Under the pieces are notes generated by a model that saw only the letters and a program-made list of their open reading frames with translations, was not told the origin of the DNA and did no database searches. Of a stretch of DNA of 64,000 nt, positions 1 to 64,000 are shown piece after piece. The translations under genes and the position numbers were made by a program. Source of the DNA: Bacteroidota bacterium (lineage in GTDB: Bacteria > Bacteroidota > Bacteroidia > JAHEXY01); NCBI GenBank assembly GCA_023251875.1, contig JAHEXY010000010.1:62001-126000 (forward strand), read 5' to 3'. How positions within the stretch are numbered: position 1 is the first letter of the stretch; every line of letters starts with the position of its first letter.

Positions 1-1
1 G

Positions 2-466
2 CTTACAAAACAATTTACGTATTGGGGTTACGTGCAAGGCCTTGGATGGATTCCGTATGATGCATATGTTAGCACGCAAATTTTTTACAGATGGTGGGTG
101 AATGGCATGAGTGTACCGGTTGTGCAATGTGAATATTTGCCAAGTAATAATACTGTTAAGTCGTTTTCGTATTATTATGGAGATGCAGTTGTAGTTGTAG
201 TTGTTACTGCTATAGATAATGTAAATGCAAAAAATAACAATGCATTGGTATATCCAAATCCGGCTAATGATTATTTAAGTATTTCAAATACTACTTATCC
301 TTCGCAAATTGATATGTATAATACCTTGGGGGCTTGTGTGAAAAAGCAAATCATTAATTTTGCAGGAGAAAAAGTAAATATTGCAGGCCTTTCTCAAGGA
401 AGCTATATTTATAAATTAAGTTCAAATGGTGAAATGAAATCGAATGGAATTATAAACGTTCAATAA
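2..466 (+). CDS. T9SS-sorted secreted protein, 3' part only
   Basis: The reading frame is open from base 2, so this is the C-terminal part of a gene that begins left of the window; the GTG at 32 is probably an internal valine. The last 75 or so residues form a type A T9SS sorting domain: YPNPANDYLSI, then a GSYIYKL strand and a terminal basic/hydrophobic strand. Proteins with this tail cross the outer membrane through T9SS, and the tail is cleaved or anchored at the surface. A run of six valines (GTT/GTA codons, about 189-206) precedes the tail. The passenger is too short to assign. Confidence 0.75.
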   Translation, partial: LTKQFTYWGYVQGLGWIPYDAYVSTQIFYRWWVNGMSVPVVQCEYLPSNNTVKSFSYYYGDAVVVVVVTAIDNVNAKNNNALVYPNPANDYLSISNTTYPSQIDMYNTLGACVKKQIINFAGEKVNIAGLSQGSYIYKLSSNGEMKSNGIINVQ

Positions 467-508
467 TAGTTGAAAAAAAGAAAAGAAGTTTTAAGCCTCT
501 TTTGATAC

Positions 509-543
509 AATCCCTTGTACAAGTTCGTACAAGGGATTTTTTT
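509..543 (+). terminator. Rho-independent terminator
   Basis: A perfect 12-bp stem (AATCCCTTGTAC / GTACAAGGGATT) with a six-base loop is followed directly by a T run. It ends the transcript of the T9SS protein whose stop codon lies 43 bases upstream. Confidence 0.85.
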
Positions 544-728
544 GTAAAAGAAAATTGAAAAAATATTTTTTTTGGTAAAAGTATATAATTAGCACACGAT
601 CAAATTGCAGGTAAATTAAAATCAATGGATACTTTATCTAAGCCCTGCAATTTCGATTTGTTTTTACTTTTTTAATTTATAAATTGAGTTTCTATAAAAT
701 AAATCATTTAAATTTTCTTTAATTATTT

Positions 729-2237
729 ATGAAGCATTTTTACCTATTTGTGTTAGCACTTTTTTTATCTATTGGTTTTATAAGTGCTCAAAATGTTTGC
801 TTCTCCGGCCGTTACAAGAGCCGTGTTTTTTCTTCTTATATAAAGTATGGCGATATCAAATATGCCGAAGTGCAGCAAATTTCTCCTCCCTATCTTGACG
901 AGAATCTTCATATGGATGTTTATATGCCCGATGGAGATGTTTTAAAAAATAGACCCATAGTTGTTTTTGCTCATGCAAGTGCGTTTTTATTTAATGATAA
1001 AACATGTGATGTAGCAAAAGCCTATGCCGATACTTTTACAAGAAGAGGCTATGTATTTGCTTCTCTTGATTACCGAATGGGATTTGATCCTTTGGATGGC
1101 ACAAGCTCTATGCGTGCTGCTTATGCTGCTATACAGGATGGGAAATCAGCTATTCGTTTTATAAAAGAATATGCCGATACTTTTGGGATTGATACCAATA
1201 ACATCATTTTTGCCGGAAGTAGTGCCGGTGGTATTATGGCATTGTATGCTGCTTATGCTGATAAAGAAAGTGAACGTCCCGCAGAAAGTTACGCAGGGCT
1301 TTTATCTCCTGATCTAGGTTGCTGGGAATGTTCCGGAAATACATACAAACATACTTCAAAAATTAAAGCTGCTATTAGTATGTGGGGTGCTGTTTTAGAT
1401 GTTTCTATGATTGATGATCCTAATGCTCCTCCGTGCATGCTTATTCATGGCACAGCCGATCAAATTGTACCTTATGGCACAGGACACCCATTTCAATTCC
1501 CTGTGTTTCCTGAATCAAGTGGTTCTCTTATAATAGATCAACAAGCTACTGCAATAGGGTTAAAACATGAATTTTATCCTTTCGAAATATTGGGTATTAA
1601 TCATGAGTTTTATGGATCTGCAAATGGTAATTGGCTTAATCTAATTGGTCCTAACCAATATTGGGATACCGTAACTACTCTTTTTACACAATATACCTTT
1701 AAGCAAATTCAACCTCAAACCTCAGTTATTGCAGGAGCTGCTACCGTATATCAAAATAATCTTCAACAAACGTATACTGTAGATTATCATACTGGTTCTA
1801 GCTATTGTTGGACAATTACGGGAGGAAGCATTATATCTTCAAATTCTAATTCCGTTACCGTTTTATGGAATACAACGGGATATGGTCAATTAAAAGTGAC
1901 AGAAATAACAGATTATATGGCTGAGGGTAATCCGCAAGTACTTGATGTAAATATTATGCAAGGCACCACAACGGGTATCAATAATTTAACTGAAAATCAA
2001 ACAATGTCAATTTATCCTAACCCCGCTAATAGCCTAGTTCAATTTAACTTGAATACAAATGAACATGTAAGCATTAAAATTTATAATGCAGTAGGGCAAG
2101 AAATAAATACCATTCATTGCCAAAATCAAAAAACAGTTTTGCTTGATGTTTCTAAATTTTCTAGTGGAACCTATACCTGTAAAGCAAGACTTGCAAATGG
2201 AAACTTATTTGCAACTGAAAAGCTAATTGTACAATAA
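729..2237 (+). CDS. Secreted alpha/beta-hydrolase (carboxylesterase-like) with T9SS tail
   Basis: This 502-residue protein has a signal peptide (about residues 1-20, ending in SAQ) and an alpha/beta-hydrolase domain of roughly 300 residues. It ends with a linker of PKD/Ig-like character and a T9SS sorting domain from about residue 425 (YPNPANSLVQF). The nucleophile elbow is GSSAG at 163-167, with Ser165 as the expected nucleophile. A histidine in GINHEFYG and an aspartate in HGTADQIVP fit the rest of the triad. The family hydrolyses esters or peptides; the substrate is unknown. It is expected on the cell surface or outside the cell. A terminator-like hairpin follows at 2261. Confidence 0.8.
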   Translation: MKHFYLFVLALFLSIGFISAQNVCFSGRYKSRVFSSYIKYGDIKYAEVQQISPPYLDENLHMDVYMPDGDVLKNRPIVVFAHASAFLFNDKTCDVAKAYADTFTRRGYVFASLDYRMGFDPLDGTSSMRAAYAAIQDGKSAIRFIKEYADTFGIDTNNIIFAGSSAGGIMALYAAYADKESERPAESYAGLLSPDLGCWECSGNTYKHTSKIKAAISMWGAVLDVSMIDDPNAPPCMLIHGTADQIVPYGTGHPFQFPVFPESSGSLIIDQQATAIGLKHEFYPFEILGINHEFYGSANGNWLNLIGPNQYWDTVTTLFTQYTFKQIQPQTSVIAGAATVYQNNLQQTYTVDYHTGSSYCWTITGGSIISSNSNSVTVLWNTTGYGQLKVTEITDYMAEGNPQVLDVNIMQGTTTGINNLTENQTMSIYPNPANSLVQFNLNTNEHVSIKIYNAVGQEINTIHCQNQKTVLLDVSKFSSGTYTCKARLANGNLFATEKLIVQ

Positions 2238-2260
2238 TATTACCTCTTATTTCTTATCGT

Positions 2261-2302
2261 AAACCGTTGTAAAGTATTTATCTTTGCAACGGTTTATTTT
2301 TT
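2261..2302. terminator. Hairpin plus T run between the esterase and dCMP deaminase genes
   Basis: AAACCGTTGTAAAG (2261-2274) pairs with CTTTGCAACGGTTT (2282-2295) with one mismatch (a G-T pair in RNA), around a seven-base loop, followed by ATTTTTT. It reads as an intrinsic terminator for the esterase gene. Its right arm also carries the -7 box of the next gene. Confidence 0.75.
2279..2286 (+). promoter_or_regulatory. -7 promoter box TATCTTTG upstream of dCMP deaminase
   Basis: This is an exact match to the Bacteroidota consensus TAnnTTTG, 21 bases before the chosen ATG. No clear -33 TTG is seen at the usual spacing. The box overlaps the loop and right arm of the terminator hairpin. Confidence 0.6.
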
Positions 2303-2307
2303 ATACT

Positions 2308-2766
2308 ATGGCAAAATTGAGTTTTAATGAAATATATATGAACCTAGCTGTACAGTTAGGCGAACGTTCGCATTGTGTAAAACGAAAAGTAGGAGCTGTA
2401 TTAACAAAAGATACCCGAATTGTTTCATTGGGTTACAATGGCCCACCTGCAGGCACACATAATTGTGATGAAGAGTGGCCTGAAAATGGATGTAGCCGTG
2501 ATCAAAAAGGAGGCTGTTCTTTGGCATTACATGCGGAAGAAAATGCCATTTTGTATGCCGCAAAAAATAATGTTTCGGTTGAAGGAGCTACATTATATGT
2601 TACCTTATCGCCATGTTTGCCTTGCGCAAGAATTATTTTCACTTCTGGTATTGATAAAGTGTATTACCTGCATTCTTATGCCGAATATAAAGGGTTGCCT
2701 ATAGATGAAGGGGTTGATTTTTTGAGAAAATTTGGTGTTGAGGTTCACAAATATTCTACACAATAA
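2308..2766 (+). CDS. Deoxycytidylate (dCMP) deaminase family protein
   Basis: The protein is 152 residues and belongs to the zinc-dependent cytidine/deoxycytidylate deaminase family. The zinc signature is HAEEN plus SPCLPCA, with His and Glu in the first motif and two Cys in the second. Members convert dCMP to dUMP and so feed dTMP synthesis in the cytoplasm. The ATG at 2308 was chosen over an upstream TTG at 2284 because the TTG lies inside the promoter/terminator hairpin and its eight extra residues are not family-like. The extra cysteine-rich loop (NCDEEWPENGCS) is typical of the ComEB/dCMP deaminase branch. Confidence 0.88.
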   Translation: MAKLSFNEIYMNLAVQLGERSHCVKRKVGAVLTKDTRIVSLGYNGPPAGTHNCDEEWPENGCSRDQKGGCSLALHAEENAILYAAKNNVSVEGATLYVTLSPCLPCARIIFTSGIDKVYYLHSYAEYKGLPIDEGVDFLRKFGVEVHKYSTQ

Positions 2767-2832
2767 TATAATCTCTTACGAGGAGTTCTAAAAATTAGCA
2801 TTTCCTTAACCACATTTACATTAATTAAATTT

Positions 2833-2840
2833 TATATTCG
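2833..2840 (+). promoter_or_regulatory. -7-like box TATATTCG upstream of sixA
   Basis: The sequence differs from TAnnTTTG by one base and lies 15 bases upstream of the sixA ATG. A half copy of the MITE-like arm (GGAGTTCTAAAAATTA) lies just upstream at about 2781-2796. Confidence 0.35.
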
Positions 2841-2855
2841 TGGTTTTCTTATTCT

Positions 2856-3365
2856 ATGAAGCGAATTTATATTGCACGTCATGCCAAATCAGGTTGGGAT
2901 TATGATGCTATTCAAGATATTGATAGAGTATTAGCTGAAAGAGGTATTTCGGATGCCTATTTAATGGCAAGTTTTTTTGTTAAAGACAAACAAAAGATGC
3001 CTCATGCTATTTATTCAAGTCCAGCTACAAGGGCAATTCATTCCGCATTAATTTTTTCAAGAGTTAGCAGCTTCCCAACGGATAAAATAATAATGAATAC
3101 TAATTTGTATGCCGCAACTGAACACGATCTGCTAAATGAAATTACAAAATTAGATGACAAAAATAATATAGTAATGTTTTTTGGTCACAATGATGGATTA
3201 ACGCATCTTGTTAATCATTTAGTAGAAAATGAATATGTTGACAATCTTCCTACGGCAGCTATTGCTTGTATTGATTTTGATATAAAAACTTGGAAAGAAA
3301 TTGAAAACACAAAAGGTACGTTACAATTCTTATATACACCAAAGGAATTAAAGAATGAAAAATAA
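2856..3365 (+). CDS. sixA: SixA-type phosphohistidine phosphatase
   Basis: This 169-residue histidine-phosphatase-superfamily protein carries the catalytic RHA motif at residues 8-10 (ARHAKSGWD) and a second active-site histidine in FFGHNDGLTH. SixA enzymes remove phosphate from phosphohistidine, for example on histidine-containing phosphotransfer domains. Its 3' end overlaps ppk1 by 11 bases, so the two are cotranslated. That points to a role tied to polyphosphate kinase, whose reaction goes through phosphohistidine intermediates. This link is inference. Confidence 0.8.
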   Translation: MKRIYIARHAKSGWDYDAIQDIDRVLAERGISDAYLMASFFVKDKQKMPHAIYSSPATRAIHSALIFSRVSSFPTDKIIMNTNLYAATEHDLLNEITKLDDKNNIVMFFGHNDGLTHLVNHLVENEYVDNLPTAAIACIDFDIKTWKEIENTKGTLQFLYTPKELKNEK

Positions 3366-5415
3366 AAAATACTTAAGCAGAGAAATTAGTTGGCTTTCAT
3401 TTAACGAAAGGGTTTTACAAGAGGCAGAAGATAAAACGGTTCCGCCTATTGAGCGATTACGGTTTTTAGGAATTTTTTCGAATAATCTAGATGAATTTTT
3501 TAAAGTTCGTGTGGCTACAGTAAAACGTATGGCCGATTTTGGAAAAGAAAGTGAAATATTATTGGGAGAATCTCCCAAAAAATTATTTTCAAGAATACAT
3601 GAAATTGTATTGAAACAAATATTTAGGTTTAATGAAGCCTATTTAAAAATTTTAGAAATTCTTGAAAAGCATAATGTCATTTTAGTTAATGAAAATGAAC
3701 TTTCTACCGAACAGGGCAGATTTGTAAAAGAGTATTTTCATAAAAGAGTTCAGCCTCATTTAGTGCCCTTAATGCTTAATAAAAAATCGGATTTTCCGCA
3801 TTTGCGTGATAAGTCGATTTATTTGGCTGTTAAATTATTTGTAAAGGCTAAGAATGCTGATCCTATTTATTCTATTATTGAAATTCCTTCTAGTGTAGTC
3901 CCTAGATTTTTATTATTACCTGCATCAGCAAAGAAAAAATCTATTATTCTTTTAGATGATGTAATTCGATATTGTCTTAGTGATATCTATCATATTTATG
4001 CACCTGAAAAAGTAGAGGCATATACCATTAAACTTACTCGGGATGCCGAATTAGATATAGATAATGATATTTCACAAAGCTTGATCGAAAACTTATCAAA
4101 GAGTTTGAAAAATAGAAAAAGGGGAGCCCCTGTTCGTTTAATTTATGATGAATTAATTCCAAGCGATCTTCATAAATTTATTACCAATAAATTGAATATT
4201 GATAAAAAAGACGTATTGATGCCGGGTGGAAGGTATCATAATTTTAAAGATTTTATGAATTTTCCGGATATAGGCAATTCAAAACTCGAATACAAATCAA
4301 TGCCTCCATTACCTCATCATGAAATACAAGCAAATGAAAGTATTTTAAAGCGAATCAAGAAAAAAGACATACTGCTGCATTACCCCTATCAATCGTATTC
4401 TCATTTTATTGATTTATTAAGAGAAGCAGCCATTGACCCTGAAGTAGTGTCCATAAAAATTGCTTTGTATAGAGTTGCAAAAAAACATTCGCAAGTAATT
4501 AATGCTTTAATTAATGCAGCGAGAAATGGGAAGGCCGTTACTGTTTTGTTAGAATTGCAAGCCCGTTTTGATGAATCAAATAATATTTTTTGGTCTGATG
4601 CATTAAAAGATTTTGGGGTGAAAGTATTATTTGGTGTTCCCGGTTTAAAGGTGCATTCTAAACTTTGTTTAATTGAACGAAATGAGAACGGCAAACTTGT
4701 GGCGTATGCTAATATTGGTACGGGCAATTACAATGAAGAAACAGCTAAAGTATATTCTGATATATCCATTTTAACTGCAGATGCTAACATAACTACGGAA
4801 GTAAATAATTTATTCACTTTTTTCGAACACAATTATCTTCCGTTTAAATACAAGCATCTTATATTATCTCCCTTTAGTATGCGGACTTGGTTTACTCATC
4901 ATCTCAACAGGGAAATACGCAATGCCAAAGCAGGAAAAGAAGCCTATATTATATTAAAGTTGAATAACATAATGGATGCAGAAGTAATTGATAAGCTTTA
5001 TATGGCTAGCAATGCAGGCGTTAAAATAAAAATTATTGTTAGAGGAGTGTGTTCTTTAATACCGGGTATACCGGAGTTGAGTGATAATATAGAAGTAATT
5101 AGTATTATTGATCGTTTTCTTGAACATTCAAGAATTTATGTTTTTTGTAATGATGAAGAGCCCGAGTATTTTATTTCTTCTGCTGATTTAATGACACGCA
5201 ATATTGATCACCGCATTGAAGTTACTTGTCCTATTTATGATTCAACCATTAAGCGACATCTAAAAAATATTCTTGATATAGAATGGAAAGACAATGTAAA
5301 GGCAAGAATTATTGATGAGCAACAACAAAATAATTACAGAGAAACCCGCTCAAGATTAAAACACCGTTCTCAGTTTGAAATTTATAAGTATTTTAAAAAG
5401 GAGCTTTCTAATTAG
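3355..5415 (+). CDS. ppk1: Polyphosphate kinase 1
   Basis: At 686 residues the protein is full length for PPK1. It has an N-terminal domain beginning YLSREISWLSFNERVL, a head domain, and two phospholipase D-like C-terminal domains. His434 (LKVHSKLCL) and His591 (LEHSRIYVF) match the two active-site histidines of Escherichia coli PPK1 (435 and 592). The enzyme reversibly polymerises the gamma-phosphate of ATP into polyphosphate. It sits between sixA (11-base overlap) and a Ppx/GppA phosphatase 184 bases downstream, a compact polyphosphate module. Confidence 0.95.
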   Translation: MKNKKYLSREISWLSFNERVLQEAEDKTVPPIERLRFLGIFSNNLDEFFKVRVATVKRMADFGKESEILLGESPKKLFSRIHEIVLKQIFRFNEAYLKILEILEKHNVILVNENELSTEQGRFVKEYFHKRVQPHLVPLMLNKKSDFPHLRDKSIYLAVKLFVKAKNADPIYSIIEIPSSVVPRFLLLPASAKKKSIILLDDVIRYCLSDIYHIYAPEKVEAYTIKLTRDAELDIDNDISQSLIENLSKSLKNRKRGAPVRLIYDELIPSDLHKFITNKLNIDKKDVLMPGGRYHNFKDFMNFPDIGNSKLEYKSMPPLPHHEIQANESILKRIKKKDILLHYPYQSYSHFIDLLREAAIDPEVVSIKIALYRVAKKHSQVINALINAARNGKAVTVLLELQARFDESNNIFWSDALKDFGVKVLFGVPGLKVHSKLCLIERNENGKLVAYANIGTGNYNEETAKVYSDISILTADANITTEVNNLFTFFEHNYLPFKYKHLILSPFSMRTWFTHHLNREIRNAKAGKEAYIILKLNNIMDAEVIDKLYMASNAGVKIKIIVRGVCSLIPGIPELSDNIEVISIIDRFLEHSRIYVFCNDEEPEYFISSADLMTRNIDHRIEVTCPIYDSTIKRHLKNILDIEWKDNVKARIIDEQQQNNYRETRSRLKHRSQFEIYKYFKKELSN

Positions 5416-5510
5416 ATGTTATTAAGAATTTGTATTTGTTTAAATCTTCTGACAGGCCTTGTTGGATTAATCTGTACTTTACCAGTAATTAAAATAGTGT
5501 TCTATAGTTG

Positions 5511-5556
5511 GCATAATTACCTCCTTTTGGAGAGAGATTAAAGAAGAGAGAATTAT
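5511..5556. repeat. Degenerate CCTCTCC/GGAGAGG-type intergenic repeat
   Basis: CCTCCTTTTGGAGAGAGATTAAAGAAGAGAG resembles the inner palindrome of the MITE-like copies at 30938, 53619 and 63180, but is eroded. It occupies the ppk1-ppx gap. Confidence 0.4.
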
Positions 5557-5599
5557 AATTTTACTTTTTGAATCCCTATAACAAATTAACAATAAAAGA

Positions 5600-6502
5600 A
5601 TGAAACTATACCGCTTTGCAGCTGTAGATATTGGTTCTAATGCAGTTCGATTGTTTTTTGCATTGGTAGTTTCAGATAACAATCGTTTAGTTAAAATAAA
5701 AAAACTATCCTTGTTAAGGATTCCCATTCGTTTAGGAGAAGACACCTTTTTAAGAAAACGTATTAGTAATAAAAAAGCCGATGGATTGGTAAAAGCCATG
5801 AGGGCATTTAAAGATCTTTGTCCTGAGTATGGTGTTCAAGCCTATGAAGCTTGTGCAACATCGGCAATAAGAGATGCTGTTAATGGGCAAGAAATCATTA
5901 ATAGAGTAAAAAAAGAAGCAGGTATTAAGATTACTATTATTGATGGTAAGGTTGAAGCCAAAATGATTTTTAATTCTTCAAAAGATAAAAAATTAAGCAA
6001 ATATAATACTTGTTTATATATTGATGTGGGTGGTGGCAGTACGGAATTAACTTTACTTTCCGGAAAAAAAATTATTGCGAGTCGTTCCTTTGATATTGGT
6101 ACCATTCGATTATTGCAAAATAAAGTTTTAGCTACAGAATGGATTGCTTTAAAAGAATGGATTAAGAAAAATTGTACAAGATATAAATCTATTGCGGCCA
6201 TAGGCACAGGAGGCAATATCAATACCCTTTTTAAATTATCTGATAAAAAAGAAGGTGAAGCTATTTCTTTTTCAACACTTGAAAAATTAAGCGCAAGAAT
6301 TAACGCCATGTCGTACCAAGAACGTATTCTTAAATTAGACATGGCTCCTGATCGGGCTGATGTAATTGTGCCTGCAGAAAAAATTTTTCTTTCCATTATG
6401 AAATGGGCTCGTGTTGATGAAATATATGTTCCTAAAACCGGTTTAGCCGATGGTATTATTTATAAACTGTTTGAAGAGCAAAAACGAAAAATAAAAGTGT
6501 AG
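5600..6502 (+). CDS. ppx: Ppx/GppA-family exopolyphosphatase
   Basis: The 300-residue protein has the ASKHA phosphate-binding motifs of the Ppx/GppA family: AAVDIGSNAVRLFFA near the N-terminus and YIDVGGGSTELTLL near residue 140. It corresponds to the short form, lacking the C-terminal HD-like domain of E. coli Ppx. Members release phosphate from polyphosphate ends or hydrolyse pppGpp. Adjacency to ppk1 favours polyphosphate as substrate. Confidence 0.88.
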   Translation: MKLYRFAAVDIGSNAVRLFFALVVSDNNRLVKIKKLSLLRIPIRLGEDTFLRKRISNKKADGLVKAMRAFKDLCPEYGVQAYEACATSAIRDAVNGQEIINRVKKEAGIKITIIDGKVEAKMIFNSSKDKKLSKYNTCLYIDVGGGSTELTLLSGKKIIASRSFDIGTIRLLQNKVLATEWIALKEWIKKNCTRYKSIAAIGTGGNINTLFKLSDKKEGEAISFSTLEKLSARINAMSYQERILKLDMAPDRADVIVPAEKIFLSIMKWARVDEIYVPKTGLADGIIYKLFEEQKRKIKV

Positions 6503-6991
6503 TTTCAATAGTGCTACTTTCCGTGTTTCTTTCCTAAATAAATAAAATAACAAGTGTTTAATTTGTTGATTATTAGATACCTGATTGTTTTTTTGTTTTC
6601 TTATGCCAATTATTGCTGTTCGTAATTTGCCTTGTTTTTGGTTTTTTATGGATAGAGATTTCGGTTAATTTCCCTTCAAATCTTAATTCTAAATTTTATG
6701 GCTCCCATTGGTAACAGCCTTCCCATCCATTTTCATCATTATATTTTGAATATCCTGCCTAATGCCCCTCAATTTCTTAATAACCGAAATGAAAATCACA
6801 GAGGTTTTATTCTTAATTCCTGGATAATTGAGTAAAATAAAAATGAATTGTTCAAATATTTTTATTGAACATACTCAATTAAATATTTTTATTGTTTAAT
6901 TTTCGGCTTAGAAAATTATTTTTTACTTTTTGAAACTAAATAGATTTAATTATCGTATTAGGTTCAATCCAACTAAATAAAAAGAAAAGCC
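6503..6991. other. 489-base gap upstream of citrate synthase; no gene recognised
   Basis: No convincing gene is seen. ATTTCGGTTA near 6658 and TAACCGAAAT near 6780 form an inverted pair about 110 bases apart. Between them both strands are open for about 45-50 codons (plus strand from an ATG near 6698; minus strand reading KKLRGIRQDIQNIMMKMDGK). That looks like a gene remnant or a repeat rather than an intact gene. The 3' third holds the palindromic block listed at 6826-6894. Confidence 0.5.
6826..6894. promoter_or_regulatory. Nested palindromes and direct repeat upstream of gltA
   Basis: AATTGAGTA (6826) pairs with TACTCAATT (6872) and encloses GTTCAA (6850) / TTGAAC (6865). AAATATTTTTATTG occurs at 6855 and again at 6881. 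The block ends about 100 bases before the gltA ATG and could be an operator or a cruciform. No regulator is identified. Confidence 0.4.
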
Positions 6992-8302
6992 ATGAGTAAA
7001 ACAGCCAAAATTATCTACAACGATAAAACCTATGAATTACCACTTGTTGAAGGAAGTGAACAAGAGCATGCCATTGATATTTCATCATTGCGTGATAAAA
7101 CAGGCCTTATTACTCTTGATTCGGGCTATAAAAACTCCGGGGCTACTTTAAGTAAGATTACTTTTTTAGATGGGGAATTGGGCATTTTGCGATACAGAGG
7201 ATATCCAATTGAGCAATTGGCTGAAAAATCAAGCTTTTTAGAAGTTGCACATTTACTTATTTATGGTGAGTTACCAACAACAGAGCAGTTCAGTAATTTT
7301 ACTACAGGTATTACGCGTCATTCTCTTATACATGAAGATATGAAGCGTTTTTATGAGGCTTATCCTAAAAAAGCGCATCCAATGAGTATTTTAGCTTCTA
7401 TGCTTTGCTCATTGTCTACTTTTTATTCAGATTCATTAACACCAAAATTATCTCCAGAAGCATTAGCAACTACTATACATCGTTTAATTGCTAAAACTTC
7501 TACTATTGCTGCTTGGGCGTATAAAAATTCATTGGGTCATCCGGTAATGTATCCTCAAAATAAATTTAATTATTGTGAGAATTTTTTACACATGATGTTT
7601 GCTATGCCTACTGAAGACTATGAAGTAGATCCGGTAGTTGTTGATGCCTTAGATAAACTATTAATTTTACATGCTGATCATGAACAAAACTGTTCTGCTT
7701 CTACAGTTAGAATGGTAGGTTCCTCTCACGCAAATTTATATGCTTCTATTTCTGCCGGGGTGCTTGCATTATGGGGCCCACGACATGGAGGAGCTAACCA
7801 AGAAGTAATTCAAATGCTTGAAGCTATTAAAGCTGATGGCGGAGATTATAAAAAATGGCTTGCTAAAGCAAAAGATAAAAATGATCCATTTTTATTAATG
7901 GGGTTTGGTCATAGAGTTTATAAAAATTTTGATCCACGAGCTACCATTATTAAAAAAGCTTGTGATCAGGTATTAAAAAAATTGGGTGTAAACGATCCTA
8001 TTCTTGAAATAGCAAAAGGCTTAGAAGAAGAAGCTTTAAAAGACTCCTATTTTGTAGAAAGAAAATTGTATCCTAACGTTGATTTTTATTCGGGCATTAT
8101 TTACAGAGCTATTGGTATACCTACAGATATGTTTACTGTAATGTTTGCACTTGGTCGCCTACCGGGATGGATTGCTCAGTGGAAAGAAATGATGGAAAAC
8201 AAAGAACCTATTGCCCGTCCGCGTCAAATATATACAGGGGCTGTAACACGTGATTATGTGCCGGCAAAACAAAGAGAAAAAGGTAAGGTTTTAGTTGCTT
8301 AA
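6992..8302 (+). CDS. gltA: Citrate synthase (type II)
   Basis: The 436-residue protein condenses acetyl-CoA and oxaloacetate to citrate, the entry step of the TCA cycle. The catalytic triad is visible: His265 in WGPRHGGAN, His307 in GFGHRVYKNFDPRA and Asp364 in NVDFYSGI. The N-terminal extension (residues 1-50) and length match the hexameric, E. coli-like type. It is monocistronic, with a long upstream region and a strong bidirectional terminator right after it. Confidence 0.96.
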   Translation: MSKTAKIIYNDKTYELPLVEGSEQEHAIDISSLRDKTGLITLDSGYKNSGATLSKITFLDGELGILRYRGYPIEQLAEKSSFLEVAHLLIYGELPTTEQFSNFTTGITRHSLIHEDMKRFYEAYPKKAHPMSILASMLCSLSTFYSDSLTPKLSPEALATTIHRLIAKTSTIAAWAYKNSLGHPVMYPQNKFNYCENFLHMMFAMPTEDYEVDPVVVDALDKLLILHADHEQNCSASTVRMVGSSHANLYASISAGVLALWGPRHGGANQEVIQMLEAIKADGGDYKKWLAKAKDKNDPFLLMGFGHRVYKNFDPRATIIKKACDQVLKKLGVNDPILEIAKGLEEEALKDSYFVERKLYPNVDFYSGIIYRAIGIPTDMFTVMFALGRLPGWIAQWKEMMENKEPIARPRQIYTGAVTRDYVPAKQREKGKVLVA

Positions 8303-8320
8303 TAAGTATTGAAAATAAAT

Positions 8321-8362
8321 AAAAAGAGCCGCTTGCATTTTAATATGTAAGCGGCTCTTTTT
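8321..8362. terminator. Bidirectional terminator between convergent genes
   Basis: An 18-bp stem (AAAAAGAGCCGCTTGCAT / ATGTAAGCGGCTCTTTTT, one mismatch) with a six-base loop has A/T tails on both sides. It separates gltA from the convergent T9SS gene and should stop both transcripts. Confidence 0.92.
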
Positions 8363-8387
8363 GCTTTTATTTAAAGGATGAAAACAA

Positions 8388-10466
8388 TTATCTCAAAACA
8401 TCAACTTTTCCTGAATAGGTATGTTGATTGTCTTTTAAAGAATACATATACATTCCTTCAGAAAGATTTTTTGTGTCAATAATAATTGATGTAGCATGAG
8501 CTTCCACAATTTGTGTATCAATTAACCTTCCACTTAAATCTCTTATTTCAAGATTGCAGTTTTGTGTTAAATCTCCATTTACTGGAATAGTAGTATAATC
8601 ATTAGCAGGATTAGGATAGTTATTACCCAATGAAAGTGCTAACATTTGCTTATCAAATTCAATCGTACTCAAACTGCCGTTAAACCATTGGTAGCTTAAG
8701 TCGAGTATTTGATTTTTGGTATTTACGTCATCTAACATTTCAATACCAACGCCAAGGTAAACTACTTTATAACCGTATTCAGCTCTTATCCCTCCAATTG
8801 TAGAGCTTGAACCATTATAGTAAGCGATTGCAGCCCCATTAAAAGATGGACTTATTTCATCAGGGTAAATGTATTTAGAACCGTATACTCCTGTTATATT
8901 TGATTTTCCGGCAGTGCCAAATATGGCATCCGAACTAATAGCTTCAAGGGTTTTGCTTGAACTGCTACCATCACTAATAAATTGAGCATTTAAATAATTG
9001 GAATAAAAAGCTTCTGTTGTTGGAGTGCCATTGCTATAGGTATCGCCACTATTATCCCAGCCGATATCTTGTCCTGATACAAATAAATTGCCCCCATTAT
9101 CCATAAAGTTTTCCAATTCTAAGGCAACTTCATCCGTAAATGCAGGAAAAGTCCATGCATCATTGTAATAAATGTTTTTTACTCCTGTTAAAGCATTTAC
9201 TTTATTTGCTTTGGCTAACCAATCTGAATTTATGGATCCATAAGCAGTACATCCTGCAGTATTTAATCCATCGGTATAGATGTTTTCAAAATCATAGGTA
9301 TTGCCATCTCCCCATGATCCCGTATTATTTATTACCAAATCCGTTACATCATTAATTACTACAAAATCAAGTTCTTGTTCTGCAAATGTTGTATTTGTAA
9401 GTGATTTAAAACGGATATAATATTTACCTACCCCGGCATCGCTTGTTGTTATAGATAGAAAGCTTGAATCTATTGTATTAGCAGCAACAGTTATATCAAA
9501 AGAATCAGTGACAGAGCTTGTATTCCAATTTGTCCAGTTTCCGTCAATCTTTACTCCGGCATCCCAAGATGCAGGCTGAGTAAACGAAACATAAATGCGA
9601 AAACTATCCGTGGTATTAGCAAAATTTAAAGCATTAAAATTAAATGAAGCCATATTAGTTGTAGTATCGGGAGCTTGAATAGCACTAGATGCTGTTACAA
9701 ATTCATAAGTAGGGTCGTTGCTTGCTCCTGAATTTAAAATTTCTTGTGTTGAATAATCTTGTACCCATGCTGTAACATAAATTTTTGAAGTATCCCAATT
9801 GGCAATATCAAGGGTATAGCTAAAAGTATACACTACTGAATCGCCTGTGCTAGCTGCGGTATAAGAATCTCCCGACATGGAAGAAAGCATTTTTCTAAAC
9901 ACATTCGGAAAATATTTTTCTCCATTGCTTCCAGGGGCTGTAGTATACGTAATATCACTTTCAACTACAGCTGCATAAAGTTTTAAGTTTCCTGAAGGCG
10001 CAGTGCCAACAGTATGAACAACTACTCTAACATCTCTGCTTTGTCCGTTTGAAGTTTGGCTCACCAATATTCTAATCGGGCTTCCATCCGCTTCAGCAGT
10101 ATTGACCATAGCTTGTGTAATGGCTGTAGGAGAAACTTGTTCGTTTCCTAAAAACACCACTGTTGGCACACCTGTTATGCCATAGTAGTTGGTTCTGGTA
10201 GTTATTTCTGAAACATCATATAAATACATTGGGTCTGTATTGCCCGGCCACCATGGATGATAACCTATTTCATGCACATTACCCTTGTTGGGCTCTAAAA
10301 TATCCGATTCAAATCCAGGATTTGCTTGGGCGCAGGGGCCGCAGTCTGTGTTCGTAAATTCTTCCATAAGAACATACTTTTTGGCTTGTCCGAATGAAAG
10401 TTGAGTAATGCTAATGGATAGCATTACCAACAACATGTTGAATTTTTTAAGTGTAAAATGATCCAT
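8388..10466 (-). CDS. Secreted Omp28/thioredoxin-like protein with T9SS tail
   Basis: The 692-residue protein starts with a signal peptide (to about residue 27, SFGQ). A thioredoxin-like domain follows with a CGPC motif at residues 42-45 (EEFTNTDCGPCAQANP), as in Omp28-related Bacteroidota proteins. A beta-rich middle follows, then a domain with a DNGGNLFVSGQDIGWD segment that resembles glutamine-amidotransferase-like or CARDB-associated regions. It ends in a T9SS sorting domain (NYPNPANDYTTI). It is probably a surface or secreted redox or binding protein. Methionine 11 is an alternative start that leaves a shorter signal peptide. Confidence 0.75.
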   Translation of the reverse strand: MDHFTLKKFNMLLVMLSISITQLSFGQAKKYVLMEEFTNTDCGPCAQANPGFESDILEPNKGNVHEIGYHPWWPGNTDPMYLYDVSEITTRTNYYGITGVPTVVFLGNEQVSPTAITQAMVNTAEADGSPIRILVSQTSNGQSRDVRVVVHTVGTAPSGNLKLYAAVVESDITYTTAPGSNGEKYFPNVFRKMLSSMSGDSYTAASTGDSVVYTFSYTLDIANWDTSKIYVTAWVQDYSTQEILNSGASNDPTYEFVTASSAIQAPDTTTNMASFNFNALNFANTTDSFRIYVSFTQPASWDAGVKIDGNWTNWNTSSVTDSFDITVAANTIDSSFLSITTSDAGVGKYYIRFKSLTNTTFAEQELDFVVINDVTDLVINNTGSWGDGNTYDFENIYTDGLNTAGCTAYGSINSDWLAKANKVNALTGVKNIYYNDAWTFPAFTDEVALELENFMDNGGNLFVSGQDIGWDNSGDTYSNGTPTTEAFYSNYLNAQFISDGSSSSKTLEAISSDAIFGTAGKSNITGVYGSKYIYPDEISPSFNGAAIAYYNGSSSTIGGIRAEYGYKVVYLGVGIEMLDDVNTKNQILDLSYQWFNGSLSTIEFDKQMLALSLGNNYPNPANDYTTIPVNGDLTQNCNLEIRDLSGRLIDTQIVEAHATSIIIDTKNLSEGMYMYSLKDNQHTYSGKVDVLR

Positions 10467-10514
10467 TTTTAAAAAATATTAGTTATTAATAATTTAACAT
10501 AAGGGATGGGATCG

Positions 10515-10522
10515 CAAAGGTA
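10515..10522 (-). promoter_or_regulatory. -7 box TACCTTTG for the Omp28-like gene
   Basis: This exact TAnnTTTG match on the minus strand lies about 48 bases upstream of the start. No TTG is seen at the usual -33 spacing. Confidence 0.55.
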
Positions 10523-10574
10523 CTAAAAATGAACTAAAAAGAGAAGGAAATGATACAAAACAAGTTTGTTTGTG

Positions 10575-10582
10575 TAATTTTG
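10575..10582 (+). promoter_or_regulatory. -7 box TAATTTTG for purB
   Basis: An exact TAnnTTTG match 17 bases before the purB ATG at 10600. Its position argues against an upstream in-frame start at 10570, which would lie before the transcript begins. Confidence 0.55.
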
Positions 10583-10599
10583 CATTCAAATTAAATGGC

Positions 10600-11952
10600 A
10601 TGATCTATTCTCATCTTACAGCAATTTCCCCCATTGATGGTCGCTATAAAAAGCAAACCGAAAAATTGGCAGACTATTTTTCTGAATACGCTTTAATCAA
10701 ATACCGATTAAAAGTAGAAATAGAATATTTTATTGCATTGTGCGAATGGCCTTTACCTGAACTTCAAAAATTTCCGGTTGACAAATTTGAAAACCTTCGC
10801 ATTTTGTATTTGAATTTTTCATTTGAACAAGCCCAACAAATAAAAGACATAGAGAAAACAACCAATCATGATGTTAAGGCAGTAGAGTATTTTATAAAAT
10901 CAAAATTTGATGAACTTAAATTAGGAAACTATAAAGAGTTTATTCATTTTGGTTTAACCTCTCAAGATATTAATAACACTGCTATTCCCATATCATTAAA
11001 AGATTTTGTTCAGCAACAATATTTACCTTTTTTAATTGAAACCGTAAATACTTTAAAAAGACTAGCTTTAGATTGGAGGGATGTTCCTATGCTTGCGCGT
11101 ACGCATGGGCAGCCGGCATCTCCAACCAAGCTGGGTAAAGAAATAATGGTTTTTGTAGAACGATTAGAAAATCAAATCAACCATCTTAATCAAATTAAAT
11201 ATTCAGCAAAATTTGGTGGAGCAACCGGTAATTTTAATGCGCATCATGTTACTTATTCTGAAATAAACTGGATTGCATTTGCCAACCAATTTGTGAATAC
11301 AACACTAGGGGTAAGTCGCACACAATATACAACTCAAATAGAACCTTATGATGATATGGCCACCTTGTTTGATAATTGCAAACGCATCAATACCATTTTA
11401 ATTGATTTATGTAGAGATATCTGGACTTATGTTTCGCTCAATTATTTCAAACAAAAAATAAATGCAAATGAAGTAGGTTCTTCGGCAATGCCTCATAAAG
11501 TTAATCCTATTGATTTTGAAAATGCCGAAGGTAATTTGGGTATTGCCAATGCTTTGTTTGAACACATGAGTGCTAAGTTACCTGTTTCAAGATTGCAAAG
11601 AGATTTAACGGATTCAACTGTGTTGAGAAATATTGGAGTACCATTTGCCCATACTATTATTTCATTAAATTCTACTTTAAAAGGTTTGGGTAAATTGATG
11701 TTAAATAAAGATGCTATTGATGCAGATTTAGAAAACAATTGGGCTGTAATTGCCGAAGCCATTCAAACTATTTTGCGAAAAGAAGGATATCCCAATCCGT
11801 ATGAAGCATTAAAAAAACTAACACGTACCAATCAAATTATAAACAAAAAATCTTTACACGAGTTTATTGATGGCTTAGAAGTGGAAGACGATATAAAGAA
11901 AAAATTAAAATGTATTACCCCATTTAATTATACCGGAATTTTACCATATTAG
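10600..11952 (+). CDS. purB: Adenylosuccinate lyase
   Basis: The 450-residue protein catalyses two fumarate-releasing steps of purine synthesis (SAICAR to AICAR, adenylosuccinate to AMP). The N-terminus LTAISPIDGRY is characteristic of the E. coli-like PurB branch. The signature GSSAMPHKVNP begins at residue 293, and THGQPASPTKLGKE and TSQDINNTA are also present. The ATG at 10600 is chosen because the family starts a few residues before LTAISP and because the -7 box lies just upstream. Confidence 0.95.
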   Translation: MIYSHLTAISPIDGRYKKQTEKLADYFSEYALIKYRLKVEIEYFIALCEWPLPELQKFPVDKFENLRILYLNFSFEQAQQIKDIEKTTNHDVKAVEYFIKSKFDELKLGNYKEFIHFGLTSQDINNTAIPISLKDFVQQQYLPFLIETVNTLKRLALDWRDVPMLARTHGQPASPTKLGKEIMVFVERLENQINHLNQIKYSAKFGGATGNFNAHHVTYSEINWIAFANQFVNTTLGVSRTQYTTQIEPYDDMATLFDNCKRINTILIDLCRDIWTYVSLNYFKQKINANEVGSSAMPHKVNPIDFENAEGNLGIANALFEHMSAKLPVSRLQRDLTDSTVLRNIGVPFAHTIISLNSTLKGLGKLMLNKDAIDADLENNWAVIAEAIQTILRKEGYPNPYEALKKLTRTNQIINKKSLHEFIDGLEVEDDIKKKLKCITPFNYTGILPY

Positions 11953-11975
11953 TAAAATTCCAACTGATTTTTTTC
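11935..11975 (+). terminator. Weak terminator overlapping the purB stop codon
   Basis: GGAATTTTAC pairs with GTAAAATTCC across a seven-base loop that contains the purB stop region. A T run follows after a few bases. All but a few pairs are A-T, so the hairpin may be weak. Confidence 0.45.
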
Positions 11976-12002
11976 AAAAAAAAGCATAAACATTCTATAG
12001 CA

Positions 12003-12899
12003 ATGCAAATTAGTGGCTTTTCATATATCAGAAACGGATTTAAATATGGCTATCCATTTTTACAATCAATACAATCTGTTTTGCCAATTTGTGACGAATT
12101 TATAATTGCCGTGGGCGATTCAGAAGATGGAACTAAAGAAGCAATAAATAATATCGGAAGTTCCAAGATTAAAATTATAGATACAATTTGGGATGAGAAA
12201 TTAAGGAATAACGGAAAAATATTTGCGCAACAAGCCAATATTGCATTAAGAGAAATTAAGGGAGATTGGGCATTTCATATTCAGGCCGATGAGGTAATTC
12301 ATGAAAATGATCTACATAAAATTTATGATCATATAAAAACAGCAAATAATGAAAATAAAATTGAAGGATTGCTTTTTGATTTTTTAAATTTTTATGGAAG
12401 TTATAAATATCTAAACAATACAAGATATCAGCATAAAAAAGAAATACGAATAGTGAGAAACAATCAAAACATCTATTCCTATCTTGACTCTCAGGGGTTC
12501 AGAAAATACCCTTCATACAATGATTATGTAGGCGATCACAAAGGAGACAAACTAAAAGTGAAGTATATTAATATTCCGGTTTATCATTACAGTTATGTGA
12601 GAAGCCCGAAACAGATGAATAATAAATCAAAAATATTTGAAACATTTTGGCACGATGATCAATACATCCAAAATAAATACCAACAGGAACAAGAATTTAA
12701 TTATTATAATATAGAAAGGATTAAACTTTTTAATGGAACACATCCTTTGGTAATGAAAAATATTATTGAAAAAGAAGATTGGAATTTTGATCCCAATAAA
12801 TTAAACAAGCAATTATCCATTAAAGACAAAATCCTTTACTTTATAGAAGACAAATTAAATTATAGAATAGGAGAATACAAAAATTATAAATTAATATAA
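12003..12899 (+). CDS. Glycosyltransferase family 2-like protein
   Basis: The 298-residue soluble protein has a GT-A style N-terminal half: FSYIRNGFKYGYPFLQSIQSV, a VGDSEDGT segment at the nucleotide-sugar site, and FHIQADEVIHENDL, which holds the acidic metal-binding cluster in place of a strict DXD. It probably transfers a sugar in envelope polysaccharide or lipid synthesis; the acceptor cannot be predicted. It precedes an MsbA-like exporter by 78 bases of repeat sequence. Confidence 0.7.
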   Translation: MQISGFSYIRNGFKYGYPFLQSIQSVLPICDEFIIAVGDSEDGTKEAINNIGSSKIKIIDTIWDEKLRNNGKIFAQQANIALREIKGDWAFHIQADEVIHENDLHKIYDHIKTANNENKIEGLLFDFLNFYGSYKYLNNTRYQHKKEIRIVRNNQNIYSYLDSQGFRKYPSYNDYVGDHKGDKLKVKYINIPVYHYSYVRSPKQMNNKSKIFETFWHDDQYIQNKYQQEQEFNYYNIERIKLFNGTHPLVMKNIIEKEDWNFDPNKLNKQLSIKDKILYFIEDKLNYRIGEYKNYKLI

Positions 12900-12937
12900 A
12901 AATTGTTGTTCGTTTTTCGTTGTTGGTTGTTCGGTAA

Positions 12938-12972
12938 AACAGCTAACAGCTAACAGCTAACAGCTAACAACT
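12938..12972 (+). repeat. Heptamer tandem repeat (AACAGCT)4-AACAACT
   Basis: Four perfect 7-bp units AACAGCT are followed by one AACAACT unit. They end five bases before the TTG start of the ABC transporter gene. The bases just upstream (CGTTTTTCGTTGTTGGTTGT, from about 12911) recur in similar form at about 24453-24478, before the metB-like gene. The same heptamer (as AACAACT) occurs inside the MoeB-like coding sequence at 54515-54542. Confidence 0.8.
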
Positions 12973-12977
12973 AAAAT

Positions 12978-14795
12978 TTGAACGACTACAAAAAAATATC
13001 TCGCTATTTAATTCCGTATAAACTTGTAGTGGTATCTAGTAGCATTTCTAACATTTTGTATGTGTTTTTTAATTTGTTTTCCCTTACAATGGTATTGCCT
13101 TTTCTGAGGCTTCTTTTTGGCCAACAACAATTGGTAACCCAAAAGCCGGAATTTCACATGAGCATGAGCTCGCTTGTTGATGAGTTTAATTATACATTTA
13201 GCAAAATAATTATTGATGAGGGTAAAGAAAATGCACTTGTGTTCTTATGTTTTTTAGTTATAGTTGCATTTCTTTTAAAAAATCTTTCGCGATACATGGC
13301 GCTTTTTTTTATCGCCCCCGCAAGAAATGGTATTGTTAAAGATATTCGCCAAGCGGTTTATGATAAAGTATTGAAACTTCAAATATCTTATTTTACTGAT
13401 TCAAAAAAGGGTGATATTATTTCGCGAATGAGTTCAGATGTTGCAGAAATAGACTATTCAATAACAAGTTTTATTGAAGTTGTTTTTCGCGATCCATTAT
13501 CAATTGTATTGTATGTTGGATGGCTTTTTTATATTAATCCCCAACTCACCCTTATTGTATTTGTTATTTTACCCTTTGCGGGATTAATAATTGGTTTGGT
13601 AGGAAAAACGTTGAGACAACAATCCAATCTTAGTCAAACAAGCTTAGGCAATTTAATTTCTGTATTTGAAGAAACCCTATCGGGCTTGCGAATTATTAAA
13701 GCCTATACATCAGAAAAATTTTCGCAAGAAAAATTTAAAGAAGAAAATGCTGTGTTTAATAAGCTAATGGTAAATGTTTCTAGAAAGAGAGATTTATCGG
13801 CACCGCTCACTGAGTTTCTTTCTATCATCATACTTACTTTTATTATTTGGTACGGTGGCAAATTGGTTATTGGAGCAAATCCCACATTAGGTGCTGATGA
13901 TTTTATCATGTATTGCATCGTTTTTTCTCAAATTATTCCGCCTGCAAAGTCTTTTTCAACAGCCTATTTTAATATTCAAAAAGGCATGGCTTCTTTTAGA
14001 AGAATATTGAAAATATTAGATGCTGAAGTACAAATAATGGAGCATGATGAGGCTGTTGAAATAAATGGCTTTAATGAAAAAATTGAATTTAAAAATGTAT
14101 CGTTTAAATACGATACAGAATATGTATTAAAAAATATTAATCTAACTGTTGCTAAAGGAAAAACAATTGCTTTAGTGGGGCGTTCAGGTGGAGGAAAATC
14201 TACATTGGCAGATTTAGTGCCTCGTTTTTATGAACCAACAGAAGGGGATATATTGATTGATGGGCTTTCAATAAAAAAATGCAAACAAAGTTCTCTGAGA
14301 AATTTATTGGGAATTGTTACACAAGAGTCCATTTTGTTTAATGATACAGTATACAATAATATTGCATTTGGAAGAGATACAAACGAACAAGAAGTAATGC
14401 ATGCTGCAAAAATTGCCAATGCCCATGAGTTTATTGTTCAATTGGATGAAAATTATTATTACTCCATTGGCAATAGAGGCGAAAAACTTTCGGGAGGACA
14501 ACGCCAACGGATGAGTATTGCACGTGCTGTATTAAAAAACCCTCCTATATTAATTTTAGATGAAGCCACTTCTGCACTTGATACCGAATCAGAAAAATTA
14601 GTACAAGACGCCTTACAAAATTTGATGAAAAATAGAACTACATTGGTAATTGCACATCGTTTGTCAACCATTCAAAATGCGGATGAAATTATTGTAATTG
14701 AAAAAGGTGAAATTCTTGAACGAGGTTCTCATGCCACTCTAATTGCTAAGAATGGAGTGTATAAAAAGCTATACGAACTTCAAAGCTTTGCTTAA
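12978..14795 (+). CDS. MsbA-like ABC exporter (fused permease and ATPase)
   Basis: The 605-residue half-transporter has six predicted membrane helices in residues 1-330 and a nucleotide-binding domain after about 365. Walker A is GRSGGGKST (from about residue 402), the signature LSGGQ is at 504-508, and Walker B with D-loop is ILILDEATSALD. Homologues flip lipid A or other lipids across the inner membrane, or export drugs. The start is TTG, directly after the heptamer repeat. Confidence 0.9.
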   Translation: MNDYKKISRYLIPYKLVVVSSSISNILYVFFNLFSLTMVLPFLRLLFGQQQLVTQKPEFHMSMSSLVDEFNYTFSKIIIDEGKENALVFLCFLVIVAFLLKNLSRYMALFFIAPARNGIVKDIRQAVYDKVLKLQISYFTDSKKGDIISRMSSDVAEIDYSITSFIEVVFRDPLSIVLYVGWLFYINPQLTLIVFVILPFAGLIIGLVGKTLRQQSNLSQTSLGNLISVFEETLSGLRIIKAYTSEKFSQEKFKEENAVFNKLMVNVSRKRDLSAPLTEFLSIIILTFIIWYGGKLVIGANPTLGADDFIMYCIVFSQIIPPAKSFSTAYFNIQKGMASFRRILKILDAEVQIMEHDEAVEINGFNEKIEFKNVSFKYDTEYVLKNINLTVAKGKTIALVGRSGGGKSTLADLVPRFYEPTEGDILIDGLSIKKCKQSSLRNLLGIVTQESILFNDTVYNNIAFGRDTNEQEVMHAAKIANAHEFIVQLDENYYYSIGNRGEKLSGGQRQRMSIARAVLKNPPILILDEATSALDTESEKLVQDALQNLMKNRTTLVIAHRLSTIQNADEIIVIEKGEILERGSHATLIAKNGVYKKLYELQSFA

Positions 14796-14840
14796 ACACC
14801 GCTCTCTATCCACATTTGAGTGTTAATAAATCATTCTCTA

Positions 14841-14867
14841 AATATTATTTGATCTTAAAATAATATT
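14841..14867. repeat. A/T-only inverted repeat upstream of the DUF1571 gene
   Basis: AATATTATTT and AAATAATATT form a perfect 10-bp inverted repeat around a seven-base loop, 40 bases before the chosen ATG. It may be an operator or a weak terminator of the ABC transporter gene. Confidence 0.35.
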
Positions 14868-14907
14868 GTTAGTTTTAGGAAAATGCCATTCATCCAAGAT
14901 CCTAAAC

Positions 14908-15711
14908 ATGGTAAAAACATTGACATTCACTGCATCCGATATCGTAAATAAATCGCTTAAAGCGATGAAGGAAATAAAAACCGCTCGTTTTACAATAAAA
15001 GCCTGGGAAAGGGTTGGAGAACATCATACAGAAAGCGAATACGATATCAAGTATAGAGCAGAACCTATGGCTGCTTATTTTTACTGTCATCATCCTAATG
15101 AAGGCGCAGAAATTTTATATAAAGAAGGTGAAAATAAAAATCAGGCTTTGGTAAAACCCAATGGATTTCCTTGGATTAATTTAAACCTTGATCCTGCGGG
15201 CGCTTTGATTAGAGACAATAGCCACCATACCATTACTGAGATGGGATTTTCATACATGTATGGCATTATTCAAAATGCAGTTCATAAATCGAAGGCGCAA
15301 AAAAAATTCAATAAAATTTTCAGCATGGAGCCTCCTCATTTTTGGTTGGAATATGATGTTGTTACCATTAAAATAGATTTTCCTGACTATGCTTTTATTC
15401 CCTATGTTGTAAAAGAAAAAGAAACGCTTGTTGATATAGCTAGAAAACACTTTATAAGTGAATATAAAATTCTTACTCTTAATAAATTAAAAAATTATAA
15501 TAGTGTTGAGGCGGGTCAAGAAATACTTATTCCTAACGGTTATGCAAAAACTACTATTTTATTTATTGATATAAAAACACATTTGCCTGTAAAGCAAGAG
15601 ATGTATGACGATTTAGGGAAATACGAAGCCTATGAGTATCATAAATTAAAAGCGAATGATAATATTCCGGAAGAAGAATTTACATCAAAATTTCCCGCTT
15701 ACGGTTTTTAA
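14908..15711 (+). CDS. DUF1571 protein with an embedded LysM domain
   Basis: The 267-residue protein matches the DUF1571 pattern (residues about 5-140: TARFTIKAWERVG..., YKEGENKNQALVKPNGFPWINLNLDP). A LysM-like module lies at about residues 160-212 (YVVKEKETLVDIARKHF...ILTLNKLKNYNSVEAGQEILIP), and DUF1571-like sequence (ILFIDIKTHLPVKQEMYD) resumes after it. LysM binds peptidoglycan glycans. No signal peptide is evident, which is odd for a wall-binding module. The ATG at 14908 is preferred over a TTG at 14866 that sits in the inverted repeat. Confidence 0.6.
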   Translation: MVKTLTFTASDIVNKSLKAMKEIKTARFTIKAWERVGEHHTESEYDIKYRAEPMAAYFYCHHPNEGAEILYKEGENKNQALVKPNGFPWINLNLDPAGALIRDNSHHTITEMGFSYMYGIIQNAVHKSKAQKKFNKIFSMEPPHFWLEYDVVTIKIDFPDYAFIPYVVKEKETLVDIARKHFISEYKILTLNKLKNYNSVEAGQEILIPNGYAKTTILFIDIKTHLPVKQEMYDDLGKYEAYEYHKLKANDNIPEEEFTSKFPAYGF

Positions 15712-15748
15712 ATTTCCTAAAAATTAACGCAAAAATTTGATCGAAGCT

Positions 15749-16750
15749 TTAAATCCTCCCGAACTTAATTCGGGAGGATTTAGGAGAGGTTGTTTCTCCA
15801 ATATTAAATCTAGTATTTACTTTTCTATCAATAAAAAACTTAATCAATAAAAGATTTACTTCTTCCGGTTTCTCATATTGGGGCACATGCCCTGCTTTTT
15901 CAATGGGATAGAATTCTAATCCCGGAAGTGATTTCTTGAAATGTTCTGATTTAGAAAAAGGAATAATTTTATCTGCTTTTCCCCATATCAACATAAATCT
16001 ACGATTGGTTTTTCCAAGTCTTTGTACTAATTCGGTGTTGTTGCTTAAATTTAAATTACATGCTGTACTTATTAATGCCCGCTTATATCCTTTATATTTC
16101 ATTTGTTCTTTAAAAATGGGTTTAATACTATCCACATACGCAGAGTCGTAAAAATTATCCTTTATTTTTCCGCTAATAACTAGGTTGCCCAATACGCCAG
16201 ACAAGTAATTCCCAAGTATGGGGATAGCAAGAATTTTAGCTTGATTTTGATTCTCATCTACAAAACCAGCAGGATCAATTAGAGCAAGATCTTCAACTTG
16301 ATCAGGATGGCAATCTGTAAAATTCATGGCAATTACCCCTCCCATTGAAATGCCAACCAAATTAATTTTACCGGTAATTTTTAAGGAATCGAGCAAATCA
16401 GATAATTGATTATCATATAACTCTTCGTTATATTTTATATCAGGCCTATCAGAATATCCTCTTCCATATAAATCATATCGCAATACACGGTAACCCTCAT
16501 CTGCTAATGCGTGAATGGTATGATCCCAAATTACATAAGGAATAGAGATACCATGAATAAGAACAATTGTTTTTCCCGAATCAGGTCCTTGCAATTCATA
16601 ATGTACATAACCATTTTTGAGTTTTATAAAATTTCCAAAGGTGTTTTTTCGTACGGCCTCATCAAGTTCATGCCATTCCGTTTCTAAAACAAAATAGGGA
16701 ATGGCGAGTAAAATAAGAATAAAACTAACCCAAATAATGGTTTTCTTCAT
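15749..16750 (-). CDS. Membrane-anchored alpha/beta hydrolase
   Basis: The 333-residue protein has an N-terminal hydrophobic anchor or signal (residues 1-20) and an alpha/beta-hydrolase fold. The nucleophile elbow is GISMGG, with Ser135. The acidic residue is likely in IWGKADKIIP and the histidine in KAGHVPQYEKPEE. A HG oxyanion motif (LIHGISI) and the RYDLYGRGYSDRP segment resemble epoxide hydrolase/haloperoxidase-type lipases. The substrate is unknown. The last 15 or so residues are encoded by an intergenic-type repeat and terminator hairpin, so the tail is probably acquired. Confidence 0.82.
   Translation of the reverse strand: MKKTIIWVSFILILLAIPYFVLETEWHELDEAVRKNTFGNFIKLKNGYVHYELQGPDSGKTIVLIHGISIPYVIWDHTIHALADEGYRVLRYDLYGRGYSDRPDIKYNEELYDNQLSDLLDSLKITGKINLVGISMGGVIAMNFTDCHPDQVEDLALIDPAGFVDENQNQAKILAIPILGNYLSGVLGNLVISGKIKDNFYDSAYVDSIKPIFKEQMKYKGYKRALISTACNLNLSNNTELVQRLGKTNRRFMLIWGKADKIIPFSKSEHFKKSLPGLEFYPIEKAGHVPQYEKPEEVNLLLIKFFIDRKVNTRFNIGETTSPKSSRIKFGRI
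15750..15782. terminator. Convergent terminator hairpin that forms part of a repeat
   Basis: TAAATCCTCCCGAA pairs perfectly with TTCGGGAGGATTTA around CTTAA. It lies between the convergent DUF1571 and hydrolase genes and overlaps the hydrolase stop codon. The block CCTCTCCTAAATCCTCCCGAA recurs at 43466-43486, so it is also a dispersed repeat. Confidence 0.75.
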
Positions 16751-16763
16751 GTTTAAATAGTTC

Positions 16764-16771
16764 TACCTTTG
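16764..16771 (+). promoter_or_regulatory. -7 box TACCTTTG for the ccm operon
   Basis: An exact TAnnTTTG match 41 bases before the TTG start of ccmB, in the divergent gap with the hydrolase gene. Confidence 0.5.
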
Positions 16772-16812
16772 TTGGTGCAAAGCATACAAAAATACAAAAT
16801 CAATATTTAGCA

Positions 16813-17478
16813 TTGGCATCTATTAGTAAAGATATTCAGCAATTATTGTTAAAAGAATTTACACTTGAATGGCGTAATCGTCATTCATTAAATGGGCTAT
16901 TGCTATATGTTATTTCAACCATTTTCGTTTGTTATTTATCTTTTAAAAATATTATTGAACCTACTGCTTGGAACGCTCTTTTTTGGATCATTATTTTATT
17001 TGCCTCTACACAAGCAGCTTTTAGAAGTTTTATTACAGAATCAAAAGGGAGATTACTTTACCTCTATACTTTAACAAGTCCGCAAGCAGTAATTTTATCG
17101 AAAATGATTTATAACATGCTTTTAATAGCTGCAATTTCTGTTATTTCTTATCTGTTTTATGCTTTAGTATTAGGTAATGTTGTGGAAAATAGTTCATTAT
17201 TTTTGATTGCACTTTTAGCAGGAAGCATGGGTTTGGCTGCTATACTTACTATGATGTCGGCCATTGCGTCAAAAGCAGGCAATGGCTCAACATTAATGGT
17301 GATATTGAGCTTTCCTGTAGTAGTCCCCTTATTAATGACCATCATTAAACTTTGCGACCAAGCCATTAAAGGTTTTTTTCTTTCAGAAACGTATCAATAT
17401 GTAATAGCTTTAGTGGCATTAAATCTAATCTCAATCACTTTGTCTTATTTGTTATTTCCTTACCTTTGGCGAGAGTAG
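16813..17478 (+). CDS. ccmB: Heme exporter protein CcmB
   Basis: This is a 221-residue integral membrane protein with about six hydrophobic segments and the CcmB N-terminal pattern LLLKEFTLEWRNRHSLNGLLLYV. CcmB is the permease partner of CcmA in the CcmABCD complex, which loads heme onto CcmE during System I cytochrome c maturation. No ccmA lies in the window. Translation appears to start at TTG. ccmC follows after a 74-base gap containing a CCTCCCC hairpin. Confidence 0.85.
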   Translation: MASISKDIQQLLLKEFTLEWRNRHSLNGLLLYVISTIFVCYLSFKNIIEPTAWNALFWIIILFASTQAAFRSFITESKGRLLYLYTLTSPQAVILSKMIYNMLLIAAISVISYLFYALVLGNVVENSSLFLIALLAGSMGLAAILTMMSAIASKAGNGSTLMVILSFPVVVPLLMTIIKLCDQAIKGFFLSETYQYVIALVALNLISITLSYLLFPYLWRE

Positions 17479-17479
17479 A

Positions 17480-17508
17480 CCCCTCCCAACCTCCCCGAAG
17501 GGGAGGGG
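17480..17508. repeat. CCTCCCC/GGGGAGG intergenic hairpin repeat
   Basis: CCTCCCCGAAGGGGAGG forms a tight hairpin between ccmB and ccmC. Related hairpins recur at 23241, 24519, 26560, 29117, 32899 and 33074. It may modulate the operon transcript. Confidence 0.65.
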
Positions 17509-17552
17509 AAAGAAGGCTCATATGGTGATTTGTTAATTAGCTGATGAGAAAT

Positions 17553-18215
17553 ATGAAAAAAAACTGGTGGAAAATAGTAGCTGTAATTTTTATACTGTAT
17601 GTTATCATTGCAGGTTTTTTAATGCCAGTTCCTACACTCCCTATTTTACATGAAACCATAAGAAATCTCTACTTCCATGTTACCATGTGGTTTGGTATGA
17701 TTATTATTCTAATGGTATCACTCATTTATAGCATTAAATATTTATCAAAGCAAAAAAACGAATATGATATTGTAGCGAGTGAGGCTGCAAACGTGGGTTT
17801 GTTTTTTGGTGTGTTAGGCATTACAACAGGCATGCTTTGGGCTAATTTTACTTGGGGCTCATGGTGGGTAAATGATCCTAAATTAAATGGAGCGGCTATT
17901 ACTTTATTAATTTACTTGGCTTATTTTGTTCTTAGAGGTTCTATTGATGACGAAGAAAAACGAGCAAAGGTTTCTGCCGTTTATAATATTTTTGCATACG
18001 TAATGCTCATTGTTTTTGTTGGTATTTTGCCTCGATTAACAGATTCATTACATCCCGGTAACGGAGGCAATCCCGGTTTTGGAAAATATGATTTGGATAA
18101 CAACATGCGATTGGTTTTTTATCCGGCCATCATCGGCTGGACTTTATTGGGTGTTTGGATTATGAGTTTGAGGATAAGGATGAAGAAATTGCAGATTGAA
18201 AAATTGGAAAATTAA
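17553..18215 (+). CDS. ccmC: Heme export/handling protein CcmC
   Basis: The 220-residue protein has six predicted membrane helices and a tryptophan-rich heme-handling motif (WGSWWVNDPKLNG, about residues 101-113). CcmC delivers heme to CcmE in the periplasm. The second of two in-frame ATGs (17544 and 17553) is chosen because the first is the end of an AGCTGATGAG-type repeat. The C-terminus (KLQIEKLEN) is encoded by an A/T-rich repeat of the kind found in nearby gaps. Confidence 0.85.
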   Translation: MKKNWWKIVAVIFILYVIIAGFLMPVPTLPILHETIRNLYFHVTMWFGMIIILMVSLIYSIKYLSKQKNEYDIVASEAANVGLFFGVLGITTGMLWANFTWGSWWVNDPKLNGAAITLLIYLAYFVLRGSIDDEEKRAKVSAVYNIFAYVMLIVFVGILPRLTDSLHPGNGGNPGFGKYDLDNNMRLVFYPAIIGWTLLGVWIMSLRIRMKKLQIEKLEN

Positions 18216-18313
18216 AGCGTTGGCTGAGGTAACTGAGGTTCTCGAAGTTCTGAAGCCAATGTTATTTAGAGAACCTAATCACCGAAGCCAATGATTTTAA
18301 AATTAAATATCAA

Positions 18314-18544
18314 ATGAAAACATTTAAAAAATATATAATTATTGGAGTATTACTTTTTATTGCTCAAACTATTTTTGCCCAAGGTCCAGAGCCTGTTGAA
18401 ATGGCTGATGCCTTACGCCAATCGGGTAAAATTTATGTGGTGGTGGGTGTGCTGGCTATTATCTTTTTAGGTATTGTTGTTTACTTGGTTTCTATTGATA
18501 GAAAGCTTGGTAAGCTAGAGAAGGAGATAAAAGAGAAAAGGTGA
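18314..18544 (+). CDS. CcmD-like small membrane protein
   Basis: The 76-residue protein has an N-terminal hydrophobic segment ending in an apparent signal-cleavage region (IFAQ). One membrane helix (about residues 40-61) and a charged, helical C-terminus (DRKLGKLEKEIKEKR) follow. Its size, topology and position between ccmC and ccmE match CcmD, which stabilises CcmC-CcmE and helps release holo-CcmE. It ends four bases from the stop of the convergent toxin gene. Confidence 0.72.
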   Translation: MKTFKKYIIIGVLLFIAQTIFAQGPEPVEMADALRQSGKIYVVVGVLAIIFLGIVVYLVSIDRKLGKLEKEIKEKR

Positions 18545-18548
18545 TTTT

Positions 18549-18878
18549 TTATAGCCCTAAAACAGATAATAACATATCTAATTCTTTATCCGAAATATTT
18601 TCTTTTTCAGATTTATCATATAATGATAATAAATGTACTGTTGTTGAAGTAATTTTTACACAGGTAATTATTCTTCCTCCTCCGCTTTTGCCTTTCCCTT
18701 TTGATTTGATGGCAATTCTAATTTTGTAACAATTTTTGCCTAGTGGAGTGCCAATTTCCGGATCTTGCTCAAGTTCGGTTATGAGAGAGGATAATTCATC
18801 TTTAAGAGATCTGTATTTTTTGATAAGCGGTTTGGCTTCTCTCTCAAAGTTATGAGTAGTAACTACTTTATAATTCAT
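18549..18878 (-). CDS. RelE/ParE-superfamily toxin
   Basis: The 109-residue basic protein has the RelE-type layout: an N-terminal helix hairpin (NFEREAKPLIKKYRSLKDELSSLI), then TPLGKNCYKIRIAIKSKGKGKSGGGRIITCVKI and a C-terminal strand-helix (VHLLSLYDKSEKENI). Toxins of this type cleave mRNA on the ribosome. It overlaps the upstream antitoxin gene by 11 bases, the usual TA coupling. It lies antisense between ccmD and ccmE, so the ccm transcript crosses it. Confidence 0.78.
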   Translation of the reverse strand: MNYKVVTTHNFEREAKPLIKKYRSLKDELSSLITELEQDPEIGTPLGKNCYKIRIAIKSKGKGKSGGGRIITCVKITSTTVHLLSLYDKSEKENISDKELDMLLSVLGL

Positions 18879-19086
18879 TTAAAAAATCTTTAGCCAATTT
18901 AGATTTTGTCTTTCCTTTCTCATGTAATTCAACTTCTTCTAAAGCTTCTTTAAGTCCATTAACATAAGCAATTTGACTGGCATTTAATTTGTTTTTTTTC
19001 TCAATTTTTATAAAACTAAAACTCTTAATTAGTTCCATAAAAAAGTTGTATTTACGGTCTTCTATACTTAATACAATTTGTTTCAT
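18868..19086 (-). CDS. Antitoxin partner of the RelE-type toxin
   Basis: The 72-residue protein has an N-terminal strand (MKQIVLSIEDRKYNFFMELIKSF) and a C-terminal charged helix (LKEALEEVELHEKGKTKSKLAKDFLNEL), a typical small antitoxin. It precedes and overlaps the toxin gene. The minus-strand box TATCTTTA about 24 bases upstream of its ATG is a possible -7 element. Confidence 0.7.
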   Translation of the reverse strand: MKQIVLSIEDRKYNFFMELIKSFSFIKIEKKNKLNASQIAYVNGLKEALEEVELHEKGKTKSKLAKDFLNEL

Positions 19087-19147
19087 TTTTATTAAAAATT
19101 TAGTGTAAAGATATTGGTTTTACTAAGAAAATACAAGAAGAAATCAA

Positions 19148-19155
19148 TACCTTTG
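19148..19155 (+). promoter_or_regulatory. -7 box TACCTTTG immediately before ccmE
   Basis: An exact TAnnTTTG match that ends only four bases before the ccmE ATG, so a transcript from it would be leaderless or nearly so. It would let ccmE-ccmF be expressed independently of ccmBCD despite the antisense TA insertion. Confidence 0.5.
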
Positions 19156-19159
19156 TTCT

Positions 19160-19567
19160 ATGAAGAAAACCCATATCATAGGCATTTTAGTTATTGCAGT
19201 TGCAATAGCTATTATCATTGTTTCTATTTCTGATTCTAGTACCTACGAAACTTTTACTACGGCATTAAACCATCCCGATAAGGAATTTCATGTTGTTGGT
19301 AAATTAGATAAAGAAAAAGAAATGGCTTACAATCCTGAACAAGATGCCAACCTTTTTAGTTTTTATATGACTGATGAAAAAGGGGTGGAGAAAAAAGTAA
19401 TCTTTAACGGAGCCAAACCGCAAGACTTTGAAAAATCAGAACAGATTGTAATTATTGGTAAGGCTAATGGAGATGGTTTTGCTGCTTCAAAAATTTTGAT
19501 GAAATGTCCTTCAAAATATACCAATAACAAACAAGGGGAGCTGAAAGAGTTTACTGAATCGAAATAA
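19160..19567 (+). CDS. ccmE: CcmE heme chaperone, cysteine variant
   Basis: The 135-residue protein has an N-terminal membrane anchor (about residues 5-24) and an OB-fold periplasmic domain. CcmE carries heme covalently from CcmC to CcmF. In E. coli the heme attaches to a histidine in HxxxY. Here the equivalent motif is CPSKY (Cys116, Tyr120), the CxxxY type known from some archaea and sulfate reducers. The protein is short after this motif. Confidence 0.85.
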   Translation: MKKTHIIGILVIAVAIAIIIVSISDSSTYETFTTALNHPDKEFHVVGKLDKEKEMAYNPEQDANLFSFYMTDEKGVEKKVIFNGAKPQDFEKSEQIVIIGKANGDGFAASKILMKCPSKYTNNKQGELKEFTESK

Positions 19568-19569
19568 TT

Positions 19570-19655
19570 AAAAATTGCAAGATTGAAAAATTGCAAGATT
19601 AAATTTTATAATCTTTCAATTTTCTAATTTTCTAATTTTCCAATCTTTAATCTAC
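19570..19655. repeat. A/T-rich short-period repeat between ccmE and ccmF
   Basis: The gap consists of near-repeats of TTGCAAGATTGAAAAA and, inverted, TTTCAATTTTCTAATTTTC with about 8-bp period. The two halves can pair as a long hairpin. Similar strings occur at 18192 and 29066. Confidence 0.55.
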
Positions 19656-22199
19656 TTGGAACCACAAACCATCAATTATATAGGAGAACATCTTTTACCC
19701 GGTAAAGTGGGTAATTTTTTTGTATTCCTTTCTTTTGTAGCAGCTATAGTTGCTTTTATAAGCTATGTGTTTTCAAGTTCCCCGAAAGCCGATCATTCTT
19801 GGAAAATTATTGCCCGTTCTGCTTTTCGTATTCATAGTTTTTCTGTGTTGGGAATTATGGGCACATTATTTTATATGTTGCTCAACCATTATTTCGAATA
19901 CCAATATGTTTGGGAACATTCGTCTAAAGACATGCCTTCTATTTACATGCTCTCTTGTTTTTGGGAAGGTCAGGAGGGAAGTTTTTTACTTTGGACGATA
20001 TGGCATGCTGTACTTGGTAATATTTTAATGCATAAATCGAAAGATTGGGAACCTCACGTAATGACAATACTTTCTGTAGTGCAAGTTTTTTTGGCTTCCA
20101 TGCTTTTAGGCGTTTTTGTTTTCGATTATAAAATTGGAAGCAATCCCTTTATGTTGCTTCGTGAGCATCCCGATTTTTCAAATCTTCCATTTGTAAAAAT
20201 GCCTACTTATTTGCAAAAATTAGATGGCCGTGGATTGAATCCTTTGCTTCGCAATTATTGGATGATCATTCACCCTCCAACTTTGTTTTTGGGTTTTGCT
20301 TCTACCGTAATTCCTTTTACGTATGCTATTGCCAGTTTATGGAGAAAACAATATTACGAATGGATTAAACCTGCTATACCTTGGACCATTTTTGGAGTAA
20401 TGATTTTGGGGACAGGCATTTTAATGGGTGGAGCATGGGCGTATGAAGCATTGAGTTTTGGTGGTTTTTGGGCTTGGGATCCTGTTGAAAATGCATCTTT
20501 GGTTCCTTGGTTATTATTTGTAGGTGCTTTGCATTTAATGCTCATCTATCAAAATAAAAATGAAAAATCTTTTCTCGCTATTCTGTTTACTTTGGGTGCA
20601 TTTATTCTCGTACTCTATTCAACATTTTTAACGCGTTCGGGTGTTTTGGGTTCAGCTTCTGTACATGCCTTTACAGACTTAGGCATGAACGGTCAATTGC
20701 TTATTTATTTACTCTCCTTTATTTTTCTTTCTGTTTTTCTTTTGAGTGGTGATAAAATGGCAAAAATAGTTTATGCATCATTATCTGCTATATGTTTTCT
20801 TCTAGCAGCATTTATAGGATATAAAAATATTTTCTTGGTGTCATTTGCTGTTATTTCAGCATTAACTTTACTATACGGGTTTGCAAAATACTTTTATGTT
20901 AAAGATGAAGAAGATGCCATTTGGTCGCGGGAGTTTTGGATGTTTATAGGTTCTTTGGTTTTATTGATTTCAACTTTTCACATTACGTTTGAAACGTCTA
21001 AACCCATTTTTAATAAACTGTTTGCTACCAATTATGCTTCGGCTCAAATACAAGATTACAATAAAGTTGAATCGGCAATAGCAGTAATTTTAGCCTTGCT
21101 TATTGCTGTAACGCAATTTTTTAAATACAAGAATTCTAGCATACAAGAAATCGGCAAAAAATTAATTGTTTCTTTTTTACTTGCCACAGGTTTATCAATT
21201 GCAATAGCGTACTTATTAGATTTGTTTATTATCAATTATTTTTTACTTCTTATTACCTCATTATTTTGCATTTTTGCCAATGCCGATTATCTGATTCGAA
21301 TTTTAAAAGGCAATGTTCAACATGCAGGAGCATCTTTAGCACACATTGGTTTCGGATTTATTTTATTGGGCGTGCTTATCTCCATGAGCAAACAAAAAAT
21401 TATTTCTCAAAATACTTCTGCTGTTGATGTGGGTAATTTTGGAAAAGAATACAAGAACCGTGAGAATATTTTAATGCAAATAAATGACACCCTAAAAATG
21501 GGAGACTATTTAGTAACCTATAGAGGTAAAGAAAAAGAAGGGGTAAATTTCTTTTATAACATTGATTATTTAACAAAAAATATAGACGGAAAAATAGAAA
21601 AACAATTTACATTAAGACCCATTGTACAAACCAATCCCAGAATGGGAAATGTGGCAGAGCCAGCCACCAAGCATTTTTTACAGAAAGATGTGTATACGCA
21701 TATTACCTGGGCAGAAATTGGCGAGCCTGAACAAGAAACGGATAAATTTGATAATGATAGTTCTTATATACTTGCCATCAATGATACTGCCATTGTTGCC
21801 AATCGTTATTTTATTACCATTAGTAATTTGGTAAAAGAGGTTGACAAGAAAAAATACAATTTACAAAGCAATGATTTAGCTGTTGGAGCGGCTGTAACTA
21901 TTGTTGATGCCGATAAACAAGTATATCATTTGTTCCCAATTTATGTAATCAGAGATAATTATGCATTTTCCATTGCGGATGAATCAAAAGAATTAGGATT
22001 AAAATTATCGTTTCAAAAAATTATTCCTGAGCAGAGTAAAATAGTAATTCAGGCACTTTCTAAAAATGTAAAAAATAAAGAATTCATAATCATGAAAGCC
22101 ATTGTTTTCCCCGGCATAAATTTACTTTGGTCGGGGGCTTTTATTTTTATTTTGGGATGTTTGATTGCTTTGAGGAAAAGAATAAAAATGATGAGCTAA
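19656..22199 (+). CDS. ccmF: Cytochrome c-type biogenesis protein CcmF
   Basis: The 847-residue polytopic membrane protein carries the WWD heme-handling domain (WAYEALSFGGFWAWDPVEN, about residues 262-280) and additional conserved segments (NPLLRNYWMIIHPPTLFLGF). With CcmH-type partners, CcmF ligates heme from CcmE to apocytochrome c in the periplasm. It is longer than E. coli CcmF (about 650) because of a large periplasmic region after about residue 570. The start appears to be TTG, directly after the A/T-rich repeat. Confidence 0.9.
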   Translation: MEPQTINYIGEHLLPGKVGNFFVFLSFVAAIVAFISYVFSSSPKADHSWKIIARSAFRIHSFSVLGIMGTLFYMLLNHYFEYQYVWEHSSKDMPSIYMLSCFWEGQEGSFLLWTIWHAVLGNILMHKSKDWEPHVMTILSVVQVFLASMLLGVFVFDYKIGSNPFMLLREHPDFSNLPFVKMPTYLQKLDGRGLNPLLRNYWMIIHPPTLFLGFASTVIPFTYAIASLWRKQYYEWIKPAIPWTIFGVMILGTGILMGGAWAYEALSFGGFWAWDPVENASLVPWLLFVGALHLMLIYQNKNEKSFLAILFTLGAFILVLYSTFLTRSGVLGSASVHAFTDLGMNGQLLIYLLSFIFLSVFLLSGDKMAKIVYASLSAICFLLAAFIGYKNIFLVSFAVISALTLLYGFAKYFYVKDEEDAIWSREFWMFIGSLVLLISTFHITFETSKPIFNKLFATNYASAQIQDYNKVESAIAVILALLIAVTQFFKYKNSSIQEIGKKLIVSFLLATGLSIAIAYLLDLFIINYFLLLITSLFCIFANADYLIRILKGNVQHAGASLAHIGFGFILLGVLISMSKQKIISQNTSAVDVGNFGKEYKNRENILMQINDTLKMGDYLVTYRGKEKEGVNFFYNIDYLTKNIDGKIEKQFTLRPIVQTNPRMGNVAEPATKHFLQKDVYTHITWAEIGEPEQETDKFDNDSSYILAINDTAIVANRYFITISNLVKEVDKKKYNLQSNDLAVGAAVTIVDADKQVYHLFPIYVIRDNYAFSIADESKELGLKLSFQKIIPEQSKIVIQALSKNVKNKEFIIMKAIVFPGINLLWSGAFIFILGCLIALRKRIKMMS

Positions 22200-22239
22200 T
22201 AAGCTGATGTGGTGATTAGCTGATGCAAAAATTAAAATT

Positions 22240-23217
22240 ATGATTGAACGATTAAAAAGTATGGCTCATCAATTATACACTTTGAGAAACTACAACAGGT
22301 TCTCTCCCTCTAAAGTTACAGTATTCTTAATTCTTAATTCTACATTCTTAATTTGCTTATTTACTTCATGCACCTCTTCTCAAAAAAAAGCAATAAACTT
22401 CGATATCGAAGGCCATCGCGGTTGCCGTGGTTTAATGCCGGAAAATACCATTCCTGCTTTTATTAAAGCTGTTCAATTAGGCGTTACTACGCTCGAAATG
22501 GATGTGGTAATTTCTAAAGATGGTAAAGTAGTTGTTTCTCATGATCCCTATTTTTCTCATGAATTTTGTTTGGGTTTAGATGGAAAAGAAATAACAGAAG
22601 AAAACGAAAAGTCGTATAATTTGTATACCATGACGTATGACTCTATAAAAAAATATGACTGCGGAACAAAACCTCATCCGCGTTTTCCCAATCAACAAAA
22701 ATTCAACATCTTTAAGCCTTTATTAAGTGAAGTAATTGATTCAGTAGAAAATTATATCCAACAACATCATTTACCAAGCGTGCAATACAATATTGAAACC
22801 AAAACTACTCCTTATGGAGATTTCGTTTTTCATCCTGCTCCAAATGTATTTGTCGAAAAATTGTTGGCTGTTATACAAGAAAAAAAAATAAAAGATAAAG
22901 TAATCATTCAGTCTTTTGACCCTCGTACTTTGCAAGTACTCCATAAAATGGATACTACTTATACTATTGCATTATTGGTTGAAGATTCTCTTGGATTTGA
23001 AGCACAAATAAAAAACTTAGGCTTTATGCCCAATATTTATAGCCCCGATTATCATTTGGTAAATTTTGCATTAATCGCCTTCGCAAAAAAAAATAATATG
23101 AAAGTAATTCCATGGACTGTAGAAACTAAAATGGATATGCAAAAAGTGATTGACCTAGGCGTTGATGGAATAATTACTGATTATCCTGATAGTGCAATAC
23201 AATTTATTTTGCAATAG
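22240..23217 (+). CDS. Glycerophosphodiester phosphodiesterase lipoprotein
   Basis: The 325-residue protein contains a GDPD catalytic domain: EGHRGCRGLMPENT near residue 57, TLEMDVVISKDGKVVVSHDP, and PWTVETKMDMQKVIDLGVDGIITDYPD near the end. It hydrolyses glycerophosphodiesters to glycerol-3-phosphate and an alcohol. A lipobox (LFTSC, Cys44) predicts a lipoprotein, after an unusually long N-region. The hydrophobic core of the signal is encoded by a heptamer tandem repeat. ATG 22261 is an alternative start. Confidence 0.85.
   Translation: MIERLKSMAHQLYTLRNYNRFSPSKVTVFLILNSTFLICLFTSCTSSQKKAINFDIEGHRGCRGLMPENTIPAFIKAVQLGVTTLEMDVVISKDGKVVVSHDPYFSHEFCLGLDGKEITEENEKSYNLYTMTYDSIKKYDCGTKPHPRFPNQQKFNIFKPLLSEVIDSVENYIQQHHLPSVQYNIETKTTPYGDFVFHPAPNVFVEKLLAVIQEKKIKDKVIIQSFDPRTLQVLHKMDTTYTIALLVEDSLGFEAQIKNLGFMPNIYSPDYHLVNFALIAFAKKNNMKVIPWTVETKMDMQKVIDLGVDGIITDYPDSAIQFILQ
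22324..22351 (+). repeat. Heptamer repeat (TTCTTAA) inside the GDPD signal sequence
   Basis: Four 7-bp units TTCTTAA, TTCTTAA, TTCTACA and TTCTTAA encode the hydrophobic stretch FLILNSTFLI of the signal peptide. TTCTTAATTC strings are also found in noncoding positions here, for example near 6811 and 6680. Confidence 0.65.
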
Positions 23218-23240
23218 AGTCTTTTATAATAATTCCAAAC

Positions 23241-23276
23241 TCACCTTCTCCCACGGGAGAAGGATGGGATGAGGGC
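23241..23276. repeat. CCTTCTCCC/GGGAGAAGG repeat with GGATGAGGGC tail
   Basis: A short hairpin followed by ATGGGATGAGGGC, one of the same-orientation copies (see 24519, 26560, 29117). It lies in the GDPD to flippase gap. Confidence 0.65.
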
Positions 23277-23346
23277 AAAAAAACAAAAGATATCCTATAA
23301 ATTACATAATCTCTCTTTTGAGTATAATAAACTCCACTACTATTTG

Positions 23347-23354
23347 TATCTTCG
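23347..23354 (+). promoter_or_regulatory. -7-like box TATCTTCG
   Basis: One mismatch from TAnnTTTG, 23 bases before the ATG of the flippase-like gene. Confidence 0.35.
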
Positions 23355-23377
23355 AAAGAATAAATCAGTCTATTTGA

Positions 23378-24445
23378 ATGACAGATTCTTCATCCAAAGA
23401 CATACTCAAACTTCTTACACCGCGTAAGATCATATTTCCTATTCTTTTAGGCTTGGGCGTTGCTGGCATTTATTTTTACCACAAATTTAATCCGGGTGAT
23501 TTTGCAAATATACAATGGACATGGCATTCAACATTTTGGATGTGCCTCGCTTTTTTATTGATGGTAATTAGAGATCTTGGGTATATGTATCGTTTGCGAG
23601 TTGTAACGGAAGAAAAAATAACATGGAGGCATTGTTTTGATGTGATCATGCTTTGGGAGTTTGCTTCAGCAGTTGTGCCCAGTATGATTGGAGGCGGAAT
23701 GGCAGTAGCCATGCTTATTCTTAATAAAGAAAAATTGAAAATGGGTAAAAGCATTTCAGTTATTATGTTTACTTCTTTTTTAGATGGAATGTTTATGGCT
23801 GTTGTGGCCCCCATTGTTTATTTTATTTTAGGTCGCGAGGCTTTATTTGCATCCATTAATCCTCAATCAGTTCAACAGCTTTCTTTTGGAGTAGAACTAT
23901 TTTATATTTTCTGGGTTATCTATTTTGGTTTGCTGGGTTATAAATTGATGATTGCTTATGCCTTATTTATTAATGCAAGGGCTATGAAATATTTTCTCAT
24001 TCGTTTGTTTTCATTTAAAATGTTTAGAAAATGGAGACATCGCATTGCTCAAACTGGCTCTGATATGATTTTAGCCTCAGAGGAGCTGAAACAACAAAGT
24101 ATAATGTATTGGTTAAAATCATTTGCGGCAACTTGTGTTTCATGGTCGGCTAGATTTATAATCATTAATTGTATTATTCTTGCATTTTGTCCTTCAGATT
24201 TTAGTAATTTTTTATTGTATGCAAGGCAATCCATCATGGGAATTTTGATGTTGGTTACACCAACCCCTGGAGGAGCTGGGTTTGCAGAAGTAGGCTTTAT
24301 TAATTTTCTAGGAGAATTTATTACCAATCCGGCATTAACTGCAGCATTGGCATTTTTATGGCGATTATTGAGTTCCTATACATATTATTTTATTGGAGCA
24401 ATTGTTTTACCTATGTGGATAAGACGAGTATATAAGAAAAAATAG
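23378..24445 (+). CDS. LPG-synthase-type transmembrane protein (UPF0104/flippase-like)
   Basis: The 355-residue membrane protein has about eight hydrophobic segments and the family hallmark TPTPGGAGFAEVGFINFLGE in the C-terminal third, as in the transmembrane domain of lysylphosphatidylglycerol synthetase and AglD-like proteins. It lacks the soluble aminoacyl-transfer domain of MprF, so a lipid flippase or glycolipid role is more likely than lysyl transfer. Confidence 0.78.
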   Translation: MTDSSSKDILKLLTPRKIIFPILLGLGVAGIYFYHKFNPGDFANIQWTWHSTFWMCLAFLLMVIRDLGYMYRLRVVTEEKITWRHCFDVIMLWEFASAVVPSMIGGGMAVAMLILNKEKLKMGKSISVIMFTSFLDGMFMAVVAPIVYFILGREALFASINPQSVQQLSFGVELFYIFWVIYFGLLGYKLMIAYALFINARAMKYFLIRLFSFKMFRKWRHRIAQTGSDMILASEELKQQSIMYWLKSFAATCVSWSARFIIINCIILAFCPSDFSNFLLYARQSIMGILMLVTPTPGGAGFAEVGFINFLGEFITNPALTAALAFLWRLLSSYTYYFIGAIVLPMWIRRVYKKK

Positions 24446-24518
24446 TTATTAGTTTTTCGTTATTGGTTATTCGTTAAAAAAAGAAAGTAATTTTACGGTC
24501 ATAATATAAATTCCAAGC

Positions 24519-24553
24519 TCCCCTCTCCCTTGGGAGAGGGTTAGGGTGAGGGC
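24519..24553. repeat. CCTCTCCC/GGGAGAGG repeat with TTAGGGTGAGGGC tail
   Basis: The hairpin CCCTCTCCCTTGGGAGAGGG is followed by TTAGGGTGAGGGC, a well-preserved copy of this family. It ends 13 bases before the metB-like ATG. Confidence 0.75.
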
Positions 24554-24566
24554 TAAAAGCAATTAA

Positions 24567-25706
24567 ATGAAATTCGCAACAAAAGCCATTCATGCAGGTA
24601 TAGAACCTGATCCAACAACAGGAGCCATTATGACTCCTATTTTTCAAACCTCTACTTATGTACAAGCAGCTCCTGCCCATCATAAGGGATATGAATATTC
24701 TCGAACACATAATCCCACCAGAACGGTATTGCAAGATAATTTAGCAGCTCTTGAAAACGGAAAACATGGTTTGTGTTTTAGTACCGGCATGGGCGCCATT
24801 GATGCCATAGCCAAATTATTAAATCCCGGTGATGAAGTGGTGGCTACTGATGATTTATATGGCGGAACGTTTAGAATTTTCACCAAAATATTTAGCAAGT
24901 ACGGAATCAAATTTCATTTTGTTTCTATGGCTGATGTTGCTTCGGTTGAGCAATACGTAAACAAGAACACAAAAATGATTTGGGTTGAAACCCCTACCAA
25001 TCCCATGCTTAATATTATTGATATTAAAGTCATGGCTGAATTGGCGAAAAAATACAAAGCCTTATTAGTTGTAGACAATACTTTTGCTTCACCCTATTTG
25101 CAAACCCCTCTTGCTTTAGGTGCAGATATAGTAACGCATTCTCTCACAAAATATATTTCGGGTCATTCAGATGTAGTGATGGGAGCCATCATTTGTAATG
25201 ATGATAGCTTATTAGAACGGTTGCTTTTTATTCAAAATAGCTGTGGAGCCACTCCTGGTCCAATGGATTGTTTTTTGGTTTTAAGAGGGATTAAAACCTT
25301 GCACCTGCGCATGCAACGCCATTGCGAAAACGGAAAAATTATTGCGGAATTTTTAAGATCACATCCAAAAGTTGATAAAGTATATTGGCCGGGCTTTACA
25401 GACCATCCTAATCATGATATTGCAAAAGCACAAATGTGTGGCTTTGGTGGTATGATGTCTTTTAAAATTAAAGGCAACAAAATGGAAGATGCGCTTATGT
25501 TTTTATCACGTTTAAAATTATTCTCATTAGCTGAATCATTAGGTGGTGTAGAATCATTAGTGGGCCATCCGGCAACCATGACGCATGCTTCTATACCAAA
25601 AGAACAAAGAGAAAAGGTGGGTGTGAGTGATTCATTACTGAGATTAAGTGTAGGGGTTGAAGACGTTGAAGATTTAGTGGAAGACCTAAAGAATGCTTTA
25701 AATTAA
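24567..25706 (+). CDS. metB: Cystathionine gamma-synthase/gamma-lyase family enzyme
   Basis: The 379-residue protein belongs to the Cys/Met-metabolism PLP-dependent family. The pyridoxal phosphate lysine is expected at Lys195 (HSLTKYISGHSD). Other family motifs are YEYSRTHNPTRTVLQ, FSTGMGAID and ETPTNPML. Members make cystathionine from an O-acylhomoserine or cleave it to cysteine; sequence alone does not separate these roles. No other methionine genes are adjacent. Confidence 0.85.
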   Translation: MKFATKAIHAGIEPDPTTGAIMTPIFQTSTYVQAAPAHHKGYEYSRTHNPTRTVLQDNLAALENGKHGLCFSTGMGAIDAIAKLLNPGDEVVATDDLYGGTFRIFTKIFSKYGIKFHFVSMADVASVEQYVNKNTKMIWVETPTNPMLNIIDIKVMAELAKKYKALLVVDNTFASPYLQTPLALGADIVTHSLTKYISGHSDVVMGAIICNDDSLLERLLFIQNSCGATPGPMDCFLVLRGIKTLHLRMQRHCENGKIIAEFLRSHPKVDKVYWPGFTDHPNHDIAKAQMCGFGGMMSFKIKGNKMEDALMFLSRLKLFSLAESLGGVESLVGHPATMTHASIPKEQREKVGVSDSLLRLSVGVEDVEDLVEDLKNALN

Positions 25707-25729
25707 ATTGGTAAGAAAAATAGAAAATT

Positions 25730-25843
25730 AACCGCATAGATACATAGGGTTTAAGAGTTCATAGAAAATAATTTAACATAGCGGCCAATAAATGAACCTC
25801 TATGTAAAGCAAAGCGTCTAATTTTCTATGTATCTATGTGGTT
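25730..25843. repeat. CATAGATACATAG long inverted-repeat element (copy 1)
   Basis: AACCGCATAGATACATAGG at the left and CTATGTATCTATGTGGTT at the right form inverted termini around about 75 bases that include CATAGAAAATAATTT. The same termini bound a second element at 59330-59564. It fills the metB-DUF4271 gap. Confidence 0.7.
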
Positions 25844-25859
25844 ATAATTATTAAGGTAA

Positions 25860-26531
25860 ATGCTAAGCCCCGATATTATAAACCACGCCATCCCTGATTG
25901 GATAACAATTATTGTAATCTGCATCCTCATTTGGCTTACCTGGATCAGAAACCTCTATGATTATAAATGGAATGATTTTATCCGCTCCATTTTTTCTGAT
26001 CGTTATATTGGTAAATTAATGAAAGAAGAAGTACACGTACTTCAAAAACTTTTTTATGCACTGTTTCTTGTATTTATTGTTGCTGCCGGCTTATATATTT
26101 ATAGAACAATTCAGTTAAAACAAGATGCTAGTCTTTTAGGATATCAGGGAGTTAAACTTTTTATTTGGATATGCCTTGGGATTTTAAGTTTGTATATTCT
26201 TAAACTTTTTATTTTAAAAATAATTGGCCTTGTTTTTAATGCACCTAAAGAATTTGATGAATATATAAATGTGGTGTTGCTATATAATAATGTAGCTGGG
26301 ATATTATTATTACCAGTAGTGGTAATGTTGCTTTGGTCTCCTTATGCTAATGCTATGCTCTATTTTGGCGGAGCAATTATCATATTAACATATCTATATC
26401 GTATCGTAAGAGGAATCGGAATTGGTTTAAGTAATAGAAAGCTTTCTAAGATTTATTTATTTTATTATCTTTGCGCACTCGAAATTTGTCCCATGCTAAT
26501 AGGTATTAAACTCATTAGTAATATTTTTTAA
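25860..26531 (+). CDS. DUF4271 membrane protein
   Basis: The 223-residue protein has about six predicted membrane helices and the FNAPKEFDEYINVVLLYNNVAGI segment typical of the Bacteroidota DUF4271 family. It precedes hemD by 127 bases, a recurrent arrangement in this phylum. The function is unknown; conserved adjacency suggests a link to tetrapyrrole synthesis, but that is inference. Confidence 0.75.
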   Translation: MLSPDIINHAIPDWITIIVICILIWLTWIRNLYDYKWNDFIRSIFSDRYIGKLMKEEVHVLQKLFYALFLVFIVAAGLYIYRTIQLKQDASLLGYQGVKLFIWICLGILSLYILKLFILKIIGLVFNAPKEFDEYINVVLLYNNVAGILLLPVVVMLLWSPYANAMLYFGGAIIILTYLYRIVRGIGIGLSNRKLSKIYLFYYLCALEICPMLIGIKLISNIF

Positions 26532-26559
26532 GGACATCGCTATTAAAATTCCTTGATAC

Positions 26560-26590
26560 TCCTCTCCATTGGAGAGGTTAGGATGAGGGT
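26560..26590. repeat. CCTCTCC/GGAGAGG repeat with TTAGGATGAGGGT tail
   Basis: Another copy of the hairpin-plus-tail family, between DUF4271 and hemD. Confidence 0.65.
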
Positions 26591-26658
26591 TGAAAAAATT
26601 AATAGAGATTTTTTAAGGATAAGACAAAAATCGTGCAACCCCAAAAAAAGCTATTGTC

Positions 26659-27417
26659 TTGCGAAAACTTAGTGTAAATAGAATATTAGTTTCTCAGCCA
26701 AAACCTGAGGACGAGAAAAAAAATCCCTTTTTCGACTTAAAAAATAGATACAATTTTACTTTAGACTTTCGATCCTTTACTCATATTGAAGGCGTAACCG
26801 CACTCGATTTTAGAAAAGAGCGAATAGAAATATTAGCACATTCAGCAGTTATTTTAACTAGCCGCAATGCTGTTGATCATTTTTTTAGAATGTGTACCGA
26901 AATGCGTGTTACCGTTCCAGAATCAATGAAATATTTTTGTATTTCTGAATCTACAGCCTATTATTTACAGCACCATGTGGCTTTTCGCAAGCGTAAAATT
27001 TTTCATGGCGATAAAAAATTCTCAGACCTTATAGATATTTTCAAAAAGCACAAAGACGAGAAGTTCCTTTTACCTTGTTCTGATATTCATAAAGAAGAAA
27101 TGCCTTCTATATTAGAAGAACTTGATTTAAAATACACCAAAGCCGTTATCTATAAAACCGTTTGTAGCGATTTATCAGATCTTAAAAATATTTTTTACGA
27201 TATTTTGGTTTTTTATAGCCCACAAGCCATTACTTCATTGTTTAAAAATTTCCCTGACTTTAAACAAAACAATACACGTATTGCAGCATTTGGCTCTACC
27301 ACTTCACAGGCCATTCGCGATGCAGGACTTATTCTTGATATCGAAGCTCCAATGCCTAATGCTCCATCTATGACAATGGCTATAGAATCATATATTAAAT
27401 CGGTGAGAGCAAATTAA
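26659..27417 (+). CDS. hemD: Uroporphyrinogen-III synthase
   Basis: The 252-residue protein has the two-lobed HemD pattern, with ILVSQPKPEDEKKNPF at the start, VILTSRNAVDHFF, FYSPQAITSLFKNFPDF and IAAFGSTTSQAIRDAGL. It cyclises hydroxymethylbilane to uroporphyrinogen III in heme and B12 synthesis. The start appears to be TTG. The other heme genes are not in the window. Confidence 0.82.
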   Translation: MRKLSVNRILVSQPKPEDEKKNPFFDLKNRYNFTLDFRSFTHIEGVTALDFRKERIEILAHSAVILTSRNAVDHFFRMCTEMRVTVPESMKYFCISESTAYYLQHHVAFRKRKIFHGDKKFSDLIDIFKKHKDEKFLLPCSDIHKEEMPSILEELDLKYTKAVIYKTVCSDLSDLKNIFYDILVFYSPQAITSLFKNFPDFKQNNTRIAAFGSTTSQAIRDAGLILDIEAPMPNAPSMTMAIESYIKSVRAN

Positions 27418-27482
27418 TTTTTGGCTATTAGATAATTGAAACCCTATTCACTATCTAGTCACATAGTATATATTTGGATATT

Positions 27483-28304
27483 ATGCAGTATAAATTATAC
27501 TTCTCATCTTTCTTTTTTATCATACTTACTTGCTCTTTTTTTACCAATCAAACATCTTATATTGAAATAAAAGATAGGAAAGAACTACCTAAAGAAATTT
27601 ACGCCTCATTAAAAAATTATAAAGCAATATTAATTGGAGAATTACATGGCAATAATGAGTCTCCTGAATTTGTTCAAGGCATGGTAAATTTGTGGCTTTC
27701 TGCTGGAGAAAAAGTACTATTGGGTTTGGAAATTCAACAAGACAACCAAAAGGAAATAGATAATTTTTTATTGAATGGAAATATTGAAATTATAAACAAC
27801 ATGCCCTTTTTTAACAGAACCTATAAAGATGGGAGAAGTAGCATTGCCATGGCAAACTTAATTCTTTCTTTTTATGGAAAGAAAAATCTTAAGATTGTTT
27901 GTATGGATATACCTTCATATTCTAATTCTATTGATGAAAATAGAGATAGTTTAATGGCTATTAATCTTAATAATGCATTAAAGCAAAATCAGGGACATGA
28001 GCTTATTACATTAAGTGGTGATGCTCATAATAAAATTGATCAGAGTAGTTTTGGTTCAATGGCTTATTGGTTATTCAATGTTCCAAATGCTGTTTTAAAA
28101 AGTGATGAAATAATTCCTGTAGATATAAAATACCAATCCGGAAATTCTTGGTGTTGTATTGTAAATGAAGATTGTGGCATTCATCAAATTGGTAGCTCTG
28201 CTGGAGAATCAAACATTATCTATGATAATTATTTTATGAATTCAGCGCAAAATAAGGTTTTATTTACGAGATATATTTCTGCTTCTACTCCGATAAACCC
28301 ATAG
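27483..28304 (+). CDS. ChaN/EreA-like (Tiki superfamily) secreted protein
   Basis: The 273-residue protein has an N-terminal hydrophobic signal (to about residue 22) and the motif AILIGELHGNNESPEF, followed by LLGLEIQQDNQKEID and a later LITLSGDAHNKID. This fits the ChaN-like/erythromycin-esterase fold with paired Glu/His metal- or heme-binding motifs. ChaN binds heme; other members are hydrolases. Position after hemD gives weak support for a heme link. The ATG is chosen over a TTG nine bases upstream. Confidence 0.62.
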   Translation: MQYKLYFSSFFFIILTCSFFTNQTSYIEIKDRKELPKEIYASLKNYKAILIGELHGNNESPEFVQGMVNLWLSAGEKVLLGLEIQQDNQKEIDNFLLNGNIEIINNMPFFNRTYKDGRSSIAMANLILSFYGKKNLKIVCMDIPSYSNSIDENRDSLMAINLNNALKQNQGHELITLSGDAHNKIDQSSFGSMAYWLFNVPNAVLKSDEIIPVDIKYQSGNSWCCIVNEDCGIHQIGSSAGESNIIYDNYFMNSAQNKVLFTRYISASTPINP

Positions 28305-28373
28305 GAGATTCTAGGTCTATATTTATTTGCCGCTACATGATAAACTTGTAAATTGTGCCCATTATCATTATTC

Positions 28374-28760
28374 ATGCGCCAGACTTTCAAAAAAGAAGAA
28401 AAACTTAATAGCTTAAAAATCATAAACGATTTATTTGTTAATGGTAAGTCTATTATGGTGTTTCCCTTTAAAATTATTTACTACCAACAACCCATTGCTA
28501 CTTTATTTCCAGCCCAAGTACTCATTAGTGTATCTAAAAGAAAATTTAAAAAAGCTGTTGATCGTAATAAAGTAAAGCGATTAATAAGAGAAGCTTACCG
28601 CAAAAACAAGCATATTATTTATGATAATTTAAGAACTGTTGATAAACAATATGCCATTGCAATTATGTATATTGGAGATAAAATTTTGCCTTATAGTTTT
28701 GTTGAAGAAAAAATAATGGCATCTTTAAATCGTTTGTGTGAACAGTTTAAAAAGGAGTGA
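28374..28760 (+). CDS. rnpA: Ribonuclease P protein component
   Basis: The 128-residue basic protein carries the RnpA signature RNKVKRLIREAYRKNK and an N-terminal FKKEEKL segment. It is the protein cofactor of the RNase P ribozyme that matures tRNA 5' ends. The ATG at 28374 gives the family N-terminus. yidD and ctpA follow in the same direction. Confidence 0.93.
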   Translation: MRQTFKKEEKLNSLKIINDLFVNGKSIMVFPFKIIYYQQPIATLFPAQVLISVSKRKFKKAVDRNKVKRLIREAYRKNKHIIYDNLRTVDKQYAIAIMYIGDKILPYSFVEEKIMASLNRLCEQFKKE

Positions 28761-28831
28761 GTCTAAAAATTATCAATTTTCCCTCTCCTTTGGGAGAGGT
28801 TAGGTGAGGGCTAAAAAAAATAATTTTTAGA
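28761..28831. repeat. MITE-like palindrome, variant copy filling the rnpA-yidD gap
   Basis: Arms CTAAAAATTA and TAATTTTTAG flank the inner CCCTCTCCTTTGGGAGAGG hairpin and TTAGGTGAGGGC tail. The element occupies the whole gap between the rnpA stop and the yidD start. It combines the outer arms of the 90-bp element with the inner part of the GGTGAGGGC family. Confidence 0.7.
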
Positions 28832-29056
28832 ATGATAAAAAAAATTATCAGTAATTTTTTTGTAGGAATAATTAAAGCTTATCAATTAATTATTTCTCCC
28901 TTGTATGCGCCTACATGCAGATTTGCGCCTACATGTTCTGAGTATAGTGTTCAGGCTTTTCAAAAACATGGCCCGTTTAAAGGCTCATATTTAACTATAA
29001 AACGTATATTGTCGTGTCACCCTTGGGGTAAAAGTGGCTATGATCCTGTACCATAA
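28832..29056 (+). CDS. yidD: Membrane protein insertion efficiency factor YidD
   Basis: The 74-residue protein has the YidD core: [33 protein letters not shown] and [13 protein letters not shown]. YidD assists YidC-dependent membrane protein insertion and is usually next to rnpA, as here. Confidence 0.95.
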
Positions 29057-29116
29057 GAATTACAAATTGAAAAATTAAATATTGAAACATTAGAATTTAT
29101 ATAAAACTAATTCCAA

Positions 29117-29176
29117 GCCCTCCTCTCCGAGTTTATCCTGAGCCTAGTCGAAGGAGGAGAGGGCTAGGGTGAGGGC
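29117..29176. repeat. Composite repeat: CCTCTCC family with nested TCCTGAGCCTAGTCGAAGG
   Basis: CCCTCCTCTCC and GGAGGAGAGGGCTAGGGTGAGGGC bracket a second element, ATCCTGAGCCTAGTCGAAGG, in place of the usual short loop. One repeat family has apparently inserted into another. It lies 18 bases upstream of ctpA. Confidence 0.65.
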
Positions 29177-29193
29177 ATAAAAAATGTAGCATT

Positions 29194-30906
29194 ATGAAGA
29201 AATTAAAAAAGTTTAGATGGGTAATAGTTACTATAGTAGTAGGAACAGCCATTTTTATTTCATCTACAGCATTTGTAAATGATTATTTCGAAATATCGAA
29301 GAACCTCGACATTTTTGCAACGCTCTATCGTGAAGTAAATATGTATTATGTTGATGATATCAAGCCCGGAGATATTATGAAAACGGGTATTGATGCTATG
29401 TTGGAGTCGCTTGATCCTTACACCAATTATATTCCAGAATCGGATATTGAAGATTATCGTTTTATGACTACCGGTCAGTACGGTGGTATTGGAGCTGTTA
29501 TTCGAAACAAAGACAAAGACATTATTATTGGAGAACCTTACGAAGGTTTTCCGGCACAAAAGGCCGGTTTAATGGCAGGTGATGTTATTCTTGAAATTGA
29601 TCACCAATCAGTAATTGGTAAAAATACTTCAGATATCAGTAAACTTTTAAAAGGCGAGCCTGGAACCAAAGTTACCATGTTGGTTAAACGAGAAGGAGAA
29701 GAAAAAACAATTGAAAAAGAACTTACTCGTGAAGAAATTCAAGTGAGTAGCGTACCTTATTATGGAGTGGTAAACGATTCTATTGGTTATATAAAACTTA
29801 CCAGTTTTACAGAAAAAGCCAGTAGCGAAGTTAAACGTGCATTGGTTGCTCTTAAAGATAGTGCAAAAGTAAAATCTGTAATTTTCGATTTAAGAGAAAA
29901 CCCGGGAGGTTTATTACGAGAGGCTATTGATATAGTAAATTTATTTGTAGATAAAGGAAAAGAAATTGTAAGTACTAAAGGCAAGGTAAAAGAATGGGAA
30001 AAAGAATACCGTGCACTAAACTTTCCGGTTGATGTAAACATGCCCGTTGCTGTATTGGTGAATAGTGGTTCTGCTTCTGCATCTGAAATTGTTTCGGGTT
30101 CATTGCAAGATTTAGATAGAGGTGTAATTATTGGCCAGCTTACGTATGGTAAAGGATTGGTGCAAACAACAAGGCCATTGAGTTATAATACGCAGTTAAA
30201 AGTAACAACTGCTAAATATTACATCCCAAGTGGAAGATGTATTCAAGCTCGTGATTATGCACATAGAAACGAAGATGGTAGCGTTGGTAAAGTTCCGGAT
30301 TCATTAAAAGTTGCTTTTAAAACGCAAAATGGCAGAACTATTTATGATGGAGGAGGAATTGATCCTGACGTGAAACTTGAACCTCGTAAATTAAGCAAGA
30401 TAGCGATAAGCTTGTTAACTAAAAGTTTAATATTTGATTATGCAACGCAGTACCGTTTAAAACACCCTACTATTGCTTCTCCTAAACAGTTTAAGTTAAC
30501 CGATAAAGAGTATGATGATTTTGTGGCTTACCTTTCAAATAAAGATTTTGACTATACAACCGAAAGTGAAGAAACATTGAATAAGCTAAAAGAAATTGCA
30601 GAAACCGAAAAGTATTACGACAATATTAATGCAGAATACAACAAACTTTTTGATAAACTGAAACACAATAAAAAAGACGATTTATATAAATTCAAAGATG
30701 AAATTGAAGAGTTTTTAACAGAAGAAATTATAACGCGTTATTATTATCAAAAAGGCCGTATCGAAAATTCAGTATTTAATGATCCGGAAGTAAATGAAGC
30801 CATGGCTGTGTTAAAAGATAAAACGAGGTACACAAAAATTTTAACAACTCTTTCTCCTGAACATAGCAAAACAGATAAACCGGTAGATTCGAAAACTAAA
30901 AAATAA
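29194..30906 (+). CDS. ctpA: S41 family C-terminal processing protease
   Basis: The 570-residue protein has an N-terminal membrane anchor or signal (residues 10-28), a PDZ domain (about 85-170; QYGGIGAVI, GFPAQKAGLMAGDVILEID) and an S41 peptidase domain. Ser293 (NSGSASASE) and Lys320 (LTYGKGLVQT) are the expected catalytic pair, 27 residues apart. It acts in the periplasm on C-termini of envelope proteins. The C-terminal 180 residues are charged and helical, as in Bacteroidota homologues. Confidence 0.93.
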   Translation: MKKLKKFRWVIVTIVVGTAIFISSTAFVNDYFEISKNLDIFATLYREVNMYYVDDIKPGDIMKTGIDAMLESLDPYTNYIPESDIEDYRFMTTGQYGGIGAVIRNKDKDIIIGEPYEGFPAQKAGLMAGDVILEIDHQSVIGKNTSDISKLLKGEPGTKVTMLVKREGEEKTIEKELTREEIQVSSVPYYGVVNDSIGYIKLTSFTEKASSEVKRALVALKDSAKVKSVIFDLRENPGGLLREAIDIVNLFVDKGKEIVSTKGKVKEWEKEYRALNFPVDVNMPVAVLVNSGSASASEIVSGSLQDLDRGVIIGQLTYGKGLVQTTRPLSYNTQLKVTTAKYYIPSGRCIQARDYAHRNEDGSVGKVPDSLKVAFKTQNGRTIYDGGGIDPDVKLEPRKLSKIAISLLTKSLIFDYATQYRLKHPTIASPKQFKLTDKEYDDFVAYLSNKDFDYTTESEETLNKLKEIAETEKYYDNINAEYNKLFDKLKHNKKDDLYKFKDEIEEFLTEEIITRYYYQKGRIENSVFNDPEVNEAMAVLKDKTRYTKILTTLSPEHSKTDKPVDSKTKK

Positions 30907-30937
30907 ATAATTGCTATTCGTTTGTTGCGGTTCCTTA

Positions 30938-31027
30938 GGGGCAGTTCTAAAAATTATCATTTGTGTCCCTCTCTTCGAGAGGGATTAAGGGAGAGGAAAT
31001 AAAAAAATATAATTTTTAGAACTCCCC
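30938..31027. repeat. About 90-bp MITE-like palindrome, copy 1
   Basis: GGGGCAGTTCTAAAAATTAT on the left and ATAATTTTTAGAACTCCCC on the right flank the inner TCCCTCTCTTCGAGAGGGA hairpin followed by TTAAGGGAGAGG. Copies 2 (53619) and 3 (63180) share the same order of parts. No gene is present, so if mobile it is non-autonomous. Confidence 0.8.
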
Positions 31028-31044
31028 ATTAAAATAAATAAATG

Positions 31045-31076
31045 GAGGCTCAGGTTCTCGAAGCCCTCGTTTTTTT
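31045..31076 (+). terminator. Terminator-like hairpin with T run
   Basis: GAGGCT pairs with AGCCCTC (one bulge) around CAGGTTCTCGA, then seven T residues. AGGTTCTCGAAG also occurs at about 18236. It is the most likely end of the ctpA transcript, though 139 bases downstream. Confidence 0.5.
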
Positions 31077-31091
31077 GAATTACAATAAAAA

Positions 31092-31499
31092 ATGACGCAA
31101 CCTATTATCTATAAAATTAATCATCCTCTTATCGTCTCTCAAGTAGCAGCAGTTTTTGATAATTCCGGAATCAAGCGCCCAACAAATGATTTGCCCCGCA
31201 TTCAGCAAATGATTGATAAAGCAGATTTAATTGTTACGGCTTGGGATGGAGAAATGTTGGTGGGTATTGCCCGTTCACTTACCGATTTTGTGTATTGTTG
31301 TTATTTATCAGATTTGGCTGTACAAGAAGAATACCAACACAAAGGCATTGGCAAAAAATTAATTGAAATTACAAAAGAACAAATTGGCGATCAATCTATG
31401 TTGTTACTTCTTTCAGCAGCCCCTGCCATGGAATATTATCCTAAATTAAATTTATTTGAAAAAGTGGATAATGGATTTATTATTAAAAGGAAAAGTTAA
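31092..31499 (+). CDS. GNAT family N-acetyltransferase
   Basis: The 135-residue protein contains the acetyl-CoA-binding motif A (LAVQEEYQHKGIGKKLIEI, with the Q-H-K-G-I-G loop) and preceding strands WDGEMLVGIARSLTDFVYCCYLSDL. Small GNATs acetylate amines or proteins; the substrate is unknown. Confidence 0.82.
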   Translation: MTQPIIYKINHPLIVSQVAAVFDNSGIKRPTNDLPRIQQMIDKADLIVTAWDGEMLVGIARSLTDFVYCCYLSDLAVQEEYQHKGIGKKLIEITKEQIGDQSMLLLLSAAPAMEYYPKLNLFEKVDNGFIIKRKS

Positions 31500-31501
31500 T
31501 T

Positions 31502-32263
31502 TTAAATATACCCCATTACCTTATAAGTAACAATCCCCACCCATTCATGAATAAGGCCTTCCCAAAGATTTAAAACACCCACATTAGGTATAAAAAGATG
31601 ATCGGGATAAAATTTTCTTGGGCCGGAATTTCGATCAACAGCATATAAATCGCAATGCAAACCCACTTTCTCAAAACAGGCATTGGCTCTGCGCATGTGC
31701 ATGCCTGAAGTAACTAATAAATAGTTTCCATTGGGGAATTCTTTTTGTAAAATAGGTACAGAAAAAGCGGCATTTTCTCGGGTATTTCTCGACTCGTTTT
31801 CAACCAAAATATCTTGTTCCGGAATTCCAATTAGTTTTAAATACCGTTGAATGAGCAAGGCTTCTTTCATATCCGAATATTCTAAACTTCCCGAACCTCC
31901 TACAATCAGCATTTTTTTTACGTGTCCTTTTTTATACAATTCAAGCGCCTGCAAAAAACGGTCACTACCATGATCAAAAGTTAACCTATCAATAGTAGGG
32001 TCATAAGTAATCATTCCACCCAAAACAACAGCTACATCATATTGCTTTAAATCTTTGTATTCTACAGCAGGCACTTCCCATTTTCTCAAAATCTCATCCA
32101 GTATAAATGAATTACTAAAAAAATACAGGGTAATAAAAGAAGCAATTAAAAAGCACTTTTTCTTTTTCGGGCTTTTTGCCAAGAGCCCAATCAGCAGCAA
32201 TACAAATACCCAACAAATGGGTTCAATAAGAAAATCAAGTATTTTAGAGAGGTAGAAAAACAT
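31502..32263 (-). CDS. YdcF/SanA-like DUF218 membrane protein
   Basis: The 253-residue protein has two N-terminal membrane helices (about residues 5-55) and a DUF218 domain (VAVVLGGMITYDPT, GHVKKMLIVGGSGS, SRNTRENAAFSVPIL, LLVTSGMHMRRA). E. coli ElyC and SanA relatives affect envelope integrity. The ATG at 32263 is chosen because the 20 residues before it come from an AAGTTCAAAG-type repeat. It ends two bases from the convergent GNAT gene. Confidence 0.78.
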   Translation of the reverse strand: MFFYLSKILDFLIEPICWVFVLLLIGLLAKSPKKKKCFLIASFITLYFFSNSFILDEILRKWEVPAVEYKDLKQYDVAVVLGGMITYDPTIDRLTFDHGSDRFLQALELYKKGHVKKMLIVGGSGSLEYSDMKEALLIQRYLKLIGIPEQDILVENESRNTRENAAFSVPILQKEFPNGNYLLVTSGMHMRRANACFEKVGLHCDLYAVDRNSGPRKFYPDHLFIPNVGVLNLWEGLIHEWVGIVTYKVMGYI

Positions 32264-32270
32264 AAAGTAT

Positions 32271-32416
32271 AGTTCAATGTTAAAAGTTTGAAAGTTCAAA
32301 GTTAGATATAAACTATCAACCATAAATACAAAACTAAAACATTGAATATTGAACCTTCAAACCTTGAACTAAATTTCCCCAACTTTAAACTTTGAACTTT
32401 TCAACATTAAACTAAA
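32271..32416. repeat. Short-period AAGTT/AACTTTG repeats upstream of icmF
   Basis: AGTT recurs every 7-8 bases in 32271-32303. In 32343-32416 inverted-sense units appear, including AACTTTA, AACTTTG and AACTTTT in tandem at 32382-32402. The block fills the divergent ydcF-icmF gap and can form long imperfect hairpins. Related repeats lie at 45479-45513 and 46650-46685. Confidence 0.65.
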
Positions 32417-32424
32417 ATATACCG

Positions 32425-32432
32425 TAAATTTG
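32425..32432 (+). promoter_or_regulatory. -7 box TAAATTTG for icmF
   Basis: An exact TAnnTTTG match 22 bases before the icmF ATG. Confidence 0.5.
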
Positions 32433-32454
32433 TCTTTCAAAAAACAGTATCCTT

Positions 32455-35400
32455 ATGGAAATAATTAAACCCTACCAAGCTAAAAATAAAATTCGCATTG
32501 TAACTGCGGCCTCATTATTTGATGGACATGATGCATCTATTAATATCATGCGTAGAATTATTCAGGCTTCAGGCGCAGAAGTAATTCATTTAGGTCATGA
32601 TCGTTCGGCTGAAGAAGTGGTGGATTGCGCCATTCAAGAAGATGCCCAAGCCATTGCTGTTACTTCATACCAAGGTGGCCATGTGGAGTATTTTAAATAC
32701 ATGAAAGACTTACTAAAACATAAGGGTTGCGAACATATTAAATTATTTGGCGGTGGGGGCGGTGTTATACTACCTGAAGAAATAAAAGAACTGCATGAAT
32801 ACGGCATTGAAAAAATCTATTCTCCTGATGATGGTCGCTCAATGGGTTTGCAGGGAATGATTAATGATTTATTAGAAAGAAGTGATTATCCAACAGGCCA
32901 CCCCTCCTCATTCCTCCCCAAAGGGGAGGAGGTGTCGGATAATGATATTTCAGTGCTAACAAAAAAAAAGAAGCTTCAAATAACTCAAGAAAACACTAAA
33001 CTTATTGCTAGTTTAATTTCTTGTGCTGAAAATTATCCTGATCAATTTGATACTATTTACGCTGCTATAAAAAGCCCCCTTCCCCCTTCGGGGGAAATGA
33101 AGGGGGTAGTTCTTGGAATTACCGGAACCGGAGGTGCAGGAAAATCATCTTTGGTTGATGAATTGGTAAGGCGATTTTTAATTGACTTCAAAGAAAAAAC
33201 CATTGCTATTATTTCGGTTGATCCCTCGAAACGAAAAACAGGCGGAGCCTTGTTGGGAGATAGAATACGAATGAATGCGATTCGCAATTCGCGCGTGTAT
33301 ATGCGTTCGCTGGCTACACGCCAATCTAATTTGGCTCTTTCTAAATATGTAAAAGAAGCCGTTGATATTGTTAAAGCAGCAGGCTTTGATTTAGTAATTC
33401 TCGAAACATCAGGTATTGGCCAATCGGATACCGAAATTATTGAACACTCTGATTTGAGCTTGTATGTTATGACTCCAGAATTCGGAGCAGCATCTCAATT
33501 AGAAAAAATTGACATGCTCGATTTTGCTGACCTGGTTTCGATAAACAAATTTGACAAACGCGGAGCGCCCGATGCTTTGCGCGATGTAAAAAAACAATAC
33601 AAACGCAATCGCAATCAATTTGATTTGGCAGATGAAAATGTTCCTGTTTTTGGCACCATTGCTTCTCAATTTAATGATCCCGGAACCAATAGGCTTTATC
33701 GCGCATTGATTGACAAAGTAGTGGAGAAAACAAAAGTAAAATGGAATTCTACATTTGCTATTACCAATGAAATGTCGGAAAAGGTTTTTATCATTCCCCC
33801 TGCGAGAACAAGATATTTATCTGAAATTTCTGAAAACAATCGCAATTACGATAAATGGGTAATGGCACAAAAAAACAGTGCACAAAAATTATACAGCATT
33901 CAAAAATCTATTGAAGTACTTAAAGAATCTGTTGTTGAAGATAAAGATCGTTTGATTAAAAGTTTGCAAGAAGCATCTGCTAAACTTGAATTAGAATTGG
34001 ATCCCAAAAATAAAAAACGGATTGATCAATGGCCCGGTATAGTTGAAAAATACCTTGCCCCCGAATTTATTTTTAAAGTAAGAGAGCAAGAATTAAAAAT
34101 TAAAAATTTTACGGAATCACTTTCGCACACACAAATCCCCAAAATTTCATTGCCTAAATATGAAGCTTGGGGAGATTTGTTACAATGGATGTTGCAAGAA
34201 AATGTTCCGGGATATTTTCCATATACAGCCGGAGTTTTTCCGTTTAAACGAGAAGAAGAAGATCCTACCCGTATGTTTGCCGGTGAAGGCGGACCTGAGC
34301 GTACCAATGCGCGCTTTCATTATGTATCCATGAACATGCCTGCACGCAGGCTTTCAACGGCTTTTGATTCTGTTACCCTTTATGGAAATGACCCTGATTA
34401 CAGGCCCGATATTTATGGAAAAATCGGCAATGCCGGTGTTTCTATTTGTTGTTTAGATGATGCCAAAAAATTGTATTCCGGATTTAATTTGGTCGATCCC
34501 AAAACTTCCGTTTCTATGACCATTAATGGGCCCTCTTCCATTATCACTGCGTTTTTTATGAATGCCGCTGTTGATCAGCAATGCGAAGTGTACATCAAAC
34601 AAAATAAATTAGAAGCAGCAATCAATAAAAAAATTGAAGCCATTTATAAAGAAAAAAATGCCGTACAACCCAAGTATTTAGGAAAACTCCCTGAGGGAAA
34701 TAATGGTTTGGGCTTAATGCTATTGGGTGTAACAGGAGATCAGGTTTTACCAAAAGAGGTATACGAAAAAATTAAAGCCGATACTATTAGCAAGGTAAGA
34801 GGAACTGTACAAGCTGATATTTTAAAAGAAGACCAAGCGCAAAATACGTGTATTTTTTCTACAGAATTTTCTTTGCGCCTAATGGGCGATATGCAAGATT
34901 ATTTTATTCAGAAAAACATCAGAAATTTTTATTCCGTTTCTATTTCAGGTTATCACATTGCTGAAGCTGGAGCCAATCCTATTTCCCAGCTTGCTTTTAC
35001 ATTGGCCAACGGATTTACGTATGTAGAATATTATATGAGTCGTGGTATGGATGTAAATAAATTTGCCCCCAATCTTTCTTTCTTTTTTTCTAATGGCATT
35101 GATCCGGAATATTCGGTAATAGGCCGAGTGGCTAGAAGAATTTGGGCAAAGGCCATGAAATTAAAATACGGAGCCGATGAACGTTCTCAAAAATTAAAAT
35201 ACCATATTCAAACTTCTGGCCGTTCATTACACGCACAAGAAATTGATTTTAATGATATCCGTACAACGCTTCAAGCACTGTATGCTATTTATGATAATTG
35301 CAATTCTCTTCACACCAATGCTTATGACGAAGCCATTACCACACCAACAGAAGATTCGGTTCGCAGAGCTATGGCCATTCAATTAATTATTAATCGTGAA

Positions 35401-35898
35401 TTGGGTTTAGCAAAAAATCAAAATCCATTGCAAGGTTCTTTTATTATTGAAGAATTAACCGATTTAGTTGAAGCAGCTGTATTAACAGAATTCGATCGCA
35501 TAACAGAACGTGGTGGCGTTTTAGGCGCGATGGAAACCATGTACCAGCGCGGAAAAATACAAGAAGAGAGTTTGTATTACGAAACCTTAAAACACACAGG
35601 AGAATTTCCAATCATTGGTGTAAATACATTTTTAAGCTCAAAAGGTTCGCCTACTATTTTGCCTAAAGAAGTAATTCGTTCAACCAAAGAAGAAAAAGAA
35701 GGTCAAATAGAAACACTTAAAAATTTACATCAATTTCATAAAGAGAAAACTGCACAAGAATTAAGCAAACTGCAACAAGCCGCCATTCACAATAAAAATA
35801 TGTTTGATGTATTAATGGAAACTGTTAAATATTGTTCACTCGGACAAATTACGCATTCACTCTTTGAAGTGGGTGGGCAGTATAGGAGGAATATGTAA
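32455..35898 (+). CDS. icmF: Fused isobutyryl-CoA mutase IcmF
   Basis: The 1147-residue fusion has three parts: an N-terminal B12-binding domain (about 10-140; [10 protein letters not shown] with base-off His25), a MeaB-like GTPase (about 215-470; P-loop GTGGAGKSS), and a C-terminal acyl-CoA mutase barrel (about 575-1147; [25 protein letters not shown] region). It interconverts isobutyryl-CoA and butyryl-CoA with adenosylcobalamin; the GTPase part chaperones the cofactor. Two repeat elements of the intergenic CCTCC/CCCCC hairpin type are inserted in frame between the B12 and GTPase domains (residues about 149-160 and 207-218). Confidence 0.93.
32899..32934. repeat. Hairpin repeat inserted in frame in icmF (site 1)
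   Basis: CACCCCTCCTC...CCTCCCCAAAGGGGAGG...AGGTG matches the intergenic CCTCCCC/GGGGAGG hairpin at 17480. It encodes [13 protein letters not shown] in the linker after the B12 domain and keeps the frame. Confidence 0.75.
33074..33107. repeat. Hairpin repeat inserted in frame in icmF (site 2)
   Basis: GCCCCCTTCCCCCTTCGGGG followed by GAAATGAAGGGGGT is a strong nested hairpin, G/C-rich against an A/T-rich gene. It encodes [11 protein letters not shown] immediately before the GTPase beta strand [10 protein letters not shown]. Confidence 0.75.
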
Positions 35899-35924
35899 GG
35901 GCGAATTAAGAATTAGAGTGTATC

Positions 35925-36332
35925 ATGAAAGGAGTATTACATCATATTGAAATTAATGTAAGCGATCTACAAAAATCGATTGAATTTTGGGATTGGCTTT
36001 TAAAAGAATTAGGATATGCTCAATTTCAAAATTGGAAATTAGGTAAGAGTTATAAGTTTGATAATACTTACATAGTTTTTGTTCAAACAGAAGAACAATT
36101 TTTGGATGTGAGATACCATCGCAAAAGAACCGGATTAAATCATCTAGCATTTTTTGGTGACTCAAAAGAATTTATTGATGGGCTGCTATTCAAACTCAAA
36201 GAAAAAAAAGTAAAAGTCTTATACGAAAATAAATATCCATTTGCCGAAAACTACTACGCAATCTATTTTGAAGATCCAGATAGAATAAAAGTTGAAGTAA
36301 TTGCTTATCCTTATATCTATCAGAATTTATAG
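35925..36332 (+). CDS. VOC (glyoxalase/bleomycin-resistance) family protein
   Basis: The 135-residue protein shows the VOC beta-alpha-beta-beta-beta pattern: HHIEINVSDLQKSIEFWDWLLKELGY, RTGLNHLAFFGDSKEFIDGL and YAIYFEDPDRIKVEVIAYP. Metal ligands are probably the first His, the middle His and the last Glu. The activity is not predictable. It is 26 bases after icmF in the same direction, a possible epimerase-like accessory, but this is unproven. Confidence 0.75.
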   Translation: MKGVLHHIEINVSDLQKSIEFWDWLLKELGYAQFQNWKLGKSYKFDNTYIVFVQTEEQFLDVRYHRKRTGLNHLAFFGDSKEFIDGLLFKLKEKKVKVLYENKYPFAENYYAIYFEDPDRIKVEVIAYPYIYQNL

Positions 36333-36372
36333 GAGAGTAAAAAAAAGAAGAATTAAAAATGATGAAAGACTA

Positions 36373-36444
36373 AATCCCGAAGGGATGGAATTATTATAGA
36401 AAAAAGGAATAAACAAAAAAATAAACCCCGAAGGGGTGAAATTA
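36373..36444 (+). repeat. REP doublet (BIME-like) copy 1, upstream of RAYT
   Basis: The 72-bp unit is REP-A AATCCCGAAGGGATGG plus ATTATTATAG, then about 24 unconserved bases, then REP-B AACCCCGAAGGGGTGAAATTA. Copy 3 has the same orientation and nearly the same spacing; copy 2 is inverted. Confidence 0.85.
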
Positions 36445-36456
36445 AACAATGGAAGA

Positions 36457-36918
36457 ATGCCAGGCACTTTTTCTCAAATGTATGTTCAAGTAATTTTTGC
36501 TGTAAAAGGCAGAACAAATTTAATTAGCAAAACAAATGAAGAAGAACTGTATAAATATATTGCCGGAATAATAAAAGGCAAAGATCAAAAATCAATTATT
36601 GTAAATGGCATGCCGGACCATATACATGCTTTTGTTGGTTTGCGGCCTTCAATGGCTGCTTCTGATTTGGTAAGAGACATAAAAAATAACTCATCCAATT
36701 TTATTAATGATCATAAATGGGTAAAAGGAAAATTTTCTTGGCAAGAAGGTTATGGAATATTTACCTATTCACATTCACATATAGAATCGGTTTACAATTA
36801 CATTTTAAATCAAAAAGAACATCACAAAAAGAAAACATTTCGTGAAGAATACATTGATTTTTTGAAAAAATTTGAAATCAAGTATGATGAGAAATATTTA
36901 TTTGAATGGATTGAATAA
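36457..36918 (+). CDS. REP-associated tyrosine transposase (Y1/HUH, IS200-like)
   Basis: The 153-residue protein is a Y1-type single-strand transposase. The HUH motif is His55 and His57 (MPDHIHAFVG), and the likely catalytic tyrosine is Tyr115 (SVYNYILNQKEHH). Relatives nick and join hairpin-forming single strands. The gene is bracketed by inverted REP doublets, which marks it as RAYT-like rather than a standard IS200. The ATG at 36457 is preferred over a GTG at 36436 that lies inside the REP palindrome. The stop codon abuts REP copy 2. Confidence 0.85.
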   Translation: MPGTFSQMYVQVIFAVKGRTNLISKTNEEELYKYIAGIIKGKDQKSIIVNGMPDHIHAFVGLRPSMAASDLVRDIKNNSSNFINDHKWVKGKFSWQEGYGIFTYSHSHIESVYNYILNQKEHHKKKTFREEYIDFLKKFEIKYDEKYLFEWIE

Positions 36919-36988
36919 TATCACCCCTTCGGGGTTTTAGCAGTATGTTATTGCGTTTGTGCTATAATAATACCATCCCTTCGGGATT
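36917..36988 (-). repeat. REP doublet copy 2, inverted, downstream of RAYT
   Basis: Read on the minus strand it is AATCCCGAAGGGATGG plus ATTATTATAG, about 25 bases, then AACCCCGAAGGGGTGATATT. It is also 72 bp and forms an inverted flank with copy 1. Confidence 0.85.
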
Positions 36989-37073
36989 GGTTGTTGAGCC
37001 CAATTCAAAATAGTAATATAACTACGATTAAAGTGTTGTCCTTATTAGAGAAATAAAACATTAAGAAAGTGTA

Positions 37074-37145
37074 AAGCCCGAAGGGCTGGCATTATTATAG
37101 AATAAATAATCTTGAGGAGTAAAAACTCCGAAGGAGTGATATTTA
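37074..37145 (+). repeat. REP doublet copy 3, beyond the RAYT unit
   Basis: AAGCCCGAAGGGCTGG plus ATTATTATAG, about 23 bases, then AACTCCGAAGGAGTGATATTTA. Stem bases differ from copies 1 and 2 in compensating pairs (GCCC/GGGC, CTCC/GGAG), so the hairpins are conserved although the sequence is not. Confidence 0.82.
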
Positions 37146-37235
37146 TCCCTTATTTTATTTCAAATATTTTGGCAATGAATTTTTTGTGATCGACCATAAA
37201 TAGAGGAATATTTAAATTTCGCTTTAAGGCTCAAG

Positions 37236-37279
37236 AAAAGTTTCCATTTTGGAAACCTTTTTGTACTTTTATACGTATA
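37236..37279. promoter_or_regulatory. Palindromes upstream of higB
   Basis: AAAAGTTTCC and GGAAACCTTT form an imperfect hairpin, followed by TTGTACTTTTATACGTATAA. TATACGTATA (37270-37279) is a perfect palindrome two bases before the higB ATG, a plausible HigA operator. Confidence 0.45.
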
Positions 37280-37281
37280 AT

Positions 37282-37575
37282 ATGAGAATAATTGCTAAAC
37301 GTACTTTAAGAGAATTTTGGGAGAAATACGCTGATGCGGAAACGCCATTAAAAGTGTGGTACAAAAATATTAGCGAGGCTGAATGGAAAAACAACAACGA
37401 ATTAAAGCGACAATTTAAAAATGTAAGTATTGTTGGAAACGACAGACTCGTTTTTAATATAAAAGGAAACACTTACCGATTAGTTGTTGCTGTTGATTAT
37501 GAAAAACAAATTGTTTGGATAAAATTTATTGGCTATCACAAAGATTATAATAAAATAAATGTAAAAACCATATAG
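37282..37575 (+). CDS. higB: HigB-like mRNA interferase toxin
   Basis: The 97-residue basic protein matches the HigB_toxin family: MRIIAKRTLREFWEKYADAE, a W-Y-K-N pattern, and NTYRLVVAVDYEKQIVWIKFIGYHKDYNKI near the end. It precedes the antitoxin by three bases, the inverted gene order typical of HigBA. The ATG at 37282 gives the standard N-terminus; an upstream TTG at 37249 lies in the regulatory hairpin. Confidence 0.87.
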   Translation: MRIIAKRTLREFWEKYADAETPLKVWYKNISEAEWKNNNELKRQFKNVSIVGNDRLVFNIKGNTYRLVVAVDYEKQIVWIKFIGYHKDYNKINVKTI

Positions 37576-37578
37576 AAC

Positions 37579-37929
37579 ATGAAAATAAAACCCATTTTAA
37601 CAGAGAAAGATTATCAAGTAGCATTAAAGCGAGTTGAAAAAATTTGGGGCTCAAAATTAGGAACTGCAGAAGGAGATGAACTTGATGTTTTATGTACTTT
37701 AATTGAGAAATATGAAGATAAATATTATCCTATTGAAGCTCCTGATCCGGTTGAGGCCATAAAATATGTAATGGAAGAAAAGGGCCTGGAAAGAAAAGAT
37801 TTGATAAAAATTATTGGAAACAAAAGTAGGGTATCAGATTTACTCAATAAAAAACGTGAGCTTTCAAAAAATATGATAAAAGCACTTCATGAACACTTGG
37901 GCATTTCGTATGAAATTTTAATGGCTTGA
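37579..37929 (+). CDS. higA: HigA-like antitoxin (XRE helix-turn-helix)
   Basis: The 116-residue protein has the HigA N-terminal region (ILTEKDYQVALKRVEKIW...GTAEGDELDVLCTLIEKYED) and a C-terminal XRE helix-turn-helix (GLERKDLIKIIGNKSRVSDLLNKKRELS). It neutralises HigB and probably represses the pair through the palindrome upstream. Confidence 0.88.
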   Translation: MKIKPILTEKDYQVALKRVEKIWGSKLGTAEGDELDVLCTLIEKYEDKYYPIEAPDPVEAIKYVMEEKGLERKDLIKIIGNKSRVSDLLNKKRELSKNMIKALHEHLGISYEILMA

Positions 37930-38053
37930 TATTTTACTATGCCAATGATTGTTTGTGTGATTGCATAACTAGAGTAATATTTAAAATCACCATTTACGCT
38001 ATAATAATGTAATTATTATCACAAAAAATGAACTTATTATATGAACTGTAGGC

Positions 38054-38422
38054 TTATTTTCCTTTCTTCTTTTTAGCCTCCAACAAATAATTAATTTTCC
38101 TGAGTAGTTCGTTTTTCTCTTTTAATTCAACGAGGTCTTTTTTGTATTGTTGAAGTTCTTCTTTTAAGGCAGCCAAATCATTTTTGCTTTGGTAAGCAGC
38201 CTGACTCTCTTTTACAACCCAGCTGACATTTTCTAAATAATAATTAAAGAAATCATGCTCTAAAACTTTACATATTTTAAACAGCAAACCCGTATCAATG
38301 GTTTTGCGTTCAAAAATATTGTACACAACGGTTCTGCTTTTATTAATTTTTGCAGCAAACTCCGTTACCGGAATTCTTGATTCTTCAAGCACTAATTTGA
38401 TTTTTTGACCTATGTGTACCAT
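38054..38422 (-). CDS. XRE-type regulator with C-terminal coiled coil
   Basis: The 122-residue protein has an N-terminal helix-turn-helix (IGQKIKLVLEESRIPVTEFAAKINKSRTVVYNIF) and a C-terminal coiled coil (about 75-115, KEELQQYKKDLVELKEKNELLRKINYLL). It is divergently transcribed from the H-NOX gene with a 135-base gap, so it may regulate the sensor genes. This is inference from position. Confidence 0.68.
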   Translation of the reverse strand: MVHIGQKIKLVLEESRIPVTEFAAKINKSRTVVYNIFERKTIDTGLLFKICKVLEHDFFNYYLENVSWVVKESQAAYQSKNDLAALKEELQQYKKDLVELKEKNELLRKINYLLEAKKKKGK

Positions 38423-38557
38423 GAATACAAAATTCATGGTTTTGGACTGTTTAATCGATTATTTATAGTCTTTTTAACCGGCAAAAACTTACCTTCATCT
38501 AAATAATCTGCAACTTTAATCTTGAAAATACGTATAACAGGCTAAATCATATTTAAT

Positions 38558-39100
38558 ATGTACGGAATTGTAAATAAAGCAATACAAGGATTAGTAACCG
38601 AAAACTTTGGCAAAGAAAGTTGGGAAAAAGTAAAACAAAAAAGTGGAGTAGAGATAGATTCCTTTCTCAGCCATGAACCTTATCCTGATGAATATACTTT
38701 TCAGTTAGCAGGGGCTGCTGCCGAGGTATTAAACATGCCCTTAAAAGATGTGCTTATTGCTTTTGGGGAGTATTGGGTCTTAAAAACAGGTATGCAACAT
38801 TATGGTTCACTTATGCAAGCAGGTGGAAACAACTTAAAAGAATTTTTAATCAATCTACCTGCCTTTCATAGTAGGGTAATGTTGATTTACCCCAATTTAA
38901 CTCCTCCTGAATTTAAAATAACAAATATAGATGATAACTCATTGCATGTACATTATTTTTCACAACGCCAAGGCCTAAAAGATTTTGTAGTTGGCTTATT
39001 GCAAGGGCTTGGAAAAATGTATCAGGTTAATGCACAAATTTTAATTTCTCAAACAACTGAAAATGGAGCTGATCATGATGTTTTTATAGTAAAATGGTAA
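38558..39100 (+). CDS. H-NOX heme-based gas sensor
   Basis: The 180-residue protein is a full H-NOX domain. His104 (LPAFHSRV) is the expected proximal heme ligand, and the YxSxR heme-propionate motif is Tyr133, Ser135, Arg137 (HYFSQR). These are close to the canonical 102, 131, 133 and 135. The distal region (QGLKDFVVG) shows no tyrosine at the position that confers O2 binding in Thermoanaerobacter H-NOX, so NO is the more likely ligand. It sits 40 bases before a histidine kinase, its probable partner. Confidence 0.92.
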   Translation: MYGIVNKAIQGLVTENFGKESWEKVKQKSGVEIDSFLSHEPYPDEYTFQLAGAAAEVLNMPLKDVLIAFGEYWVLKTGMQHYGSLMQAGGNNLKEFLINLPAFHSRVMLIYPNLTPPEFKITNIDDNSLHVHYFSQRQGLKDFVVGLLQGLGKMYQVNAQILISQTTENGADHDVFIVKW

Positions 39101-39140
39101 ATATGGGATAGAACTACGTTACAAAAATATATTTTAAAAC

Positions 39141-40382
39141 ATGGACGAATCAAACATTATTGATAATGAGTTGCTGGATAATTTATTTCCTTTCTATTTT
39201 GTTGCCGATGAGTCTTTGAAAATTACAAAGGCTGGAAAGGGCCATTTAAAATTGTTTCCTGATATTATAGGACAATCTTTTTCGGCATATTTCTCTTTCA
39301 AACGCCCGTCTAGCGTATCGTATCATTTTTCATCCATCATAGAATATTATAATCAAATTTTTATTCTTGATTCTATTCCATTGAAAAATTTATTATTCAG
39401 AGGACAAATGATTCATCTCCAGAAATCACAAATGCTCCTTTTTGTGGGATCTCCATGGATTATAAATGTAGATGACCTGAAAAAATATAATTTACTGCTT
39501 ACCGATTTTGCCTTGCATGATACCATAACTGATATGCTGCAAATAGTAAAAACAAAAGATATCATGATGAATGATATTAAGCATTTAATAGTAGATTTAA
39601 ATATTCAAAAAAAGGAATTAATAAAAACGAATGCATTAGCTGAGGTATCTAAAAAAGCAAAAGAAAAATTTATTGCAAATATGAGTCATGAGATTAGAAC
39701 GCCCATGAATGCCATAGCCGGCATGGCAGAATTGCTTATTGAATCCGATTTATTGCAAGAGCAAAAAGAATATGCACAAGCCATTAAACTATCTACTGAT
39801 AATTTAATGGAAATAATAAATGGGGTTCTTGATTTTTCAAAAATTAATTCAGGAAAAATAGAATTTGCTGAAGTTGCTTTTTATATCAAAGAAATTTTAG
39901 ATGAAATTATTAAAACGCTTGGCGTAAGTGCTATAAAAAAAAATATTTCTCTTACATATTCTATAACGAATAATGTTCCTAAATTAGTAATTGGCGATTC
40001 ACATAAGCTTAAACAAATTTTATTAAACCTGGTTGGTAATGCCATAAAGTTTACTGAAAATGGAAGAGTAAAAATTGAGGTTTATTGTACAAGTAAAACA
40101 AATGATAATTACGTAATTGAATTTTCTGTTTCAGATACAGGTATCGGTATAGAAGAAGATAAACTTGATATGATATTTGAAAGTTTTAGTCAGGCAAATA
40201 ATGATACAACTCGAAAATATGGTGGCACAGGCCTTGGTTTATCAATTGCTAAAAAACTTGTTAGTATGCATGGCGGAAATATTTCTGTTAAAAGCAAATT
40301 AAATGAAGGCTCTGTGTTTACTATAGTTATTCCATTTAAAGCTCAACATTCATTACAAGAAACATTAAATGATAAAAACTAA
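39141..40382 (+). CDS. HNOBA-type histidine kinase, H-NOX partner
   Basis: The 413-residue soluble protein has an N-terminal region resembling the HNOBA (heme-NO-binding associated) PAS-like domain (residues about 15-115, including FPDIIGQSFSAYFSFKRPS and FRGQMIHL). A coiled coil follows, then a HisKA domain (NMSHEIRTPMNAIAGMAEL) and HATPase (NLVGNAIKFTENG, VSDTGIGI, GGTGLGLSI). No receiver domain and no response regulator are present nearby. It is expected to be controlled by the upstream H-NOX according to NO. Confidence 0.87.
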   Translation: MDESNIIDNELLDNLFPFYFVADESLKITKAGKGHLKLFPDIIGQSFSAYFSFKRPSSVSYHFSSIIEYYNQIFILDSIPLKNLLFRGQMIHLQKSQMLLFVGSPWIINVDDLKKYNLLLTDFALHDTITDMLQIVKTKDIMMNDIKHLIVDLNIQKKELIKTNALAEVSKKAKEKFIANMSHEIRTPMNAIAGMAELLIESDLLQEQKEYAQAIKLSTDNLMEIINGVLDFSKINSGKIEFAEVAFYIKEILDEIIKTLGVSAIKKNISLTYSITNNVPKLVIGDSHKLKQILLNLVGNAIKFTENGRVKIEVYCTSKTNDNYVIEFSVSDTGIGIEEDKLDMIFESFSQANNDTTRKYGGTGLGLSIAKKLVSMHGGNISVKSKLNEGSVFTIVIPFKAQHSLQETLNDKN

Positions 40383-40549
40383 AATTATGTCTTTGCATCG
40401 ATAAAAAATTATTCGGGAATACTATGTTGGCAAACCTTGTTCATCGTAGTTGTGTTGTGAATCAATGATCTTAATGACAAATACAAATGAATGCGATGCC
40501 TCCTCACGTTCATCAAGGTCTTGAAATATATGGCTATGTGATTATGGCA

Positions 40550-41665
40550 CTATTTCACTTTAAGAATTGCACTTACCGGATAGTGATCTGATAGTTTTTT
40601 ATCGATTCTTTCGTAGTATAAACATTCAATATTATCACTATGTAAAATATAATCTATTCTGAAAGAGGGAAACAAACCAATATAGGTATTGCCAATGCCG
40701 TTTCCTTTTTCAATAAAGGAATCATTTAGTTTTTCTGAAACGGTATGGTAAGTATATGATCCGGGAGTATCATTAAAATCACCGCATAAAATTACGGGAT
40801 AGGGTGAATTGTTAATGCTTTCTGCAACCAATTCTGCTTGACTGGCCCTTCTGCTAAAAGCAATTTTTAATTTTCTTAGTATTTTTTTTATCCCCATCCA
40901 TTGCTTTTCATCGTCAATAGGAGAGTCGTCAATTTTTTCAATGGTTACATAATCTTCCTTGCCAAAACGAATGGATTGAAAATGGGCACAGTATACCCGA
41001 ATGGTATCTCCCTTTACATCAATATCCGTATACATACAAATGTTATTGGTGCCTTTTCCAAAATCAATTCTACCTTTATTTACTATTGGATAAGAACTAA
41101 ATGTTGCAATGCCTAATTTGTTTGTTGGATTAAATACGTTGGAATATTCTGCATGAAGTTCATGAGCTTTAAAAGATTGCTGCATGGAGTCTGCAGATAT
41201 AATATAGCCATCATTGTTATACATAAATTCTTGCATGCAAATAATATCAGCATTAGAATTTTTAATGATGTCAAAAATTTTATTGTCGGTAGTTTTGTCT
41301 TTTGAGGAATCATCATAAATGGCAAATAATCTCACATTGTATGAAATTATTTTGAGTGTATGGCAAGCATCATTATTGGGTATTGTATCATTACCCCAAT
41401 GTGCTTGAAAATGAGATTTGATATGGGTCCAGCCAAGTAAAATTACAATAAGAGATAGTATCATTTGTTTTTTTTGAAACAATGCCCAATAGATCATAAA
41501 TGCAATATTGAGGATTAAAATAAAAGGATAGGCTAATCCCAAAAAAGAAAGAGGCCAAAATATTTTAGGGCTGATGTAGGATGCAGAATAGCTTGCCACT
41601 AATAATAAAGTACAAAGAATATTAACTATAAAAATAATCTTATTGGGCCAAGCTAAATTGTTCAT
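40550..41665 (-). CDS. Endonuclease/exonuclease/phosphatase family membrane protein
   Basis: The 371-residue protein has about three N-terminal membrane helices (residues 8-85) and an EEP domain: KIISYNVRLFAIYDD, ADIICMQEFM, VILCGDFNDTPGSY and LSDHYPVSAILKV. These are the metal-dependent phosphodiesterase motifs (Asn, Glu, Asp-x-Asn, Asp-His). The substrate is unknown. It starts five bases after the upstream rhomboid gene ends, so it is cotranscribed. Confidence 0.83.
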   Translation of the reverse strand: MNNLAWPNKIIFIVNILCTLLLVASYSASYISPKIFWPLSFLGLAYPFILILNIAFMIYWALFQKKQMILSLIVILLGWTHIKSHFQAHWGNDTIPNNDACHTLKIISYNVRLFAIYDDSSKDKTTDNKIFDIIKNSNADIICMQEFMYNNDGYIISADSMQQSFKAHELHAEYSNVFNPTNKLGIATFSSYPIVNKGRIDFGKGTNNICMYTDIDVKGDTIRVYCAHFQSIRFGKEDYVTIEKIDDSPIDDEKQWMGIKKILRKLKIAFSRRASQAELVAESINNSPYPVILCGDFNDTPGSYTYHTVSEKLNDSFIEKGNGIGNTYIGLFPSFRIDYILHSDNIECLYYERIDKKLSDHYPVSAILKVK

Positions 41666-41670
41666 GAAAT

Positions 41671-42552
41671 TTATTTCTCGTCTTTGCTCATTTTAAATAA
41701 GAGTTCTTTTTCTTGCTTGCTTAAGCTATCATAACCAGACTTTGATATTTTATCCAATATTTCATCAATAACTTTTTGTTTGTTAAGTTTCACTGCATTG
41801 TATACTTCATCAGGTACTGGACGTTTGTGTTCAACTCTGAGTGTTGATTTTTTCTTAAACCAAGAAGATGGATTTACGTTTTTGAATAAATTTTCAAAAA
41901 AGAAATTCCCTTTTGATTTTTGAAAATTGAGCATGTAAAAATAGCCGAGTAATGCACCACCTAAATGCACAATTTTTCCACCGGCATTATCTGTAATATT
42001 TAATACTGTAGAGATTACAAGAATGCCTAGTGCTACATATTTTAATTTTATTTCTCCAATAAATAAAAGTCGAATGGGATAGTTGGGTAAATTGGTTGCA
42101 GTTGCAATTACTACGGCCATTACACCTCCGGAAGCTCCAATTAAATAGGAGTTTTGGGTAATAAAAGATGGAAAGAGTTTTGATATTATTAAAAATAAAA
42201 TGGCCCCAATTATACCACCTAAGAAATAAATAAAAAGCAAGTGTTTTTGGTGAATGTATTCCATAAATAATTTACCCATCCAGTATAACCAAAGCATATT
42301 AAAAAGAATGTGCATTACATCTCCATGAATAAACATATAGGTTATCAAAGTCCAAACTTTATACAAAGCATTAAAATCATAGCTTTTTACAGAGAACCAA
42401 TTTAGAAAAAATTGATATCCTCCAAAGGGAGAGATGCTTTCTAATATGTTACTAAAAATAAATACGATTACATTTACAATGATAATTTGTGTAATGGCAT
42501 TATTTTGCTTACTAAAGGCTTGTTTTATATCGTCAGCAATGGTGTTGAACAT
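41671..42552 (-). CDS. Rhomboid family intramembrane protease (second gene)
   Basis: The 293-residue protein has six hydrophobic segments. It has the rhomboid catalytic serine in GASGGVMA and histidine in VHLGGALLGYF, plus FIHGDVMHILFNMLWLYWMG. A soluble C-terminal tail of about 80 residues is charged. Its ATG directly follows the stop codon of the upstream rhomboid gene, so the two paralogues are coupled. Confidence 0.9.
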   Translation of the reverse strand: MFNTIADDIKQAFSKQNNAITQIIIVNVIVFIFSNILESISPFGGYQFFLNWFSVKSYDFNALYKVWTLITYMFIHGDVMHILFNMLWLYWMGKLFMEYIHQKHLLFIYFLGGIIGAILFLIISKLFPSFITQNSYLIGASGGVMAVVIATATNLPNYPIRLLFIGEIKLKYVALGILVISTVLNITDNAGGKIVHLGGALLGYFYMLNFQKSKGNFFFENLFKNVNPSSWFKKKSTLRVEHKRPVPDEVYNAVKLNKQKVIDEILDKISKSGYDSLSKQEKELLFKMSKDEK

Positions 42553-43401
42553 TTACCAAACTCGGTTTGAGGTTTTTCTCCAGTAATAAAGTAAAATAAA
42601 TCCAAAAAGCATACCACCTAAATGTGCAAAATGAGCGACATCGTCTCCTTTGCTATTTACAATGCCCATTACCAGTTCAATTAATCCATAGCCAAGCACC
42701 AGCCATTTTGCTTTTATGGGAACAGGAATAAAAAAAATATACAGATCAACCATTGGATATAAAACTCCAAAGGCAATTAGTATACCAAAAAGAGCTCCTG
42801 ATGCACCAACTAAAGGCACATCAGTCATAGACGATAAAATTAAATTGAATATTTCAGTTGATTCCTTAACATATTGCGAAGTGTTGCTCGCATTATTTGT
42901 CCATTGAGAAATTACTGAAGTAAGATGATCTTTTACATTTACCGGAACATCATTAATACTTATCATGGCTTCTCTTGGAATGTATTTTTGGGTCATTACA
43001 TTTAATTGATCGAGGTTGGGGCTATTAATAAAATCAGCCAAGGCATGCTCAAACGGAGCAATGTTAAAATAAGAAATGCACAAGTGAAATATAGCTGCAC
43101 CAATACCAGTAAAAAGATAGTAGAACATAAATTTTTGAGAGCCAAGAGAGTTTTCAAGAATGGGGCCAAACATCCATAAACCATACATGTTAAAAAGAAT
43201 ATGCATGAGATTAGCATGCATAAACATATAGGTAACAAACTGAAACGGTTTAAAATAATGAGATGTGGGATAATGCAATCCTAATAAATTATCTAAATCC
43301 CAATCACCTAAAAAGTATTTTGCAATAAAGAAAATAACATTCAGTAGGATAAGATTTTTAACTACAGGAGGTAAAAAATTGGTTCTTCCGTATAATTGCA
43401 T
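42553..43401 (-). CDS. Rhomboid family intramembrane protease (first gene)
   Basis: The 282-residue protein has the rhomboid core: MFMHANLMHILFNMYGLWMFG, catalytic serine in VGASGALFG and histidine in HFAHLGGMLFG. An inserted loop of about 55 residues lies between helices. The ATG at 43401 is preferred over a TTG at 43428, because the -7-like box TACTTTCG is only two bases upstream of that TTG. Confidence 0.9.
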   Translation of the reverse strand: MQLYGRTNFLPPVVKNLILLNVIFFIAKYFLGDWDLDNLLGLHYPTSHYFKPFQFVTYMFMHANLMHILFNMYGLWMFGPILENSLGSQKFMFYYLFTGIGAAIFHLCISYFNIAPFEHALADFINSPNLDQLNVMTQKYIPREAMISINDVPVNVKDHLTSVISQWTNNASNTSQYVKESTEIFNLILSSMTDVPLVGASGALFGILIAFGVLYPMVDLYIFFIPVPIKAKWLVLGYGLIELVMGIVNSKGDDVAHFAHLGGMLFGFILLYYWRKTSNRVW

Positions 43402-43429
43402 CGAATCAGAAAATTTGAAATTTCTCAAA

Positions 43430-43437
43430 CGAAAGTA
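43430..43437 (-). promoter_or_regulatory. -7-like box TACTTTCG for the rhomboid-EEP operon
   Basis: One mismatch from TAnnTTTG on the minus strand, 28 bases before the chosen ATG. Confidence 0.4.
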
Positions 43438-43465
43438 TGAAATTTAGCTGATAAAACGGTATTAG

Positions 43466-43516
43466 CCTCTCCTAAATCCTCCCGAAAAATTGGGACAGGT
43501 ACTCCAAGGGAGAGGA
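43466..43516. repeat. CCTCTCCTAAATCCTCCCGAA repeat
   Basis: CCTCTCCTAAATCCTCCCGA begins a block ending CCAAGGGAGAGG, whose ends form a hairpin. The first 21 bases also occur, inverted, at 15763-15789. It lies in the gap between the divergent mutL and rhomboid 5'/3' ends, where no gene is seen. Confidence 0.6.
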
Positions 43517-43604
43517 CTTTTGGTTCTTTAGAACTTGCGAACTATGTATAGTTAATATCGGTTGCTATGAATTTGAACTCCTTTTGGGGGAAGTAGAGGG
43601 ATCT

Positions 43605-45473
43605 CTATTTCGTAAACCTTTTTTCCAACTCATCTAAGCTTAACATGCTTAATGTTGGCTTTCCTCCGGCTGTATAATAGGGTATTTCGCAAGCAAATAA
43701 TTGATCAATAAGGGATGTCATTTCTTCTAACGAGAGTTTTGTTCCTGTTTTAATAGAACCGTATTGAGCCATTGACTGTGCTAAGGCTTCTCTTTTATCT
43801 ATTTTTAGTTCAGATAGATTGTTTTTATATGTTTCAATAATACCGTTTAACAATTGATAGGGGTCTGTAGCTGCAATATCAGCCGGAAGTCCATCAATAA
43901 TAAATGCGTTTTTGCCAAATTCTCTTAATTCAAAACCCAATGCAGCAATTTCTGTTTGTAATTCTTTTACCAAATTAGCATCAGCATAATTGAGTTCAAT
44001 GGTTTGTGGAAATAATTGTCGTTGGCTTATGCCTTTATTGCTTAGCAAAGCATATTTGAATTTTTCGTACAAAATTCTTTCATGTGCATATTGTTGGTGA
44101 ATAAGCATCATGCCCGATTTTACAGCGGAAATAATGTATTTATTATGTACTTGCGAGATAAACTTTTCATCAGGTTTTTGTTTATTATCCCAATCGGCAC
44201 TGATTATAGCTTGTTGTGACGTTTTATTTGTTTCAATAGCTAAATTTTGTTCCGCATCTATTTTAGAAGATTCATGGCTTTCGTATAATTTTTGCCAATT
44301 CTCTTTATTTGATTTTTCAATTTGTGGCCAAGCAGAAGAGCTTTTTGCATATGTTTTTTGTTCAGTAGTTTTAAAGGGATTAAAATCGGGATTTACTTTT
44401 ATAGTAGGTGGAACAAGAGGTTTGTTTTCAGGAAAAGAAATATCAAATGTTTGGTCTCTTTCAAAATCGAGAGATGGTGTTAAATTGTGCTTGCCTAATG
44501 CTTGTCGAATTGCAGATCGTAAAATAGTATAAATGTGCTTTTCATCTTCAAATTTAATTTCTGTTTTGGTGGGATGAATGTTTACATCGATGGTTTGTGG
44601 GGCAATAGTAAAATGCAAAAAGTACGCGGCAAATTCATCTTTTGGAATTAATCCTTCGTATGCCGATTGAATAGCATGCTGAAAATAGGGATGTTTAAAA
44701 AAACGTTTGTTTACAAAAAAGAACTGTTCTCCACGTGTTTTTTTAGCAAATTCAGGTTTGCTTATAAAGCCCTCTAGTTCTATAATGGTAGTTTTTTCTT
44801 GTACCGGAACCAAGCGTTGGTTGTAATTGCCTCCCATTACCGAAACAATACGCTGCCGCAGATTCTCTTTAGCAAAATGAAATACTTCGGCATTGTTATG
44901 ATGTAAAGAAAATGCAATAGCAGGATAAGCCAATGCTACTCTTTGAAATTCATCTATAATATGTCTGAATTCTACCGGATCGGCTTTTAAAAATTTTCTA
45001 CGTGCAGGCACATTAAAAAATAAATTTTTTACTGAAAAAGATGTTCCTTGATTGCACTGGCAACTTTCTTGTGTAACAACTTTCGATCCTTGAATTTCTA
45101 TTTTTGTGCCTAAATCGTCTTTGGGACGTTTGGTTTTGAGTTCTACATAAGCAATTGCTGCAATAGAAGCTAAAGCTTCACCTCTAAAGCCCATGGTTTG
45201 TATTGCAAATAAATCGTCAGCCGATTTTATTTTTGAAGTAGCATGGCGTTCAAAAGATAAGCGAGCATCTGTTTCTGACATGCCCTTTCCATTATCGATT
45301 ACTTGAATTAAAGTTTTGCCTGCATCTTTTATGATAACTTCAATAGTTGTACTTCCAGCATCAACAGCATTTTCCATTAATTCTTTTATAACCGAAGCTG
45401 GACGTTGAATTACTTCTCCAGCGGCTATTTGATTGGCAACAGCATCGGGTAATAATTGAATTATATCGGGCAT
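43605..45473 (-). CDS. mutL: DNA mismatch repair protein MutL
   Basis: The 622-residue protein has the GHKL ATPase motifs of MutL: ELMENAVDAGST, VIDNGKGMSETDARLSFERHATSKI and QTMGFRGEALASI. A C-terminal dimerisation domain follows. It couples MutS mismatch recognition to strand processing. The DQHAxxER-type endonuclease motif of many MutL proteins appears as HQQYAHERI, so some metal-site residues may differ. Confidence 0.94.
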   Translation of the reverse strand: MPDIIQLLPDAVANQIAAGEVIQRPASVIKELMENAVDAGSTTIEVIIKDAGKTLIQVIDNGKGMSETDARLSFERHATSKIKSADDLFAIQTMGFRGEALASIAAIAYVELKTKRPKDDLGTKIEIQGSKVVTQESCQCNQGTSFSVKNLFFNVPARRKFLKADPVEFRHIIDEFQRVALAYPAIAFSLHHNNAEVFHFAKENLRQRIVSVMGGNYNQRLVPVQEKTTIIELEGFISKPEFAKKTRGEQFFFVNKRFFKHPYFQHAIQSAYEGLIPKDEFAAYFLHFTIAPQTIDVNIHPTKTEIKFEDEKHIYTILRSAIRQALGKHNLTPSLDFERDQTFDISFPENKPLVPPTIKVNPDFNPFKTTEQKTYAKSSSAWPQIEKSNKENWQKLYESHESSKIDAEQNLAIETNKTSQQAIISADWDNKQKPDEKFISQVHNKYIISAVKSGMMLIHQQYAHERILYEKFKYALLSNKGISQRQLFPQTIELNYADANLVKELQTEIAALGFELREFGKNAFIIDGLPADIAATDPYQLLNGIIETYKNNLSELKIDKREALAQSMAQYGSIKTGTKLSLEEMTSLIDQLFACEIPYYTAGGKPTLSMLSLDELEKRFTK

Positions 45474-45478
45474 AAATT

Positions 45479-45513
45479 AGTTCAAAAGTTTAAAGTTGGA
45501 AAGTTCAAAGTTT
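45479..45513. repeat. AAGTT short-period repeat upstream of mutL/ctlX
   Basis: AGTT recurs with 7-8 base spacing (45479, 45487, 45494, 45502, 45509). This is the same type of repeat as before icmF and mqnA. Confidence 0.55.
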
Positions 45514-45599
45514 GGTATGAGCTTTTTGAATGATTTTAACTTATAATGCAAAAATACAGCTTTGTGATTAGAAATTAGTTATTACTTTAAAATTAGTCG

Positions 45600-45607
45600 T
45601 AAATTTG
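45600..45607 (+). promoter_or_regulatory. -7 box TAAATTTG for ctlX
   Basis: An exact TAnnTTTG match 19 bases before the ctlX ATG. Confidence 0.5.
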
Positions 45608-45626
45608 TGCTTTAATCCAAAACGCT

Positions 45627-46562
45627 ATGTTAAAGCAAACCACTTCGAGTGTACTAATGATTAGGCCGGTTGCCTTTACTTTTAACAAAGAAACGGCAAG
45701 TTCAAATGCTTTTCAATACCATGCTACTAATTTTACCGAAAAAGAAATTCAGTTAAAGGCTTTGTATGAATTTGAAAATTTTGCTGAAAATCTTACTGCT
45801 GCAGGTATTGAAGTAGTGGCTGTTGATGATACACTAAAGCCACATACACCAGATTCAATCTCTCCCAATAACTGGATTACCATGCATCATGATGGTACGG
45901 TAGTGCTTTATCCTATGCAAGCAGCAAACAGGAGGTTAGAAAGAAGAAAAGACATTATAGATCTTTTGCAGAAGAAATATAAGTTTACGGTTAAAGAGGT
46001 GATAGATCTTTCGCATCATGAAAAAAAAGGAAAATATTTAGAAGGTACGGGAAGTATTGTATTTGACCATCCTAATAAAATAGCGTATGCCAATATATCA
46101 CCTCGTACAAGTGAAATTGTACTGAAAGAACTTTGCCAAAAATTAAAGTATGATTATTATATTTTTCACGCTTCTGATGCCAAAGGTGTTCCTATTTACC
46201 ATACCAATGTAATGCTATCATTAGGAGATAAAGTTGCAATAGTATGTTTAGAATCTCTTAAAGAAGCAAGCCAGAGAAATGAAATGGAGAAAAAATTGAA
46301 AGCATCTGGTCGTGAAATAATTAACCTTAACTTTCAACAAATTGCATTTTTTGCAGCCAATATTTTACAATTAACCAATCATAAAAAAGAACCTGTATTT
46401 GCTATGTCGCACCAAGCTTTTTGTGGTTTTTCTCAGGAGCAAGCGGGCGTGTTAAGTAAGTATGGCAAGCTTGTATATGCACCCATGCCTGCATTTGAGA
46501 GAATTGGTGGTGGTAGTGCGCGTTGTATGTTGGCTGAAGTGTTTTTACCGAAGAAGAAATAA
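45627..46562 (+). CDS. ctlX: Citrulline utilisation hydrolase-type amidinotransferase (CtlX)
   Basis: The 311-residue protein belongs to the arginine deiminase/amidinotransferase fold. Its motifs are MIRPVAFTFNKETASSNAFQ, MHHDGTVVLYPMQAANRRLERR, LEGTGSIVFDH, YHTNVMLSLGD and a C-terminal catalytic cysteine in GGGSARCMLAE. Proteins of this pattern are annotated CtlX; the substrate is citrulline or a related guanidino/ureido compound. No other citrulline genes are adjacent. Confidence 0.82.
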   Translation: MLKQTTSSVLMIRPVAFTFNKETASSNAFQYHATNFTEKEIQLKALYEFENFAENLTAAGIEVVAVDDTLKPHTPDSISPNNWITMHHDGTVVLYPMQAANRRLERRKDIIDLLQKKYKFTVKEVIDLSHHEKKGKYLEGTGSIVFDHPNKIAYANISPRTSEIVLKELCQKLKYDYYIFHASDAKGVPIYHTNVMLSLGDKVAIVCLESLKEASQRNEMEKKLKASGREIINLNFQQIAFFAANILQLTNHKKEPVFAMSHQAFCGFSQEQAGVLSKYGKLVYAPMPAFERIGGGSARCMLAEVFLPKKK

Positions 46563-46563
46563 A

Positions 46564-46665
46564 TAATTAGCGGATGAGATGATTAGCTAATTAGCTGATA
46601 AAATACAATTGGTTGATTGGCTGATTTGATAATTAGCTAATGAGAAAACCTTGAACTAATAAACA
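46564..46665. repeat. AATTAGCTGATGAG repeat block between ctlX and mqnA
   Basis: The whole gap consists of ATTAGCTGATGAGATGATTA-type near-repeats, ending in TTGAAC strings of 7-base period that run into the mqnA start. Shorter copies of GCTGATG repeats occur at 17533 and 22200. Confidence 0.6.
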
Positions 46666-47433
46666 TTGAACTTTAAACTAAAAATCTCTGCTGTTTCGTA
46701 TTTAAATACTCTTCCGTTTATATATGCTATTGACAAGTATTTTAAATTACCGTATCAATTAAGTCTTGATTATCCTTCAATTTGTGCAGAAAAATTAAAA
46801 ACAGGAAGTGTTGATCTAGCTTTGGTTCCTGTTGCTGTTATTCCTGAATTAAAAAATTGTAGTGTTGTTACTTCTTATTGTATTGGAGCAGATGGGGCTG
46901 TAGCTTCAGTTATGTTGTATAGCCAGGTTTCATTGGAGCAAATTGATGCTGTTTATTTAGATTACCAATCCATGACTTCGGTTAATTTGCTTAAAGTATT
47001 ATCAGAAAAATATTGGAATAGTAAGCCCCAATGGTTGCAAGCGGAAAAGGGATATGAAGAAAAAATAAAAAATAATATTGCCGGTGTTATTATTGGAGAT
47101 AGAGCCATCGAAATGGCAAATCAATTTAAATACCAATATGATTTGGCTGAAGAATGGAAAAAATATACAGGCTTGCCTTTTACATTTGCTTGCTGGGTAG
47201 CTCGCGATACTGTAGATGAAAACACCATTCAAGCATTTAATAATGCCTTAAAACAGGGCATTGGAGAAATAGATTCCGTACTTGGGTTATATAAAGGTAA
47301 AATTGATAGAGCATTTGCGAAAGACTATCTTACTGAAAATATTAGTTATATTTTTGATGAGAGAAAAAAGGAGGCTATGGAGCGCTTTATAAGTCATATA
47401 GGGCATGATGTTAAAGCAAGGATTTTTCCTTAA
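46666..47433 (+). CDS. mqnA: Chorismate dehydratase MqnA (futalosine menaquinone pathway)
   Basis: The 255-residue protein has the MqnA start pattern KISAVSYLNTLPFIYAI and later LALVPVAVIPEL, VYLDYQSMTSVNLLKVL and GVIIGDRAIEMA. It converts chorismate to 3-enolpyruvyl-benzoate, the first step of the futalosine route. The start is TTG, formed within the repeat (TTGAACTTTAAAC). Other mqn genes are not in the window. Confidence 0.87.
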   Translation: MNFKLKISAVSYLNTLPFIYAIDKYFKLPYQLSLDYPSICAEKLKTGSVDLALVPVAVIPELKNCSVVTSYCIGADGAVASVMLYSQVSLEQIDAVYLDYQSMTSVNLLKVLSEKYWNSKPQWLQAEKGYEEKIKNNIAGVIIGDRAIEMANQFKYQYDLAEEWKKYTGLPFTFACWVARDTVDENTIQAFNNALKQGIGEIDSVLGLYKGKIDRAFAKDYLTENISYIFDERKKEAMERFISHIGHDVKARIFP

Positions 47434-47463
47434 GATTCCGTAAATTGCAGAAAAATTGTAAAA

Positions 47464-49323
47464 ATGAACTTTAAACAGACACTGTTTATTATTTTATCCC
47501 TTATTGTATTTTCTATCTGTTCTAACCCTTCTTTTTGTAACTCTTATGATCAAATACTTGAGGGTAAAGGAGAAGCTGAAAAAGGAGTTTCGTTGGGAGA
47601 TAAAATAAAATTGATAAAAGGTGAAAATCGTTTGAAGGCCAGTGATAATAAATCGGCTTACAATCTTGTTTATGCTGTATATCAAAAAAACGATAAAAAC
47701 CCAAAGGTAAATTATTTGTTAGGTCAATGCCTCCTGGCTTCCGAAGATTTTAAAGAAGCTGCTAAGCATCTCGAAATTGCAAGCCAATCTTCAAGTTCAC
47801 TTTCTCCTAAAACCCATTATTATTTAGGTATTGCATACCATCGTTCAGGGCAAATTGATAAAGCTCTTGCTGAATTTGATAAATACATTACTTTGGTGAC
47901 CCCTGCTAAAGCAAAAAGTGACGAAGTGGAAACTTATATTGCCCAATGCAATTTAGCCAAAGAACAAATGATGCATCCACAACAAGTAAAAATTGTAAAC
48001 TTGGGTGGTGGTGTAAATTCAAAATATCCTGATTATTCACCATCCGTTACGGCTGATGGTAAAACACTCATCTTTACTTCTAGAAGGCCCGATACCAAAG
48101 GCAAAAAAATGGATGAGAATGATTTTATGTTTTATGAAGATATTTATATGTCGCGTTGGAATGATACCACCCATAATTGGTCGATGGCAAGCAATAATAT
48201 TGAGGGTTTATTGAATACACAATTTCATGATGCAAATTTGAGTATTACTGCAAATGGCAAACAAATATTAATATACCGTAATGTACCCGGTCAAACTAAA
48301 AGTGGCGATATTTATTATTCTGATTTAGGAAATAGTGGAAAATGGTCGGAACCAAAAGCATTTGGGCCAACTATCAATTCAACTTACTTCGAAAGCTCGG
48401 CTTGTCTCACACCTGATGGTAAAACTCTTTATTTTGTAAGTGAAAGAAAGGGAGGTTTTGGTCGTGGTGATATTTATGTTTCGCATAAAACTTCAAGCGA
48501 TTGGAGTGAAGCTGAAAATATTGGAAATATAATTAATACTGTAGGAGATGAGATTTCATTATTTTTACATCCTGATGGAAAAACCTTGTATTTTTCTTCT
48601 GATAGCCATAATGGTATTGGAGGGTATGATATTTTTAAAACCACCAACGAAAATGGAAAGTGGTCGGTACCTGTAAATGTTGGATATCCTATAAATACGG
48701 TTGGTGATGATTTATCATTTACCATTACATCAGATGATGTAGCTTATTATGTTTCGGATCATGAAAACGGCTTGGGTGCAGAAGATATTTACCAAGTACA
48801 ATTTTTAAAAGAAAAAGCTGTGCCGGAAGTAAAAAAAGAAATGCCTGTAGTTAATGAGATGAAAGAAAAAATTGCAACAGAAACAGTACTAAAAAAAGAA
48901 GAAATACCTGTTGCTGAAAAAACAATGCCTGAGCAAAAAACAACTATTGTTGCACAGCAAGAAATTAAATCACAAGTAGAATCTGTTCCGGTGGTAGAAA
49001 AGAAAAAAAGAGTTGTAGCAAGCAATGTAAATTTATTTGAAACAAAATATATTTTATTTGCAGCTAAAAATTCAGACATAAAATTGACTGATCAACAAGA
49101 GGGAGAATTAAATGCCATGATTGATTATTTGATAACAAATCCTTCAGCAAAAATTCAAGTGAGTGCAAATGAAAACGGAGATAGCTACCAAAGAGTATTA
49201 GCGCAAAACAGATCTTGGAACATTGCTGATTACTTCCGCCAAAATGGCCTTGAATATTCTCATGTATTGATTACTGCAAATGATAAGGGAAGTAATAGAG
49301 TAGCGGTGAAGATTGTGAAGTAA
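47464..49323 (+). CDS. TPR/PD40-propeller/OmpA-like envelope protein (PorE-like layout)
   Basis: The 619-residue protein has a signal peptide (about 1-25), TPR repeats (about 55-150), and a series of PD40-type propeller blades (SPSVTADGKTLIFTSRR, CLTPDGKTLYFVSERKGGFGRGDIY, FLHPDGKTLYFSSDSHNGIGGYDIF). A low-complexity K/E/V-rich linker (about 445-515) and a C-terminal OmpA-like domain follow. The order resembles PorE, a T9SS envelope component. The OmpA part is degenerate, with SANENGDSYQ where GHTDN is usual, so peptidoglycan binding is uncertain. Confidence 0.75.
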   Translation: MNFKQTLFIILSLIVFSICSNPSFCNSYDQILEGKGEAEKGVSLGDKIKLIKGENRLKASDNKSAYNLVYAVYQKNDKNPKVNYLLGQCLLASEDFKEAAKHLEIASQSSSSLSPKTHYYLGIAYHRSGQIDKALAEFDKYITLVTPAKAKSDEVETYIAQCNLAKEQMMHPQQVKIVNLGGGVNSKYPDYSPSVTADGKTLIFTSRRPDTKGKKMDENDFMFYEDIYMSRWNDTTHNWSMASNNIEGLLNTQFHDANLSITANGKQILIYRNVPGQTKSGDIYYSDLGNSGKWSEPKAFGPTINSTYFESSACLTPDGKTLYFVSERKGGFGRGDIYVSHKTSSDWSEAENIGNIINTVGDEISLFLHPDGKTLYFSSDSHNGIGGYDIFKTTNENGKWSVPVNVGYPINTVGDDLSFTITSDDVAYYVSDHENGLGAEDIYQVQFLKEKAVPEVKKEMPVVNEMKEKIATETVLKKEEIPVAEKTMPEQKTTIVAQQEIKSQVESVPVVEKKKRVVASNVNLFETKYILFAAKNSDIKLTDQQEGELNAMIDYLITNPSAKIQVSANENGDSYQRVLAQNRSWNIADYFRQNGLEYSHVLITANDKGSNRVAVKIVK

Positions 49324-49352
49324 ATATTTTTCTCCATCCGTAATAATTTATA

Positions 49353-49382
49353 TTGTGCCTTATTAAAAATGCCGTATCTTTG
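49353..49382 (+). promoter_or_regulatory. Promoter TTG-N19-TATCTTTG for the Rpn-type gene
   Basis: TTG at 49353 and TATCTTTG at 49375 are separated by 19 bases, the standard Bacteroidota -33/-7 arrangement. This is the clearest two-box promoter in the window. The ATG follows 22 bases after the -7 box. Confidence 0.7.
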
Positions 49383-49404
49383 TTGTTGTTAAAACCAAAG
49401 CCCT

Positions 49405-50247
49405 ATGCGCTATTTAGATCCCAAAAACGATTTAACATTCAAAAAAATTTTTGGGCAACATCCGCATTTATTGAAGAGTTTTTTAAATGCTTTGATGCCT
49501 TTACAAGAGGGTCAAAAAATAGTTAGTTTAGAATATTTACCTGCCGAATTAGTGCCTGAAATTCCCGTGTTAAAACATTCAATTGTTGATGTTCGTTGTG
49601 TTGATAATTTTAACCGACAGTTTATTGTGGAAATGCAAATGTTATGGACGGATAGTTTTAAAAGCCGAGTTTTGTTTAATGCTTCAAAAGCTTATGTAAA
49701 GCAATTAGAAAAATCGAAAGGATACAAAAGTTTGGATCCTGTATTTTCATTGAGTTTGGTTAACCAAGATTTTGAAAAAGATACCGAAAGTTATTACCAT
49801 CACTACAATATTGTTCATAGCGAAGATTCAAATAAAAAGAAGGAAGGTTTAGAATTTGTGTTTATAGAATTACCAAAATTTAAAGCAAAGAACCTTACTG
49901 AAAAAAAGCTACAAGTTTTATGGTTAAAATTTATAGCTGAAATGGAAACTTATAAAGATGATTTATTGAAAGATTTATCAGCAATACCTGAAATAAAAGA
50001 AGCCCTCTTTCTTTTAGAAGAAAGTTCTTACAGTATAACTGAGTTAGAAACCTACGATAAATATTGGGATAGCATACGCTCAGAAAAAACCTTGCTTTTA
50101 GATGCAGAAAACAAAGGAGAAATAAAAGGAAAGTTAGCAGAAAAGATAAAAATAGCAGAAAAGCTATTACTACAAAATATGTCTATTGAACAAATTGCTG
50201 AAATTACAGATTTGCCTATTGAAGAAATTAGAAAATTAAACCAATAA
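49405..50247 (+). CDS. Rpn-type PD-(D/E)XK nuclease/transposase-family protein
   Basis: The 280-residue protein begins MRYLDPKNDLTFKKIFGQHP, the hallmark of the PDDEXK_2 (Rpn) family. It has the acidic active-site strand region VDVRCVDNFNRQFIVEMQM and a helical C-terminus (AEKLLLQNMSIEQIAEITDLPIEEI). Rpn proteins are DNA endonucleases that promote recombination and may act in phage defence. It stands alone with its own promoter in a decayed accessory region. Confidence 0.85.
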   Translation: MRYLDPKNDLTFKKIFGQHPHLLKSFLNALMPLQEGQKIVSLEYLPAELVPEIPVLKHSIVDVRCVDNFNRQFIVEMQMLWTDSFKSRVLFNASKAYVKQLEKSKGYKSLDPVFSLSLVNQDFEKDTESYYHHYNIVHSEDSNKKKEGLEFVFIELPKFKAKNLTEKKLQVLWLKFIAEMETYKDDLLKDLSAIPEIKEALFLLEESSYSITELETYDKYWDSIRSEKTLLLDAENKGEIKGKLAEKIKIAEKLLLQNMSIEQIAEITDLPIEEIRKLNQ

Positions 50248-50282
50248 GCTCACCTACGCATACAATGAATTGCTGACTAGCT

Positions 50283-50352
50283 TCCCTTTAGGGATTTTTA
50301 TATTTATAGAAAAATTAACCCGTATTCTATTTCATTTTCCCTTTAGGGAAAA
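50283..50352. repeat. Pair of CCCTTTAGGG palindromes
   Basis: TCCCTTTAGGGA (50283) and TTTTCCCTTTAGGGAAAA (50335) are two perfect palindromes about 55 bases apart, similar in spacing to the REP doublets at 36.4-37.1 kb but different in sequence. Confidence 0.5.
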
Positions 50353-50389
50353 AATACTAACCGCAAACATTTTTATAAAATTCATTGGT

Positions 50390-51956
50390 TACAGTTCAGG
50401 TGTTAAAAAGATATTAACAATCGTAAAGGTAAAAAAAGCGTGGAGTACTGAAAACTAAAAATGAAATAAGGATAGGAAATAAAATAAAAAAGCGGTTGCT
50501 TTCGGGAAATGAAAATACCCCAAGGCTACATATTAATAAAGGAAGAAGATTATAAAAATCTTCTTCATCAATTGACGCTTGCCCATCAGAGAATAGAGCA
50601 AATGAGTAATACGATATTGGTATTACAAAATGAGGTAAAGGAGTTAAAGCAGCAATTAAACAAGACTAGTAGCAACAGCCATAAGCCACCATCAAGTGAC
50701 GGATATAAAAAACCAATAGTAAAAAATAATCGAGAAAAAAGTAATAAAAATCAGGGAGCTCAGGTTGGTCATAAAGGCAGTACGCTAGAAATGACTGAGA
50801 AGCCTGATAAAATTGAAGTTAAAAGAGTGAATACAAAGTTAAAATGCGAATGTGGAAACTCTTTAAGAAATTCAAAAGAGATAGGATATAACAGCAGACA
50901 AGTTATAGATTTGGTGGAGAAGCTTACAGAGGTAACAGAATATCGAATAGAAGTTCGCGAGTGTTCTTGTGGAAAAATACATACAGAAGGCATTGGTCAT
51001 TTTATCCCTATACAGTATGGTCCAGGAATAAAATCCTTAGCAGTAAATCTTAACCAGTATCAATTTATTCCTTTCGGACGCACACAGGAAATGTTTAAAG
51101 ATTTGTTTGGGATAGAAATAAGCGATGGATGTTTACAGCAATCAAACGAGCGTTGCTATGACAATTTAGAAGAAACAGAAGGTCAAATAAAAGAACAAAT
51201 AAAAACAGAACCAGTAATTAGAAATGATGAAACTGGAATGCGTTGTGAAGGTAAGCTACAATGGGTTCATACCAATTCAACGCAAATGTATACGCATTAT
51301 AGCTTGCAAGAAAAGCGCGGGCAAATAGCCATTGATGCCATTGGTATATTAAAAGACTACCAAGGAACAAGCGTGCATGACAGGTACAGTAGTTATAATT
51401 TATACAACTGTAAACACAGTTATTGTAATGCACATCTACTTCGTGATTTAAAATATCTTCATGAAGATGATAATAAACCTTGGGCTGCAAAAATGATTGG
51501 AGTATTAATTAAAGCAAAGACTTTGAAAGAAGCAGGCGAATTAACTCAAGAAACTATAAAAAACATAAACGACTGTTATGATAGAGCGGTGAAAAAAGGA
51601 TTTAAAACAGAGCCTATTGATAAACCGCAAAAAATAAAAAAAAGAGGGAGACAAAAAAAATCTAAATCTATCCGTTTGTTGGAAGTCTTTCGAGACGCAA
51701 AAGATCGTGTGTTAAGATTTGTTTATGATCAATTAGTGCCATTTGATAATAATATGGCAGAACGAGATTTGAGAATGATAAAACTCAAACAAAAAATATC
51801 CGGCACATTCCGAACAAAAAAAGGCGGTCAAGTATTTTGTAGAATCCGTGGATATATTTCAACCGTTCGTAAGCATGGATACAATATTATGGATGCCATT
51901 AAAATGGCTATAATAGGACAACCTATAAATTTTGAAATAATTTAACCTGAACTGTA
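50390..51956 (+). mobile_element. IS66-family insertion sequence
   Basis: A perfect 12-bp inverted pair, TACAGTTCAGGT at 50390-50401 and ACCTGAACTGTA at 51945-51956, bounds the transposase gene. No 8-bp target duplication is seen (TCATTGGT left, CGTGATAT right), so one flank has been lost or rearranged. The right end abuts an AbiEii-type gene fragment. Confidence 0.82.
50509..51945 (+). CDS. IS66-family transposase (TnpC-type)
   Basis: The 478-residue protein has an N-terminal leucine-zipper-like region (LAHQRIEQMSNTILVLQNEV), a KTSSNSHKPPSSDG motif and a zinc-finger-like CxC pair (LKCECGN, ECSCGK). The DDE core follows: RNDETGMRCEGK, SVHDRYSSY and FDNNMAERDLRMIKLKQKIS. It is full length with no visible damage. 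The accessory tnpA/tnpB genes of classical IS66 are absent, as in the ISBst12-type subgroup. Confidence 0.93.
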   Translation: MKIPQGYILIKEEDYKNLLHQLTLAHQRIEQMSNTILVLQNEVKELKQQLNKTSSNSHKPPSSDGYKKPIVKNNREKSNKNQGAQVGHKGSTLEMTEKPDKIEVKRVNTKLKCECGNSLRNSKEIGYNSRQVIDLVEKLTEVTEYRIEVRECSCGKIHTEGIGHFIPIQYGPGIKSLAVNLNQYQFIPFGRTQEMFKDLFGIEISDGCLQQSNERCYDNLEETEGQIKEQIKTEPVIRNDETGMRCEGKLQWVHTNSTQMYTHYSLQEKRGQIAIDAIGILKDYQGTSVHDRYSSYNLYNCKHSYCNAHLLRDLKYLHEDDNKPWAAKMIGVLIKAKTLKEAGELTQETIKNINDCYDRAVKKGFKTEPIDKPQKIKKRGRQKKSKSIRLLEVFRDAKDRVLRFVYDQLVPFDNNMAERDLRMIKLKQKISGTFRTKKGGQVFCRIRGYISTVRKHGYNIMDAIKMAIIGQPINFEII

Positions 51957-52208
51957 CGTGATATTTATGATCTGTGGTATTTATTGGAGGAGAACGCTAT
52001 GGATTTAGAAGATCACATGCAGGAGTTTGAGAGCAAATCTATTAATAAAGGGCATGAGCCAAAATTTTTTTTAGAAAAATTTAAGGCAAAAGAAAATACA
52101 TATAATAGAGATTGGAATCGCAGTCTTAAACCTCAGATACAAGATTTACCGGATTTTAAAGATGTTATTAGAGCATTGAAAAAACATTTTAGAAGATTAA
52201 ACGATTAA
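51957..52208 (+). pseudogene. C-terminal fragment of an AbiEii-type nucleotidyltransferase toxin gene
   Basis: The frame is open from the IS66 edge and begins RDIYDLWYLLEENAMDLE, matching the conserved R-D-x-Y-D-L-x-x-L segment of AbiEii/AbiGii toxins, followed by the family-like tail DLPDFKDVIRALKKHFRRL. The N-terminal nucleotidyltransferase part is missing, and nothing on the left side of the IS encodes it. Internal ATG 51999 could start a 69-residue peptide but is not expected to be functional. Confidence 0.65.
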
Positions 52209-52210
52209 GA

Positions 52211-52290
52211 TTTATACCAAATGGTATTATATCCAAAGGTATAAAATTATACAATTGGTATTTTAAATTTCAATACCAAAACAATACCGA
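52211..52290. repeat. Cluster of ATACCAA/TTGGTAT half-sites
   Basis: ATACCAAATGGTAT is a perfect palindrome at 52214-52227. Further TTGGTAT and AATACCA half-sites follow within 60 bases. It could be an operator remnant or a degenerate repeat. Confidence 0.35.
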
Positions 52291-52540
52291 ACCGAGTTTA
52301 CTCAAAGAAAATGCGGTTCAATATAAAACATTAAAAAATGCGGTTGCTAAACAAATACACGATTTACCCCAACAGTTTGATACTTTTAAAAATGAGATTA
52401 GGCAGCTTAAAGTAGAATTGGCAAGCGCTAAAACTGAAATAAACTATCTTAAAAGAAATAATTGTATTGATGAAAGAAAAAATAAAAAAATAGATTTTAA
52501 CTATTTTTGTTTTAAGTATAAACCTAATATTCATTTATAA
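52283..52540 (+). pseudogene. Coiled-coil gene remnant
   Basis: An open frame without an ATG reads NTEPSLLKENAVQYKTLK and continues QIHDLPQQFDTFKNEIRQLK to a TAA at 52538. It is strongly helical with heptad character. It includes an imperfect tandem duplication (AAAATGCGGTT twice, about 35 bases apart). I do not recognise the family. It is most likely the 3' part of a lost gene. Confidence 0.35.
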
Positions 52541-52569
52541 TCCTCCTAAAATTATTAAATTCTTTATCA

Positions 52570-52795
52570 ATGCAATATATGCGTATAGAAAGAACCAACA
52601 ATGAAATTATTATTCGCCTCCCATCTTATGTCAACATTGATGGCTTCAAATGTTTATTGATTATAGGGTTTATAAAGAAGTAACTGCCAAGTCAAAAGCA
52701 AAACAAGCTGCTGTAGATAAACTTGCCAAAGAAGTAAAAAGGGTTGGTGGTCTAAAAACGGAAGTAGGTTTATTAAAGAGAATGCCACAGATTGA
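52570..52795 (+). pseudogene. Small antitoxin-like gene broken by two frameshifts
   Basis: Frame 1 gives MQYMRIERTNNEIIIRLPSY and VNIDGF. A second frame from about 52650 continues MFIDYRVYKEVTAKSKAKQA and DKLAKEVK. A third, after an A run at about 52736-52740, ends KKGWWSKNGSRFIKENATD and a stop at 52793. Joined, these give a single protein of about 75 residues with the feel of a Bacteroidota antitoxin. The two frame changes mean it is not made intact unless recoded. No partner toxin is present. Confidence 0.6.
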
Positions 52796-52806
52796 GGCCT
52801 TTTTTA

Positions 52807-53592
52807 TTAATACCTCAAAACAAAATCCTGCTTCTCAGGCATTTCTCTAAAAAAAACAATTCCTATTTGAAAAAGGTCAATACTCAATGTTACTTGTTTG
52901 TGTTGTTTAATTTCACTCCAAGCCTTTTCCATTTCTTTTGACCAATGTATATCATCAAAAATGAAAAATGATTTTTCATTTATATATGAAAGTGATTCAT
53001 GAAAATATTTTAAGGTAGGTTCTTTTTTGTGATTGCCATCAAAAAACACACAATCAATTTCATTCATTTTTTTTAATGCAATAGAAAGTGTTTGATCAAA
53101 ATTACCAACTATTGTTTCAATAGTATTAAAATCTAATTTTTCGAAATTTTGCTTTGCCACTTTTGCCGTTTCCGGACATCCTTCTAATGTTATCATCTTT
53201 GCTTTTTTACTTGGAGATGCCAAATACAAAGATGAAACACCTAACGAAGTTCCTAATTCTATAATTGTTTTAGGTTTTAAATTATTGATGAGCCTAAATA
53301 AGAGTTGTGAATATTTTGGAGTTTTAAGTGCGTACTTTGCAATGTCTTTAATTTTTCGCTGATTCGATTTAAATATTTTAGAACCTGCACCATAATCAGT
53401 AACAGCAATAAGTTGATTAGATAGCAAAAGTTCTGCACGTAAATTCTCTATGTCATCAAAAATATAAAATGGAGTTGTATCAGCAATTACTTTTGTATAC
53501 AAATCAAATACAAAAGGAGAATGCAGATCATACTCCGTTTTTGATTGAAGTAAATATTTTAAATACCGTATAGCTAATAAAAGATTGCTCAA
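52807..53592 (-). CDS. Class I SAM-dependent methyltransferase
   Basis: The 261-residue protein has the motif I glycine loop KTIIELGTSLGVSSLYLA, acidic motif LEGCPETAKVAKQNF, and CVFFDGNHKKEPTLKYF and FFIFDDIHWSKEME downstream. This matches O-methyltransferase-like enzymes. The N-terminal 70 residues contain a HSPFVFDLY segment common in Bacteroidota homologues. The start appears to be TTG. The substrate is unknown. Confidence 0.82.
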   Translation of the reverse strand: MSNLLLAIRYLKYLLQSKTEYDLHSPFVFDLYTKVIADTTPFYIFDDIENLRAELLLSNQLIAVTDYGAGSKIFKSNQRKIKDIAKYALKTPKYSQLLFRLINNLKPKTIIELGTSLGVSSLYLASPSKKAKMITLEGCPETAKVAKQNFEKLDFNTIETIVGNFDQTLSIALKKMNEIDCVFFDGNHKKEPTLKYFHESLSYINEKSFFIFDDIHWSKEMEKAWSEIKQHKQVTLSIDLFQIGIVFFREMPEKQDFVLRY

Positions 53593-53618
53593 AATTAATT
53601 GTATTATAATTTATTTAT

Positions 53619-53706
53619 GGACAGTTCCAAAAATTGTTTTTTTGCTTCCTCTCCCTTAATCCCTCTCAAAGAGAGGGACGCAAATTGTAATTTTTGGAAC
53701 TGCCCT
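53619..53706. repeat. About 90-bp MITE-like palindrome, copy 2
   Basis: Read on the minus strand it is AGGGCAGTTCCAAAAATTAC, the CCCTCTCTTTGAGAGGG hairpin, ATTAAGGGAGAGG, and CAATTTTTGGAACTGTCC. It is nearly identical to copy 3 and lies in the gap between the methyltransferase and the MoeB-like gene. Confidence 0.85.
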
Positions 53707-53739
53707 TATGCTTTATCTATTCCAAACTCCCTTCAATAA

Positions 53740-54858
53740 TTACCGTTCATTTAACCATGCCATGATTCCTCCTTTTAAGTTTAAGAGATTGGTAAACCTA
53801 TATTTATCTTGTAACAATTGAATGGCCCTTTCACTTCTTTTTCCACTTTGGCAATGTACCACAACTGGAATATCCCTGTTGATTTTCTCAATATTATTTT
53901 CTATTGTTGAAAGTGGCATTAATACTCCGCCTATATTTTCTTTTTCAAATTCATCTTGATTACGAACATCTATCAATTGAAAAATCTCTTTGTTTATTTT
54001 TTTTTCTTTTAATTCCTCAACCGTAATACTTTTTATCATACCATCTGCCCATTTCAATTGATTAGAGGAATTACAAAAACTTTCATAATTAATCTTACTT
54101 ATATCCGGGTTTTGTTTTCTAAAATCATCCATTGCCTTTTCATTTCTTTCAAATTTAATTGTTTGCGAGGCAAATGAAAGTGTGTTAATGATAAATAATT
54201 TTCCGCTCAATGGCTTTCCTATTTCTGTAATTATTTTAATTACTTCATTGGCCTGCAAAATTCCAATTATGCCCGGCAAAATACCTAATACCCCAATCTC
54301 TGAACAATTAGGCACTTCGTCAGCATTAGGAGGCTCTGGAAATAAGCAACGATAAGTTGGCCCATTTTTATAATTAAAAACAGAAATCTGGCCTTCAAAT
54401 TTAAAAATAGATCCAAATACAAGAGGCTTATTATATAACACACATACATCATTAATTAAGTAACGAGAGGGGAAATTATCTGTACCATCAACTATAATGT
54501 CATATTCTTTGATTAGTTGTTGGTTGTTAGTTGTTAGTTGTTCTTTGTGTGCCGTAATAGTAACATGGGGGTTCTGTTTTTGTAATTTTTGTTTCGCCAC
54601 TTCTACTTTGGGCTTTCCTAAATCTTCTTCCGAAAATAAAATTTGTCTTTGCAAATTTGAAATTGAAACCGCATCATCATCTATAATGCCTATTGTTCCA
54701 ACCCCAACAGCTGTTAAGTATTGTAATATGGGGCAACCCAAACCTCCTGCTCCAATTACTAAAACCTTTGCTTGTTTTAATTTTTGCTGACCTATGAAAC
54801 CAATTTCAGGTAAAAGGATATGGCGATTATAGCGTTGTAGTTCTTGTTGTGAAAACAT
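53740..54858 (-). CDS. moeB: MoeB/ThiF-like E1 enzyme fused to rhodanese (MOCS3-like)
   Basis: The 372-residue protein has an adenylyltransferase domain (residues 1-245; GAGGLGCPILQYLTAVGVG, NLQRQILFSEEDLGK, IIVDGTDNFPSRYLIND) and a C-terminal rhodanese domain (about 275-372) with the active loop HCQSGKRS. Such proteins adenylate and sulfurate the C-terminal glycine of ThiS/MoaD-type carriers. Only one of the usual four zinc cysteines is kept (YRC). A heptamer repeat in the coding sequence encodes EQLTTNNQQL near residue 110. The ATG is four bases after a -7 box. Confidence 0.88.
   Translation of the reverse strand: MFSQQELQRYNRHILLPEIGFIGQQKLKQAKVLVIGAGGLGCPILQYLTAVGVGTIGIIDDDAVSISNLQRQILFSEEDLGKPKVEVAKQKLQKQNPHVTITAHKEQLTTNNQQLIKEYDIIVDGTDNFPSRYLINDVCVLYNKPLVFGSIFKFEGQISVFNYKNGPTYRCLFPEPPNADEVPNCSEIGVLGILPGIIGILQANEVIKIITEIGKPLSGKLFIINTLSFASQTIKFERNEKAMDDFRKQNPDISKINYESFCNSSNQLKWADGMIKSITVEELKEKKINKEIFQLIDVRNQDEFEKENIGGVLMPLSTIENNIEKINRDIPVVVHCQSGKRSERAIQLLQDKYRFTNLLNLKGGIMAWLNER
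54515..54542 (-). repeat. Heptamer repeat (AACAACT) inside the MoeB-like gene
   Basis: On the minus strand four tandem 7-bp units read AACAACT, AACAACT, AACAACC and AACAACT. It is the unit found upstream of the ABC exporter at 12938. A gain or loss of one unit would shift the reading frame before most of the E1 domain. Confidence 0.75.
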
Positions 54859-54862
54859 ATCA

Positions 54863-54870
54863 CAAAGGTA
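54863..54870 (-). promoter_or_regulatory. -7 box TACCTTTG for the MoeB-like gene
   Basis: An exact TAnnTTTG match on the minus strand, ending four bases before the ATG, which implies a leaderless or nearly leaderless transcript. Confidence 0.55.
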
Positions 54871-54877
54871 TGGGTAA

Positions 54878-54907
54878 TTTGTAAATTATAAATTCTTTCT
54901 ACCTTCA
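54878..54907 (+). promoter_or_regulatory. Possible promoter TTTG-N18-TACCTTCA for the dehydrogenase
   Basis: TTTG at 54878 and TACCTTCA at 54900 are 18 bases apart. The -7 box has one mismatch. The ATG follows after 23 bases. Confidence 0.45.
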
Positions 54908-54930
54908 CATTTCATTTTTTTTAAAATACC

Positions 54931-56157
54931 ATGCAAAATCTATTACATAAGTTTGAAAATAAAAAAGCGGAAGTTGTTTTTGAATGGAAAGATGCAGAAA
55001 CAGAAGCTGAAGGTTGGATAGTGATTAATTCTCTTCGTGGAGGTGCGGCCGGTGGAGGCACTCGTATGCGTATTGGGCTTGATAGACGCGAAGTAGAATC
55101 GCTAGCCAAAACCATGGAGATTAAATTTACCGTTTCAGGCCCTCCCATTGGAGGCGCTAAATCAGGAATTAATTTTGATCCTAAAGATCCTCGTAAAAAA
55201 GGAGTATTGGAACGTTGGTATAAAGCTGTAATGCCCATTCTAAAAACATATTACGGAACCGGAGGCGATTTAAACGTGGATGAAATTCATGAAGTAATTC
55301 CCATTACTGAAGATTATGGTTTATGGCATCCACAAGAAGGTATTGTAAACGGACATTTACGACCTACACAAAAAAGAAAAATTCATGCTATTGGGCAATT
55401 ACGTTTGGGTGTTTCTAAAGTATTGGAAGATCTCATGTATACCCCTGATGCAAAAAAAAGATTTGTGGTAGCTGATATGATTACCGGTTATGGCGTTGCC
55501 GAATCAGTAAAACATTATTACAGTATTTATAATGGTGAATTAAAAAATAAGCGAGTAATTATTCAAGGATGGGGAAATGTAGCTTCGGCAGCAGCCTATT
55601 ATTTATCGCAATCAGGTGCAAAAATTATTGGCATTATCGATCGTTCCGGTGGATTAATAAATGAAAAAGGATTTTCATTTGAAGAAATTCGTACACTTTT
55701 TTTAAACAAAAATGGCAATGCCTTAAACGCCCCCAATGTATTATCATTTGATAAAATAAATGAAATAATTTGGGCCTCCGGTGCAGAAATATTTATTCCG
55801 GCTGCCGCATCTCGTTTGTTAACCAATAAACAAATTGAAACCATGATGGCAAATGGCCTTGAATTAATTGCCTGCGGAGCCAATGTACCTTTTGCAGATC
55901 CGGAAATATTTTTTGGTTCTATTGCAAAATATGCCGATTCAAAAATTAGTGTAATACCTGATTTTATTGCCAATTGCGGTATGGCTCGTGTATTTGCTTA
56001 TTTAATGGAAGATAAAGCAGAAGTTTCTGATCAGGCAATTTTTACCGATGTATCAAAAACTATTTTTAATGCATTGAGTAAAACAAAAAATATGAACAAT
56101 AGCAAAACGAATATTGTTGCTACTTCATTGGAGATTGCTTTAAAGCAGTTACTATAG
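54931..56157 (+). CDS. Glu/Leu/Phe/Val-type amino acid dehydrogenase
   Basis: The 408-residue protein shows the ELFV dehydrogenase pattern: GGAAGGGTRMRIGLDRREVE, the substrate/catalytic segment GPPIGGAKSGINFDP, YGTGGDLNVDEIHEV and an NAD-binding Rossmann region RVIIQGWGNVASAAAYYL. It oxidatively deaminates an amino acid with NAD(P), linking amino acid and 2-oxo acid pools in the cytoplasm. Residues alone do not decide between glutamate and branched-chain substrates. Confidence 0.85.
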   Translation: MQNLLHKFENKKAEVVFEWKDAETEAEGWIVINSLRGGAAGGGTRMRIGLDRREVESLAKTMEIKFTVSGPPIGGAKSGINFDPKDPRKKGVLERWYKAVMPILKTYYGTGGDLNVDEIHEVIPITEDYGLWHPQEGIVNGHLRPTQKRKIHAIGQLRLGVSKVLEDLMYTPDAKKRFVVADMITGYGVAESVKHYYSIYNGELKNKRVIIQGWGNVASAAAYYLSQSGAKIIGIIDRSGGLINEKGFSFEEIRTLFLNKNGNALNAPNVLSFDKINEIIWASGAEIFIPAAASRLLTNKQIETMMANGLELIACGANVPFADPEIFFGSIAKYADSKISVIPDFIANCGMARVFAYLMEDKAEVSDQAIFTDVSKTIFNALSKTKNMNNSKTNIVATSLEIALKQLL

Positions 56158-56166
56158 ATAGCTAGA

Positions 56167-56213
56167 AGACGGAAGACCGAAGCTGGATGTCTTCCAACTT
56201 CGGTCTTCCGTCT
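56167..56213. terminator. 16-bp hairpin between convergent genes (repeat family)
   Basis: AGACGGAAGACCGAAG pairs perfectly with CTTCGGTCTTCCGTCT around 15 bases. It lies between the dehydrogenase and the convergent T9SS gene. GGAAGACGGAAGAC-type strings look like a dispersed repeat; it likely doubles as a terminator although T runs are weak. Confidence 0.65.
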
Positions 56214-56226
56214 CCCGACTTATCAA

Positions 56227-57150
56227 CTAATTATGATTTACCTCCACCAATTTACTAAACCCAACTTCTCCATTTTCTTTTCTCACCAAAACCAAATAAG
56301 AACCATTGGCTAAATTATCTGTATTAAGAGAAATTAATTTTTCATTCATTCTTCTTGAACTTAATTTTTGTCCAATACTCGAATAAATTTCTACGCTGTA
56401 ATTTGAATTAGAAAAATTTTCCATTTCAATATTTAATTCTGAAGAGCTTGGATTTGGATAAATTTTTACCTTATTTTCATTGAGAGAAATATCTTTAATG
56501 GAAGTATAATCGCATGATGGAGAAATGCCTGTTTCATATAATCCAATAGTGCTATCGTTATAGCAACGCAATTGAAAATATGGCCCCTCATAATAAGAAG
56601 GGAAGATTCCGTCACAGCTATCAGCCGCAGTTAAAGGAAATAAATAGTTGGCGGATCCGATCCATTCTATGACAGAATCTGACCCATTCACATAATAATT
56701 TGAACCAGCTTCATAATATTGCATACCAAATGTTTTCAAGGTATGTGAATTAATACTAATGGAATCAACACTCTCAACACGAATTTCAACTGTGCTGTCT
56801 CCATCACATCTGTCATGAGCGAATTCAGTCCAATGATCCCCAACATTTGCGTTAAAATTATATATAGGATAAAACTGAGCGTACTCGGAATTATAGTGAT
56901 ATACAATAAGGTTGCTATCCATATAAGTATATTCATTACTTTGTTTCATAACCCAATCTGTCCAAAGTATTTTGCAATTTTTTCCTTGTATTATCGTATC
57001 TCCTATAGAGATCACTTCAACATAACTTATGTTACCATTAAATAGTTCAGATACTTCATAATGCCATGTAGCCCCCAACGGTGCCCAAACCTGAGCTTTT
57101 GCAGAAAACGTAATTGTAATCAAACAAAATAATAGCAATACCTTTTTCAT
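56227..57150 (-). CDS. T9SS-sorted secreted protein, paralogue A
   Basis: The 307-residue protein has a signal peptide (to about residue 19, SAKAQ), a passenger of about 190 residues starting WAPLGATWHYEV, and a T9SS sorting domain (IYPNPSSSELNIEM). It is a paralogue of the gene at 58131. Signal peptide and tail are nearly identical, but the passenger has diverged. The passenger family is unknown; it contains several cysteines (KILWTDW, CDGDSTVEI, DSCDGIFPS). Confidence 0.75.
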   Translation of the reverse strand: MKKVLLLFCLITITFSAKAQVWAPLGATWHYEVSELFNGNISYVEVISIGDTIIQGKNCKILWTDWVMKQSNEYTYMDSNLIVYHYNSEYAQFYPIYNFNANVGDHWTEFAHDRCDGDSTVEIRVESVDSISINSHTLKTFGMQYYEAGSNYYVNGSDSVIEWIGSANYLFPLTAADSCDGIFPSYYEGPYFQLRCYNDSTIGLYETGISPSCDYTSIKDISLNENKVKIYPNPSSSELNIEMENFSNSNYSVEIYSSIGQKLSSRRMNEKLISLNTDNLANGSYLVLVRKENGEVGFSKLVEVNHN

Positions 57151-57204
57151 AGATAGAATAAATTAATGGTTAGTAAATAAATCAGGTAGGGCAATAGGGA
57201 AGCA

Positions 57205-57227
57205 CAAAGGTAATATATATATATCAA
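57205..57227 (-). promoter_or_regulatory. Promoter of paralogue A with a 12-base AT spacer
   Basis: On the minus strand TTG and TACCTTTG are separated by (AT)6, 12 bases, well short of the 19-21 normal for Bacteroidota. The otherwise matching promoter of paralogue B has 22 bases. See findings. Confidence 0.55.
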
Positions 57228-57273
57228 GCATAATATATAGTTTTTTTGATGCAATGGATTAATAAAATATTCC

Positions 57274-57391
57274 ATTGCGTTTTTCCTTGCAAAGGCCAGA
57301 GACGCAAAGAAGAATGCCAGTACTTAAATTAAGACACGAATTACACTAATTATCACTAATTTTCTCGTGAAAATTTGTGAAACTCGTGTCT
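57274..57391. repeat. Repeat mosaic downstream of hepT
   Basis: TTGCGTTTTTCCTTGCAAAGGCCAGAGACGCAAAG is followed by an element with inverted ends AGACACGA (57332) and TCGTGTCT (57384) and internal near-repeats of CACTAATT. No gene is present. The gap 57151-57433 contains only this and the paralogue A promoter. Confidence 0.55.
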
Positions 57392-57433
57392 GTTTTTATT
57401 TGCCTTTTAAAGCAAATACTAATCATAACTCAC

Positions 57434-57781
57434 CTACAATTTGTGAATTTGTTTGAGTTGTATTTTCAGTTCCGGGAGTTTAGTTTGAATAATTTGCCAT
57501 ACCTCTTTAAAATCAATCCCAAAATAATCATGAGCAATAATGTTTCTGAATGCTTTTATTTTATGCCATTCAATGCTTTTGTTCTGCTCCAAAAATTCAA
57601 TACTCATTTTTGCGGTCATTTCTCCAATTACAACAAAATTCATTAAACAGGCATCAAAACATTGCTCATCATGCATCCATTGTTCTGCAGATTTATATCT
57701 ATGAGTATATTGCTCAATTTTTTCAATGGACTCTACAATAGCAATACTATTTAATAAATCTGTTTCATACATAAATGGCAT
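57434..57781 (-). CDS. hepT: HepT-type HEPN toxin
   Basis: The 115-residue protein is a DUF86/HEPN-family RNase with the motif RX4HXY at Arg79, His84, Tyr86 (RNIIAHDY). In HepT-MntA systems this toxin is neutralised by polyadenylylation of the tyrosine in that motif by its partner. It overlaps mntA by 17 bases. The pair sits between two T9SS paralogues. Confidence 0.9.
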   Translation of the reverse strand: MPFMYETDLLNSIAIVESIEKIEQYTHRYKSAEQWMHDEQCFDACLMNFVVIGEMTAKMSIEFLEQNKSIEWHKIKAFRNIIAHDYFGIDFKEVWQIIQTKLPELKIQLKQIHKL

Positions 57782-58064
57782 CTTTCAGAATGTAAGATTT
57801 TGCATAAGGCTTAATATACTTTTCTCCGCAGATATCAACCTCTCTCTTAAATTTATTTTTTAAGAATTCACGCAACTCCCATTTCAAATCAAAAATATTT
57901 TTTGTTCCTTCTTCCATTTCAATTAACAGGTCAATATCACTATCTTGTTTTTCTTCGCCTCTTGCAAATGAACCAAAAATTCCCACTTTTGTTAAATGAA
58001 AATGTTTTTGTAAATATTCTTTATTATCACGCAAAAATGATAATATGTCCTGTTTTGTAAGCAT
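57765..58064 (-). CDS. mntA: MntA-type minimal nucleotidyltransferase antitoxin
   Basis: The 99-residue protein has the nucleotidyltransferase motif GSX10DXD intact: Gly31, Ser32, Asp43, Asp45 (FGSFARGEEKQDSDIDLLIE). It AMPylates the HepT toxin. It is the first gene of the pair and has a -7 box (TATCTTTG) 16 bases upstream. Confidence 0.92.
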   Translation of the reverse strand: MLTKQDILSFLRDNKEYLQKHFHLTKVGIFGSFARGEEKQDSDIDLLIEMEEGTKNIFDLKWELREFLKNKFKREVDICGEKYIKPYAKSYILKDAIYV

Positions 58065-58080
58065 TGAAATAAAGTTTGAT

Positions 58081-58088
58081 CAAAGATA
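58081..58088 (-). promoter_or_regulatory. -7 box TATCTTTG for mntA-hepT
   Basis: An exact TAnnTTTG match on the minus strand, 16 bases before the mntA ATG. Confidence 0.55.
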
Positions 58089-58130
58089 CAGAAAATATTT
58101 TTTTCATCTAATTAAACGATCAACCAACAA

Positions 58131-59084
58131 CTAATTATGACTCACTTCAACAAGCTTCGAAAACCCAACTGCCCCATTTTCTTTCCTCACTAAAACCAAA
58201 TAAGAACCATTGGCCAAATTATCTGTGCTAAGAGAAATTAATTTTTCATTCATTTTTCTTGAACTTAATTTTTGTCCAATCCTCGAATAAATTTCTACGC
58301 TGTAATTTGAATTAGAAAAATTTTCCATTTCAATATTTAATTCTGAAGAGCTTGGATTTGGATAAATTTTTACTAAATTTTCATTAAGAGCAATATCTTT
58401 AATACCGGTAATATAATCGCATGAAGACGCAACTCCAGATTCATACAATCCAAATGTGCTATCATAATAGCATCTGAATGTATAATTCCATTCTTCTGTT
58501 ACAATACCACAATTACCTCCGGCATATTCTGGAAACATATAGCCACTTGTAGTTCCTATTCTTTCAGTTATTGAAGTTCCCAAAAGCCAAACATCACTGT
58601 TTGAAAAACTCATTTCTAAAGTTTTTAGACTAAAAGAATTGATAGTGGTAGTAGATGCACTTGCTACTACAGTTTGCGAAACGCTATCACATCCATTTGC
58701 AACTGGGATAGAGTTTTCATCACCTGCAATCGTCCAATAATCTGAAGGATTGGCATTAAAATTATAGAGCGTAAAAAACTGTCCAAATCTATAATAGTAA
58801 ACAACATTATTACTATCAATATAGGTATACTCGTGCCCCCAATTAGTAGTATCAATATTTGGATTAGTTAAAGACAAATCTTCGCCCACAATTGTTTTTG
58901 ATAATATTTTACATGTTTTACCCAACACAACTGTATCTCCTATAGATTTTATTTCCATATACCCCACAAAACCCCACGCATCATTAATTGTATAGTGCCA
59001 AGTAGCCCCTACCGGTGCCCATACCTGAGCTTTTGCAGAAAACATAATTGTAATCAAACAAAATAATAGTAATACTTTTTTCAT
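58131..59084 (-). CDS. T9SS-sorted secreted protein, paralogue B
   Basis: The 317-residue protein has the same layout as paralogue A: signal peptide differing at one residue, passenger starting WAPVGATWHYTI, and a sorting domain with 83 of the last 90 residues identical. The passenger aligns only loosely (shared SIGDT, CKIL, EYTY-DSN, LYNFNAN). Function unknown; surface or secreted. Confidence 0.75.
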   Translation of the reverse strand: MKKVLLLFCLITIMFSAKAQVWAPVGATWHYTINDAWGFVGYMEIKSIGDTVVLGKTCKILSKTIVGEDLSLTNPNIDTTNWGHEYTYIDSNNVVYYYRFGQFFTLYNFNANPSDYWTIAGDENSIPVANGCDSVSQTVVASASTTTINSFSLKTLEMSFSNSDVWLLGTSITERIGTTSGYMFPEYAGGNCGIVTEEWNYTFRCYYDSTFGLYESGVASSCDYITGIKDIALNENLVKIYPNPSSSELNIEMENFSNSNYSVEIYSRIGQKLSSRKMNEKLISLSTDNLANGSYLVLVRKENGAVGFSKLVEVSHN

Positions 59085-59138
59085 AAGTAAAATAATTTAA
59101 TGGTTAGTAAATAAATCAGGTAGGGCAATAGGGAAGCA

Positions 59139-59171
59139 CAAAGGTAATATATATATATATATATATATCAA
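59139..59171 (-). promoter_or_regulatory. Promoter of paralogue B with a 22-base AT spacer
   Basis: On the minus strand TTG and TACCTTTG are separated by (AT)11, 22 bases. The surrounding 100 or so bases are nearly the same as at the paralogue A promoter. Confidence 0.6.
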
Positions 59172-59329
59172 GCATAGTATATAGTTTTTTTGATGTAATG
59201 GATTAATAAAATATTTGTGATTTTTTAGGTTGCTGCAAAATGGCAACTATTTTTAGGATGGTAAAAAACAAAAAATGGGGTTTGTCGGAAAAAATTTAAG
59301 AGTATATGATATTGGGTATATGAAAAAAT

Positions 59330-59564
59330 TTAACCACATAGATACATAGGTGTATTCTTTTTATTCCCCCAAAAATCATTTGAGCCCCATTAGATATTTT
59401 TGTTAAAAGAGACTGTAATAATCCAGATTGATTTAGTTTCTCATAGCGTAGAAGCGAAGCTTCTACTTCTCTCTGTTTTAAAAATTTATTTTCTATGTCA
59501 AACTGTTTCAATCGCAAATGGATGGCACTTGTTAATAGATAAACCTATGTTTCTATGTGGTTTT
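59330..59564. repeat. CATAGATACATAG long inverted-repeat element (copy 2)
   Basis: TTAACCACATAGATACATAG at the left and CCTATGTTTCTATGTGGTTTT at the right bound 235 bp. The interior differs from the copy at 25730 except for a CATAGAAAATAA-type core. A TTG-initiated open frame of 73 codons on the minus strand lies inside and is not called as a gene. Nothing else is seen in the gap 59172-59623. Confidence 0.65.
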
Positions 59565-59611
59565 AAATAATTTGAATTTTAAAACCATATCCCTTCTTTA
59601 TATTTATACAT

Positions 59612-59619
59612 TAACTTTG
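59612..59619 (+). promoter_or_regulatory. -7 box TAACTTTG for the antiporter gene
   Basis: An exact TAnnTTTG match ending four bases before the ATG, another nearly leaderless arrangement. Confidence 0.5.
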
Positions 59620-59623
59620 CAAT

Positions 59624-60751
59624 ATGGAATTCCTCTTTTTCGCCTTCATATTAATGGGTGTAGCTATTTTTCATAAATACACTTTGCAAATTGCATTGGC
59701 AGGTTTAGCTATTATTATTGCTTATAAATTATTTTTTGTTGCCCATTTTAATTTAATAGAACATTTAAATTTAGAATGGAAAGGCCTACTAAATTTATTT
59801 GGTTTATTATTGGGATTTGCCATTCTTGCCAAGCATTTTCAGGAATCTAAACTACCCGATAAATTGCCTCATTATTTACCTGACGATTGGAAGGGCCCTT
59901 TTCTGTTACTCATCATGATCATGTTTATTTCTGCCTTTCTCGATAATATTGCAGCAGCAATAATTGGCGGAAGCATTGCCTTTGTAATATTTAAAGAAAA
60001 AGTTCACATTGGGTATTTAGTTGCTATTGTTGCTGCCAGCAATGCCGGTGGCGCGGGCAGTGTGTTAGGCGACACGACAACTACCATGATGTGGATCAAT
60101 GGCATTAAAGCCACAAGTGTATTACATGCCTATATAGCAGTTATACCAGCCGTACTTATTTTCGGTATCATTGCCTCTTTTCAGCAAGATAAATACCAGC
60201 GCATCATGAAAGATAGTTTACCCGGTATTCATATCGACTGGAAAAAATTAGTGGTAGTATTCCTGATTCTTGTTGGTGCCATTCTCAGCAATATTTATTT
60301 TAATTTTCCAGCTATTGGCGTTTGGCTTGCTATTTCTATTGGAGCATTTTTCACCAAAACGCATTGGCAAGAAGCAACAAAAGCCATTTCAGGAGCTCTG
60401 TTTTTATTGGCATTGGTTTTATGTGCATCCATGATGCCGGTTGATCAATTACCAATAGCATCTTGGCAAACAACATTTGGAATGGGATTTATTTCTGCTG
60501 TATTTGATAATATACCGCTTACAAAACTTGCGCTTACACAAGGTGGATTTGATTGGGGAATGCTTGCCTACACCGTTGGTTTTGGCGGTTCTATGATTTG
60601 GTTTGGTTCTTCAGCGGGAGTGGCATTAGCAAATATGTATCCCGAAACTAAATCTGTTGGCGCATGGATAAAAAATGGATGGCATGTTGTATTAGCTTAT
60701 GTAATTGGATTTTTTATTATGCTAGAAGTTCTCGGATGGCATCCTCAATAA
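59624..60751 (+). CDS. NhaD/ArsB-type ion transporter (IT superfamily)
   Basis: The 375-residue protein has about ten membrane helices. Its motifs resemble NhaD-type sodium/proton antiporters and citrate-transporter-fold proteins: FISAFLDNIAAAIIGGSIAF, ASNAGGAGSVLGDTTTTMMW, ISAVFDNIPLTKLAL and GSSAGVALANMYPE. The repeated D-N pairs in the half-helices are typical. The transported ion is not certain. Confidence 0.75.
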   Translation: MEFLFFAFILMGVAIFHKYTLQIALAGLAIIIAYKLFFVAHFNLIEHLNLEWKGLLNLFGLLLGFAILAKHFQESKLPDKLPHYLPDDWKGPFLLLIMIMFISAFLDNIAAAIIGGSIAFVIFKEKVHIGYLVAIVAASNAGGAGSVLGDTTTTMMWINGIKATSVLHAYIAVIPAVLIFGIIASFQQDKYQRIMKDSLPGIHIDWKKLVVVFLILVGAILSNIYFNFPAIGVWLAISIGAFFTKTHWQEATKAISGALFLLALVLCASMMPVDQLPIASWQTTFGMGFISAVFDNIPLTKLALTQGGFDWGMLAYTVGFGGSMIWFGSSAGVALANMYPETKSVGAWIKNGWHVVLAYVIGFFIMLEVLGWHPQ

Positions 60752-60763
60752 TATTTGATTGCT

Positions 60764-60771
60764 TACCTTTG
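60764..60771 (+). promoter_or_regulatory. -7 box TACCTTTG for the cytochrome P450 gene
   Basis: An exact TAnnTTTG match 23 bases before the ATG at 60795. It overlaps an upstream in-frame TTG at 60759, which is therefore an unlikely start. Confidence 0.55.
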
Positions 60772-60794
60772 TAAAAAAAATACTCTCACGTTTT

Positions 60795-62168
60795 ATGCAA
60801 ACGACTTTAGAATCACGTTCAAAAACTCTTGTTCAACTCAAAGAAACGTTTCCTTTTCTAGGAGCTGGTCTGGAATATTCAAAAGGCCCATTGAAAATGT
60901 TTCAACGCATTAGTATAGATTATCCTGATTTAGGTATTGTATTTTTTAAGCTTACTAATGTGCCTGTTTGCTATGTTTACAATCCCGATTATATACAACA
61001 CGTTCTACAACAAAATCATAAAAACTATATAAAACCCTATCAATTCAAGCAATTAAAAATTGTTTTAGGAAATGGATTGGTAACCAGCGAAGGAAGTTTT
61101 TGGCTCAAGCAAAGACGCCTGATGCAGCCTGCATTTCACAAACAAAGACTTGCTACTTTTCTCGATACAATGGTTGGTAAAACAAAATTGAGATTAGAAA
61201 ATTGGGATAAAAATATTGCATCCAATCAAAGTTTTGATGTGTTTCAAGAAATGATGGGCCTCACACTCGAAATAGTTTCTGAATGTTTATTCGGAACAAA
61301 CGTTAGTGAGCAAACTGAAGTAGTAAGTAAGTCCCTCACTTATTTAATCGAAGAATTAAATAACAGGGTTAAAGGTGTTGCGCCTTTTCCAATGTGGGTG
61401 CCTACTTATAAAAATTTGAAAATAAAAAAAGAAAGAACCGTTTTAGATAAAATTGTATTGGATATTATTGCGAATAGAAAAAAATCTACGGAGCGTTATG
61501 ATGATCTACTAGGTATGATCACAGAAATGCAAGATGCCGATACAGGCGAAAAAATGAGTGACCAACAATTACGAGACGAAGTAATGACATTGTTTATTGC
61601 CGGTCATGAAACCACAGCAAACGCCATTACTTGGGCATTGTACCTTTTATCTCAAAACAAAGAAGTAGAAAATAAATTTCACCAAGAATTAAAAACGGTT
61701 TTAGATGGCAGAATGCCAACACTAGAAGATTTGCAGAAATTAACCTACACCATGCAAATTGTGCACGAAACTTTGCGTTTATATCCTTCAGCCTGGATGA
61801 TGGGACGAAAATCAATTAATGATGATGAAATTGGCGGTTATCATGTTCCTGCCGGAACCAATATTTTAATGAGTCAATATGTAATACAACGCAATCCGCA
61901 ATTTTGGGAAAGTGGAGATGCATTTAATCCCGATAATTTTATAGCTGAAAAAGAAAAAGCCCGACACAAATTTGTTTACTTTCCTTTTGGTGGTGGCCCA
62001 AGATTTTGTATCGGAAATAATTTTTCATTAATGGAATTACAAATTATGCTTGCTGTAATGGGGCAACATTATAAATTTTCTCATGATCATTCTCATAAAG
62101 TAGCGCTTGATCCGCAAATAACATTAAGACCTCTTGGTGGTATGAAAATGAAATTGGAAAAAAGATAA
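60795..62168 (+). CDS. Cytochrome P450
   Basis: The 457-residue soluble P450 carries the heme loop FPFGGGPRFCIGNN with thiolate Cys405, the I-helix AGHETTANAI, and the K-helix ETLR. The layout is close to the CYP102/CYP4-like class with no reductase domain, so electrons must come from separate partners, which are not adjacent. An SDR-family gene follows by 12 bases and may act on the same substrate. Confidence 0.95.
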   Translation: MQTTLESRSKTLVQLKETFPFLGAGLEYSKGPLKMFQRISIDYPDLGIVFFKLTNVPVCYVYNPDYIQHVLQQNHKNYIKPYQFKQLKIVLGNGLVTSEGSFWLKQRRLMQPAFHKQRLATFLDTMVGKTKLRLENWDKNIASNQSFDVFQEMMGLTLEIVSECLFGTNVSEQTEVVSKSLTYLIEELNNRVKGVAPFPMWVPTYKNLKIKKERTVLDKIVLDIIANRKKSTERYDDLLGMITEMQDADTGEKMSDQQLRDEVMTLFIAGHETTANAITWALYLLSQNKEVENKFHQELKTVLDGRMPTLEDLQKLTYTMQIVHETLRLYPSAWMMGRKSINDDEIGGYHVPAGTNILMSQYVIQRNPQFWESGDAFNPDNFIAEKEKARHKFVYFPFGGGPRFCIGNNFSLMELQIMLAVMGQHYKFSHDHSHKVALDPQITLRPLGGMKMKLEKR

Positions 62169-62180
62169 TCGTAAACAGCT

Positions 62181-63173
62181 ATGTCAAATAATCTTACTTT
62201 AATTACAGGCTCTACCGGCTTAATAGGGTTTAATATTGCAGAACAATTACTCGCAAAAAACAGAAAAGTGAGAGTATTGGTTCGCAATGTGGAAAAAGCC
62301 AAACAGGTTTTACCTTCTGCATGCGAATTTTATCAAGGAGATATTACTGATATTGGCTCTATTGAAAAAGCAATGCAAGATGTAGCTATAATTTATCATT
62401 GTGCCGGCCTTCCGGAACAATGGTTAAAATCAAATACCACATTTGATATTATTAATGCCAATGGCACAAAAAATATAGTTGACATTGCATTAAAAAATAA
62501 AGTAAATAAATTTATCTACACAAGCACCATTGATGTTTTTAAAGCCGGTAAAGGAGAACAATTTGATGAGAGTATTATTGATGATCAGCCCAAAGGAACG
62601 TATTACGAAAGATCGAAACAAAAAGCCGATAAGATTGTAACCGATGCCTTACAAAAAGGCTTACAAGCTATTTTTCTTCATCCGTCAGGAGTATACGGTT
62701 ATGGACCCAAAAATACCGGAGAAGCAGGACTCAATGGCTTATTAATAAAGTATTATAAAAAAGAATTACCTGCAATTTTACCAGGAGGCATGCCTGTTGT
62801 ATATTCTACAGATGTTGCCAGTGGCCATATCTTAGCTGAAGAAAAAGCAAAAACAGGAGCAAGATATATTTTAAGCGAAGAATATTATCCCTTAGTTGAT
62901 ATTTTTAAAATTGCAGCTCCCATACTCAATAAAACTTATGTGCCATTTGTAGTGCCACTATCAATTGCAAAAGGCATTTCAAGAATGGGAGAACTAGTAG
63001 CAAGTGTGATTAATAAACCGCCTTTGGTTCCTGCCGGACAATTAACGTTTTCGCAATGGCAAGCAAAGCCTATTAATACTAAAGCTAAGAAAGAATTAGG
63101 CTGGACATCTCTTTCATTACATGATGGAATAAAAACAACAATCGATTTTTTAAAACAAAGTGGGCAAATTTAA
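62181..63173 (+). CDS. NAD-dependent epimerase/dehydratase (extended SDR)
   Basis: The 330-residue protein has the TLITGSTGLIGFNIAEQLL nucleotide-binding motif and the catalytic Tyr142-x3-Lys146 (YERSK), with FIYTSTIDVF supplying the serine/threonine. The family includes sterol/flavonoid-type dehydrogenases and sugar epimerases; LHPSGVYGYGPKNTGEAGLN suggests the former type. It is 12 bases after the P450 gene and likely cotranscribed. Confidence 0.83.
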   Translation: MSNNLTLITGSTGLIGFNIAEQLLAKNRKVRVLVRNVEKAKQVLPSACEFYQGDITDIGSIEKAMQDVAIIYHCAGLPEQWLKSNTTFDIINANGTKNIVDIALKNKVNKFIYTSTIDVFKAGKGEQFDESIIDDQPKGTYYERSKQKADKIVTDALQKGLQAIFLHPSGVYGYGPKNTGEAGLNGLLIKYYKKELPAILPGGMPVVYSTDVASGHILAEEKAKTGARYILSEEYYPLVDIFKIAAPILNKTYVPFVVPLSIAKGISRMGELVASVINKPPLVPAGQLTFSQWQAKPINTKAKKELGWTSLSLHDGIKTTIDFLKQSGQI

Positions 63174-63179
63174 ACCTTA

Positions 63180-63271
63180 AGGGTAGTTCCAAAAATTACA
63201 ATTTGTGTTCCTCTCTTCGAGAGGGATTAAGGGAGAGGAGGCAAAAAAAATCAATTTTTGGAACTGCCCTT
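63180..63271. repeat. About 90-bp MITE-like palindrome, copy 3
   Basis: AGGGTAGTTCCAAAAATTAC, inner TTCCTCTCTTCGAGAGGGA, TTAAGGGAGAGGAGGC, then CAATTTTTGGAACTGCCCT. TTAAGGG and CCCTTAA at the very ends extend the inverted repeat. It lies between the convergent SDR and engB genes. Confidence 0.85.
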
Positions 63272-63279
63272 AATGACTA

Positions 63280-63891
63280 TTAAGAATCAGATTCTTTAAA
63301 CAACAAATTCGTTTCTTCAATATAATTTCTCAATTCATCTTGCCCCAATTTTTTTTCTGCAGAAGTAATAAACATTTGCGGAAGTTCTTCCCAATACTGA
63401 TATAATGCAGTTTTATAGGCTCCAAGATTTTTGGCCAATTCGTTTCTTGTTAATTTATCTGTTTTAGTAAATACAAGTACAAAGGGAATTTCAGATTCTC
63501 CCATCCATCGCATAAATTTATTATCTGCCTCTTGCATAGAAATTCTGCTATCTATCAGCAAAAAAACCACCATTAAATTATTTCGCTTTACTAAATAATC
63601 TCTTACCATTTTTTCCCATTTGGCAATAGCCGTTTTTGAAATTTTAGCGAATCCATAACCAGGCAAATCGACTAAATACCAATTGTTATTAATTAAAAAA
63701 TGATTGATCAATTGCGTTTTACCTGGAGTAGAAGATGTTTTAGCCAATTGCTTGCGTCCAGTAAACATATTTATCAATGATGATTTTCCCACATTTGATC
63801 TGCCAATAAAAGCATATTCCGCTTTATCAGGAATTGGGCATTGAGAATAAGAGGTAGAGCTTTTTATAAATTCTGCGGAGGAGATGATCAT
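63280..63891 (-). CDS. engB: Ribosome biogenesis GTP-binding protein YihA/EngB
   Basis: The 203-residue TRAFAC GTPase has the G1 motif GRSNVGKSSLIN, G3 DLPGYG and G4 TKTDKL. EngB is essential for 50S subunit assembly in many bacteria. Length and order of motifs match the family. It is cotranscribed with the partial gene upstream (14-base gap). Confidence 0.95.
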   Translation of the reverse strand: MIISSAEFIKSSTSYSQCPIPDKAEYAFIGRSNVGKSSLINMFTGRKQLAKTSSTPGKTQLINHFLINNNWYLVDLPGYGFAKISKTAIAKWEKMVRDYLVKRNNLMVVFLLIDSRISMQEADNKFMRWMGESEIPFVLVFTKTDKLTRNELAKNLGAYKTALYQYWEELPQMFITSAEKKLGQDELRNYIEETNLLFKESDS

Positions 63892-63905
63892 TAAGCAAAC
63901 AAGTA

Positions 63906-64000
63906 TTATTTATTTTGTATGTAATTGCTAATCCATAAAGGAAAATTTGTTTGATAATATGTCAAATGATTTCCTTTATATGTTTCTAAAATTAAACTTT
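63906..64000 (-). CDS. C-terminal end of an unidentified upstream gene
   Basis: An open frame enters from the right edge and reads LILETYKGNHLTYYQTNFPL then WISNYIQNK before a stop at 63906. It looks like a real C-terminus and precedes engB by 14 bases. In Bacteroidota engB is often preceded by an alpha/beta hydrolase, and a GNH near the end would suit one, but 31 residues cannot prove it. Confidence 0.5.
   Translation of the reverse strand, partial: SLILETYKGNHLTYYQTNFPLWISNYIQNK

Follow-up and report, generated by a model that had tools for sequence, protein, structure and literature searches.

A subclass 1.2 Y1 transposase gene of a Bacteroidota bacterium lies between inverted two-hairpin doublets in a REPtron-like arrangement

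Elements of the IS200/IS605 family transpose by strand-specific nicking and via a single-stranded circle. RAYT proteins carry the motif NP(L/V)(R/K)xG (PMC2817692), and TnpAREP nicks single-stranded REPs at CT (PMC8266576). The motifs of TnpA-Y1 subclass 1.2 are given in the survey of Quentin et al. 2018 (PMC6006769), which describes the subclass as 'no REP' and generally devoid of terminal secondary structures. A search of the open-access literature found no account of REP-like repeats for this subclass, which does not prove that none exists. Here we describe a gene of this type and its repeats in a 64,000-nucleotide stretch of a Bacteroidota genome (the window), where a window coordinate equals the coordinate on contig C17 minus 62000. 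The novelty lies in tying subclass 1.2 to a two-hairpin unit that is conserved and polar, which departs from the published description.

The gene, tnpA (36457-36918, + strand), encodes a Y1/HUH transposase of 153 aa, in which PDHIH, SWQEG and YILNQKEHH represent the DH[IV]H, WQ and Y---Q--HH motifs typical of subclass 1.2. A C-terminal tail of ~30 aa extends past the Y1 core, and the overall length agrees with the ~150 aa of the subclass. The ATG at 36457 is the likely start, because the GTG at 36436 falls within a hairpin; in the 160-aa frame counted from that GTG, the Pfam Y1_Tnp match (E 6e-24) stops at residue 126. The NCBIfam equivalog model for IS200/IS605 transposases, NF033573, scores 66.2, above its cut-off of 55, and the model for REP-associated transposases, NF047646, reaches 24.7 bits, below its cut-off of 80. 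The RAYT motif is absent from the protein, which has ILNQKEHH after the catalytic tyrosine. Its AlphaFold model (mean pLDDT 75) finds its best structure matches in the TnpA of ISDra2 and IS608 (E ~1e-7) and a weaker one in the REP-bound TnpAREP 4er8 (E 1e-4). By motif, not by tree, we assign the predicted protein to TnpA-Y1 subclass 1.2, on the IS200 side of the superfamily. PADLOC has no match for the transposase, no relative of it was found in viral contigs, and plasmids hold a few relatives that are at most 58% identical. The sequence-only reading had called the locus a RAYT unit; the function of a REP transposase stands by analogy, and the family name falls with the models, the motifs and the position of the box 3' of the hairpin. 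The locus probably works like a REP-RAYT system while lying outside the sequence criteria of the RAYT family, and 'RAYT' should be replaced by 'subclass 1.2 TnpA with REPtron-like hairpin system'.

Three doublets of ~72 bp with their boxes had been described at this gene, and a motif search of the window recovered them in place: REP-A (CCGAAGGNNTGGNATTATTATAG) occurs with 0 mismatches at 36377-36399 (+), 36962-36984 (-) and 37078-37100 (+), and REP-B (CCGAAGGNGTGA) at 36428-36439 (+), 36921-36932 (-) and 37128-37139 (+). REP-A was never found in shuffled windows (expectation 0), and REP-B averaged 0.35 sites and never reached 3. Doublet D1 (36374-36446, +) consists of hairpin A ATCCC-GAA-GGGAT, the box TGGAATTATTATAG, filler, and hairpin B ACCCC-GAA-GGGGT with a TGA box that lacks TAG; it ends immediately 5' of the tnpA start codon, with 19 nt between the end of the inner hairpin and the ATG. 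Doublet D2 (36917-36989, -) is inverted relative to D1, and the + strand reads the box CTATAATAATACC and then hairpin A. The claim that two doublets enclose the Y1/HUH gene in inverted orientation is correct, as is the one that the stop codon (36916-36918) adjoins a doublet, hairpin B of D2 starting 4 nt past it. Doublet D3 (37074-37145, +), with hairpin A AGCCC-GAA-GGGCT, TGGCATTATTATAG, filler and hairpin B ACTCC-GAA-GGAGT, is the head-to-head partner of D2. The doublet cores span 36374-36437 (64 bp), 36923-36987 (65 bp) and 37075-37137 (63 bp) for D1, D2 and D3, and the hairpin centres lie 51, 52 and 50 nt apart, in line with the constant spacing noticed earlier. The compensating stem pairs can likewise be read directly from ATCCC/GGGAT, AGCCC/GGGCT, ACCCC/GGGGT and ACTCC/GGAGT. 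DNA folding gave z from -2.1 to -3.5 across the three doublets: D1 (z -2.1) and D2 form two hairpins each, and D3 (z -3.5) keeps its first hairpin with the second shifted in the best fold. A search of Rfam yielded sub-threshold chance matches only. A HigB-like toxin and an HTH antitoxin (37249-37929) directly adjoin D3; in PADLOC they match components A and B of PD-Lambda-2, component B over the first 118 of 402 positions only.

The same layout recurs in relatives. We sampled the flanks of 80 named loci from Bacteroidota, Ignavibacteria, Chlorobiota and one planctomycete. Hairpin units number 3.14 per kb up to 400 bp from the gene, vs 0.15 per kb in the rest of these loci. At least one side bears a unit oriented as expected in 72/77 loci with both flanks, and both sides do in 31. 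The nearest upstream unit is on the + strand in 61/66 cases (p 3e-13) and the nearest downstream unit on the - strand in 35/44 (p 1e-4); when shared contexts are counted once, 48/52 loci have the expected unit, with p 2e-7 and 1e-3. The strict tail TTNTAG, with 74 + units upstream vs ~1 in shuffles, missed the Chryseobacterium clade, and the tail was widened after the first result had been seen. In the unit, hairpin A is followed after exactly 7 nt by TTRTAG, and a free filler of ~26 nt separates this box from hairpin B, which lacks TAG. Arrays consist of exactly two hairpins in 57/64, and the gene-proximal hairpin lacks TAG in 62/64. The distance between hairpin centres peaks at 50-52 across the loci, so that the proposed conservation of spacing extends beyond the window. 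Selection on the hairpin, also proposed from the window, is borne out by a test that does not presuppose the hairpin: sites chosen by TTRTAG alone pair fully (5 bp) at offset 7 in 81/132, vs 0-6 of the 132 with five perfect pairs at any other offset, and the 81 offset-7 hairpins comprise 17 different stems. TTRTAG is found on the 3' side of the hairpin; the sequence on its 5' side is rich in A and shows little conservation. The distance between boxes tracks that between proteins (Mantel r 0.51, 0/2000 permutations), a result equally expected from shared descent of linked gene and repeats, from which coevolution is not separated. Two loci deserve separate mention. In L053 (6494-6737), the unit is locally duplicated, so that the doublet region and the start of tnpA recur in tandem downstream (244 bp at 86%); L052 carries tandem arrays of ~51-nt units on both sides of the gene, whose near-identical filler suggests recent array expansion.

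In its own genome, the window family is at minimal copy number, that is, the gene and three doublets. The REP-A motif at up to 3 mismatches has no site in the whole genome beyond this gene except for a single 3-mismatch match, which adjoins another Y1 gene. The genome holds seven Y1 genes, namely that of the window, five others with the Y...Q..HH motif, which are 28-53% identical to the window copy, and one more; Y, Q and HH are invariant in all six Y...Q..HH copies, and each of the five others lies between palindromes peculiar to it. The search for sibling doublets covered 1.66 Mb and required a hairpin, then T[TA]NTAG, and another hairpin at a distance of 40-62 nt. It listed 36 matches from several stem families, among which C11:197757 is entered on both strands and C22:252253 has a different layout. 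Many doublets related to the repeats of the C11 tnpA lie far from any Y1 gene. The expectation that further doublets would be found in the genome thus failed for the window type, which has none away from Y1 genes, and held for sibling types of the same geometry. Several dispersed sibling doublets form head-to-head pairs of ~140 bp or more (C5:72713, C5:93407, C5:114408, C11:224174, C17:27765, C22:9153, C22:10753, C22:283885 and C22:390578), and in our reading each of the nine pairs a TGCCC/ACCTC-type doublet with another of ACGCC or ACACC/ACCGC type. They occur in either orientation, some with a decayed hairpin, and the window pair D2-D3 has the same head-to-head order. D3 therefore belongs to the structure, D2 and D3 being arranged like the dispersed units of the sibling family. 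The fillers of the dispersed units are divergent, and therefore the spread in this genome is not recent. A second dispersed palindrome family, with 5-6 hairpins in mirror order (G000 C5:175692, C5:184714, C15:196920 and C22:429546), resembles the hairpins around the tnpA at C5:316022 and is flanked by further inverted repeats.

Among 59 class-level relatives, the REP-A motif at up to 2 mismatches is present in 13, with 0 for a reversed-pattern control, and all 13 carry a transposase of this type, one as a fragment only. The sequence-only reading would have had to give way to abundant doublets in genomes devoid of the transposase, and none were seen: the motif is in 13/38 genomes with tnpA vs 0/21 without (Fisher p 0.002). 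When the gene is limited to the same clade, by a cut-off (best E up to 1e-58) chosen after seeing the table, the motif is in 12/20 genomes vs 1/39 others (p 1e-6). Genome G028 combines a single transposase with 68 motif copies (up to 1 mismatch allowed; control 0), and many of these form tandem arrays, with a period of 52-53, across numerous contigs; three other genomes hold 23, 16 and 15 copies with one transposase each. These copy counts are uncertain, because many matches lie at contig ends and draft assemblies often break at repeats.

Taken together, we consider it probable, at roughly 0.7, that the locus is a REPtron-like system with a largely resident subclass 1.2 transposase able to act in trans on its hairpin doublets. 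The architecture, its conservation and orientation, the covariation of repeat and protein, the dispersed copies, the presence or absence of the block and the purifying selection on the gene were observed. By analogy with the biochemistry of IS608/ISDra2 and TnpAREP, we propose that the enzyme binds the hairpins, on one strand, and where it would cut; that it drives the dispersal is likewise a proposal. The HUH transposase would most likely bind the hairpins, with their 5-bp stems and 3-nt loops, in single-stranded DNA and nick between the two of them, at or beside TTRTAG, which reads CTAYAA on the complementary strand. Doublet copies could then be carried in trans to new sites, singly, as tandem arrays (period ~52) or as head-to-head pairs, while the gene would mostly stay put and be inherited vertically, with the whole D-tnpA-D block occasionally gained or lost. 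Counting against this reading, the doublet type of the window has no copies away from its gene. The order of hairpin, cut motif, spacer and hairpin resembles the right-end/left-end junction of an IS200 circle, as in IS608, a comparison that serves as a lead only. With slightly less than even confidence, we hypothesize that subclass 1.2 represents a second, separate origin of the REP-RAYT type of partnership, from the IS200 branch, in which the circle-junction-like doublet would be the minimal substrate and the head-to-head pair the dispersed element.

The movement of the block bears on an alternative that we regard as unlikely, namely that the gene belongs to an autonomous IS200/IS605 insertion sequence whose inverted-doublet ends are incidental and whose D-tnpA-D block is mobile as a whole. 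The NCBIfam score above the equivalog cut-off agrees with it, and so does the presence or absence of the whole block at the fadB-fadA junction. About a third of 30 sampled junctions of the genus Chryseobacterium hold the block; others are short (L306, 31 bp) or keep doublet-like remnants without the gene (L308, L295), and still others contain an unrelated gene (L285, L292-L294, L296, L297, L300, L301, L304, L307, L309, L310, L312 and L313), which by our reading is of a four-helix-bundle type, has ~120 aa and is bracketed by AT-rich repeats. Flavobacteriaceae junctions are mostly empty or hold that unrelated gene. The junction looks as if it were an insertion hot spot. Since the site is found occupied or empty, the block has been gained or lost whole, yet it is long resident: D-tnpA-D stands at this one orthologous site in 16 Chryseobacterium and 5 Flavobacterium species, which speaks against an autonomous element. 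In Lacihabitans and Leadbetterella the gene occupies one site, and the upstream array differs. The block common to L073 and L079, 91.7% identical over 715 bp in unrelated flanks, is what a mobile block would produce; however, the shared stretch runs past the doublets and ends at an extra terminal inverted repeat, and therefore another element may have moved it. This outer imperfect inverted repeat (TAGCCGTCAACYTAAG core) encloses D-tnpA-D in a stretch reaching from ~135 bp upstream to 580 bp downstream of the tnpA start, and its core also occurs in 10 viral contigs. Further evidence against autonomy is that copies within a genome are diverged, as are the five others in the own genome from the window copy, other same-genome pairs being 61-84% identical, and that classical members lack terminal inverted repeats (PMC2817692). 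A variant in which the equally oriented D1 and D3 are the left and right IS200 ends was rejected, because the general rule in relatives is + units upstream and - units downstream, and additional, alternating doublets often accompany the gene.

Full domestication, in which the hairpins regulate or terminate tnpA and its neighbours and nothing moves now, appears improbable to us. Its best arguments are the strong purifying selection on tnpA at fadB-fadA (dN/dS 0.08), the long residence at one site and the position of hairpin B, at a median distance of 21 nt upstream of the start and 13.5 nt downstream of the final sense codon, but it does not account for TTRTAG standing invariantly 7 nt from hairpin A, for the lack of TAG on hairpin B or for similar 52-53 nt units being dispersed in tandem arrays at sites remote from the gene. 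Ordinary transcription terminators that are alike by chance can be dismissed, for although GC hairpins are common in intergenic DNA, the chance expectation in the window is 0, the units are associated with the gene, and the offset and polarity, fixed across genomes, contradict it in the offset and orientation tests.

Subclass 1.2 is on record as lacking both typical IS ends and REPs. If the doublets are the substrate of the resident transposase, it would acquire a likely function, and Bacteroidota a widespread family of mobile hairpins for which we found no earlier description. It would then become possible to test whether the domestication of a transposase with trans-mobilised hairpins arose twice. 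The sharp rules of the unit (offset 7, TTRTAG, spacing of 50-52, inner hairpin without TAG) make the mechanism testable with short oligonucleotides.

Compared with the known systems, the locus shares with IS200/IS605 elements such as IS608 and ISDra2 the fold, the catalytic motifs and small hairpins near a short cleavage motif, and both the protein model and the structure matches place it there. Those elements do not end in inverted doublets and often occur in near-identical copies, whereas here the ends are inverted and the copies diverged. TIRYT genes and TIRtrons (Di Nocera 2013, PMC3733652) also have a Y1 transposase gene between terminal inverted repeats, but their proteins are mostly of subclass 2.1, and their repeats, often with GGGGWSAS, mostly differ from the two-hairpin layout. 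REP-RAYT systems or REPtrons of Proteobacteria (Nunvar 2010, PMC2817692; PMC8266576) are alike in the Y1 gene between inverted palindromes (here D1 + and D2 -, as is general in relatives), in the combination of one gene with many repeats in some genomes, in repeats that vary with the protein, in the residence of the gene and in the occurrence of pairs and arrays. They differ in that the enzyme here is of the IS200 side and lacks NP(L/V)(R/K)xG, the box stands 3' of the hairpin and no GT[AG]G foot abuts its 5' side, the doublet is polar with two hairpins at fixed spacing, and the copy number is low, with 3 window-type copies, all at the gene (up to 68 in another genome), in place of abundant genomic repeats. 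With TnpA-Y1 subclass 1.2 the locus agrees in Y---Q--HH, DH[IV]H, WQ, the size of ~150 aa, the C-terminal tail, the low copy number and the occurrence in Bacteroidetes, but nearly all of the related loci examined here have paired hairpins beside the gene. Because 'no REP' is a general tendency and not a criterion of this MCL-defined subclass, we take the 72/77 loci as correcting its description.
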